A stretch of 40,000 nt of DNA from assembly GCF_022968795.1 (NCBI RefSeq), contig NZ_JALJRB010000025.1:1-40000 (forward strand), given 5' to 3'. Position 1 is the stretch's first letter. Every line of letters starts with the position of its first letter. The translations under genes were made by a program, and so were the position numbers. The DNA is from Desulfatitalea alkaliphila. GTDB taxonomy: Bacteria > Desulfobacterota > Desulfobacteria > Desulfobacterales > Desulfosarcinaceae. Positions 1-40,000 of the stretch are shown here, in pieces. The notes beneath the pieces are model-generated. The model was not told the origin of the DNA. It searched no databases and worked only from the letters and a program-made list of their open reading frames with translations.

Positions 1-345
1 GACCACCTGCAAATCGAGGGCCGGAAAAACGAGATAGCCGCAACCGCATCACAAATCCTGTCGCACCTAATACGCCTTGAAAGTCTGTTGGACAGCAGAA
101 AAACCTTTAAGCGCTTCCACGCCGGCCGTCGTCACAACGAGCGAGCGCTGGTGCTGGCGCGTGGCGTAAGGCGGGTTTTTGAGCGCTTTGAGCTGCCCGT
201 ATCGGCCGACCGTGCCGGGTTATACCACCAAGCACTTTGCATCACCCTGGCGGCCATACAAACACTTTGCAAGGACGACATCCTTCCCGCCAGCGACCCG
301 AGCCGCCTAATAAAGCAAGTCATGGACGAAACCTGTCAAAAATAA
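1..345 (+). CDS. Unknown protein, 3' part only
   Basis: The reading frame is open from the first base of the window to a TAA at 343-345, so this is the C-terminal part (at least 114 residues) of a longer gene. A TTG at 88 could be an internal start but no convincing ribosome binding site precedes it. The visible protein is basic and mostly helical, with an Arg/Lys/His-rich patch near residues 31-45 (KTFKRFHAGRRHNER) and no motif I recognise. Its position ahead of the small HTH gene, on the same strand as the other element genes, suggests it belongs to the accessory element. The function is unknown. Confidence 0.5.
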   Translation, partial: DHLQIEGRKNEIAATASQILSHLIRLESLLDSRKTFKRFHAGRRHNERALVLARGVRRVFERFELPVSADRAGLYHQALCITLAAIQTLCKDDILPASDPSRLIKQVMDETCQK

Positions 346-356
346 ACAGGTTTCGT
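326..356. repeat. Perfect 11-bp inverted repeat over a stop codon
   Basis: ACGAAACCTGT at 326-336 and its exact reverse complement at 346-356 flank a 9-nt loop that contains the TAA of the upstream gene. No T-run follows on either strand, so a plain intrinsic terminator is unlikely. Lying 68 bp before the small HTH gene, it could be an operator or a transcript-stabilising hairpin; this is inference. Confidence 0.5.
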
Positions 357-423
357 ATGTAGAACACAAACACTCCCGCCTTTTATATTGGCGTCAACTT
401 GAATCAATTCCCAAGGAGACGCC

Positions 424-615
424 ATGGAAAAGCAATCCCACCTTACGACCAACGAAGCCGCCCGCGCCCTGGGTGTGCAGGGTTCGACCATCCGGCGTGG
501 ACTTTGCGTCAATGGCCATTACATGGGCTTGGTGCCCGTGAAGCTGCCGAACCATCGCCTTTTGTGGCCCGCGAAGGCAGTGGCGCAACTACTCCAACCT
601 GGCGAAAAGGAGTAG
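424..615 (+). CDS. Small helix-turn-helix protein, AlpA/excisionase-like
   Basis: A 63-residue protein with a strong ribosome binding site (AAGGAG at 413-418, 5 nt before the ATG). Residues about 8-30 (TTNEAARALGVQGSTIRRGL) read as a MerR/AlpA-type helix-turn-helix, followed by a short wing-like stretch ending with a conserved-looking LLWPAKAVAQLL. Proteins of this size and fold act in P4-like satellites and prophages as AlpA regulators or excision factors. The stop is only 2 nt before the next start, so it is co-transcribed with the downstream genes. The exact role (activator of integrase, excisionase or DNA-binding accessory factor) cannot be told from sequence alone. Confidence 0.6.
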   Translation: MEKQSHLTTNEAARALGVQGSTIRRGLCVNGHYMGLVPVKLPNHRLLWPAKAVAQLLQPGEKE

Positions 616-617
616 AC

Positions 618-1091
618 ATGTTTCGCGATGCCCACAACTACCAACAGTATTTTAGCGGCCGGCCCGACAAGGAAACCTACAACCTTTTACACCAACTACG
701 CACCCACCCTCGTGGCGGGGCGGTCATCGGCGCTGCCAAGGGTGAAGCGGTCTTCGACGGCTTTTTGGCCCGCCACGGCAAGCTGAAGCATACTGGTGGG
801 GCGGTCTGCCCCCTGCGCTTGGCGGGCCGCCATTGCCGTGGCATGCGCTGCGTTTGCAACATGGACCCGCTTCTTGCGGTTTTCGACCACCGCGAACTGT
901 GGATAGCGGATGGGCGGGCGGCAATTTTCACGGCGCATCCGTATCAGCTCCCCGGCGACCAGGCCGCCGCCCTTTTTCTGTTCTGTAGGCGGCATGGCCT
1001 GGAAGCGATGATTTCCACCGATTCGTGGTACTTCCATGGTCAAACACTGCTAATCGAGATCACGCCAGCTAATCGCCAGGGGGCCGTTTAA
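618..1091 (+). CDS. Unknown Cys-rich accessory protein before the replication gene
   Basis: A 157-residue protein. I chose the ATG at 618 because AAAAGGAG lies 5 nt upstream and it follows the previous stop by 2 nt; the same frame is open further upstream but overlaps the HTH gene. Residues 64-80 hold four cysteines (C64, C73, C78, C80), followed by a D-H pair at 90-91 and a Trp at about 95, which could form a metal site. No membrane segment or signal peptide is visible. Its TAA shares its last base with the ATG of the replication gene, which implies translational coupling and suggests a replication-related job. I do not recognise the family. Confidence 0.6.
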   Translation: MFRDAHNYQQYFSGRPDKETYNLLHQLRTHPRGGAVIGAAKGEAVFDGFLARHGKLKHTGGAVCPLRLAGRHCRGMRCVCNMDPLLAVFDHRELWIADGRAAIFTAHPYQLPGDQAAALFLFCRRHGLEAMISTDSWYFHGQTLLIEITPANRQGAV

Positions 1092-2686
1092 TGTCGGCGC
1101 CGGTGCAGCAGCTTCCCCGAGAAATTGAGGCCGAGAAGAGTATTTTAGCGGCGGCCTTGGTGGACCCGTCCACGGCGCCCACCATAGCCGATTTACTGGC
1201 GCCAGAAGACTTCTATGTCACCGACCACCAGCATATCATGGGCGCCATCTTCGCCTTGATGGTGGACGGCAGGGCCACCGACCTATCCACCCTCATGGAA
1301 GAACTACAGGCGGTCGGCCACATGGAAAACGGCATGGGCGCCTACCTGGGCAAGTTGCTGGAGTGGCCCAGCGCCACCGACATCCCCGCCACTGCCGGCC
1401 GAATCAAGATCGCCGCCGCGCGCCGTGCGATCATCAGCGCCGCCACCCGCCTTGCGCAAAGTGCCCGGGTCGAAACCGACATCGACGACATCCGGCGCAA
1501 AACGGAAGACTTGTTCTCTTCTGTCGAGCTGGCACTTGACGATAGCACTTGTGGATGGAAGCCTTCCACCAGGCCGCCGACCGCGGCGCGGATGCGCATT
1601 ACCGGAGAAGAACTTGACTCGGCGGAATTGACGCCGAAGTGCATCGTGCAGAGCTACCTATACGGCGACACCGCTACATTAGCTGCACCTGGCGGGACCG
1701 GAAAAACCTCCACCGCCATTTATGAAAAAGTTTGCATCATCCTTCGTAGGCCACTGTATGGCTTGGCGGTTGCCACCCCCGGTTGGTGTTTGTTTGTGAC
1801 CGCTGAGGATAGCCGCGAAATCATCATCGCCAGATTGCGCGAAATCATGGATGCAATGGATCTGACCGCCGAAGAGCGGCAGACCGTCATGGATCGCTTT
1901 GCGGTCTGGGACGTAACCGGCGAGCAAGTGCGCCTGATTCGCGCTGTGGACGGCAACGTGGTTCTAACCAACCTGGCGGACGACATCATTCGGGCCTACC
2001 GAGACGACCCACCTGTACTGGTGACGTTCGACCCCGCAATAAGTTTCGGCGCTGGTGAAAGTTTTGTGAACGATAATGAACAGGGTCTGGTTACCGCTGC
2101 CCGCCGGATCGTGCGGGGCTTCGCCAAGGCCTGCTGCGTGCGCTACATCACCCACACCGGCAAGGCACCCGCCCGCGAAGGGCGACTCGACCAATACACA
2201 AGCCGAGGCGGGTCCGCATTAAGCGATGGAGCACGAATGGTTGCGGTTCTACAGCCCTGGAAGCCCAGCGACAGCCGCCACCCGCCAGCCGGATGTGTGG
2301 AGACTCCCGGCGCGACCATCTCCATACTGGCCCGCCCGAAACTGTCATACGCTGCGCCTCAGCCGCTGATTTGGATTCGGCGAAGCGGGTGGAGCTTCGA
2401 ATACTTCACAGAGACTAAAGTATCGATTGAAGAACGGGAGCGCGCCCTCTTCGATCAAATTGAACGCTTCCTGGCTTCCGAGGTGAGACAGGGGCACCGG
2501 CACAACAAAACATCCTTGGAAACCGCATTGCCCGATCTTAAGCGAGCCGATGTGCGCACCGCCATCGAACAGCTCATGGCAAGGGGCCGGATCATCGAAC
2601 AGGACCTGCCTCCCGAGGAGCGCCAAGGCCGCCGAAAAACCTATTTGTCGGTTTTGGCGGAATACGGCGGAATGGAGGATAAATGA
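1091..2686 (+). CDS. DnaB N-domain / RecA-fold replication ATPase of the element
   Basis: A 531-residue protein. Residues 8-130 resemble the N-terminal domain of replicative helicase DnaB (LPREIEAEKSILAAAL...). A RecA/RepA-type NTPase core follows, with Walker A GGTGKT at 201-206 and a Walker B-like hydrophobic strand (VLVTFDP) at about 315-321. The C-terminal about 100 residues read as a winged-helix module. Known relatives with a RepA-like ATPase core serve as replicative helicases of plasmids, phages and satellites. Start and stop both overlap their neighbours (TAATG upstream, ATGA downstream). The last coding bases contain two copies of the 8-bp repeat described at 2656-2832, which places a probable origin at the end of its own gene. 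It lacks the canonical C-terminal helicase domain of DnaB, so it is a fusion or divergent form. Confidence 0.75.
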   Translation: MSAPVQQLPREIEAEKSILAAALVDPSTAPTIADLLAPEDFYVTDHQHIMGAIFALMVDGRATDLSTLMEELQAVGHMENGMGAYLGKLLEWPSATDIPATAGRIKIAAARRAIISAATRLAQSARVETDIDDIRRKTEDLFSSVELALDDSTCGWKPSTRPPTAARMRITGEELDSAELTPKCIVQSYLYGDTATLAAPGGTGKTSTAIYEKVCIILRRPLYGLAVATPGWCLFVTAEDSREIIIARLREIMDAMDLTAEERQTVMDRFAVWDVTGEQVRLIRAVDGNVVLTNLADDIIRAYRDDPPVLVTFDPAISFGAGESFVNDNEQGLVTAARRIVRGFAKACCVRYITHTGKAPAREGRLDQYTSRGGSALSDGARMVAVLQPWKPSDSRHPPAGCVETPGATISILARPKLSYAAPQPLIWIRRSGWSFEYFTETKVSIEERERALFDQIERFLASEVRQGHRHNKTSLETALPDLKRADVRTAIEQLMARGRIIEQDLPPEERQGRRKTYLSVLAEYGGMEDK

Positions 2687-2832
2687 TCACCACGACCATG
2701 CCCATTCAGCCGGCCCCTTTATTCTGCCGCCGTCTAGGAAAAGATTCGGCGGCAGAATTGAGCCGCCCGATCTTTCCCCTGTTCCTGTTCCCGCCGGCGA
2801 AACCCGGCGGAATACGGCGGAATTGGCGGAAT
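2656..2832. repeat. Iteron-like GGCGGAAT repeats, candidate replication origin
   Basis: GGCGGAAT occurs at 2656-2663, 2666-2673, 2806-2813, 2816-2823 and 2825-2832. The 18-mer GGCGGAATACGGCGGAAT appears twice, exactly 150 bp apart, with copies inside a block at roughly helical spacing (9-10 bp). One more 8-mer sits inside the replication gene at 1621-1628. The repeats straddle the 3' end of the replication gene and the following 335-bp stretch without a convincing gene. Such direct repeats beside a replication ATPase gene are typical of iteron origins; function here is inferred. Confidence 0.5.
2721..2758. repeat. Perfect 12-bp inverted repeat between iteron blocks
   Basis: ATTCTGCCGCCG at 2721-2732 and its exact complement at 2747-2758 enclose a 14-nt A-rich loop. 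The outer part of the arms resembles the inverted form of the GGCGGAAT repeat with one added base. A smaller hairpin, CCGCCG/CGGCGG, lies at 2791-2810. No T-run follows. The arrangement (iteron pair, hairpin, iteron triplet) looks like an origin or control region. A frame is open across 2683-3021, in phase with the terminase-like gene, but its product is low-complexity and Arg-rich, so I treat it as non-coding. Confidence 0.5.
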
Positions 2833-3021
2833 TGGATTTCAGAGGTTCAGGGCGCTGCACTGCACCGCCGGTTGGCGGCAACCCTCAATCGAGGCGTGGG
2901 TCCTATCTCCGGGTGGCGCCCAACGGTTATCCGCAGCGCGACCGGCGCGTCCAGTGAAAATCGAGAAAAATCGAGGACAAAGGACAGGTCGAGGACATTT
3001 AAGAAACAGGAGCAAAGCAAA

Positions 3022-3663
3022 ATGTCAAATGAATTCAAAAGTATATCAGCAGTGGCAAAGTATTTGAAAAATAGGGGTTTTTGTCTGCCCGGTTCCAAAA
3101 CACCGATAGCCCGAAGTAAAGTGTTTTCCGATGTAAAGCGTGGTTTGTTTGTCTTTTCGGACCCTTCCGCCATAACCCAAGCCGAGGTCGATGCTTATTG
3201 CGTGGCCGCAGGGCTGATCCAGATGGATCGTGATCGAAAGGCCCCCGGCGCCGATCCAAAAGTATTCACCGACAAGGCCGCCGCCCAAGCGCGATTGATG
3301 GCCGCCAAGGCCTCGAAGGCCGAACACGAGTTGGAAGCCCTGCGTGGTCGGTACCTCCTAAAAGACGATGTCCGCCTTGAGCAGGCTTTGAAGATCGCCA
3401 TTTTCGAATCTGGCTTTAAGACCCTGGTCCGCACCCGCGTTGAAGACATGATCCGAATGGTGGGTGGCGATCCCGCCAAGTCGCGGATGCTGTGCGACTG
3501 GTTTTTTTCCGAGATCGATAGTTTGCTGGCCGCCATGGGCGACATGCCCGAATTGGACATTCGCCTCACGAAACGGGGTGACCGGCCGGCCTGGTCCCTG
3601 GATGGCCTGCCGGACCAGCAAGACGCGACCGCCACTGAGTCACCGCAGCGCGAGGACGGTTGA
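3022..3663 (+). CDS. Candidate terminase small subunit (Nu1-like)
   Basis: A 213-residue protein. The frame is open back to 2683, but the ATG at 3022 has GGAG about 10 nt upstream and gives a clean N-terminus. Residues 5-60 look like an HTH/winged DNA-binding domain (ISAVAKYLKNRG... through ITQAEVDAYCVA). A Lys/Ala/Glu-rich helix (residues 85-110) and a helical domain (120-180) follow, and the tail is polar. This order matches the lambda Nu1 type of small terminase, which recognises the packaging site; similarity is by architecture, not by a strong motif. Directly upstream are short repeats (AAAATCGAG twice, TCGAGGACA twice at 2955-2998) that could be its binding site. It could alternatively be another phage DNA-binding protein. 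No large subunit is visible nearby. Confidence 0.5.
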   Translation: MSNEFKSISAVAKYLKNRGFCLPGSKTPIARSKVFSDVKRGLFVFSDPSAITQAEVDAYCVAAGLIQMDRDRKAPGADPKVFTDKAAAQARLMAAKASKAEHELEALRGRYLLKDDVRLEQALKIAIFESGFKTLVRTRVEDMIRMVGGDPAKSRMLCDWFFSEIDSLLAAMGDMPELDIRLTKRGDRPAWSLDGLPDQQDATATESPQREDG

Positions 3664-3751
3664 GGTTGTTGGATTTGGTGCCCCGAACCGGACAGGGTGT
3701 CCGCCGCTGTCCGGTCTGTCCGCAATAATCGATTTTGAAAGGAGATACAGC

Positions 3752-4015
3752 ATGGAAGGAGCACGGCAAACCGGTGTGGCAATGTGGGTGTTGGATGATC
3801 CTAAGCCCGATTATCAGAATGGAGTCAAGCGTCTACTCCTTTCGTTCACGCAAGCCGTGGCCGCCCTGCTGGACGCCGGGGAGCGCGATTTGTTGGAGCA
3901 GCTGCTGCGCGTCATGCAGGACAACTGCGCGACCACCCGGGCCATGCTGGAAATGATCGACGACGGTGCCACCATAGGTGATGTGCGCCGATATTTGGAG
4001 AACAACCGTGAATGA
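3752..4015 (+). CDS. Small helical protein of unknown function
   Basis: An 87-residue protein. The ATG at 3752 is preceded by AAAGGAG (3738-3744) at a spacing of 7 nt. The frame is also open further upstream but would overlap the previous gene in another frame. After a short polar start the protein is almost entirely amphipathic helix (LLLSFTQAVAALLDAGERDL, then LLEQLLRVMQ). No transmembrane segment and no known motif. It lies between the small terminase candidate and the zinc-ribbon gene, and its last 8 bases overlap the next start, so it is part of the same transcript. Possible roles include a regulator or a packaging accessory factor; neither is supported by a motif. Confidence 0.5.
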   Translation: MEGARQTGVAMWVLDDPKPDYQNGVKRLLLSFTQAVAALLDAGERDLLEQLLRVMQDNCATTRAMLEMIDDGATIGDVRRYLENNRE

Positions 4016-4286
4016 ACGCGAAGTATTACAGATTGGGTGCTGTCCGAAGTGCGGCGCGGGGAGAGTGGGTGTCACGTCCACCCGGCGCCCGTATCGTCAC
4101 TACCGTTGCCGGGTGTGCGGTTCCCGGTGGAAGACCTTGGAAGTAGTCCAGGCAGACGCCTGGCTGCCGGCACTGCTCAATCTTCTGATGCACCGGGGAG
4201 AGTTTGCCACCTTGCCCGCGGAGATGAAAAAGCAGATTGCCGGGATCGTCTATTTGTACCTAACGGGCGCTAAATCTGTAATTTGA
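4008..4286 (+). CDS. Zinc-ribbon protein, possible phage transcription regulator
   Basis: A 92-residue protein starting at GTG 4008, which has TTTGGAG about 7 nt upstream and overlaps the preceding gene by 8 bp. Residues 12-15 (CPKC) and 34-37 (CRVC) form a two-CxxC zinc ribbon; the arginine-rich spacer and the CGSRWKTLE that follows resemble the zinc ribbon of NrdR. The C-terminal half is a plain helical segment. Small zinc-ribbon proteins such as Ogr/Delta activate late genes in P2/P4 phages, and this one sits just upstream of the capsid gene, so late-gene activation is an attractive but unproven role. Cys spacing differs from classical Ogr. Confidence 0.55.
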   Translation: MNEREVLQIGCCPKCGAGRVGVTSTRRPYRHYRCRVCGSRWKTLEVVQADAWLPALLNLLMHRGEFATLPAEMKKQIAGIVYLYLTGAKSVI

Positions 4287-4347
4287 ATGGTTTGCCCCTG
4301 AATTTCCCACATGATACTTTTAAGAGAAAACCGAGAGGAACACACCA

Positions 4348-6222
4348 ATGGATAGAATGAACTTTCGATCACTGCCGATAGGCACGGGGGCGCCAGCGAG
4401 CCTGGACGACAAGAGTAGAAGTGTGGAAGTAATAGCGGCAACGGAGCAACCCGTGGCCGTTTTTGATTATGAACAATACGAAATTATTGATGAGGTTCTA
4501 CTGATGGCCGGGTGCGAGATGCCCGGCAACCGTCAGGTGGTGCTTTTGGACACGCACGACCGAAGCAATGGAACCGGCAGCGTCTTGGGATCGTTTCGTG
4601 GCATGACCATATCGAACGATCAGCTTGTGGGCCGGGTGCATTTTTCGACCAGGGCCGCCGACGCCTGGGAGAAAGTCCGCGAAGGCCACTTGACCGATGT
4701 GTCCATCGGCTATCGGCCGGTGCAATCCACCTGGGTGCCCGAAGGGGAGACAGCCGTGGTCAAGGGCCGATCCTTCACCGGGCCGGTGAAGGTCACCACC
4801 CGTTGGAGAGTCAAAGAGCTTTCGATCTGTCCTATTGGCGCCGACGAACTTGCCAAAACAAGATCACAACCCCCGGCAACCGGGGAGACGAAAGGAAATG
4901 TATCTATGACACCCGAAGAAATCAGGGCCGAGGCCCAACGAGTAGAACGCGAGCGCGTGACCGAGATCCGCGCCATGTGCGACAAGTACGACCTGCCCGA
5001 CCTGGGCAAAAAGCTGGTGGCCGATGGCACCGACCTGGACCAGGCCCGCAAGGCTGTTTTGGCGGAGCTGGAGAAACGGCCCCAACCCAACGTGCCGCAT
5101 CGGACGGACCCGATCTACACCCACGGCGCCGATGCCAGCGACAAACGAAATGCCGCCATCGTGGACGGCCTGACCCTTCGGGCCGGTGTTCACCTGGATG
5201 CCCCGGCCCCCGGTGCCAGCGAGTACCAGGGCATCGACCTGCCCTCCCTGGCCCGTGAGTGCCTTGTGGCCGCCGGCGTCCGCGTGTCCGGAAGGAGCAA
5301 GAGCGCATGCGTCGGTGAAGCCCTTCAGCTTCAGACCCGTGCCATGATGACGCCTGATTTTCCGCTGCTGCTGGCCAACGTGGCCAACAAGGTGTTGCGT
5401 GAATCCTTCCAAACCGCCCCGTCCACATTCCAGCACTGGACCCGGAAAGGATCGACCAGCGATTTCAAGGAGAACAGCCGGGTGTCCCTGTCAGCCTATG
5501 AGGGCTTGGACGAAATCCCCGAAAACGTGCCTTACAAATACGGCACCCACACCGAGATGGCCGAAAAATTCAGCGTCCTGACTTACGGCAAGTTGTTTGC
5601 CTTGACCCGGCAGGCCATCGTCAACGATGACCTGGGCGCCCTGACCAACATTCCACGGGCCGCCGGGGCCGCTGCCAAGCGCCTGATCAACAAGTTGGTC
5701 TACGATCACGTTCTTGCCAACGGCCTGATGAGCGACGGCGTGGCCCTGTTTCACGCCGCCCACGGGAATACGCCCGAAAGCGGCGGCGCCCCCGGCGATA
5801 CGACTCTGGATACGGCCCGCGTCGCAATGCGCACCCAGACCGGCCTTGCCGGCGAGGTCCTGGGCATCGCCCCGAAGTTTCTGATCGTCAGCGCCGAAGG
5901 AGAGACAGTCGCCGATGTGCTGTTGAACAGCTTGGCATCTACCGCCACGGACCTGAACTCCGGCGTGAAAAACCCGTGGCGCGGCTTGGAATTGCTGGTA
6001 GAGCCCTATCTGGATGCCGCCAGCGCAGCGAAAAAGTGGTTTTTGACGGCCGATGCCCGCGCCTTCGATACCGTGGAGGTCTGCTACCTCGATGGACGCG
6101 ATCAGCCTTACCTTGAAACCCGCGACGGCTGGACCGTGGACGGCGTGGAGTACAAGGTGCGCCTTGACGTGGGCGTCAAGGCGGTTGACTGGCGGGGGTT
6201 GTTTTACAACCCCGGCGAATAG
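4348..6222 (+). CDS. Prohead protease fused to Mu gpT-like major capsid protein
   Basis: A 624-residue protein with GAGAGGAA upstream of the ATG. Residues 1-165 match the HK97-type S78 prohead protease: His70 (LLDTHDRSNG), Ser119 (LTDVSIGY) and Glu157 (RVKELSI) fit the catalytic triad. Residues 187-245 are a charged helical, scaffold-like segment. Residues about 330-624 look like the major head subunit of Mu-like phages (for example KLFALTRQAIVNDDLGALTN, LFHAAHGN, and the C-terminal VDWRGLFYNPGE). The protein would form the capsid shell and mature it. An ATG at 4906 (Met187) is preceded by AAAGGAAA, so a separate scaffold-capsid product may be made from an internal start. No portal, large terminase or tail gene follows; a terminator stands 130 bp downstream. 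Confidence 0.85.
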   Translation: MDRMNFRSLPIGTGAPASLDDKSRSVEVIAATEQPVAVFDYEQYEIIDEVLLMAGCEMPGNRQVVLLDTHDRSNGTGSVLGSFRGMTISNDQLVGRVHFSTRAADAWEKVREGHLTDVSIGYRPVQSTWVPEGETAVVKGRSFTGPVKVTTRWRVKELSICPIGADELAKTRSQPPATGETKGNVSMTPEEIRAEAQRVERERVTEIRAMCDKYDLPDLGKKLVADGTDLDQARKAVLAELEKRPQPNVPHRTDPIYTHGADASDKRNAAIVDGLTLRAGVHLDAPAPGASEYQGIDLPSLARECLVAAGVRVSGRSKSACVGEALQLQTRAMMTPDFPLLLANVANKVLRESFQTAPSTFQHWTRKGSTSDFKENSRVSLSAYEGLDEIPENVPYKYGTHTEMAEKFSVLTYGKLFALTRQAIVNDDLGALTNIPRAAGAAAKRLINKLVYDHVLANGLMSDGVALFHAAHGNTPESGGAPGDTTLDTARVAMRTQTGLAGEVLGIAPKFLIVSAEGETVADVLLNSLASTATDLNSGVKNPWRGLELLVEPYLDAASAAKKWFLTADARAFDTVEVCYLDGRDQPYLETRDGWTVDGVEYKVRLDVGVKAVDWRGLFYNPGE

Positions 6223-6352
6223 GACAAAGACCGGCAGGCGCCCGTTGCCGCGAGGCGCGGGGAGGGGCTCGCAACTCCTTGTTCACGCCTGCCGTCTCCG
6301 GGCCGGCCGTCCTGGCCGCTTCCTATCGGCGGAGCTGGCGTCCGGTTATATG

Positions 6353-6380
6353 ATACCCCCGGTTCGGTCGCCGGGGGTAT
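6353..6380 (+). terminator. Hairpin terminator after the capsid gene
   Basis: ATACCCCCGG at 6353-6362 and CCGGGGGTAT at 6371-6380 form a 10-bp perfect stem with an 8-nt loop, followed by TCCTTTCCCC. It sits between the convergent capsid gene and the minus-strand gene ending at 6413, so it may serve both. A second inverted repeat, CGGCAGGCG (near 6231) with CGCCTGCCG (near 6288), lies just upstream. Confidence 0.65.
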
Positions 6381-6412
6381 TCCTTTCCCCTATAAACAAT
6401 GTGATGCAGGCG

Positions 6413-6721
6413 CTATTCTGATATTTCATCCCGCCGGGGGAAGGGCACCACTGTTGGGCCTTGTGAACGAGGGGTGTGGGTCCGGCGCTTCTTGGCGGGC
6501 TTGCTCGATGCCTTTGTCATCGCCTTGATTTCCTCGGTTTCCGTTTCGAGCTGGTCAACCTTGTCCTGTATGGCCGCTGCAGCAGCCTCAACCGACCGCA
6601 TTTGGTATTCTTGGATGACCCCGTGGTGGCAAGCGTCGATGTTCAACGCCAGCGTTCTTGCAAAATGGGTTTCCGATCCAAGCACATACGCCGCCTTTTT
6701 CAGTAGGTCGAAATCAAGCAT
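6413..6721 (-). CDS. Small HTH/coiled-coil protein, possible element regulator
   Basis: A 102-residue protein on the strand opposite to the other element genes. The N-terminal part (LLKKAAYVLGSETHFARTLA) resembles a Cro/YdaS-type helix-turn-helix; residues 40-70 form a predicted coiled coil (AAAAIQDKVDQLETETEEI); the tail is basic (SKPAKKRRTHTPR). Upstream of the start there is no usual ribosome binding site but a run of nine G (C9 on the plus strand at 6728-6736), 6 nt before the ATG. A structured RNA with its own T-run ends 19 bp before the start codon, which suggests regulation by termination or antisense pairing. A repressor or immunity-type role is possible; the family is not recognised with certainty. 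Confidence 0.55.
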   Translation of the reverse strand: MLDFDLLKKAAYVLGSETHFARTLALNIDACHHGVIQEYQMRSVEAAAAAIQDKVDQLETETEEIKAMTKASSKPAKKRRTHTPRSQGPTVVPFPRRDEISE

Positions 6722-6739
6722 AGTCAGCCCCCCCCCAAT

Positions 6740-6810
6740 AAAAAAATCCCGAGCGGTGCTTACGGCCCTAAACAGCCGTCCAGGCCCTCACGGGTGCTGG
6801 CCACTCGGGA
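6740..6810 (-). ncRNA. Structured leader RNA, C4/CI-antisense-like candidate
   Basis: On the minus strand, TCCCGAG-type arms (6804-6810 with 6747-6753) form an outer 7-bp stem enclosing two hairpins: one with stem 6762-6766/6775-6779 and an 8-nt loop, and one with stem 6780-6783/6797-6800. Seven T follow (6746 to 6740), so transcription would end here. The first loop (6767-6773) is exactly complementary over 7 nt to 6868-6874 further upstream in the same transcript. An outer stem with two hairpins, a terminator and an upstream complementary target is the known layout of C4 antisense RNA (phages P1, P7) and of P4 CI RNA. A 12-codon frame (ATG at 6823) overlaps it. Assignment to C4 is inference from shape. 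Confidence 0.45.
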
Positions 6811-6937
6811 AAATGATATTTTCCATGGTGCGACAGATAATACAGAGCGCTCACGCGGCCCCCTGCGGTTTAGGTTTTAAGCAAGACTAGCATGCCACCA
6901 AAGCGGCCTGTGTGTCAATGCTTCGCAGCGCTCCATG

Positions 6938-6962
6938 GTCGCCCTCCGGGGCGGCTTTTTTT
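6938..6962 (+). terminator. Intrinsic terminator, plus strand
   Basis: GTCGCCC (6938-6944) pairs with GGGCGGC (6949-6955) around a TCCG loop, followed directly by seven T (6956-6962). No plus-strand gene is evident immediately upstream, so it may insulate the element end or end a short RNA. Weak frames on both strands cross 6890-7220 but look non-coding. Confidence 0.6.
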
Positions 6963-7054
6963 GTAGCAGCTTCGGTTGCCATCGGCGGCCGATCAACATC
7001 TTTTTTTTCATCGACATCCATTTTTACTTTTTTATTTTCGGGGGTTGGGTTGCT

Positions 7055-7075
7055 CCCGACATTTGTCGGGTTTTT
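7055..7075 (+). terminator. Second intrinsic terminator, plus strand
   Basis: CCCGAC (7055-7060), loop ATTT, GTCGGG (7065-7070), then TTTTT. Together with the hairpins at 6938 and 7188 it makes three terminator-like structures in 270 bp between the element and the tRNA gene. Confidence 0.6.
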
Positions 7076-7180
7076 GCCTCGCAATCTTTCGGCGCGCCCT
7101 CTGTTCAATCGTCCGCGGCGGCGCCGGGGGGTATCGACCCAATCTGCTTACACCAGCGCTTACACGGGCCGGTTACCCAA

Positions 7181-7220
7181 AAAAATAGGGTTACGGTTTG
7201 CGCCGTAACCCCTTGTTTTT
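7181..7220 (-). terminator. Bidirectional terminator of tRNA-fMet
   Basis: GGGTTACGG (7188-7196) and CCGTAACCC (7203-7211) form a 9-bp perfect stem. On the minus strand it lies 12 nt past the tRNA 3' end and is followed by a T-rich run (complement of the A-run 7179-7185), so it ends the tRNA transcript. On the plus strand TTGTTTTT follows, so it can act both ways. Confidence 0.7.
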
Positions 7221-7222
7221 GT

Positions 7223-7299
<77 letters not shown>

Positions 7300-7316
7300 G
7301 CAAGTTTGAAAAAGCA

Positions 7317-7345
7317 TTTATAGACACTTTGTGGATGGACGTCAA
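7317..7345 (-). promoter_or_regulatory. Sigma-70 promoter of tRNA-fMet
   Basis: On the minus strand TTGACG (7345-7340), a 17-bp spacer and TATAAA (7322-7317) stand about 18 bp before the tRNA 5' end. The -35 box overlaps the stop codon of the DUF167 gene, so the tRNA has its own promoter at the end of the hom operon. Confidence 0.7.
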
Positions 7346-7701
7346 GATGTTTTTTGAGGCTTTTTCTTCGCCGGCGCAGGGGCCGGTTCGGCCAGTCGGC
7401 GAAGCCGGGTGACCAGATCCTTGGCTTCGATGGCTGTCATCGGTCCAGCGGCGGGGCCGATACGGACCTGTTTGCGGCGGTTGGTCAGGCCCCTGATGAT
7501 AGTGACGGCCGATTTGGGGCGGTTCAGGGCTTTCGCCAGCAGTTCGATGCATTGCTGATTGGCCGCCCCGCCCACCGGGGGTGCGGTCAGCTTGATCTTC
7601 AGGCTGTCCTGATGAAGCCCCACAATACCGGACCGGGAAGCGCGGGGTTGCACCTGGACATGGAAGGTGACGCCGTCGGGAGTGGTCTGGGTTTCAAGCA
7701 T
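7342..7701 (-). CDS. DUF167 (YggU) family protein
   Basis: A 119-residue protein of the conserved DUF167/YggU family: FHVQVQPRASRSGIVGLHQD at the start, KIKLTAPPVGGAANQQCIEL in the middle (the family signature APPVxGxAN) and the following RGLTNRRKQVRI strand. The family is widespread and small; its biochemical function is not established. The C-terminal Ala/Pro/Lys-rich tail (APAPAKKKPQK) is an extension. It overlaps the thioesterase gene upstream by 8 bp and is the last gene of the hom-thrH operon. Confidence 0.85.
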   Translation of the reverse strand: MLETQTTPDGVTFHVQVQPRASRSGIVGLHQDSLKIKLTAPPVGGAANQQCIELLAKALNRPKSAVTIIRGLTNRRKQVRIGPAAGPMTAIEAKDLVTRLRRLAEPAPAPAKKKPQKTS

Positions 7702-8113
7702 TGGCAGACCCGTTTTGACGCCGGATCAAGTCGCGCATGAAGCGGGGCGGACGGATCACCTTGCCGTCTTGATCGAGGAAGGCATGGCGCGTATGGCCCA
7801 CGGCATGGACTACCTGGTCGTCGGCGCTGGTGATGCGATAATCGATTTTCAGACCGGCTTTGATGGTCGGGTCGAGGGCGGCCTCGATGGCGAGCAGATC
7901 GTCATAGCGGGCGGGCGTCATGTACTTGCAAAAGGCTTCGGAGACGGGCAGCAGGATGCCCCGCGCTTCGATCTCCTTGTAGGCCAGGCCCCAGGCGCGC
8001 AGCAACTCGGTCCGACCGATTTCGAACCAGCGCAGGTAGTTGGCGTAGTAGGCGATGCCCATGGTGTCGGTATCGCCGTAAATGACGCGGTAGGGGGTGC
8101 GGTGGCTGAGCAT
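7694..8113 (-). CDS. Acyl-CoA thioesterase, YbgC/4-hydroxybenzoyl-CoA type
   Basis: A 139-residue hot-dog-fold protein. The start at 8113 gives MLSHRTPYRVIYGDTDTMGI, with the family motif YxDTDxMGxxYYANYLRWFE and its catalytic-type Asp at residue 14 or 16; the frame is open further upstream but that part overlaps thrH. The family hydrolyses short-chain or aromatic acyl-CoA thioesters in the cytoplasm; the substrate here is unknown. It starts 4 bp after thrH and overlaps DUF167 by 8 bp, so it is translated as part of the same operon. Confidence 0.85.
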   Translation of the reverse strand: MLSHRTPYRVIYGDTDTMGIAYYANYLRWFEIGRTELLRAWGLAYKEIEARGILLPVSEAFCKYMTPARYDDLLAIEAALDPTIKAGLKIDYRITSADDQVVHAVGHTRHAFLDQDGKVIRPPRFMRDLIRRQNGSANA

Positions 8114-8117
8114 GGGG

Positions 8118-8720
8118 TTACTCCAGCAGCGGGCCCATTGCGTCGCGCACCGCGGTGTAGTCATAGGCCACCTTGAAACGGGGATACTCGGCCAGGATGG
8201 TGTCCGGGGGGCGGAACAGCAAGCCGTGCTGCGCGGTTTGCAGCATGCTGATGTCGTTGTAGGAGTCGCCCATGGCGATGACTTGGAAGTTGAGGCTTTG
8301 CAGCGCCAGCACCACGTGCCGTTTGCCGTCCGGTTGGCGCAGGCGGTAGTCGGCGATGGCGCCGGCGCCATCGATGACCAGTGAATTGCAGAAGAGGGTT
8401 GGCCATCCCAATTTGGCCATCAGGGGTTTGGCGAACTCCACATAGGTGTCCGACACGATGATCACCTGGGTGCGCGCGCGCAGCCAATCGAGAAAGGCCA
8501 CGGCGCCCGGCAGGGGGTCCATACGGTCGATGACATCGGTGATGTCCTTGAGTTTCAACCCATGGGCATCGAGCAGGCCCAGGCGTTTGCGCATGAGCAC
8601 GTCGTAATCGGCGATGTCCCGGGTGGTGAGCCGAAGCTCTTCGATACCGGTTTTTTCGGCAACGTGGATCCAGATTTCAGGAACCAATACACCTTCCAGG
8701 TCGGTACAGACGATATGCAT
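8118..8720 (-). CDS. thrH: ThrH: phosphoserine phosphatase / homoserine kinase
   Basis: A 200-residue HAD-family protein. The start at 8720 yields MHIVCTDLEGVLVPEIW, the characteristic ThrH N-terminus with nucleophile Asp7 and Glu9 in place of the second Asp of ordinary phosphoserine phosphatases. It sits 13 bp after the hom stop; an upstream ATG at 8747 overlaps hom and seems less likely. Later HAD motifs are VIIVSDTYVEF and AMGDSYNDISML. ThrH of Pseudomonas dephosphorylates phosphoserine and can transfer the phosphate to homoserine. Directly after hom it can supply the homoserine kinase step towards threonine; this role is inferred from context. Confidence 0.88.
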   Translation of the reverse strand: MHIVCTDLEGVLVPEIWIHVAEKTGIEELRLTTRDIADYDVLMRKRLGLLDAHGLKLKDITDVIDRMDPLPGAVAFLDWLRARTQVIIVSDTYVEFAKPLMAKLGWPTLFCNSLVIDGAGAIADYRLRQPDGKRHVVLALQSLNFQVIAMGDSYNDISMLQTAQHGLLFRPPDTILAEYPRFKVAYDYTAVRDAMGPLLE

Positions 8721-8733
8721 GGGGCCTCTGATT

Positions 8734-10050
8734 TTACTCCCGGGCATCGGGATCTTCGATACGGATGAGCATGGGGGCCGGACCCACCACCGACAAGGCG
8801 CCGATCTCCCGCAGGGCTTTCCGGATGTTGGCTTCCTTGGCGTGGTGGGTGAGCATCACAATGGGTACCCAGCCGTTGGTTTTGCGGTCTTTTTGCTGCA
8901 CGGACTGAATGCTGATGGCGTTGTCGCCCAGGATGCCGGCGATGGCCGCCAGCACGCCGGGGCGGTCCTGTACGGAAAAGCGAATATAGTAGTGGACCAC
9001 GATGTCGTCCATGGGCATCACCGGCACGGGCTGGATGCGATCAGGCTGGTACCCCATCAACGGCACCCGGCCCGTTTTGCCGCGGCGCAGGTTGCGCGCC
9101 AGGTCGATGATGTCGCTGAGCACGGCGCTGGCGGTGGGCAGCATGCCGGCGCCGTGACCGGAGAGAAACAGGTCGTCGACGGCGTGGCCGCTGATGGTGA
9201 TGGCGTTGAGGGAGCCGGACACGTGGGACAGAATGTTGTGTTCAGGGATCATGGCCGGGTGCACCCGGGCTTCCACGCGGTCGCCGTGGTTTTTGCAGAT
9301 GGCCAGCAGCTTGATGCGGTAACCGAAGTCCCTGGCGAACTGGATGTCCAGGGGGGTGATGGTGGAAATGCCCTCGATGTAAATGTCGTCCAGATTGATC
9401 CGCATGCCGAAGGCCAGGGCGCTGAGAATGGCCAGCTTGTGGGCGGTGTCGATGCCTTCGACGTCCAGGGTGGGATCGGCCTCGGCGTAGCCGTTGGCCT
9501 GGGCGCCGGCCAGGGCCTGCTCAAACGGCATGCCCGTTGCGGTGATTTGGCTCAGAATATAGTTGCAGGTGCCGTTGAGAATCCCCACCATGCCATGGAT
9601 TTCGTTGGCCACCAAGGCTTCGCGCAACGATTTGACGATGGGCATGCAGCCGCCCACACTGGCTTCGTAGGCCAGGTCCACGCCCGCGTCCGCCGCGGCG
9701 CGCATCAGTTCGTTGCCGTGGGTGGCCAGCAGGGCCTTGTTGGCGGTGACGATCTGTTTGCCTTTGGCGATGGCCGCCTCGATCAGCTCTTTGGCGGCCC
9801 CCAAACCGCCGATCATCTCGATGACGATATCCACCTCGGGGTCGTTGACCACGGTCCATGCATCGTCGATGAAAACGCCGGGTGGGAATGTCACGCCCCG
9901 GTCGGTTCGACGGTCCAGGTCGGCCACATATTTGAGGTCCAGCGGGATGCCGGTGCGGTCCGCCAGCAATTGCCGGTGCTCAATCAGCAGCCGGGCCACG
10001 CCGGTGCCCACCGTGCCGCAACCGATCAGGCCCAGTTTTACAGGTTGCAT
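8734..10050 (-). CDS. hom: Homoserine dehydrogenase
   Basis: A 438-residue protein. I chose the start at 10050 because AAGGAGAG lies 6 nt upstream; the frame is open to 10086. It has an NAD(P)-binding GLIGCGTVGTGVARLL at 7-22, the central catalytic/dimerisation domain (GILNGTCNYIL, then PTLDVEGIDTAHKLAILSAL with the catalytic Lys) and a C-terminal ACT domain (FSVQDRPGVLAAIAGILGDN) for feedback control by threonine. It reduces aspartate semialdehyde to homoserine in the cytoplasm, at the branch to threonine and methionine. It is the first gene of a four-gene minus-strand operon and is divergent from purM. Confidence 0.95.
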   Translation of the reverse strand: MQPVKLGLIGCGTVGTGVARLLIEHRQLLADRTGIPLDLKYVADLDRRTDRGVTFPPGVFIDDAWTVVNDPEVDIVIEMIGGLGAAKELIEAAIAKGKQIVTANKALLATHGNELMRAAADAGVDLAYEASVGGCMPIVKSLREALVANEIHGMVGILNGTCNYILSQITATGMPFEQALAGAQANGYAEADPTLDVEGIDTAHKLAILSALAFGMRINLDDIYIEGISTITPLDIQFARDFGYRIKLLAICKNHGDRVEARVHPAMIPEHNILSHVSGSLNAITISGHAVDDLFLSGHGAGMLPTASAVLSDIIDLARNLRRGKTGRVPLMGYQPDRIQPVPVMPMDDIVVHYYIRFSVQDRPGVLAAIAGILGDNAISIQSVQQKDRKTNGWVPIVMLTHHAKEANIRKALREIGALSVVGPAPMLIRIEDPDARE

Positions 10051-10108
10051 GGCCACTCTCCTTGGTTGTTTACCGTATCCGGGCAATTTCGTATGTTCGG
10101 CCGGGCAA

Positions 10109-10134
10109 AGTCAACAAAAAATTTTACTTTGACT
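10109..10134. promoter_or_regulatory. Divergent -35-like boxes between hom and purM
   Basis: TTGACT occurs on the minus strand (10114-10109, towards hom) and on the plus strand (10129-10134, towards purM). The plus-strand box is followed after 17 bp by TATCCA; the minus-strand box has only a weak -10 match (CGAAAT). The intergenic region is A/T-rich, as expected for divergent promoters. Prediction only. Confidence 0.4.
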
Positions 10135-10197
10135 TTTCAGACCCTTCAGACTATCCATGCAATTGATTTCATATTGATTTAACCGGGAGCAGGTGGA

Positions 10198-11244
10198 ATG
10201 GACAAACCATTGACATACAGTGATGCCGGGGTGGACATCGACAAGGCCGATGCCCTGGTGAACGACATCAAGGATATCGCCCGCAAGACCCGCGTGCCGG
10301 GCGTGATGGGCGAGATCGGCGGCTTCGGGGGCCTTTTTTCATTGAATGTGGCCAACATGGAGAGCCCGGTGCTGGTCAGCTCCACCGATGGTGTGGGCAC
10401 CAAGTTGAAAATCGCCTTCATGATGGACAAACACGACACCGTGGGTATCGATCTGGTGGCCATGTGTGTCAACGATGTGGCCGTACAGGGTGCCAAACCG
10501 TTGTTCTTTCTCGACTATCTGGCTACGGGACGGATCCGCGACGAGCAGGTCAAGCAGATTGTGGCCGGTGTGGGCCAAGGGTGCCAGGAGGCTCGCTGCG
10601 CCCTGATCGGCGGCGAAACCGCCGAGATGCCGGGCTTTTATGCGGATAACGAATATGATCTGGCCGGATTCGCCGTGGGCATCGTGGACAACAGCAAGAT
10701 CGTGGACGGGTCGGAGATCCAGGTGGGTGACCAACTGGTCGGCGTCGCCGCCAGCGGATTGCACAGCAACGGTTTTTCCCTGGTGCGCAAAATTTGTTTT
10801 GACCGGCTCAAGCTGGATGTGCATACCCACGTCCCGGCCCTGGGCCGGACCCTGGGCGAGGAGTTGCTGACCCCCACCCGCATCTATTCCGAAACCATCC
10901 AGAGCCTGTTGCGTGGCCTGCCCATTCGCGGCCTGGCTCACATCACCGGCGGCGGTATCGTCAACAACACCCTGCGCATCATTCCACGGTCCTGTGGCCT
11001 GCGCCTGCGCCGCGGCAGTTGGGAAATTCCGCCGATTTTCGGTTTCCTGCAGGAGGCCGGCGGCGTGGCGGAGAAGGAGATGATGCGGGTGTTCAACAAT
11101 GGTATCGGCCTGGTGGCGGTGGTGCCGGAGACGGCGGTCCAGGATGTGCTGGCCCGTTTGTCGGCCACAAAGGAGAAGGCCTTTGTGATCGGCGAAATCG
11201 TGGAGCACAAGGGCTCGGACGATGAGCGTTGCCGGTGGGAATGA
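10198..11244 (+). CDS. purM: Phosphoribosylformylglycinamidine cyclo-ligase (AIR synthetase)
   Basis: A 348-residue protein, the usual PurM length, with GGGAGCAGGTGGA before the ATG. It has the N-terminal motif YSDAGVDIDKADALV, the ATP/substrate loop SSTDGVGTKLKIA, the MCVNDVAVQGAKPLFFLDYLA signature, GGETAEMPGFY, and the C-terminal AIRS_C glycine motif ITGGGIVNNTLRIIP. It closes formylglycinamidine ribotide to aminoimidazole ribotide, step 5 of purine synthesis. No other pur gene is nearby. Confidence 0.97.
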   Translation: MDKPLTYSDAGVDIDKADALVNDIKDIARKTRVPGVMGEIGGFGGLFSLNVANMESPVLVSSTDGVGTKLKIAFMMDKHDTVGIDLVAMCVNDVAVQGAKPLFFLDYLATGRIRDEQVKQIVAGVGQGCQEARCALIGGETAEMPGFYADNEYDLAGFAVGIVDNSKIVDGSEIQVGDQLVGVAASGLHSNGFSLVRKICFDRLKLDVHTHVPALGRTLGEELLTPTRIYSETIQSLLRGLPIRGLAHITGGGIVNNTLRIIPRSCGLRLRRGSWEIPPIFGFLQEAGGVAEKEMMRVFNNGIGLVAVVPETAVQDVLARLSATKEKAFVIGEIVEHKGSDDERCRWE

Positions 11245-11275
11245 TCGCCGTGCAACGGTTCTCAAAGGGGGCATT

Positions 11276-11359
11276 GTGAAAGGTTTGTTCGAAATTCTGC
11301 GGCGCTTTTTTGAATGGGTCGGTGAAGGCACGCGCAAGGTTCCGCCCTGCCGCTCTTGA
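11276..11359 (+). CDS. Possible 27-residue amphipathic peptide
   Basis: A GTG at 11276 preceded by AAAGGGGGC (4-5 nt spacing) opens a 27-codon frame ending with TGA at 11357-11359. The peptide begins with KGLFEILRRFFEWVGEG and ends Pro-Pro-Cys-Arg-Ser: a short amphipathic, aromatic-rich helix with a basic face, as in small membrane-associated peptides. It starts 31 bp after purM and could be co-transcribed. There is no family evidence in hand, and the frame could be chance, but the strong ribosome binding site argues for translation. Confidence 0.4.
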   Translation: MKGLFEILRRFFEWVGEGTRKVPPCRS

Positions 11360-11373
11360 GGTGTCCGCCCGCC

Positions 11374-11392
11374 GGGCGCCGGTTCGGCGCCC
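11374..11392. repeat. GC-rich hairpin in the purM-tsaD gap
   Basis: GGGCGCCG (11374-11381) and CGGCGCCC (11385-11392) form an 8-bp perfect stem with a 3-nt loop, 14 bp after the small peptide frame. No T-run follows; it may be a Rho-type or weak terminator. I see nothing else in 11393-11563. Confidence 0.4.
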
Positions 11393-11563
11393 CAGGACGA
11401 CCAGCCGCAATCGAAGCAGTGACAGCGCTTCGGCCGTTCATTCATCCACATGTTATTCCATTTTTCCAATACCCTGTTGGGCGCATGGGGTCGGCGGCGG
11501 ATGAAGGCCGATGTCATGAACCAATAGATGTTGCCGGTCATCCGTCCGGCCGAATTAGCGCCG

Positions 11564-12595
11564 ATGATTGTATTGGGCATCGAATCTTCTTGTGACGAGA
11601 CGGCCGCAGCGGTGGTCGCCGACGGGCGGGAGGTGCGCTCGTCGGTGGTGGCCTCCCAGACGGCGGTGCACCATCCCTACGGCGGCGTTGTACCGGAGTT
11701 GGCTTCGCGGGCCCACATCGAGGCCATCGGGCCGGTGGTGGAACAGGCCATGGCTGACGCGGGCCTGTCTCCGGAGGCCATTGACGGCGTGGCCGTCACC
11801 CGCGGACCGGGCCTGGTGGGGTGTCTGCTAGTGGGCTTCTGTTTTGCCAAGGCGTGGGCCTACGGCCGGGGTTTGCCCTGGGTGGGGGTGGATCATTTGG
11901 AGGGGCACCTGCACGCGGTGATGCTGGCGGCGGATGCGCCGCCATTCCCCTTTGTGGCCTTGCTGGCTTCGGGCGGGCATACAGGCGTCTATTATATGGA
12001 AGGACCGCGACGGTACACCCTGTTGGGCCAGACGCGGGACGATGCGGCCGGCGAAGCCTACGACAAGGTGGCCAAGATGTTGGGCTTGGGTTACCCCGGC
12101 GGCGCGGTGATCGATGACCTGGCCGGCCGGGGCGACGCGGAGCGGATCGTTTTCACCCGGCCCTACCTGGACAAAACGCAATTCGATTTCAGCTTCAGTG
12201 GTCTGAAAACCGCGGTCCATCGCTATATCCAGACCCATCCTGATACCTACCGAACGGATCAAGCGGACATCGCCGCCGGGTTTCAAGCCGCGGTGGTGGA
12301 TGTGCTGGTGCACAAGCTGCTGCACGCCGCCGCGGTGCACAACTGCCCGCGGGTGGTGCTCGCCGGGGGCGTGGCCGCCAATGGCGGCTTGCGGGCACGG
12401 TTGACCGCCGAGGCCGCCGCTGCCGGCATCGCGGCCCATATCCCACCTCTCGCTTTTTGCGGGGACAATGCGGCCATGATCGCCGCCGCGGGCTACCACC
12501 ACCTCCAGGCCGGGTGTCGCGGCGCACTCACCGACGATGTTTACTCGCGCAACACCCGTCCCCTGCCCGCTGCCGGGCCGACCGACTGCCGATGA
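11564..12595 (+). CDS. tsaD: tRNA N6-adenosine threonylcarbamoyltransferase TsaD
   Basis: A 343-residue protein from the ATG at 11564, which gives the conserved N-terminus MIVLGIESSCDETA; the frame is open back to 11528 but the family starts here. The metal ligands His111 and His115 (DHLEGHLHAV) lie at the same positions as in E. coli TsaD. It also has FVALLASGGHTG, FSGLKTAVHRYI, LAGGVAANGGLR and the late metal Asp in FCGDNAAMIA. TsaD transfers threonylcarbamoyl to A37 of ANN-decoding tRNAs, with TsaB/E encoded elsewhere. The ribosome binding site is weak. Confidence 0.95.
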   Translation: MIVLGIESSCDETAAAVVADGREVRSSVVASQTAVHHPYGGVVPELASRAHIEAIGPVVEQAMADAGLSPEAIDGVAVTRGPGLVGCLLVGFCFAKAWAYGRGLPWVGVDHLEGHLHAVMLAADAPPFPFVALLASGGHTGVYYMEGPRRYTLLGQTRDDAAGEAYDKVAKMLGLGYPGGAVIDDLAGRGDAERIVFTRPYLDKTQFDFSFSGLKTAVHRYIQTHPDTYRTDQADIAAGFQAAVVDVLVHKLLHAAAVHNCPRVVLAGGVAANGGLRARLTAEAAAAGIAAHIPPLAFCGDNAAMIAAAGYHHLQAGCRGALTDDVYSRNTRPLPAAGPTDCR

Positions 12596-12700
12596 CATCC
12601 CCTGGCCGTCCGGCGGCGCCGTTCTGCTAACCGTTGCCGCATTCCGGTTGATTCGCCATCAACGATCCAAATCCGGGCGCCTGAAATGCGGATTGATTTT

Positions 12701-12810
12701 GATGGCCTCGTAAAAAGTCCCAAAAACGGTGTTTTTGCAAATTGCCATCGTATAAATTTAGGTACTTACAGCGTCGAAAATTGAAAATTCCGACTTTTTA
12801 CGAGACCATC
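12701..12810. mobile_element. MITE-like element with 19-bp terminal inverted repeats
   Basis: A 110-bp unit bounded by GATGGCCTCGTAAAAAGTC (12701-12719) and a complementary copy at 12792-12810 with one mismatch (18 of 19). The interior is A/T-rich, contains no coding frame and differs in composition from its surroundings. ATTTT stands directly outside the left end and nearly so at the right, a possible target duplication. Size and structure fit a non-autonomous miniature transposon or a dispersed palindromic repeat. Confidence 0.55.
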
Positions 12811-12860
12811 AATTTTGGCAGTGATGCACAAAACCCAAGCTGGGTCTTGCCCCGTTGGCA

Positions 12861-12958
12861 ATCGAAATCGAAATCAGGGTCGCTATCGGAATGAAGCGAG
12901 CCGAGGCCTAAAACGGAACTGAATCGATTTTGATCCCGATAGCGATTTCGATTTCGAT
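12861..12958. repeat. Long interrupted inverted repeat of ATCGAA units
   Basis: The left arm (12861-12889) begins with two ATCGAA units and ends in CGCTATCGG. The right arm (12936-12958) is its reverse complement apart from a 6-nt insertion in the left arm. The whole can fold into a hairpin of about 98 nt. It lies in the tsaD-nagZ gap, which has no convincing gene. Confidence 0.55.
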
Positions 12959-13084
12959 ACGGCTTCACTTCCTTCATCGGTTGGAAAAAATTCCTGCCTT
13001 CAACCAAAGCCTATCCAAGCGAAATCCATGCACCCGATTATATACGTCCAGCCCTACTGCGTCACACGGCCGGGTACCCCCACC

Positions 13085-13155
13085 GTAGGGGCACGGCATG
13101 CCGTGCCTTCGCGGGCTGATCGGGCTCACCCGGGCACGGCATGCCGTGCCCCTAC
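13085..13155. repeat. Pair of 23-bp palindromic arms (GGCACGGCATGCCGTGCC)
   Basis: A 23-nt arm at 13085-13107 is perfectly complementary to 13133-13155; each arm itself contains the 18-bp palindrome GGCACGGCATGCCGTGCC. The spacer is 25 nt. Palindromes of this kind with GTAGGGGCACGGC borders are dispersed repeats in many bacterial genomes (from memory, not searched). Nothing that looks like a gene lies in 12596-13256; this and the two preceding repeats account for most of that gap. Confidence 0.65.
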
Positions 13156-13256
13156 GATGGGTGTAAGGCGCGATCCGTGGAAGGATCCACATGCTCGACC
13201 GCCCCCAACTCTCTATGTATATAGAAAGCATTCCCTATTTATTTAATCGCGAGCCC

Positions 13257-14267
13257 TTAGCGGGTGGACACGCTATAGCGCGCCTTGGCCGCCGCGATGC
13301 GTTGGAGGGAGGCTTCATGGGCCTGGGCCGCTGTTTCGGACCGACGGATGCCTTCTTCGATGCTCCGGTGGGCTTCTGCGATATTGGGTCCGGTGTGGCA
13401 GATCAGCAGGATGTCTACCTCCGCCGCCAGGCATTGGTCCACCATGTCGGGGAGGGGAAAGTGTTTGATCACGGCGCCCATATCCAGATCGTCGGTGATG
13501 ACCAGCCCCTGGTAGCCCAAGGTGCCGCGCAGCAGGTCGCGGGCCACCACCGATGACAGGCTGGCCGGCCAGCGGGGGTCAAGGCGCGGATAGCGGATGT
13601 GGGAAAGCATGATACCGGCCACACCGGCCTGGGTGGCGGCGCGAAAGGGGGCCAGGTCGCTGTCGGACAGCACTTCGGGGTCGATGTCCAGATCGGGCAG
13701 TTCCTGGTGGGAGTCCAGAGTGGTACGTCCGATGCCGGGAAAGTGTTTTCCCACCGCCAGGATGCCGTCCGCCTGCAGCTGCTCGATCACCGCCAGGCCC
13801 ATGCAGGTCACCCATCCGGGGTCGTTGCCGAAGACCCGGCCTGCCATTACGCTGGGGCCGTCGGGCGGCGCCACATCCAATACCGGTGCCATATTCATGT
13901 TGACGCCGATCTGACGCAGTTCCCGCGCGGTGATGCGGCCGAACCGTCGGGCATCGGCTTCGCTTGTCATGGCCGGATTGCCCGCAAACTGGGTGAAAGG
14001 CGGCTTGAGGCGGGCCACCATACCGCCCTCCTGGTCGATGGCCACAAACAGCGGTGCAAGACCGCAATCGGCGGCGTAGGCTTGGGCGGTGCCGCACAGA
14101 TCTTGCACCTGGGCGGGCGATTCGATATTTTGACTGAAAAGAATCAGTCCGCCCACGCGCAGGGTGTCGATGGCCGATTTGAGTTCGTCGTTCAGTACGG
14201 TGCCGGTGAAACCGACCATCAGGCGTTGACCTGTCAGCGGGTCGGCGGCGGACGGAGTAAGCCGCAT
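13257..14267 (-). CDS. nagZ: Beta-N-acetylhexosaminidase NagZ (GH3)
   Basis: A 336-residue GH3 protein with AAAGGA about 9 nt before the start. Motifs: LFVAIDQEGGMVARL, MNMAPVLDVA, the catalytic loop KHFPGIGRTTLDSHQELP with the Asp-Ser-His dyad, and ITDDLDMGAVIKH with the nucleophile Asp. No signal peptide, as expected for cytoplasmic NagZ, which removes N-acetylglucosamine from anhydromuropeptides during murein recycling. The Ile after KHFPG replaces the His of the E. coli type but lies outside the dyad. It follows mltG after 69 bp on the same strand, so a lytic transglycosylase and a recycling enzyme are paired. Confidence 0.93.
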   Translation of the reverse strand: MRLTPSAADPLTGQRLMVGFTGTVLNDELKSAIDTLRVGGLILFSQNIESPAQVQDLCGTAQAYAADCGLAPLFVAIDQEGGMVARLKPPFTQFAGNPAMTSEADARRFGRITARELRQIGVNMNMAPVLDVAPPDGPSVMAGRVFGNDPGWVTCMGLAVIEQLQADGILAVGKHFPGIGRTTLDSHQELPDLDIDPEVLSDSDLAPFRAATQAGVAGIMLSHIRYPRLDPRWPASLSSVVARDLLRGTLGYQGLVITDDLDMGAVIKHFPLPDMVDQCLAAEVDILLICHTGPNIAEAHRSIEEGIRRSETAAQAHEASLQRIAAAKARYSVSTR

Positions 14268-14336
14268 GGACGGGGGTCCTTTCTATTTACAAGGTGGCGC
14301 TGGCCCGGCAGCGCAGGTGTCGGAGGTGCCAGATCA

Positions 14337-15416
14337 TTATCGGTTTCCCCGCAGGTATTTGCGTATCGCCGCATTGTGCTCGGCGTAGGTGGCGGAGAAG
14401 TGGTGGCTGCCGTCTTTTTTGGAGACGAAAAAGAGATAGTTGCTTTCCGCCGGATAAAGCGCCGCCTCCAGAGCGGCGCGGCCAGGATTGGCGATGGGGC
14501 CCAGTGGTAGTCCGCGGATGCGATAGGTGTTGTAGGGAGAGTCGGTTTGCAGGTGGTGCGGGGTGATCGGGCCTTCGAACTCGGCGATACCGTAAACGGC
14601 GGTCGGGTCGCTTTCCAATCGCATGTTGCGCTGTATGCGGTTGTGAAAAACCGATGCGATCAAGTGGCGCTCGGAAGGGTGCCCGGTCTCTTTTTCGATC
14701 ATGGCCGCCAAGGTGACCAGCTCAAGCAGGGAAAGGTTCAACTCCTTGGCCCGTGCGTGCCACACGTCGGAAAACTGGCTTTTGAATTTGTTGACCATCG
14801 TGGCGACCAGCGCTTTGGGCTCGATCCGGCGGGGGAAATAGTAGGTGTCGGGAAACAGGTAGCCTTCCAGGCTCGGTCCCTCCAGGTCCATGGCGGCAAC
14901 CACTTGCGGGTCGTAGACCAATTCTTTGAAGGCCTTCGCGTCTGTAATACCTATCCGGTCGATTTCGGCGGCGATCTGCTCGATGGTGAAGCCTTCCGGA
15001 ATGGTCAGCCGATGCAGCAGCACTTTCGCATTGACCACGGTGTCCAGCACTTCCGCCGGCGTCATGGTGGCCGCTAAACCGTATTCACCGGCTTTCAGCC
15101 GTTTGTCGTCCTGCTTCAGGCGCGCCAGGATTTTGAAGCGCACCGGGCTGACGATGACCCCTTTCCGGTGCAGTTGCGCGGCGAAATTGTGAAAGCTGGC
15201 ACCCGGCGGCACTTCGATGACGATGGGCGTTGGATCGGTGCCGGCCGGTCGATGGGTGAACTGCTGCAAATCGACCCAGGCCCACACCGCGACGGCGACG
15301 ATGATCAATACCAGGGCGATGAGAAAGCGGATCAGGAACTTCACGTTGTTGAGAAACCTTTGGTTGACCATGGGAACATCGGGCCCGCTTCGGCGAATCT
15401 CTCCTGCGGCCGTCAT
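14337..15416 (-). CDS. mltG: Endolytic murein transglycosylase MltG
   Basis: Up to 359 residues. A cytoplasmic N-terminal stretch precedes one transmembrane helix (FLIRFLIALVLIIVAVAVWA, about residues 27-46), then a LysM-like domain (IVIEVPPGASFHNFAAQLHR) and the YceG catalytic domain with the active-site Glu in LAAMIEKETG and the conserved SVFHNRI and SPYNTYRIRGLPLGPIANPG. MltG cuts nascent glycan strands at the inner membrane and influences strand length. An internal ATG at 15371 (Met16) is an alternative start; neither has a strong ribosome binding site. The 255 bp between this gene and wrbA hold nothing I can support. Confidence 0.93.
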   Translation of the reverse strand: MTAAGEIRRSGPDVPMVNQRFLNNVKFLIRFLIALVLIIVAVAVWAWVDLQQFTHRPAGTDPTPIVIEVPPGASFHNFAAQLHRKGVIVSPVRFKILARLKQDDKRLKAGEYGLAATMTPAEVLDTVVNAKVLLHRLTIPEGFTIEQIAAEIDRIGITDAKAFKELVYDPQVVAAMDLEGPSLEGYLFPDTYYFPRRIEPKALVATMVNKFKSQFSDVWHARAKELNLSLLELVTLAAMIEKETGHPSERHLIASVFHNRIQRNMRLESDPTAVYGIAEFEGPITPHHLQTDSPYNTYRIRGLPLGPIANPGRAALEAALYPAESNYLFFVSKKDGSHHFSATYAEHNAAIRKYLRGNR

Positions 15417-15671
15417 TGCGCTATGTGAATCAGACAGCAGAAGGCGTCAGGCGTTTGAGATCTCCTGCCGGGACTTATTCGTCACACGGGCGTTTCGCCA
15501 CACTAAAGCGCAGTTTGGCGGATGGATCAAGGGGGGTGTGCGAAAATCCGCTGCGCATCGTCGCTGCCGGCCGCTCGCCGGTTGCGTCGCTGACCGCTTG
15601 CGGCCGGCAGGCGACTCATGCGAAGTCGTATTTGCACGCTCGTTCAATGAGGCGCATTTTCCCTGAGGGGA

Positions 15672-16286
15672 TCAACCGCGCAACTTTTTGGTGATTTCCG
15701 CCACCCGTTTGCCCAGGGCTTGCGCAATCGCCAGATCCTCGGGGGCGGGGGAGAGCTCTCCGGATGAGCCGGCTATGGTGGAGGCGCCGTAGGGGGTACC
15801 GCCCCTTCCTTCCGTATGCAGCATGCCCGGGGTCGAGTAGGGAACGCCCACGATCACCATGCCAAGGTGGATCAGAGGCGGCATCATGGTCAGCAAGGTG
15901 GTTTCCTGGCCGCCGTGGCTCGTGGCGGTGGAGGTAAAAAGACCGGCCGGTTTGCCTTCCATGAGACCCTTGGACCAGAGTTCGGCGGTGCCGTCGATCA
16001 GTTGTTTCATTTGGGCGGTCATGTTGCCGTAGCGGGTGGGGCTGCCGAAGATCACCCCGTCGGCCTGTTGCAAGTCGTCGTTGGTGCACACCGGAATGGC
16101 GGCCTGTTGTTCGCGAAGGCCGCGGGCGAATTCGTTGTCGTCGATGATTTTGTTGACGGCGTCGAACTCCTGGACGCGCCGCAACACAGGTTCGACGCCG
16201 CTGACGCTGCCGACGCCTTCATGGACCGCTTGGGCCATTTTCAAGGTGTGGCCGTACATGGAATAAAAAACGGTCAAAACTTTCAT
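15672..16286 (-). CDS. wrbA: NAD(P)H:quinone oxidoreductase WrbA
   Basis: A 204-residue flavodoxin-fold protein with a near-perfect AAAGGAGG before the ATG. The FMN phosphate loop is YSMYGHTLKMAQ; the WrbA signature FGSPTRYGNMTAQMKQLID and the late TSTATSHGGQETTLL and GTPYGASTIAG segments are all present. WrbA reduces quinones by two electrons and protects against oxidative stress. It is transcribed alone on the minus strand; the Shine-Dalgarno sequence suggests high translation. Confidence 0.95.
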   Translation of the reverse strand: MKVLTVFYSMYGHTLKMAQAVHEGVGSVSGVEPVLRRVQEFDAVNKIIDDNEFARGLREQQAAIPVCTNDDLQQADGVIFGSPTRYGNMTAQMKQLIDGTAELWSKGLMEGKPAGLFTSTATSHGGQETTLLTMMPPLIHLGMVIVGVPYSTPGMLHTEGRGGTPYGASTIAGSSGELSPAPEDLAIAQALGKRVAEITKKLRG

Positions 16287-16778
16287 TGCGAACCCTCCTT
16301 TACTGCTGTTGGGTGTATGGGCACCAATGGTTCGTGTGCCGTTTCGCTTACGCGGCGCTGAAGGACAATGCCGGCGCCGTGCGGTTCATGGAACGCAATA
16401 TAAGATGGGATCGGTGGCTGTAAACGGCTGTGTTTGCAACGGCAGTCAAGGTTGTGGGTTCAACTGCCTTTCCGGATTGCCGCCTTTTGAGTTCCTCTGT
16501 GGAAAGTGCGCAAAAATCGAAACCGCGAAAACAGCGGCGGCGAGTCGCATAATCAGAAAAGTGAGATATGGTAGGCAATAAAAGGCATGGCATCGATTAT
16601 GCTTTACAATATGAAAAAAGACCTCAAAAGGACCGTTGGTGTTCGCTTCGGCCGACCGGGGTTCTTTTTTTGTAGCCGCTTGATCGAATCGGCGCCCGGG
16701 CGGGAGGGGTTGGGGGTGCGCATCCACTGCGCGCCATTGAAGAGAGTCACTTGAAATTTCAATGAAGAGGAGGCTGAG
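16287..16778. other. Gap between wrbA and lipoprotein, with one terminator-like hairpin
   Basis: A 490-bp stretch without a gene I can support. An imperfect hairpin (16630-16639 with 16652-16664, with a bulge) followed by seven T (16665-16671) looks like a plus-strand terminator although no plus-strand gene precedes it. A -10-like TACAAT lies at 16605-16610 but no -35 box fits, so a small RNA at about 16617-16671 is possible but weak. The rest holds the presumed divergent promoters. Confidence 0.3.
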
Positions 16779-17348
16779 ATGAAACAATTAACAAGTATAG
16801 CATTGATTTTGCTTTTATCGGCGTTCGTGATGGTGGGTTGCTCCCAAAAGAGCGGCACGGAGGGACAAGCCGAAGCGCCGGCGGAAACACCGGTTGGGAC
16901 CACTGCCGAGCAAGCCTTGGACCAGGCTGCCGACACCATGACCCAAGCCGGAGAACAAGCGGCCGAAGCCATGGAACAAGCCCGTGAATCGGGCGCGGAT
17001 GTTTTGGAGCAGGTCCGGGAAGAAGGCGCGGATGCCTTGGAACAGGCTGAGGAGAGTGCTTCGCAAGCCATGGACAAGATGGCCGAGGGCGCATCCAAGG
17101 CGGCGGATGAGGCCCGTCAGATGGCCGAATCGGTCACAGAGCAGGGCGCCACTCAGATGGATGGGATCCGCGGTACATTGGTGGAGACCGAACAGGGCGT
17201 GGCCCTTTTCAGCGATATGGGCAATTTCGTGCTCGCCGGCCAGGACCTGGACGCGATGGTAGGCAAGGATGTGCTGGTCAGTGGTACCGTCCAGGAAGGA
17301 GAGGGCGTGCCGGTGCTCAATATTTCCTCCATTTCGGTGGTCGAGTAA
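16779..17348 (+). CDS. Lipoprotein with long coiled coil and small beta domain
   Basis: A 189-residue protein with AGAGGAGG before the ATG. The N-terminal hydrophobic segment ends in FVMVGC, a lipobox-like site with Cys21, so it is probably a lipoprotein. Residues 40-125 are an Ala/Glu/Gln-rich amphipathic helix with roughly 11-residue periodicity (EQA.EQARESGADVLEQV). The last 60 residues look like a small beta (OB-like) domain ending in ISSISVVE. Helical lipoproteins of this type associate with the envelope; the exact function is unknown. A strong terminator follows, and it has its own transcript. Confidence 0.7.
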   Translation: MKQLTSIALILLLSAFVMVGCSQKSGTEGQAEAPAETPVGTTAEQALDQAADTMTQAGEQAAEAMEQARESGADVLEQVREEGADALEQAEESASQAMDKMAEGASKAADEARQMAESVTEQGATQMDGIRGTLVETEQGVALFSDMGNFVLAGQDLDAMVGKDVLVSGTVQEGEGVPVLNISSISVVE

Positions 17349-17378
17349 CCTTTTTCCCTATTGCGTTGATGGATCAAA

Positions 17379-17409
17379 GGGCGGCCGGGGCTCCGGCCAC
17401 CCTTTTTTT
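17379..17409 (+). terminator. Intrinsic terminator after the lipoprotein gene
   Basis: GGGCGGCCGG (17379-17388), loop GGCT and CCGGCCACCC (17393-17402) pair over 9 of 10 positions (one C-A mismatch) and are followed by seven T. It is 30 bp past the lipoprotein stop. Confidence 0.85.
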
Positions 17410-17615
17410 CGAGTCGGTGGAGGGTCCCTACCCTCCGCCGGCTTGGTTTTCGCCCGCCGTTTTGTGCTTTCTTGCCGGATACCTGGCCGCGTCTGTGACC
17501 ATGGATCTCTTCCGATGCGCCGACGGTTGACGCGCAAGGTCGCCATCGCTTAAATAGACGGTAGGGCTCGCGAAACAATAAATTTGCATTTTAGGCGCCC
17601 GGATTTGGGTCGGAT

Positions 17616-17689
17616 TGGCCCGATCAGCGGATTCAAAACCGGAGGCATAGCGAGCTATTCCGAGGATTATGAATCCGCTGATCGGGCCA
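17616..17689. repeat. Perfect 20-bp inverted repeat with nested hairpin
   Basis: TGGCCCGATCAGCGGATTCA at 17616-17635 is exactly complementary to 17670-17689. The 34-nt loop holds a second stem (ATAGC/GCTAT with CGGA/TCCG flanks). The structure of 74 bp resembles a dispersed palindromic repeat. It overlaps the 5' extension of the open frame of the next gene, which is one reason for choosing the later start there. Confidence 0.65.
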
Positions 17690-17767
17690 AGACGACCTGA
17701 AGCAGGGATGCATAAAAGGGGAGTTGTTTTTTCGCGAGCCCTTAGCGCCGATGGGAGGGCGACCACC

Positions 17768-19150
17768 ATGAGCCAGGACGATATCCGGCAAATTTCCGAT
17801 GCACTGCTGTACGCCCTGTTGGACAACCCCTACGAGAGCCTGATCCTGATCGATGCAGCCGGTATTGTCCGTTTCGTCAGCCACGCCAATGAGAGCGTCC
17901 GGGGTGTCAGCGCCCAAAGCGCCGTCGGCCGGCACATCAGCGAGGTGAGCCCCGACTCCGAACTGCCGCGCATCATCCGTACGGGCAAGGCGGAAATCGG
18001 CCACAGCCTGGTGCTGCGGGATCGGGAGCGCATTGTGGCACGCATTCCGCTGACCCGGGACGGGCAAGTGATCGGCGCCGCCGGCAAGCTGCTGCTCTCC
18101 AGTCCCGAGAAAGTCAAAGCCCTCTATCAGCGCATCGAAAGCTTGGAAAAGCAGCTCGATTATTACAAGTCGGCCTACAAGCAGATCTACGGCAGCCGGT
18201 TTACCTTTGACAACATCATCGGTCAAAGCCGCAAGCTGCAGGAAGCAAAGGCGCTGGCGCTTAAGGCGGCGCAGAACGATTCGTCGGTGATCATTCTGGG
18301 CGAATCGGGGACGGGCAAGGAGATGTTCGCCCACGCCATCCACATGGCCGGCCCGCGGGCCGGGCGTAATTTCATCCGCATCAACTGTGGCGCGATTCCC
18401 GGCGAACTTTTTGAATCCGAGCTGTTCGGCTATGAACCGGGGGCCTTTACCGGTGCCCGGCGTCAAGGCGCCGCGGGGAAAATCGAGTTGGGGCACAAGG
18501 GGACCGTTTTTCTGGACGAGATCAGCGAAATGCCGCTGCGCATGCAGGTCAAGCTGCTGCGGGTGTTGCAAGACAAGGTGGTGGAGCGCATCGGCGGCGG
18601 CAAGCCCCGGCAGATCGATTTCCGTATCATCAGCGCCACCCACCAGGATCTGGAGAGCATGATCCGGCAGGGCACCTTCCGTCTGGACCTGTTTTACCGG
18701 CTCAACGTGATGTTGATCCGTCTGCCGGCCCTGCGTACCATTCCCGAGGATATCCCATTGATCTTCAATGCGATTTTGGCCGATTTATGCCGCGCCGGCG
18801 GCCGGTCGGTCGTCGAGGTGCGCCCCGACGCCCTGGCGGCCCTCTGCGCCTACCACTGGCCCGGCAACGTGCGCGAATTGCGCAATGTGGCCGAGCGGGC
18901 GTTGGTGGTGGCCGACGGCCGACAGATTGATCGCCGGGACCTGCCCGGCGCGGTTCGGGGCGCGGCTGCCACGGAGGATGGCGCACCGCAGGCGGCGCAG
19001 CCGCTAAAAGCGGTTCTCGAAACGGCCGAACGGGAGTCCATTGTCACGGCATTGCGGCAAACCGATGGAAACAAGGCAAAGGCGGCCGCCTTGCTGGGTA
19101 TTCATCGAACCGGGCTGTACCAGAAGATGCATAAATACCAATTGCTTTGA
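17768..19150 (+). CDS. Sigma-54-dependent activator: PAS, AAA+, Fis HTH
   Basis: A 460-residue protein from the ATG at 17768, which has GGGAGG upstream; the frame is open to 17669 but crosses an inverted repeat. Residues 20-105 are a PAS sensor domain (LILIDAAGIVRFVSHANES). The AAA+ domain has Walker A GESGTGKE (178-185), the sigma-54 contact loop GAFTGA (225-230) and Walker B GTVFLDE (245-251). The C-terminus is a Fis-type HTH (GNKAKAAALLGIHRTGLYQKM). It activates sigma-54 RNA polymerase in response to a PAS ligand. The neighbouring acyl-CoA dehydrogenase gene carries a sigma-54 promoter and is the natural target. Confidence 0.93.
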   Translation: MSQDDIRQISDALLYALLDNPYESLILIDAAGIVRFVSHANESVRGVSAQSAVGRHISEVSPDSELPRIIRTGKAEIGHSLVLRDRERIVARIPLTRDGQVIGAAGKLLLSSPEKVKALYQRIESLEKQLDYYKSAYKQIYGSRFTFDNIIGQSRKLQEAKALALKAAQNDSSVIILGESGTGKEMFAHAIHMAGPRAGRNFIRINCGAIPGELFESELFGYEPGAFTGARRQGAAGKIELGHKGTVFLDEISEMPLRMQVKLLRVLQDKVVERIGGGKPRQIDFRIISATHQDLESMIRQGTFRLDLFYRLNVMLIRLPALRTIPEDIPLIFNAILADLCRAGGRSVVEVRPDALAALCAYHWPGNVRELRNVAERALVVADGRQIDRRDLPGAVRGAAATEDGAPQAAQPLKAVLETAERESIVTALRQTDGNKAKAAALLGIHRTGLYQKMHKYQLL

Positions 19151-19191
19151 TCCAACCACAGGCCGGATTACCTGCCCAGTGAACCTTTTTC

Positions 19192-19287
19192 TCTACATGT
19201 AGATAAAAATCGACACATCATTCGTTGTGCAATAACAACAGCAGGATACTGTCGTCTTTGTATTGATGTGTAGTGGTTGCTATACAC
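19192..19287. promoter_or_regulatory. Candidate activator binding sites upstream of the sigma-54 promoter
   Basis: A perfect 12-bp palindrome TCTACATGTAGA lies at 19192-19203, about 200 bp before the promoter at 19388, and an interrupted repeat GTGTA/TACAC lies at 19268-19287. Both are at the distance usual for enhancer sites of sigma-54 activators. A run of nine C (19300-19308) separates them from the promoter. Binding is inferred. Confidence 0.4.
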
Positions 19288-19387
19288 TTATCGATGCCGC
19301 CCCCCCCCTATCGCCATTGATTGCGCTTTAGTTATAAATGTAATAAAATCGGTATGGTATAGCATGAATGGGATGCATTTATCAGGT

Positions 19388-19403
19388 TGGCAAGCATATT
19401 GCT
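19388..19403 (+). promoter_or_regulatory. Sigma-54 (-24/-12) promoter of the acyl-CoA dehydrogenase
   Basis: TGGCAAGCATATTGCT matches the consensus TGGCAC-N5-TTGCA/T, with GG at 19389-19390 and GC at 19401-19402 separated by exactly 10 bp. Transcription would start near 19414, giving a leader of about 113 nt before the ATG at 19527. Confidence 0.7.
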
Positions 19404-19526
19404 CAGCATATTGCTCAATCGATTGGCAGCTTGTCAACTCATCAACCGCGCATGCACCCTACACACCGCCAACAGGCGCAGACCGCATCAGGTCACGGCC
19501 GTCGGCATGGATTCAACGGAGGAAAA

Positions 19527-21308
19527 ATGGGACATTTCAAAATCAATTCCAAGGACGTGATGTTCATTCTCAAGGAGCAACTGCAATACGGTCGACTCTG
19601 CAAGCTGGATCGTTACAGTGACCAGAACGAGAAAGTGCTGGACCTGCTGGTCAAGGAGGCCATCGAGTTCGCCAAGGGGGTGTTGGATCCCCTGAACGAG
19701 GTGGGGGAGACCGAGGGGCTGAAGTTCGAGAACAATCAGGTCAAGTGCCCGCCGGGGTTCAAAGAGGCCTTCAAAAAGTACGGCGAGGACGGCTGGACGG
19801 CGGCGGCCCGCGACCTGGAGCACGGTGGCCAGGGCTTTCCCCACATGATGCGCATCGTGATCAACGATTTCATGTACGGCGCCTGTCAGTCCTTCAATAT
19901 GGCGCCCAGCCTGACCCATGGGGCCGCCCATTTGATCGAAAGCTTCGGCACCAAGGCGTTGATCGACACCTATGTGCCCAAGATGTTCGACGGCACCTGG
20001 GCCGGCACCATGTGCTTGACCGAGCCCAACGCCGGTTCCAACCTGGCCGCCTTGGAGACCACGGCCTATCCCGAGGGCGATCACTACAAAATCAAAGGCA
20101 CCAAAATATTCATCTCCTGGGGTGAGCACGACTTGGCGGACAATATCGTCCATCTGGTGCTGGCGCGCATCGACGGGGAGCCCGAAGGCGTGCGGGGGAT
20201 CTCCTTGTTCGTGGTGCCCAAGATGCGGGTCAATGCCGACGGCTCCGTCGGGGAGCCCAACGATGTGGTCTGTACGGGCATCGAGGAGAAATTGGGGCTT
20301 CACGCATCGCCCACCGCCGCCCTGAGCTTCGGCGCCAAGGACGGTTGTATCGGTTATCTGTGCGGCGAGAAGAACAAAGGCCTGGCCCATATGTTTCAGA
20401 TGATGAACGCGGCGCGCATCAATACCGGCGTCAGCGGCATGGCCATGGCCAGCACGGCCTATTTAAACGCCCTGGCCTATGTCAAGGATCGCATTCAAGG
20501 GCGTGACATCGCCGGCCGCCAGAAGGGTGAAGTGGCCATCATCCATCATCCCGATGTGCGGCGCATGCTGCTCTGGATGAAGGCCAACGTGGACGGCATG
20601 CGCTCCATGATCTACACCGGCGCTTTCTGGTCCGATCTGGCCCTCGAGCTGCCGGAAGGTGAAGAGCGGGGCCACTATGAGAATTTGACCGATTTCATGA
20701 CCCCCATCATCAAAGCCTACTGCTCCGATCTGGGATTCCGGGTGTGTGAGATCGCCATGCAGTGTCTGGGTGGCTACGGCTATTGCCGGGATTATCCCAT
20801 CGAGCAATACCTGCGGGATGCCAAAATCATGTCCCTGTACGAAGGCACCAACGGCATCCAGTCCACCGACTTGATGGGCCGCAAGATGACCATCCGCGAC
20901 GGAGCCTGCGTCAAGGCCTTCCAGAAGGAGATCGAGGGTTTCTGTGAGGCCCATCGGGAGCATCCGGAACTGGGTGATCGAATTCGTGCGTTGTATGGCG
21001 TGGTCCAGCGGCTGCTGGAGGTGTCCGAGGATATGAAACAGCGTCAGAAGAGCGATCCGCTGCAGTGGGCCTCCTACACCTATCCCGCCCTGCTGGCCTA
21101 CGGCGAGGTGATCATGTGCTGGCGCTTGCTGGACATGGCGGTGATCGCCGCCGAAACCCTCAAAAAGAAGAAGTCGGATTTCTACCAGGGCAAGGTGTTC
21201 CAGGCCACCTACTATGTGGACACGACCCTGCCCCACACCCTGGCCACCCTGGAGAGCTGCTTGCGGCCGGGCCGGGAAGTTATGGATATTCCCGACGGCG
21301 CTTTCTGA
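19527..21308 (+). CDS. Acyl-CoA dehydrogenase, long FadE/DmdC type
   Basis: A 593-residue protein. The ATG at 19527 has GGAGG 6 nt upstream; the frame is open to 19368 but that part covers the promoter. It has the FAD acyl-CoA dehydrogenase domains: N-terminal helical part, MCLTEPNAGSNLA with the flavin-contact motif, the GYCRDYPIEQYLRDAKIMSLYEGTNGIQ block and a C-terminal helical extension typical of the about 590-residue subgroup that includes 3-methylmercaptopropionyl-CoA dehydrogenase (DmdC). It oxidises an acyl-CoA to its 2-enoyl form, passing electrons to ETF; the substrate cannot be read from sequence. Control by the upstream sigma-54 activator suggests induction by a carbon source. 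Confidence 0.93.
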   Translation: MGHFKINSKDVMFILKEQLQYGRLCKLDRYSDQNEKVLDLLVKEAIEFAKGVLDPLNEVGETEGLKFENNQVKCPPGFKEAFKKYGEDGWTAAARDLEHGGQGFPHMMRIVINDFMYGACQSFNMAPSLTHGAAHLIESFGTKALIDTYVPKMFDGTWAGTMCLTEPNAGSNLAALETTAYPEGDHYKIKGTKIFISWGEHDLADNIVHLVLARIDGEPEGVRGISLFVVPKMRVNADGSVGEPNDVVCTGIEEKLGLHASPTAALSFGAKDGCIGYLCGEKNKGLAHMFQMMNAARINTGVSGMAMASTAYLNALAYVKDRIQGRDIAGRQKGEVAIIHHPDVRRMLLWMKANVDGMRSMIYTGAFWSDLALELPEGEERGHYENLTDFMTPIIKAYCSDLGFRVCEIAMQCLGGYGYCRDYPIEQYLRDAKIMSLYEGTNGIQSTDLMGRKMTIRDGACVKAFQKEIEGFCEAHREHPELGDRIRALYGVVQRLLEVSEDMKQRQKSDPLQWASYTYPALLAYGEVIMCWRLLDMAVIAAETLKKKKSDFYQGKVFQATYYVDTTLPHTLATLESCLRPGREVMDIPDGAF

Positions 21309-21369
21309 TTGTGTTCCATGCCATCGGTCCGGGCCGCGCCGCGGCACGGTTCCGACCGATGAATGATAC

Positions 21370-21397
21370 GACCGGCGGGGCGTCCGCCCCGCCGGTC
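21370..21397 (+). terminator. GC-rich hairpin after the acyl-CoA dehydrogenase gene
   Basis: A 12-bp perfect stem, GACCGGCGGGGC (21370-21381) with its complement at 21386-21397, and a 4-nt loop, followed by TTCG without a long T-run. A probable transcript end 60 bp past the stop. Confidence 0.6.
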
Positions 21398-21546
21398 TTC
21401 GATCTCTTCGCGTACCTTGCCGCAAAAAAGACTTGCTTCAACCCTTCCTGCCCCATTAATTAGTGTTCATCCGTTGATCGGACGGAACCAACCCTTTCGC
21501 TGTGGCGAACAACCGTCGGCCCATCATGCAAAGAGCGGCAGCCATC

Positions 21547-22494
21547 ATGCTTTCAGAACCATCCGCACGGCGCAAACCCAATGCACTTGAACCGGGCGAT
21601 ACCATCGGCATCGTCGCCCCGGCGAGCCCCTTTTCGGTGCCCGATCTGGCGCGGGGGGTGGCTCTGCTGCATGCCATGGGCTTTGCCACCCGTTTGAGCG
21701 GCGATCTGTTCGCCCGTCAAGGGTGTCTGGCCGGTTCGGACGCCTTGCGGGCGGCGCAGCTGCACACCATGTTCGCCGACGATGCCGTCCATGCCATCAT
21801 GTGTGCCCGCGGCGGATACGGCGGTCTGCGCCTGCTGCAAAGCCTCGACTATGCCCTGATTGCGGCCCATCCAAAGCCGTTCATCGGTTTCAGCGACACC
21901 ACCGCCCTGCACCAGGCCATTCGTCTCAAAACCGGCTTGGTGACCTTTCACGGTCCCATGGTTTGCAGTTTGGAACCGTCCGACGCCGCCGCCGGCAGTG
22001 CGCTGCAGCAAATGTTGCAAGCCGTCGCCATGGGGCCGCCGCGGATTGCCGGCCTGCGCACGCTGCGGCCCGGTCGAGGGGAGGGGATATTGGTGGGAGG
22101 CAATTTGTCCACATTGTGCAGCCTTATTGGCACGCCTTTTGCTCAATCTTACCATGGGTGCGTTTTGTTTCTCGAGGACAGGGGGGAACGGCCTTACCGC
22201 ATTGATCGCATGCTGGTCCAGATGAAGCTGGCCGGCTGCTTTGAGGGGTTAGCGGGATTGGTTTTGGGCTCTTTTTCAGATTGCGGTGCCGGAGAGGAGA
22301 TTGACGCCATCGTGCGCCAACTGTTTGACGACCGGCCCATCCCCATCATGACCGGATTGGCCGCGGGCCATCAAAATCCCAATCGGACCCTTCCCCTAGG
22401 TGTGACGGTGGTGCTGGATGCGGGCAGCGGGACTTTGCGCTTCGAAGAGGCCGCCACGGTGCAAAAGCCGGATCGGATTTCATCCCATGTTTGA
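21547..22494 (+). CDS. ldcA: LD-carboxypeptidase (muramoyltetrapeptide carboxypeptidase)
   Basis: A family S66 peptidase of 315 residues from the ATG at 21547, which starts 14 residues before GDTIGIVAPASPF; GTG 21502 and ATG 21526 are possible earlier starts. Motifs: CARGGYGGLRLL, the nucleophile Ser116 in FIGFSDTTAL, the Glu in LFLEDRGERPYRIDRML, and the His in AAGHQNPNRTLPLG, giving the Ser-Glu-His triad. LdcA removes the terminal D-Ala from recycled tetrapeptides in the cytoplasm. It overlaps the serine hydrolase gene by 8 bp, forming a cell-wall recycling pair. Confidence 0.92.
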   Translation: MLSEPSARRKPNALEPGDTIGIVAPASPFSVPDLARGVALLHAMGFATRLSGDLFARQGCLAGSDALRAAQLHTMFADDAVHAIMCARGGYGGLRLLQSLDYALIAAHPKPFIGFSDTTALHQAIRLKTGLVTFHGPMVCSLEPSDAAAGSALQQMLQAVAMGPPRIAGLRTLRPGRGEGILVGGNLSTLCSLIGTPFAQSYHGCVLFLEDRGERPYRIDRMLVQMKLAGCFEGLAGLVLGSFSDCGAGEEIDAIVRQLFDDRPIPIMTGLAAGHQNPNRTLPLGVTVVLDAGSGTLRFEEAATVQKPDRISSHV

Positions 22495-23575
22495 TTTCGG
22501 GGCGGTGGATCGCCTGATGATGGAGGGCGTGACACGGCGCGTTTTCCCCGGGGCGGTGTTGTGGGTGGCTTGTCGCGGCGAGGTGTGCTGTCATAACGCC
22601 TATGGTCTGGCCGACCTTTTTCGAGGGCGGCCCATGACCGTGGATACGCTGTTCGATCTGGCCTCGTTGACCAAACCTCTGGTGACCGCCCTGGCCGTGA
22701 TGCACCTGGTGCGCAAGGGCCTGCTCACATTGGACCGGCCGTGTGCCGACTACTGGCCCTTGATGACCGGCGACGGCCGTGAGTTGCCGACGCTGCGCCA
22801 TCTGTTGAGCCACTGTTCCGGTCTGCCCGCCTGGCGCCCCTATTTTTTTCGTCTGTTGCGGCGGCCGGCCGCCGAGCGGTCCGCATTGTTGCAAAAGCGG
22901 GTGGCGCAGGAGCCGCTGCAGGCCGCGCCGGGGGAGCGGGTGCTCTACAGCGATCTGGGCTTCTGGGTGCTGCAGTGGGTGGTGGAGCGGGCGACACAAC
23001 AACGGCTGGACCGGTTTTGGGACGCAACGGTGGCCCGACCGTTGAATATCGCGCCGATGCACTTCAACGACCTGGCCTGTTCGCCTCCGGCTGTACCCTA
23101 TGCGGCCACGGAATTGTGCCCCTGGCGCAATCGGCTGCTGTCGGGGGAGGTGCATGACGATCATGCCCACGTTCTGGGCGGCGTGGCCGGCAACGCTGGA
23201 TTGTTCGCCACGGCGGCAGCGGTCGGCAAGCTGCTGCAAGTCCTGTTGGCGGTCGATGCGGGCGCTGCGGCGGTCCCGGCTTTCGACCGGGACCTGGTGC
23301 GCACCTTTTTGCAAAGGCAGTCCGGCAGTTCCTGGGCACTGGGGTTCGATACGCCGGCGCCGCGCGATTCCAGTGCCGGCAATGGATTCGGGCCTGACAG
23401 TGTCGGCCATCTGGGTTTCACAGGCACCTCTTTTTGGATGGACCGTCGCAGGGCGTTGATCGTGGTGTTGCTGACCAATCGGGTGCACCCCACCCGGTTC
23501 AATACGGCCATCAAAGCCTTTCGACCCCGGTTGCACGACAGGATCAACGCAGTGCTCGGCCGCAGCGTCAAATGA
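22487..23575 (+). CDS. Beta-lactamase-fold serine hydrolase
   Basis: A 362-residue protein from the ATG at 22487 (the frame is open to 22418). It has the class C beta-lactamase/DD-peptidase motifs: Ser-x-x-Lys in LASLTKPLV, Tyr-Ser in VLYSDLGF, and a late HLGFTGTSFW in place of the KTG box. No signal peptide is visible, so it is probably cytoplasmic, unlike true beta-lactamases. Relatives include esterases and D-aminopeptidases. Overlap with ldcA suggests a role in muropeptide processing, but the substrate is unknown. LLRHLLSHCSGLPAW is the usual helical segment of this family. Confidence 0.88.
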   Translation: MFDFGAVDRLMMEGVTRRVFPGAVLWVACRGEVCCHNAYGLADLFRGRPMTVDTLFDLASLTKPLVTALAVMHLVRKGLLTLDRPCADYWPLMTGDGRELPTLRHLLSHCSGLPAWRPYFFRLLRRPAAERSALLQKRVAQEPLQAAPGERVLYSDLGFWVLQWVVERATQQRLDRFWDATVARPLNIAPMHFNDLACSPPAVPYAATELCPWRNRLLSGEVHDDHAHVLGGVAGNAGLFATAAAVGKLLQVLLAVDAGAAAVPAFDRDLVRTFLQRQSGSSWALGFDTPAPRDSSAGNGFGPDSVGHLGFTGTSFWMDRRRALIVVLLTNRVHPTRFNTAIKAFRPRLHDRINAVLGRSVK

Positions 23576-23581
23576 GCTAAC

Positions 23582-23610
23582 TTGACTAATTTTATTCGAA
23601 ATTTTAGAGA
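23582..23610 (+). promoter_or_regulatory. Weak sigma-70-like promoter before mreB
   Basis: TTGACT (23582-23587), a 17-bp A/T-rich spacer and TAGAGA (23605-23610), 80 bp before the mreB start. The -10 box is a poor match; the A/T-richness in a GC-rich context is the main support. Confidence 0.3.
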
Positions 23611-23620
23611 TTCAACTTGA

Positions 23621-24730
<1,110 letters not shown>

Positions 24731-24734
24731 CCCG

Positions 24735-25568
24735 ATGTTTTCCAGACAAACGGCGATGATCGCCGCCCTGATCGTGCTGATTGTTTCCAGCGTCGTCATT
24801 CTCGCCTTGAGCAGTCGCCGTCCCCATCCCGCCTATGGGCCGGGACGCCTGGCGATCATGCTGGTGGCGCCCTTTCAAAAAGTGATCGTTAACACCACCC
24901 GTTATTTCCGGGATGTGTGGGAGCACTATTTTTTTCTTGCGGCCGTGGTGGAGGACAATGATCGCTTGCGCAGTGAGCTGCGGCAGATGCAAATCCTGCA
25001 ACACCGCTACGAGGAGGTTCGCCAGGCCAACGAGCGGCTGCAATCCCTGCTGGACATGACCGAAACACTCCAGCGTCCTGCCGTTGCCGCGCGTGTCGTG
25101 GGCAAGGATCCGTCACCCTGGTTTCAGACCATTCTGGTGGACAAGGGCCGGTCCGACGGGGTCGGGATCGGGCAGCCGGTGATCAACGCACAGGGAGTGG
25201 TGGGATTGGTGGTGGAAGCCACCGGGGGCTACGCCAAAGTGATGCTCATCACCGACCCCAAGAGCGCCGTGGATGCCATGGTGCAGGCAAGCCGCGCGCG
25301 GGGGGTGCTCAAGGGCGGGACGGCCGGTTACTGCGTGTTGGATTACGTGTTGCGGCAGCACACCCTTCACCTCGGCGACACGGTGGTGGCATCGGGTCTG
25401 GACGGGATTTTTCCCAAAGGCATGCCCGTCGGCCGGGTGACCGGGATCGTCAAGAACGACGCCGGCCTTTTCCAGGATGTCACTGTAACCCCCTACGTCG
25501 ATTTTGATCGGCTGGAGGAAGTGTTGATCGTTCCCGTCGTCGATATGGAAGCGTCGGATCCCGCATGA
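24735..25568 (+). CDS. mreC: Rod-shape-determining protein MreC
   Basis: A 277-residue inner-membrane protein: one N-terminal transmembrane helix (MIAALIVLIVSSVVILALS), a coiled coil (residues 60-105, ENDRLRSELRQMQILQHRYEEV) and the two-barrel periplasmic domain (VVGKDPSPWFQTILVDKG... VGLVVEATGGYAKVMLITD...). MreC links MreB to PBP2 on the periplasmic side. It starts 4 bp after mreB and shares ATGA with mreD. Confidence 0.95.
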   Translation: MFSRQTAMIAALIVLIVSSVVILALSSRRPHPAYGPGRLAIMLVAPFQKVIVNTTRYFRDVWEHYFFLAAVVEDNDRLRSELRQMQILQHRYEEVRQANERLQSLLDMTETLQRPAVAARVVGKDPSPWFQTILVDKGRSDGVGIGQPVINAQGVVGLVVEATGGYAKVMLITDPKSAVDAMVQASRARGVLKGGTAGYCVLDYVLRQHTLHLGDTVVASGLDGIFPKGMPVGRVTGIVKNDAGLFQDVTVTPYVDFDRLEEVLIVPVVDMEASDPA

Positions 25569-26077
25569 CCATTCTGTTCTACATACTGGTGTCCCTTTGC
25601 CTGGTGGTGATCAAGACCACCTTGATTCCCGGGCTGCCGTTGTTCGACAAGTTTTACGACCTGTTGATCCCCATCGTCATCTATCTGAGCTTCTTTCGGC
25701 CGCGTTGGGAAGGCATTCCCATCGTGGTCTTTTTCGGCCTGCTCATGGACAGTCTGTGCGGCGGCCCCATGGGGCTCTACCTGCTGATATACATTTGGTT
25801 GTACGTGGGCATGGGTTGGCTGGCGCGCTTTCTGCACACCGGCGGTCTGCCTTTGCCGGCCTTGGCCGTCGCCATCGGCGTGGCCTTCGAGACCATTGTC
25901 CTGATGGGGTACATGGGGTTTCTGGCCCCAAGGGCCAGTATTCCGGTGGATGCCGCCCGGACGGTGTTGTTGCAGATTCTGTGGGCGTTGTTCACCGGTC
26001 CGATGATCATGATGACCATCGGTTGGGCCCAGAGACAACTGGACCTGTGGCGCAATCGAATTTTTGCCGACATGTAG
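25565..26077 (+). CDS. mreD: Rod-shape-determining membrane protein MreD
   Basis: A 170-residue, very hydrophobic protein with about five to six transmembrane helices, the standard MreD size. The motif IPIVVFFGLLMDSLCGGPMGLYLL is the conserved family core. MreD completes the MreBCD complex in the inner membrane. Its ATG overlaps the mreC stop (ATGA), so the genes are translationally coupled. Sequence conservation in this family is low; the assignment rests on topology plus position. Confidence 0.93.
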   Translation: MTILFYILVSLCLVVIKTTLIPGLPLFDKFYDLLIPIVIYLSFFRPRWEGIPIVVFFGLLMDSLCGGPMGLYLLIYIWLYVGMGWLARFLHTGGLPLPALAVAIGVAFETIVLMGYMGFLAPRASIPVDAARTVLLQILWALFTGPMIMMTIGWAQRQLDLWRNRIFADM

Positions 26078-26134
26078 CATTCGAAAGCGTGGACCGATGT
26101 TTCGCAAACCTGTTCAAATGCAAGATCGACGCTG

Positions 26135-27961
26135 ATGCCCAATTACCTGCAGACCGTCGACATCGAGTGGTTCAATCAGCGCTTGGTGAAGGTGCTGGTG
26201 ATCGTTTTGTTGCTTTTTGCGGTGTTGTTGCTGCGTTTGATGCAGCTGCAGCTGATCGACGGCGAGGAAATGCGGCGCCTGTCTGCCATCAACAGCATCC
26301 GGCTGCAGGACATCCATGCCCCTCGCGGGGTGATTCTCGACCGCCACGGAAACACCATCGTGGACAATCGCCCTTCCTTCGACCTTCACGTGGTGCTCAA
26401 GGATGCCAAGCCTTTAGATCGCACCCTGGCGCACCTTGCGCCGTTGCTCGATGAGCCCGTGGCGCAACTGTGGGAGCGGCTGGAGAGCGTCCGCCCCCGG
26501 GGCCCCTACGCCCCGCTGCTGCTGAAATCGGATATCGGTCGCGACACCCTGGCCGCGGTCGAGGCCAACCGTTATGCGTTGCCCGGTGTCATGGTGCAGG
26601 TAGCGGCCCGTCGGCACTACATTCATGACCAACTGGCCGCCCACGTGGTGGGCTATATGGGGGAGATCAGTCCGGAAGAGTTGCGTCGGCCGGGCTTCGA
26701 GGATTGCAAACGGGGTGATTTCATCGGCAAGTTCGGTGTGGAACGCGCTTTCGAGAACGTCTTGCGCGGCAAGCGGGGGGGGCGGCAAGTGGAGGTGAAT
26801 GCCTCGGGGCAGGTGGTCGGGGTGTTGCAAACCGTGGATGCCGTTGCCGGTCGCAATATCGTTTTGACCCTGGACCGTTCACTGCAACAAAAGGCGGAGA
26901 TGTTGCTGGATGGGCGGGCGGGGGCCGTGGTGGCACTGGAACCCGACAGTGGCAGGGTGTTGGCCATGGCCAGCAGTCCGGCCTTCGATCCCAACCTGTT
27001 CGTCAGCGGCCTGACCCGCGAGCAATGGAACGAATGGGTGACCAACACCTACCGCCCCCTCGAGAACAAGGCCATTCAAGGGGAGTACCCGCCGGCTTCG
27101 GTCTACAAAATCGTCACCGCCGTCGCCGGTTTGGAAGAGGGCGTGGTGGACGATCAAACCACCTATTTCTGCCCCGGCCACTACCAGTTCGGCAACCGCG
27201 CCTACCGCTGCTGGAAGCGGTGGGGGCACGGCAACGTCGATTTGATCAAGGCGATGGCCGAGTCCTGCGATGTCTATTTCTATCGCCTGGGCGAAGCCCT
27301 GGGGGTCGACCGATTGGCCCACTATGCCCATCGTATGGGCTTGGGCAAACCAACAGGATGGCAGGTGGATCGTGAAGCGCGGGGCTTGATACCCACGGCC
27401 CAGTGGAAATTGAACCGCTTCGGCGAGCCTTGGCAACGGGGGGAAAACCTGTCCATCGCCATCGGCCAGAGCTTCAACTTGACCACCCCTTTGCAGCTGG
27501 CGGTGATGACCGCCGGCGTGGCCAACGGAGGGACGCTGTTCAAACCCTTTGTGGTCGAGCGGATGCAATCGGCCGACGGCCAGGTCACTTATCAGGGCGC
27601 GCCGGAGATTTCGGGGCGAATGGATTTGAGCCCCGAAAACATGGCGCTGTTGCGCAAGTCCTTGTGGGCGGCGGTCAACATGCCCGGCGGCACGGCATTG
27701 GGGGCACGGATCCCATCCGTTGCCTATGCCGGCAAGACCGGCACCGCCCAAGTGGTGGCGCGGCCCCGCGACGATGAGCATCTGACCGAAGAGCGGGCCG
27801 AGCGCCATCGCAATCATGCACTGTTTGTGGCCTATGCGCCGGCCGACGCGCCACGCATCGCCCTGGCGGTGGTCGTCGAACACGGCCAGTCGGGCTCCGG
27901 AGCGGCGGCGCCGGTGGCCAAAGCGTTGATCGAAACCTTTTTGGGGTTGGCCGATGATTGA
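26135..27961 (+). CDS. mrdA: Penicillin-binding protein 2 (PBP2)
   Basis: A 608-residue class B PBP: one transmembrane helix (VLVIVLLLFAVLLLRLMQLQ), the pedestal domain with RLSAINSIRLQDIHAPRGVILDR, and a transpeptidase domain with the nucleophile Ser322 in Ser-Val-Tyr-Lys, the Ser-Cys-Asp box (MAESCDVYFYRLG) and KTG at 534-536. It cross-links peptidoglycan during elongation. It follows mreD by 57 bp and overlaps rodA by 8 bp. Confidence 0.97.
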   Translation: MPNYLQTVDIEWFNQRLVKVLVIVLLLFAVLLLRLMQLQLIDGEEMRRLSAINSIRLQDIHAPRGVILDRHGNTIVDNRPSFDLHVVLKDAKPLDRTLAHLAPLLDEPVAQLWERLESVRPRGPYAPLLLKSDIGRDTLAAVEANRYALPGVMVQVAARRHYIHDQLAAHVVGYMGEISPEELRRPGFEDCKRGDFIGKFGVERAFENVLRGKRGGRQVEVNASGQVVGVLQTVDAVAGRNIVLTLDRSLQQKAEMLLDGRAGAVVALEPDSGRVLAMASSPAFDPNLFVSGLTREQWNEWVTNTYRPLENKAIQGEYPPASVYKIVTAVAGLEEGVVDDQTTYFCPGHYQFGNRAYRCWKRWGHGNVDLIKAMAESCDVYFYRLGEALGVDRLAHYAHRMGLGKPTGWQVDREARGLIPTAQWKLNRFGEPWQRGENLSIAIGQSFNLTTPLQLAVMTAGVANGGTLFKPFVVERMQSADGQVTYQGAPEISGRMDLSPENMALLRKSLWAAVNMPGGTALGARIPSVAYAGKTGTAQVVARPRDDEHLTEERAERHRNHALFVAYAPADAPRIALAVVVEHGQSGSGAAAPVAKALIETFLGLADD

Positions 27962-29060
27962 TCGTCGTTTGGTGGAGTATTTCGATTGGTGGTTGCTGCT
28001 GCTGACCATTGCCATCGGCGGTGTCGGCCTGGTGGTGCTCTACAGTGCCGTGAACGCAGGCGGTGGCGCCCATCCGTCCGGACTGTTTACGCGACAACTG
28101 GTCTGGTACGGTTTCGGGGCGCTGGTGATGGTGGCCGTTTTTCTTATCAACTACAAGGTATACGAGCGCTGGGGCCATTTGTTTTACATCCTGTGCATCA
28201 TCCTGCTGTTGGCGGTCCTGGTGCACGGCAAGCTCGGCGGCGGCGCCCGGCGATGGCTGGTGCTCGGGCCGGTGTCGATTCAGCCCTCGGAGTTGGTCAA
28301 GATCGCCGTGATCATCATGCTGGCCAAGTATTACGCAAAGGTGGTCACCACCGAAGGGCTGCGCTTGCGCGAACTGGTGAAACCGATGCTCATCATGGCG
28401 CTGCCCTGTGTCTTGATCGTACAGCAGCCCGATTTGGGAACTGCCTTGATGATTCTGATCATCGGTTGTGGCATCACCCTGTACGCCAAAATCGAGCGGA
28501 CCACATTCATAGGCCTCTTGGGCAGCGGCGCCTTGTTGGTGCCGGTGGTGTGGTTTTTTCTCAAAGGGTATCAAAAACAGCGCATTCTCACCTTTCTCAA
28601 CCCCGAACGGGACCCTTTGGGGGCCGGCTACCACATCATCCAGTCCAAGATCGCAATCGGTTCCGGCATGGTCAGCGGCAAGGGATTCCTGCTGGGCACC
28701 CAGAACACCCTTGATTTCCTGCCGGAGCAACACACCGATTTCATCTTCTCCGTGTTGGCCGAAGAGTGGGGGTTTGTGGGCGCCGCTGCGGCATTGCTGC
28801 TGTTTCTGCTGTTGATCACATGGGGATTGCAGGTGGCCCAGCGCAGCCGGGATCCTTATGGCACCATTCTGGCCGTGGGGGTGACCGTCATGCTGGCGAC
28901 CCAGGTGGTGATTAACATCGGGATGGTCATGGGATTGCTGCCTGTGGTGGGCGTGACCCTGCCGCTGATCAGTTACGGCGGCTCTTCCGTGTTGACCACC
29001 ATGGCCGGTATCGGCTTGTTGCTCAACGTGAGCATGCGGCGGTTTATGTTCGAAAAATGA
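27954..29060 (+). CDS. rodA: Peptidoglycan glycosyltransferase RodA (SEDS)
   Basis: A 368-residue polytopic protein with about ten transmembrane helices. Typical SEDS features: GARRWLVLGPVSIQPSELVKI, the catalytic-loop region YHIIQSKIAIGSGMVSGKGFLLGTQ, and the C-terminal LPLISYGGSSVLTTMAGIGLLL. RodA polymerises lipid II into glycan strands together with PBP2. Its start overlaps mrdA by 8 bp. Confidence 0.97.
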   Translation: MIDRRLVEYFDWWLLLLTIAIGGVGLVVLYSAVNAGGGAHPSGLFTRQLVWYGFGALVMVAVFLINYKVYERWGHLFYILCIILLLAVLVHGKLGGGARRWLVLGPVSIQPSELVKIAVIIMLAKYYAKVVTTEGLRLRELVKPMLIMALPCVLIVQQPDLGTALMILIIGCGITLYAKIERTTFIGLLGSGALLVPVVWFFLKGYQKQRILTFLNPERDPLGAGYHIIQSKIAIGSGMVSGKGFLLGTQNTLDFLPEQHTDFIFSVLAEEWGFVGAAAALLLFLLLITWGLQVAQRSRDPYGTILAVGVTVMLATQVVINIGMVMGLLPVVGVTLPLISYGGSSVLTTMAGIGLLLNVSMRRFMFEK

Positions 29061-29114
29061 GGTGGGCCGGGTGAAAGGCCGATTTGTTGCAGAATCGAAG
29101 ACAGGGAGGAGACC

Positions 29115-29564
29115 ATGTTGAAAAAGGGCAAGCAAGGGGCCGGGCCGGAAGCCACGGCCACCATTACGACCTTGTTGGGGCGGGACACTTTCATCGAGGG
29201 CACCTTGAGCTTCAAGGAGACCATCCGTGTGGACGGCCGCATCAAAGGCAGCGTGCGCAGCGAGCAGGGCACCTTGATCATCGGCGAACACGCCGATCTG
29301 GAAGCCGACATTCAGGTGGGTACGGCCATCGTCCGGGGCAAGGTCAACGGCCGTCTGGACGCCGTCCAGCGGATCGAAATTCATGCACCCGCCAAAGTCA
29401 CCGGTGATTTGCGATCCCCATCGGTGGCCATCGATTCGGGGGTCGTGTACAACGGTCACTGCACCATGGAACGCCCTGACAGTGCGACTGCAAAGACCGG
29501 ACCATCGGCAAGCGGCAGTCCCGGCGACGTTCCAACCGAGCAAAAAGTTTCAAAAAAGCTTTGA
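29115..29564 (+). CDS. Bactofilin (polymer-forming cytoskeletal protein)
   Basis: A 149-residue protein with AGGGAGGAGACC before the ATG. The middle part (residues 18-115) is the repetitive right-handed beta-helix of bactofilins (DUF583): TTLLGRDTFIEGTLSFKETI, VDGRIKGSVRSEQGTLIIG, then short Gly/Ile-Val repeats. The N- and C-terminal tails are polar and disordered. Bactofilins form nucleotide-free filaments that can recruit wall enzymes and set cell curvature. Its position directly after rodA supports a role in shape. The ATP synthase promoter overlaps its stop codon. Confidence 0.92.
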   Translation: MLKKGKQGAGPEATATITTLLGRDTFIEGTLSFKETIRVDGRIKGSVRSEQGTLIIGEHADLEADIQVGTAIVRGKVNGRLDAVQRIEIHAPAKVTGDLRSPSVAIDSGVVYNGHCTMERPDSATAKTGPSASGSPGDVPTEQKVSKKL

Positions 29565-29590
29565 CAATTCTGAAGGTCCGATGCTATACA
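29561..29590 (+). promoter_or_regulatory. Sigma-70 promoter of the ATP synthase operon
   Basis: TTGACA (29561-29566), an 18-bp spacer and TATACA (29585-29590), near-consensus on both boxes. Transcription would start near 29597, 84 nt before the first atp gene. The -35 box contains the TGA of the bactofilin gene. Confidence 0.75.
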
Positions 29591-29680
29591 GCCCCCTTGT
29601 TCGCCCCTATCTCGGGTTTTGCTATTTTGTAGTCATTTCAACTTAGTAAGCTAACAGTAAAACGTTCTTGGAGGCCCTCT

Positions 29681-30106
29681 ATGATTGACCTCGATTGGAC
29701 TGTGTTGATCCAGATAGTCAATTTTATTGTCTTGATCTACATCCTTGACATTGTGTTGTACAAACCGATCCGAGGCATGCTGAACCAGCGGAAGGCCAAG
29801 GTGGACGGCCTGGAGGGCAGCGTGACTTCGGCCAACCAGCAGATCGAGGAAAAGAACCGGGCCTTTGAGGCGGGCATCAAATCTGCACGCCTCAAAGGGC
29901 AGGAAGAAAAAGAAGCCCGCATGCAAAAGGCCATCGAGGAGGAGCAGGCCATCGTGGCGGAAATCAATGCCAAGGCCCACAAGGATTTGGCGGCGGTCAA
30001 GGCCAAGATCGCCCAGGACACGGACGCAGTGAGGGTCTCCCTGGAAAAGGAAGTGGATGCCTTCGCCGAAGCGATTGCAAGCAAAATTCTGGGGAGGGCG
30101 GCCTGA
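29681..30106 (+). CDS. atpF': ATP synthase F0 subunit b'
   Basis: A 141-residue protein with TTGGAGG before the ATG. One N-terminal transmembrane helix (LIQIVNFIVLIYILDIVLY, about residues 10-28) leads into a long charged coiled coil (QIEEKNRAFEAGIKSARLKGQEEKE). With the adjacent b subunit it forms the peripheral stalk heterodimer, a feature of photosynthetic and many delta-type bacteria. First gene of the operon; its TGA shares one base with the next ATG. Confidence 0.9.
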   Translation: MIDLDWTVLIQIVNFIVLIYILDIVLYKPIRGMLNQRKAKVDGLEGSVTSANQQIEEKNRAFEAGIKSARLKGQEEKEARMQKAIEEEQAIVAEINAKAHKDLAAVKAKIAQDTDAVRVSLEKEVDAFAEAIASKILGRAA

Positions 30107-30696
30107 TGAAGATCGCAGCAGTAGGTATCAAGACAAAAAAACTCAAGTGGATAGGCGCCATGACCGCTGTCGTGGCTTTTTTTGTGCTCTTCGGCGCCGG
30201 CGCCGTGTGGGCGGCCGGTGCGCACTGGCAGGCGACGGACTCCTACAGAGTGCTTAACTTTGTTGTTTTGAGTTTGATTATTTACTTTTTGCTGCGCAAG
30301 CCCGCGGGGCAGTTTTTCCGCAATCGCATCAAAGGGATCGCCCAGGAGCTTGAAGACTTGGAAAGCCGCAAGACGGCCGTCGAAAAGCAGTTGGCCGATT
30401 ACAACCATCGCCTGGCCCAGCTGGAAAAGGAGGCCGAACGGATTGTCGCCGAATATGTCCAGCAAGGCGAGGATGCCAAGTCGCGCATTCTCAAGGCGGC
30501 CGAAGCGGCGGCGGACAAATTGAAGGAGCAGGCGCGCAAGAATATTGAGTATGAATTCAATCAAGCCAGATCCGAACTTCAGGAGCAAGTGGTCGAAAAA
30601 GCCTTGGCCCGGGCGGAGCAGATCATCAAACAAAAGATGACCGGTACGGACCAGGATCGTTTGGTGGACGAATACTTAGAGAAGGTGGTGGCCTAG
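30106..30696 (+). CDS. atpF: ATP synthase F0 subunit b
   Basis: A 196-residue protein. It has two hydrophobic segments: a signal-like one (AMTAVVAFFVLFGAGAVWAA, residues 18-37) and the real membrane anchor (YRVLNFVVLSLIIYFLL, about 47-63), followed by a long coiled coil. The extra N-terminal segment is seen in other delta-type b subunits. It forms the stator stalk with b'. Its TAG overlaps the GTG start of atpH. Confidence 0.93.
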   Translation: MKIAAVGIKTKKLKWIGAMTAVVAFFVLFGAGAVWAAGAHWQATDSYRVLNFVVLSLIIYFLLRKPAGQFFRNRIKGIAQELEDLESRKTAVEKQLADYNHRLAQLEKEAERIVAEYVQQGEDAKSRILKAAEAAADKLKEQARKNIEYEFNQARSELQEQVVEKALARAEQIIKQKMTGTDQDRLVDEYLEKVVA

Positions 30697-31247
30697 TGAG
30701 AAATCTGGCAATAGCACGGCGTTATGCCAAGGCACTTTTGTTGATCGGTAAAGAGGATGGTCAGGCCGAAAGCTACCGCGAGGAGCTGGATGGTTTGGCC
30801 CGCTTGATGGTCCGTGAAAAGCAGCTGGCAGACACCATCGCCAACCCGCTTTACAACGTCGATGAACGTCAGCGGGTACTCGAGAAGGTGATCGAGAAGA
30901 TGAACCTGTCGAAGGTGATGGCCACTTTCCTGCTCGTGCTCTTCGAAAAAGGACGCATCGGCTTCCTGGGCAATATCAATGAGTTCTACCAGAAGCTGGC
31001 CGACGAGATCAAAGGCGTTGCCCGGGCCAGCCTTGTTGCAGCCAGTGAATTGACCGCTGAAACCGTTGAAAAGATCCGCCAGGCCCTCTCCAAGAAGACC
31101 GGCAAGGAGGTGGTGCTTACGGTGGAACAAGATCCGACACTCATCGGGGGCATTGTGACCCGTATCGGGGATCTCGTCTTGGATGGAAGCGTGAAAACAC
31201 AATTACTCAATATGAGAGAATCTTTAAAAAGGGGTGAGCGTGCATAA
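30696..31247 (+). CDS. atpH: ATP synthase F1 subunit delta
   Basis: A 183-residue protein starting at GTG 30696 inside the atpF stop. The N-terminal helical bundle begins [17 protein letters not shown], and the C-terminal part has the family motif [31 protein letters not shown]. Delta joins the top of the alpha/beta hexamer to the peripheral stalk. Its stop overlaps the atpA start by one base. Confidence 0.96.
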
Positions 31248-32764
31248 TGGAACTTAGAGCCGAAGAAATCAGTCAGATTATCAAAGAGCAGATTACCAGT
31301 TACGACAAAAAGGTCGAGTTGAGCGAAACCGGAGTGGTCTTGTCCGTCGGCGACGGCATCGCCCGTGTCTACGGCCTGGAAAAAGTAATGGCTCTGGAGC
31401 TGGTCGAATTTACCGGTGGTATTTTAGGCCTGGTGCTCAATCTGGAAGAGGACAATGTGGGCGTTGCCATTATGGGCGAGGACATCCACATCAAAGAGGG
31501 CGACATCGTCAAGCGGACCGGTAAGATTGCCCAGGTGCCCGTCGGCGAGCCGGTCCTTGGCCGCGTTGTGGACGCCATGGGCATGCCCATCGACGGCAAG
31601 GGCCCCATCGAGGGCGCCGAGACCCGCCGCGTGGAAATGGTCGCACCCGGCGTCATCGCCCGCAAAAGTGTGCACGAACCCTGCTACACCGGTCTCAAGG
31701 CCGTTGACGCCATGACCCCCGTCGGGCGCGGACAGCGTGAGTTGATCATCGGCGACCGCCAGATCGGGAAAACCGCCTGCGCCATTGACGCCATCCTGGC
31801 ACAAAAAGATTCCGACATCTACTGTATCTATGTGGCCTGCGGCCAAAAGAAATCCACCGTGGCCCAAGTGCATGCCGTTCTGGAAAAGCACGGCGCCATG
31901 GAATACACCACCATCGTTTCCGCTTGCGCCAGCGACCCCGCCACCCTGCAGTACATCGCCCCCTATGCCGGATGCGCCATGGGCGAATACTTTCGGGACA
32001 AGGGCCAACACGCGCTTATCATTTACGACGACTTGTCCAAGCAGGCCGCCGCCTATCGCCAGGTCTCCCTGTTGCTGCGCCGTCCTCCCGGACGTGAGGC
32101 CTATCCCGGCGACATTTTTTACAACCACTCCCGTCTGCTCGAACGATCGGCCAAACTCAACGACGAGCTCGGCGCCGGCTCCCTGACCGCCTTGCCGATC
32201 ATTGAAACCCAGGCCGGCGACGTTTCGGCCTACATTCCGACCAATGTGATCTCCATTACCGACGGCCAGATTTACCTGGAGCCGGGCCTTTTCTTCGCCG
32301 GTGTGCGTCCGGCCATCAACGTCGGCCTTTCAGTGTCCCGCGTCGGCGGCGCCGCCCAGGTCAAGGCAATGAAACAGGTGGCCGGCACCCTGCGCCTGGA
32401 CATGGCCCAATACCGTGAACTGGAAGCCTTCGCCGCTTTCGGTTCCGACTTGGACGCCTCCACCCAACGGCAGTTGACCCGTGGCCAACGTCTGGTGGAA
32501 GTGCTCAAGCAGCCTCAGTACCAGCCCCTGCCCATGGAGAAACAGGTCACCATTCTGTTCGCAGGCGCCCGTGGCTACTTGGACAAATATCCCATTGAGG
32601 TCATCGCCAAATACGAGGCCGGGCTCTACCCCTTCATCGAGGAACGTTTCCCCAAGATGTTCAGCCAGCTGAAAGAGAAGCAAGCCATCGACGATGAATT
32701 GGAAACCCTCATGAACGATGCCTTGAAGGCCTATGACGAGGAATTCAAGGATACCATCAAATAA
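31247..32764 (+). CDS. atpA: ATP synthase F1 subunit alpha
   Basis: A 505-residue protein with the P-loop GDRQIGKT at 169-176 and the alpha signature [21 protein letters not shown] late in the protein. Alpha binds nucleotide at the non-catalytic sites of the F1 hexamer. Translation is coupled to atpH. It ends 56 bp before atpG. Confidence 0.98.
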
Positions 32765-32820
32765 GACGGGTGACCTGTTTCAGGGCAAACGAAGACTCAA
32801 AACGATAAGGGCTGAGCTTT

Positions 32821-33717
32821 ATGGCGACTCTAAAAGAAGTTAAACTCAAAATTGCCGCGGTCAAAAAGACCAAGCAGATCACCAAGGCGATGAACATGGT
32901 GGCTGCCTCCCGGTTGCGCAGTGCCCAGCAGCGCATGGAGGGCTTCCGGCCCTATGCCGCGAAGTTCGAAGAGGTGTTGGGCAGCCTCGCCCAAAGTTCC
33001 GCGGACGATAGCAATCCGTTGCTGGTACCCCGTGAGTCCATCAAAACGGCCAACGTGTTGTTGTGCACCTCGGATCGCGGCCTTTGCGGTGGTTTCAACG
33101 CCAATCTGATCGAAAAGGCCGAGGAGCTGGCCAACACCCTGGCCGACAAGGGCGTCGCGGTCTCTTTCACCGCCTTTGGTAAAAAGGGACGGGATTGGCT
33201 GCGGCGGGAGAAACGCACCATGGTGGAGCAGCACATCGGTGTGATGGGTGGCACCATCGGGTTCAACATTGCCGCCACCACGGGTCGCGATATGGTCTCC
33301 AGCTTTCTTCAGGGCACCTACGACGAGGTGCTGATGGTCTATGCCGAGTTTGTCGGCATGTCCAAACAGCTGCCGGTCGTTAAACAGTTGCTGCCCATTC
33401 CGCCCCTGGAAATCGCTGATGAGCAGCAGGTGTCGGATGAGGAGGCGACCTATCTGCCGGAACACATCTGCGAACCTTCACCGGAGGAGCTGTTGGGTGA
33501 AATTCTGCCCAAGAGTGTGGATATTCAGATCTACAGAGCGCTGCTCGAAACGTCGGCCAGTGAGCATGCCGCCCGGATGCTGGCCATGGACAACGCCACC
33601 AAGGCATGCAACGACATGATTGAAAGTTTGACCCTGGCCTACAACAAGGCCCGCCAGTCATCCATTACCGCCGAACTGATGGATATCGTGGGCGGCGCCG
33701 AAGCCCTCAAAGGTTAA
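32821..33717 (+). CDS. atpG: ATP synthase F1 subunit gamma
   Basis: A 298-residue protein. Typical termini: MATLKEVKLKIAAVKKTKQI at the start and ARMLAMDNATKACNDMIESL with NKARQSSITAELMDIVGGAE at the end, the paired helices of the central rotor shaft. CTSDRGLCGGFNANL is also conserved. It couples proton flow through the c-ring to catalysis. GGGCTGAGCTTT precedes the ATG. Confidence 0.98.
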   Translation: MATLKEVKLKIAAVKKTKQITKAMNMVAASRLRSAQQRMEGFRPYAAKFEEVLGSLAQSSADDSNPLLVPRESIKTANVLLCTSDRGLCGGFNANLIEKAEELANTLADKGVAVSFTAFGKKGRDWLRREKRTMVEQHIGVMGGTIGFNIAATTGRDMVSSFLQGTYDEVLMVYAEFVGMSKQLPVVKQLLPIPPLEIADEQQVSDEEATYLPEHICEPSPEELLGEILPKSVDIQIYRALLETSASEHAARMLAMDNATKACNDMIESLTLAYNKARQSSITAELMDIVGGAEALKG

Positions 33718-33754
33718 GACGCATAACGAACTGAGTTTCATAGGAGGAATATAG

Positions 33755-35176
<1,422 letters not shown>

Positions 35177-35193
35177 ACGGTTGAGGGGAAAGC

Positions 35194-35613
35194 ATGGCTG
35201 AAAAGACATTGAAATTGGAGATCGTGACCCCCGAAAAATCGGTGGTCAGCGAGACGGCACGCATCGTCATGGCCCCTGCCGCCCTCGGGGAGTTCGGCGT
35301 GTTGCCCGGCCACACCCCGTTCATGACCAACCTCAAACTCGGGACGGTGCGCTACGTCGACGATGGGGGCAAGGAGCGCCTGGTGTTTGTCAGCGGCGGT
35401 TTTGCTGAAGCGTTGCCCAACAAGGTTACCATATTGGCCGAATCTGCCGAACGGCGTCGTGAGATAGACGTTGATCGCGCAAAAGCGGCCTTGGAGCGTG
35501 CCGAGAAACGGCTGGCCAGCGAAGATCGAGAGGGCATCGATTTTGTGCGTGCCCGCGCAGCGTTGGCGCGCGCGATCATGCGTATCAGAATGGCGGAGTC
35601 GCCACGCGTTTGA
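35194..35613 (+). CDS. atpC: ATP synthase F1 subunit epsilon
   Basis: A 139-residue protein with GAGGGGAAAGC before the ATG. The beta-sandwich domain (LKLEIVTPEKSVVSETARIV, GEFGVLPGHTPFMTNLK, FVSGGFAEALPNKVTILAESA) is followed by the two-helix C-terminal domain that can block rotation. Last gene of the operon; the terminator is 28 bp downstream. Confidence 0.97.
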   Translation: MAEKTLKLEIVTPEKSVVSETARIVMAPAALGEFGVLPGHTPFMTNLKLGTVRYVDDGGKERLVFVSGGFAEALPNKVTILAESAERRREIDVDRAKAALERAEKRLASEDREGIDFVRARAALARAIMRIRMAESPRV

Positions 35614-35640
35614 TATAACGGATCCACTCATGAACAAAGA

Positions 35641-35668
35641 GGGCGACCGGTGTCGGTTGCCCTTTTTT
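35641..35668 (+). terminator. Intrinsic terminator of the ATP synthase operon
   Basis: GGGCGACCG (35641-35649), loop GTGT and CGGTTGCCC (35654-35662) form a 9-bp stem with one G-T pair, followed by six T. Confidence 0.88.
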
Positions 35669-35760
35669 GTGGGGCTGCTGCGACTGCGGACAGGACGAAA
35701 GGCCGCTGCAACGCCGGTGGATGACCGCGTGCAAGTGGATTTGGGAGCAAGGTGAAAATT

Positions 35761-36528
35761 ATGACAGACACGGTGGGCATTGTCATTCTGGCGGCCGGTC
35801 TTGGAACCCGCATGGAATCGGATTTGGCCAAGGTGCTGCACCCTATTTGCGGTGTGCCGATGATTCGATACGTTGTCGACACCGCAGCCACGGTCGCCGG
35901 CAATAATGTCGTCGTCGTGGTGGGACACCAAGCCGAACGGGTCAAACAGGTGGTGGCCGAAACGGTCTCGGCTCATTTTGCACTACAGGAGCGCCAGCTG
36001 GGGACGGGTCACGCGGTGATGTGTGCCTTGCCGTCGATTCCCGACGATGTTGCGCAGGTGGTGGTGCTTTGTGGCGACGTGCCCCTGATCAGGCCGGGCA
36101 CCATAGAACAATTGGTGGCCGATCACTGCCGCCAACGACGGGATGTCACCTTGTTGGCGGTGCGACTATCAAATCCAAAAGGGTACGGCCGACTGATCTT
36201 CGATGCCGGTGGCGGATTGACCGCCATCGTGGAGGAGGCCGACGCCGATGAGGTGCAAAAAGCGATCAACATCGTCAATGCCGGTATTTATGTAATACGG
36301 CGCGATTTTCTTGAAAGCGTCTTGCCCCGGTTGGGCCGCGACAACAAGCAAAACGAAATTTATCTGACGGACATCGTCGGATTGGGGTATCGTGACCAAC
36401 GCCCCATTGGTGCCGTGATCGTGTCCGACAGTAGCGAAATCCTGGGTGTCAACAGTCGTGATGACTTGCAAATAGTAGAAAAAATTATGAATATGAGGGG
36501 TTCGGGGAAAGATCTTGACTTCAGTTGA
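35761..36528 (+). CDS. Short GlmU-like nucleotidyltransferase without acetyltransferase domain
   Basis: A 255-residue protein from the ATG at 35761 (a GTG at 35752 is an alternative). It matches the uridylyltransferase half of GlmU: VILAAGLGTRMESDLAKVLH at the start, VVVVGHQAERVK, QLGTGHAVMCALP, LCGDVPLI and NIVNAGIYVIRRDFL. The usual Pro of the S-x-x-P-K-V motif is Ala here. The left-handed beta-helix acetyltransferase half (about 200 residues in GlmU) is absent; the frame stops and the next gene overlaps by none of it. It would make UDP-GlcNAc or a related sugar nucleotide; the acetylation of glucosamine-1-phosphate would need another enzyme. Confidence 0.82.
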   Translation: MTDTVGIVILAAGLGTRMESDLAKVLHPICGVPMIRYVVDTAATVAGNNVVVVVGHQAERVKQVVAETVSAHFALQERQLGTGHAVMCALPSIPDDVAQVVVLCGDVPLIRPGTIEQLVADHCRQRRDVTLLAVRLSNPKGYGRLIFDAGGGLTAIVEEADADEVQKAINIVNAGIYVIRRDFLESVLPRLGRDNKQNEIYLTDIVGLGYRDQRPIGAVIVSDSSEILGVNSRDDLQIVEKIMNMRGSGKDLDFS

Positions 36529-36569
36529 GCCCCACGCATATAGTGTTTCTAAACAGACGAGGTGTAAGT

Positions 36570-36815
36570 TTGGATCAAGATACCGTTATAACGCAATTTG
36601 AGATATTAGAGCGTAAAATCGAACAGTTGATCGAGGCGTGCAAAGTTCGTGATGCGGAAATCGCCCAATTGCGTCAGGGCAATGAGCAAATGACCCGTCA
36701 ATTGCAAGAACAAGCGGCGGTGCAAGAAAAGGATGAAGCGCTAAAGACACTGATTCGGTCAAAGGTCGATGGTTTGATGAACAGATTGTCCGAATTTGCG
36801 GATGAAAAGGATTAA
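36570..36815 (+). CDS. ZapB-like coiled-coil cell division protein
   Basis: An 81-residue protein from TTG 36570, with GAGGTG 5 nt upstream; the frame is open to 36525 but that start lacks a ribosome binding site and overlaps the previous gene. Almost the whole protein is a coiled coil (ITQFEILERKIEQLIEACKV, then EIAQLRQGNEQMTRQLQEQA). Size, coiled coil and location directly before zapA fit ZapB, which crosslinks FtsZ rings through ZapA. Sequence identity in this family is low, so the name is a structural inference. Confidence 0.6.
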   Translation: MDQDTVITQFEILERKIEQLIEACKVRDAEIAQLRQGNEQMTRQLQEQAAVQEKDEALKTLIRSKVDGLMNRLSEFADEKD

Positions 36816-37148
36816 TTGAATGGGGCGGAGAAGGGAATTTCGACTTCGTTGGATCAAGTGCTGACCATAGAGATACTGGGGCAGACCTTCACATTCAAAA
36901 CCGACGTGAATCGCGCGGAAGCCCAATCGGTGGCCGATTATGTGTTAGAATCGGTCGACCAGGCCCGAGCGCAATGTGCAGGCAATACCCTGAACCCGGA
37001 CAAACGTGCGATATTGGTGCTTACCGCTTTGAACATCGCCAATGAATTTTTCGATCTGAAGAAACGACATCAGCGATTGCTCGAGGACATTGGACAGCGG
37101 TCCGGAAATCTATTGCACACACTTGAATCGCAACTCGGGTTATCCTGA
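36816..37148 (+). CDS. zapA: Cell division protein ZapA
   Basis: A 110-residue protein from TTG 36816, which has AAAAGGA 5 nt upstream and follows the previous stop without a gap; a TTG at 36849 is a possible later start. The N-terminal globular domain (LTIEILGQTFTFKTDVNRAE, about residues 15-40, then VADYVLESVDQ) is followed by the long helix (ILVLTALNIANEFFDLKKRH) and a coiled tail. ZapA bundles FtsZ filaments at mid-cell. It precedes the 6S RNA candidate, as in many proteobacteria. Confidence 0.85.
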   Translation: MNGAEKGISTSLDQVLTIEILGQTFTFKTDVNRAEAQSVADYVLESVDQARAQCAGNTLNPDKRAILVLTALNIANEFFDLKKRHQRLLEDIGQRSGNLLHTLESQLGLS

Positions 37149-37276
37149 GCTTACCACGGTAGTCGGCCTTAGCGCCGGCGGATGTGGACGATCTTGCCTC
37201 GATGGTGCAAGACAGACGAAACCAGCCCTTTCCGTGGCCATGACAGATGAACGTGCGTGAGTGCGTCGAATTGGGT

Positions 37277-37459
37277 GATCACCCCTGCTGTGTGCGTGAT
37301 TGGAAGATGTGCTTTGACCCAACGCTTATTCAAAGGGAGCCCTTCTTGGCTTCGGTGTGCAAGTTCTGCATGTACAGAAAAGCCTGAAGAAGTCACAGGG
37401 CGCCCACTTGCCTTTATGGTTCAAAGGCCTGCCAACACGGCATCTTGGTGGGGGTGATC
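37277..37459 (+). ncRNA. ssrS: 6S RNA candidate
   Basis: A 183-nt segment whose ends pair perfectly over 9 bp (GATCACCCC 37277-37285 with GGGGTGATC 37451-37459). The next arms continue pairing (TGCGTGATTGG with CCAACACGGCA), then CTTTGACC with GGTTCAAAG (one bulge), a large unpaired central part, and an inner stem (GGGAGCCC, TTCTT, GGCTT with AAGCC, AAGAA, GGGCGCCC). This long hairpin with a central bubble and the size match 6S RNA, which mimics an open promoter and binds sigma-70 RNA polymerase. The gap zapA-rny (37149-37680) has no gene; zapA-6S is a classical order. Ends are approximate. Confidence 0.72.
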
Positions 37460-37680
37460 CTCCATTTGCGCGTGACCCGAACGCAGCCGGTGCTCGTGCT
37501 CCAATGGGCATGAACACCCTGGTCTTTCCTTCACTGTCCCCATCCATTATCCCCTTCGATCATTGATCGTTCATTATCCAACCGATCCAATCACGGACGG
37601 GCATCCCCTTTGTGTTGAAGAACAAGGGGGGCAATTGCCCGGCCATTTTGAAATATGACAACAACCCTCACGGAGGCACG

Positions 37681-39243
37681 ATGAACGGATATGTGTTCGC
37701 CCTGGTGATCGTGGGACTCGGTGTCGGCTTTGGTGCGGCGTTTCTGCTCAATTGGCTGATGGAACGACGTAAGACCGAAGCGGCACGGACGGAAGCGGAA
37801 AGAATCCTTGAGGAGAGCCGGAACAGAGCCGATGCCCTGCTCAAGGAGGCCAGTCTGGAAGCCAAAGACCGGCTTCTGGTGATGAAGAACGAGTTTGACG
37901 CCGAAACGAAAGAGACGCGCGCCGAGCTCAAGAAACTCGAACGTCGATTGATGCAGAAGGAGGAAAACATCGATCGCAAGCAGGAGACTTGCGATCAAAA
38001 GGAAAAAGAGCTGCAACAGATCGAAAAAGAGATCGAAAGCCGTCATGAGACCATCGCCCAAAAAGAACAGCAATGCGATTCAATGATCGAGGAGCAGCGC
38101 TTGCAACTCGAAAGAATTTCCGCCCTGACCGCTGAGCAGGCCAAGGAGCTGCTGTTGCGGGCGATGGAGAACGAAGCTCGCTACGAAGGGGCGAAACTGA
38201 TCAAAAGGATCGAGAGCGAGGCCAAGGAGGAAGCGGACAAGAAAGCCAAAAAAATTCTGGCCACCGCCATCCAACGGTATGCCGCCGATTATGTGGCCGA
38301 GCGCACCGTGACCGTGGTTCAGCTGCCCAGCGACGAAATGAAAGGGCGCATCATCGGTCGTGAAGGCCGCAACATCCGGGCTTTGGAGGCGGCCACCGGG
38401 ATCGACCTGATTATCGACGATACCCCCGAGGCCGTCATTCTCTCCGGGTTCAACCCCGTGCGGCGGGAGGTGGCGCGTCAATCCTTGATGAAATTGATTG
38501 CCGACGGCCGTATCCACCCGGCCCGTATTGAAGATGTGGTCAAGAAGGTCACCGTCGAAATCGATGCATCCATCAAAGAGGCCGGTGAGCAGGCGGCCTT
38601 CGATCTGGGAGTTCACGGCATTCACCCCGAATTGATTAAATATTTGGGCCAGCTCAAGTATCGGACAAGCTACTCTCAGAATGTGCTGCAGCACTCCATC
38701 GAGGTGGGGTTTTTGTGCGGTATCATGGCAGCGGAACTCGGGTTGAAGGAGAAACTGGCCCGGCGCATGGGACTGCTGCACGACATCGGCAAGGGGATTG
38801 ATCACGAGGTAGAGGGGCCCCACGCACTGATCGGTTCGCGTTTGGCGAAAAAATTTGGTGAAACGCCACAGATCGTTAATGCCATTGCCGCTCACCATGA
38901 AGATGTGCCGCCGGCGACCGTCTACGACATCCTGGTCCAGGCGGCTGATGGGTTATCCGGTGCGCGCCCCGGGGCACGCAAGGAGCTGCTTGAAAACTAT
39001 GTCAAGCGGCTGGAGGAGCTGGAGGGGATCGCCACAGGCTTTCGCGGTGTGGATTGCGCATACGCCATCCAGGCCGGCCGGGAGCTGCGGGTCATTGTGG
39101 AAAGCGGTAAAATCAACGATGAGGACGCTATTCTGATGAGCCGCGATATCGTTAAAAAGATCGAGGAAGTGCTGACCTTTCCGGGCCAGATCAAGGTGAC
39201 GGTGATACGGGAAACAAGGGCCGTCGAATATGCCAACAAATAG
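37681..39243 (+). CDS. rny: Ribonuclease Y
   Basis: A 520-residue protein from the ATG at 37681, which has GGAGG 5 nt upstream; the frame is open to 37612. An N-terminal transmembrane helix ([20 protein letters not shown]) is followed by a long coiled coil (residues 30-190), a KH domain ([20 protein letters not shown]) and an HD domain with the metal-binding His367-Asp368 in [12 protein letters not shown]. RNase Y is the membrane-anchored endonuclease that starts mRNA decay in bacteria lacking or supplementing RNase E. Confidence 0.97.
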
Positions 39244-39250
39244 ATGACCA

Positions 39251-39297
39251 CGGCCGATGGCGGTGGTGGCACCCGGTGCCTCCATAGCCATCGGCCG
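39251..39297. repeat. Nested hairpin between rny and tyrS
   Basis: CGGCCGATGGC (39251-39261) and its exact complement (39287-39297) enclose an inner GGCACC/GGTGCC stem. No T-run follows, so it may be a weak terminator or an mRNA-stabilising hairpin. Confidence 0.5.
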
Positions 39298-39330
39298 GGA
39301 CGGATCTTTGCAGTAACGGAGCGACAGAGA

Positions 39331-40000
39331 ATGGCGAATGTTATCGAGGTAATGCGCGACAGGGGGTTCATCGAACAGACCACCCACGACCAGGAGCTGC
39401 GCGAATATGCCGGATCGGGGTCCATCAGCTGCTACATCGGCTTTGATCCCACCGCTGCGAGCCTCCATGTGGGCCACCTGGTGCCGATCATGGCCTTGGC
39501 GCACATGCAACGGTGCGGCCACCGGCCCATTGCCCTGGTCGGTGGCGGTACCGGTCTGGTAGGGGATCCCAGCGGCAAGACGGAAATGCGCAAAATGCTC
39601 ACCGTGGCGCAAGTGAATGCCAATGTGGCGGATATCAAACGGCAGTTGGCGCACTTTTTGGACTTCTCCGACGGCAAGGCCATGTTGCTCAATAACGCCG
39701 AGTGGCTTGGGCAAATCGCCCTGATTCCCTTTCTGCGCGATTTCGGGCGCCACTTTTCCGTCAATCGTATGATCAAGGCGGAAAGTTGCCGGGCGCGGCT
39801 GGAATCGGAGGAGGGGCTAAGTTTCATCGAGTTCAATTACATGGTGCTGCAAGCCTATGACTTTTATACCCTTTGCGAACAGCACGGGTGTCGGCTGCAG
39901 ATGGGCGGCAGCGACCAGTGGGGCAACATTGTCGCCGGAATCGATCTGATTCGCCGGACCCTCGGGCAGCAAGCCTTTGGCGTTACTTTCAAGCTGATCA
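39331..40000 (+). CDS. tyrS: Tyrosyl-tRNA synthetase, 5' part
   Basis: The first 223 residues; the gene runs past the window end. The ATG at 39331 has GGAG about 10 nt upstream. Class I signature HVGH at 46-49 within FDPTAASLHVGHL, the adenylate-binding LVGGGTGLVGDPSGK, and the tyrosine-pocket region FNYMVLQAYDFYTLCEQHG and MGGSDQWGNI are present. The KMSKS loop and C-terminal S4 domain lie beyond the edge. It charges tRNA-Tyr. Confidence 0.97.
   Translation, partial: MANVIEVMRDRGFIEQTTHDQELREYAGSGSISCYIGFDPTAASLHVGHLVPIMALAHMQRCGHRPIALVGGGTGLVGDPSGKTEMRKMLTVAQVNANVADIKRQLAHFLDFSDGKAMLLNNAEWLGQIALIPFLRDFGRHFSVNRMIKAESCRARLESEEGLSFIEFNYMVLQAYDFYTLCEQHGCRLQMGGSDQWGNIVAGIDLIRRTLGQQAFGVTFKLI

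Follow-up and report, generated by a model that had tools for sequence, protein, structure and literature searches.

P4-like satellites of around 10 kb combine a tyrosine integrase acting at a tRNA gene with an AlpA-like regulator and a replication protein, and carry the Sid, Psu and Delta genes for capsid size and transactivation; VEIMEs and tycheposons are compact environmental satellites. In the description given in PMC10690885, satellites of the SaPI/PICI type use their own terminase small subunit (TerS) to redirect packaging, capsid-forming PICIs (cfPICIs) also encode a portal, head-tail connectors, the terminase large subunit (TerL) and an HNH protein, and MulchRoom and MiniFlayer carry TerL, portal and scaffold genes with no obvious replicase. 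PICMI, as presented in PMC10803314, has no identifiable packaging genes. We found no paper on satellites in Desulfo- or Desulfobacterota hosts in the open-licence literature.

Here we describe an element at a tRNA-Met gene in a 40,000-nt stretch of Desulfatitalea alkaliphila DNA (the window), which encodes a TerS and a major capsid protein (MCP). It is probably (roughly 0.7) an intact phage satellite of ~9.2 kb that makes its own shell and TerS and would obtain portal, TerL and tail from a helper. The evidence in the sequence comprises the insertion that a tyrosine integrase has made at tRNA-Met, exact att repeats, and genes for a replication protein, TerS and a protease-capsid fusion. These data support the initial annotation of the locus as a satellite; that a helper supplies TerL, portal and tail is the inferred part. 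The features in the window are as follows.

1–345, plus strand: 3' part of a frame cut by the contig edge; an open frame at the edge of contig C32 (at least 94 aa) probably supplies the 5' part
424–615, plus strand: AlpA/excisionase-like HTH protein, 63 aa (HTH_17 E 0.028, excise E 0.0088, both under curated cut-offs)
612–1091, plus strand: 159-aa protein, no family match in profile scans
1091–2686, plus strand: replication protein, DnaB-N domain and AAA_25 ATPase (PF00772 E 3.6e-18, PF13481 E 1.3e-16)
2656–2832, plus strand: iteron-like GGCGGAAT repeats, 5 copies by repeat count, candidate origin
3022–3663, plus strand: TerS (P0004), 213 aa (phrog_57 E 4.4e-4)
3752–4015, plus strand: 87-aa protein between TerS and MCP
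3978–4286, plus strand: zinc-ribbon protein with CPxC/CxxC motif, weak matches only; a GTG at 4008, judged by eye, is the likely start
4348–6222, plus strand: prohead protease/MCP fusion (P0007), 624 aa, intact (NF045541 E 1.8e-171, phrog_4523 E 7e-160, PF25209 E 7.5e-53)
6413–6721, minus strand: 102-aa protein, weak matches only, on the opposite strand
7146–7165, plus strand: GCTTACA repeat pair, putative arm sites for the integrase
7178–7221, no strand assigned: inverted repeat resembling a terminator, where the element ends
7222–7267, minus strand: attR core, 46 bp, overlapping the tRNA gene; exact copy at C32:1967-2012
7223–7299, minus strand: tRNA-Met (cat), integration target, from a tRNA gene call

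Position 1 of the window is the edge of contig C18 and not an end of the element. The left end and integrase, previously placed outside the window, were both located on contig C32, where attL, a 46-bp exact copy of the 3' half of tRNA-Met, is followed by a tyrosine integrase gene; the leftward extension proposed in the initial annotation thus yielded both the integrase and the direct repeat it had called for. With this left end added, the element measures ~9.2 kb (9.23 kb if C32 and C18 abut) in place of the ~7 kb first given. The neighbouring tRNA gene was correctly recognised, its 'initiator' label having the cat anticodon as its only basis, but the true right end lies within it, as the att core overlaps the tRNA. 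The GCTTACA pair is present at both ends of five of five elements inspected, whose right ends also aligned. On C32 a distance of 203 nt separates the first of the arm-type repeats from the beginning of the attL core, as it does in a second element of this genome (C2). C32 is likely the left neighbour of C18, a join based on att sites, arm sites, spacing and frame and not on a bridging read: the two edges have 4 bases in common, and the open frames at these edges agree in phase across the overlap when worked by hand. The C32 flank had no syntenic match among nine loci of relatives compared.

The shell gene is an intact protease-capsid fusion, as originally described, and its NF045541 match exceeds the cut-off of that model. 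P0007 had no relative among viral contigs and no match among solved structures. The phrog_57 match of the TerS is weak by itself, but the assignment is supported because its relatives adjoin TerL: a TerL match lay next to the TerS relative in 23 of 28 cases (loci of other genomes, with G090 left out), and the protein is 34% identical over 182 aa to one adjoining a GpA-type TerL in L050. The earlier Nu1-like small terminase candidate is strengthened by this context; P0004 had no match among phage records. Profile scans of nine element proteins found no TerL, portal or tail family, nor any family of head-tail connectors or HNH endonucleases. C32 contributed attL, the integrase and the cut frame, and no phage head or tail gene was seen in its last 4.5 kb on reading ORFs of at least 90 aa by eye in place of a family scan. 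The large terminase, portal and tail genes of a complete prophage, already reported as missing from the element, were thus seen neither among the nine scanned proteins nor on the C32 part to the left of position 1.

The replication protein was confirmed by both of its domain matches, and the same DnaB-N and AAA_25 pair was found in the L319 and L322 elements. The iteron-like repeats likewise held up: the window contains eight copies of GGCGGAAT, five of them clustered within 2656–2832, and eight copies were reached in 2 of 100 shuffles of the whole window. For the AlpA-like protein the family matches fall below curated cut-offs, whereas its gene is 76% identical in DNA to the same gene of C2. 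The zinc-ribbon regulator retains its motif as evidence, but has weak matches only, the best being to phrog_10675 (E 4.6e-4). P0006 was rejected as an Ogr/Delta activator, having no Ogr/Delta Pfam match. P0003, tried as a marker, had no relative at E <= 1e-20 besides itself in 291 genomes of the order.

Compared with described systems, the element resembles cfPICIs in being integrated, in having its own MCP, protease (here fused) and TerS, and in carrying no tail genes. It differs, on comparison with their description, in that the portal, connectors, TerL and HNH of cfPICIs were not found in it. The initial view that so small a head set would be unusual agrees with that description (PMC10690885), and because the published cfPICIs described there have a full complement of head and packaging genes, the tRNA-Met element would be a reduced cfPICI variant. 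Like SaPI/PICI elements it has its own TerS, but a complete MCP takes the place of a capsid-remodelling protein, none of which was recognised. Its capsid is satellite-encoded and a helper would be needed, as described for MulchRoom and MiniFlayer; in contrast to that description it has a replicase and is without TerL, portal and scaffold. PICMI, also a compact environmental satellite, differs in its published description by the lack of identifiable packaging genes. With P4-like satellites it shares a tyrosine integrase that acts on a tRNA gene, a regulator resembling AlpA (a weak match), its own replication protein and a size of ~10 kb, but a Pfam scan of the element proteins found no Sid, Psu or Ogr/Delta family, and TerS and an own MCP are present instead.

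The second element in this genome, C2, is 9.6 kb long (9.56) and lies at tRNA-Arg. Its integrase is 80% related to that of the tRNA-Met element and its end sequences are related too, whereas its TerS (PF05119) and MCP (PF05065) come from other families. No TerL was found among the C2 proteins scanned, and the C2 MCP gave four distant matches to solved structures, one of them named major capsid protein Rcc01687. The helper phage markers PF04466, PF05876 and PF03354 had no match in the genome. Through a portal match below threshold we located a prophage with a contractile tail on C5, which is no obvious partner because its TerL, portal and MCP belong to other families; its role as helper is possible but unproven.

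Similar loci were found more widely. Other genomes held eleven further MCP loci without portal or TerL, of which one is decayed and four lie on contigs <10 kb. Nine viral contigs were also of this type; one of them is identical with the contig of a genome locus, two apparently represent a single element, and one is circular, at 9,640 bp. Among C2-type MCP loci in 389 genomes of the order, 10 of 20 were without portal or TerL, and seven of these ten had at least 17 kb of surrounding sequence. The TerL and portal models covered two families each; for other families, some of the large proteins were compared with Pfam and ORF lists were read; four large proteins (two in L311, one each in L336 and L342) had no Pfam family match, and L342 has an HNH-like frame by eye. 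L250 and L253 were portal-less by the models, with only ~0.6 and 1 kb of sequence upstream of the MCP. The six intact att-bounded elements measure 9.07, 9.23, 9.56, 9.93, 9.98 and 10.44 kb, and SURF_4, with genes identified by eye, shows the same layout at tRNA-Arg/tadA/purA, the site that C2 occupies as well. The eight viral contigs best matching the satellite-clade MCP are 7.7–9.7 kb long; none had a portal or TerL match on any ORF, and seven had a TerS match. Other MCP contig sets usually had a portal or TerL match (74/80, 20/25 and 51/72). In the last (L343-L414), 21 of 72 had no such match, and L348, L352 and L373, from five read by eye (also L349 and L362), resemble ordinary phages. The integrase family was a poor marker of capsid satellites, since 79 of its 80 loci had no MCP by the models used, the exception being L076.

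Decayed prophages commonly keep partial head gene sets, and the elements could be such remnants retaining TerS and MCP by chance, a reading we regard as very improbable. In its favour, an att-bounded relative of 16.9 kb (L316, G219) is decayed, with a stop inside its MCP, and in a scan of every ORF, from which the TerS counts were taken, TerS went undetected in 3 of 13 genome elements (L316, L320 and L321) and in L340, while L318 and L341 had matches. Against it stand exact att repeats, intact frames, replication and integrase genes, similar sizes and the circular relative, as well as the assembly of the same gene set from different TerS and MCP families; the MCP frames of C2 (G000) and G070 are both intact at 53% identity. 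The proposed search for relatives and disrupted frames therefore spoke for the satellite reading, with like-sized elements in this and other genomes, and C2, SURF_4 and the further elements rule out P0007 as the locus of a lone remnant. Less credible still is a cfPICI whose remaining head genes fall in an unassembled gap. The element does lie at a contig break that is unbridged, but the edge frames match in phase over their common bases, and C2, L076, L311, L318 and L319, in each of which a single contig spans the two att sites, likewise have no portal or TerL match.

It is also conceivable, though unlikely, that the MCP is a size or interference factor that co-assembles with or poisons the helper capsid, as P4 Sid and SaPI scaffolding proteins do, while TerS redirects packaging. 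Some classical satellites are described as combining a capsid-remodelling protein with TerS (PMC10690885), and repeated MCP recruitment could follow changing helpers. By contrast, the MCP in the window is complete and fused to its protease, features that a simple poison could probably do without, and in the tree made here one diversified clade of five MCPs comes from satellites only. These comparisons indicate that phage MCPs were recruited onto such elements repeatedly. We lean modestly towards a separate strategy, in which an MCP lineage restricted to satellites arose and MCPs and TerS of different families were recruited repeatedly onto satellite backbones, so that shell and DNA-recognition subunit would be swapped while helper portal, motor, connectors and tail are kept.

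If the element is a satellite of this kind, an active helper would be followed by excision by the AlpA-like protein and integrase, and the Rep protein would copy the element from the iteron region. The satellite TerS would steer helper TerL to satellite DNA, and the MCP and protease would build a shell sized for ~9–10 kb on the helper portal, with which the foreign shell is assumed to work; helper connectors and tails would finish the particle.

Known capsid-encoding satellites bring a whole head factory and others reshape or simply use that of the helper, so a class with shell and TerS would be intermediate. Whether a shell can assemble and be packaged on the portal and motor of another phage becomes a testable structural question, and the separate strategy, if true, would imply that shell proteins are exchangeable on a foreign portal. 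An MCP and TerS without portal or TerL within 9–10 kb offers a search rule for satellites that are likely counted as prophage remnants. Similar reduced elements in other bacteria suggest a mode of phage hijacking that is still little known.

Window base 1 is the assembly edge of contig C18, in a genome of 98 contigs (5.07 Mb). The initial annotation had placed the element's left end and integrase outside the window and proposed a leftward extension; a search of the same genome for integrases now supplies a likely left end, with an integrase at the edge of contig C32 and an exact copy of the att core. Read as the reverse complement of C32:1-12000 (L048), chromosomal genes are followed by attL, the integrase (436 aa; phrog_1, E 3.6e-35) and an open frame that is truncated where the contig ends. 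The 46-bp att core is identical at C32:1967-2012 and window 7222-7267, giving an element of 9,233 bp core to core, provided that C32 and C18 abut. The two edges have only 4 bases in common and, given that overlap, the cut frames are in phase as judged by hand. Within the window, GGCGGAAT occurs in eight copies, five of them inside 2656-2832. Protein scans of nine reading frames of the element identified the following genes:

1091-2686, DnaB-N/AAA_25 replication protein (protein family scan)
3022-3663, small terminase (TerS; P0004), weak match (phrog_57, E 4.4e-4)
4348-6222, full-length fusion of prohead protease and major capsid protein (MCP; P0007) (NF045541, E 1.8e-171, above cut-off)

No large terminase (TerL), portal, connector, HNH or tail family was found among these nine frames.

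A search of 389 genomes of the order with P0004 gave 38 matches, spread over 32 genomes; 30 of these matches were turned into loci. In the window's own locus (L261) and that of genome G090 (L288), the TerS is followed by an MCP; among the other 28, a TerL match lay within ~1.5 kb of the TerS in 23 and at wider range in three (L326, L327, L328), while in L329 and L330 the models used found no TerL even at wider range. In L050 (genome G002), a protein 34% identical to P0004 precedes a GpA-type TerL (phrog_15, E 1.3e-82); a portal and a protease-MCP fusion are present at this locus too. Genomic context supports the identification of P0004 as a TerS. Over 19.9 kb, no TerL, portal or MCP match accompanies the P0004-type TerS genes of L329 (14484-15272) and L330 (9415-9993); an integrase match is present in L329.

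The same genome carries a sister element, C2 (9,559 bp; 53-bp att repeat), whose integrase is 80% identical to that on C32. On the minus strand it comprises, in order, the integrase, a 188-aa protein, an AlpA-like protein, a 194-aa protein, an O-like initiator, a DnaC-like loader, TerS (PF05119, E 1e-6, above cut-off), MCP (PF05065, E 5.8e-51) and tRNA-Arg. The integrase, AlpA gene and end sequence were found in both C2 and the window element, whereas their TerS and MCP families differ. Integrase relatives were assessed in the best 80 of 191 confirmed stretches from named genomes, from which the window's own records may be absent. Four of the top five came from Desulfobacteraceae, Desulfobacterales or Desulfosarcina, the fifth from a deltaproteobacterium, which suggests a host related to these groups. 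Among these 80 loci, the models used detected an MCP only in L076 (Desulfobacteraceae SURF_4), so the majority of this integrase family lacks an MCP. L076 (9,932 bp) occupies the tRNA-Arg/tadA/purA site also used by C2 (genes named by eye), and encodes a TerS (PF05119, E 5.2e-9), an HK97-type MCP and a large protein with a DnaG-type zinc ribbon. Repeat-bounded sizes, obtained for 27 of the 80, were 3.7-11.1 kb, in 10-kb flanks that cannot show much larger elements. In both C32 and C2, paired GCTTACA repeats begin 203 nt away from where the attL core starts; such pairs also lie directly inside attR in the elements of the window, C2, SURF_4, G006 and G108. Elements with the same integrase also occur in a tRNA-Met gene (L072/L078 and L071/L077), one with a TerS and no MCP match (8,566 bp), the other with neither by these models (7,655 bp). 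At another same-integrase locus, L079, a TerL match lies downstream (17485-19170; terL2 model, E 8e-30).

The C2-type MCP was found at 20 loci in 19 of the 389 genomes; wider regions were assessed for 15 of these plus C2, and the other four with at most ~1.5 kb per side. Ten loci had no portal or TerL match: C2 itself, G070 (L311), G137 (L318), G341 (L319), G215 (L322), G266 (L323), G270 (L314, 5.4-kb contig), G169 (L320, 6.9-kb contig), G219 (L316, stop within the MCP) and G107 (L321, 5.6-kb contig that ends near the MCP). The ten phage-like loci comprise nine with a portal or TerL match (G059 twice, G299, G298, G075, G366, G002, G022 and G362); the tenth, G294, is truncated at the MCP and was labelled phage by eye from downstream genes. 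Among the nine portal- and TerL-less elements other than C2, the integrase belongs to PF00589 in five (L311, L319, L320, L321, L323) and, as tested, matched only our own integrase model in L316, L318 and L322; none was seen on the 5.4-kb contig L314. TerS matches were obtained in L311, L318, L319, L322 and L323, weakly in L314 (E 1.8e-4), and not in L316, L320 or L321. Large proteins were of DnaB-N/AAA_25 (L319, L322), D5-like (L323) or Prim-Pol (L318) type, and two in L311 matched no family. Sizes between att repeats, by subtraction, were 9,982 bp (L311), 9,069 bp (L319, from a genome represented by two contigs), 10,438 bp (L318) and 16,877 bp (L316, decayed); in L323 the only repeat is 19 bp long, and none was found in L322. 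A gene of 79-203 aa directly follows the PF05119-type TerS in C2 (L003 reverse complement 12746-13210), L323 (11846-12457), L335, a viral contig (4941-5432), and L322 (15798-16037); by eye, those of C2, L323 and L335 have in common a G-x-RP stretch followed by a tryptophan.

A tree of 31 hand-chosen MCPs (11 labelled satellite, 20 phage), built with IQ-TREE on its careful setting, was unrooted with long branches flagged, and its G294 phage label was assigned by eye. On this tree the label changes six times, at least five changes being forced by starred branches, and five satellites (G341, G169, G107, G215, G266) form a satellite-only clade (support 99/93). The window MCP belongs to another family (PF25209), outside the tree, and is therefore inferred to be a further recruitment. 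Relatives of P0007 were present in 112 of 50,697 phage records; the 15 records that were listed are 27-86 kb long. Several genomes of the order also carry single genes, sometimes two per genome, ~42-51% identical to the P0007 protease part (~residues 1-215):

L053, 9519-10289, lone protease-like gene
L055, 9377-10288, lone protease-like gene
L057, 11792-13117, lone protease-like gene
L058, 9163-10254, lone protease-like gene

By eye, no phage genes were seen in their chromosomal surroundings, and they are possibly domesticated prohead proteases.

The G090 element is a 9,689-bp contig (L062) with an IMG/VR counterpart, L156, of 100% identical MCP. It encodes a P0004-type TerS (20% identity, E 3e-10), an 85-aa protein, a protease/HK97 MCP, an AAA_25 protein and an integrase-like frame with no match in Pfam; no terminal repeat of 15-199 nt was found. 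Downstream of its MCP, which is unrelated to P0007, 54 codons (4178-4336) match the P0007 C-terminus. This relic resembles what a former capsid gene would leave behind, suggesting that the capsid may have been swapped.

When viral contigs were searched with the L062 MCP, 74 of the best 80 of 99 had a portal or TerL match; of the other six, one is L156, and in five the MCP region begins no more than ~0.3 kb from the end of the contig. For the SURF_4 and C2 MCPs as queries the figure was 20 of 25, and each of the other five has its MCP frame or match starting at most ~1 kb from a contig end. Searching with an alignment of the satellite-clade MCPs (five sequences) retrieved 325 relatives, of which the best 80 were kept. 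Among the eight best contigs (L335-L342; 52-61% identity; 7.7-9.7 kb), no ORF had a portal or TerL match; all except L340 had a TerS match, and L335, L337, L339 and L340 an integrase match. L337 and L338 appear to represent a single element, and two larger proteins, in L336 and L342, matched no Pfam family. L342, at 9,640 bp, is circular via a terminal repeat of 99 bp; its MCP frame of 441 codons is intact over the join, and it has no integrase match. An HNH-like frame (7540-7893, by eye) lies directly upstream of its TerS. At the ninth contig identity falls to 42%, and 51 of the remaining 72 had a portal or TerL match; ORFs were read in five of the other 21.

Capsid-forming PICIs (cfPICIs) are described as encoding MCP, protease, portal, connectors, TerL, TerS and HNH (PMC10690885), with capsids of three clades (PMC11389934), and PICMI as having no identifiable packaging genes (PMC10803314). 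The window element differs from the described cfPICI set in that portal, connectors, TerL and HNH are absent from its nine scanned frames. In the openly licensed literature searched, the titles and abstract openings that were listed describe no satellites with MCP and TerS but without a portal. The source genome holds a resident contractile-tailed prophage with baseplate genes at C5 ~54-89 kb or beyond (L332-L334; TerL phrog_2, portal phrog_2739, MCP phrog_2522, sheath phrog_23), which is a possible helper. The structure of the elements is as observed here; in function, the window element would be a satellite that provides its shell and DNA-recognition subunit itself and to which a helper phage would supply motor, portal, connectors and tail.
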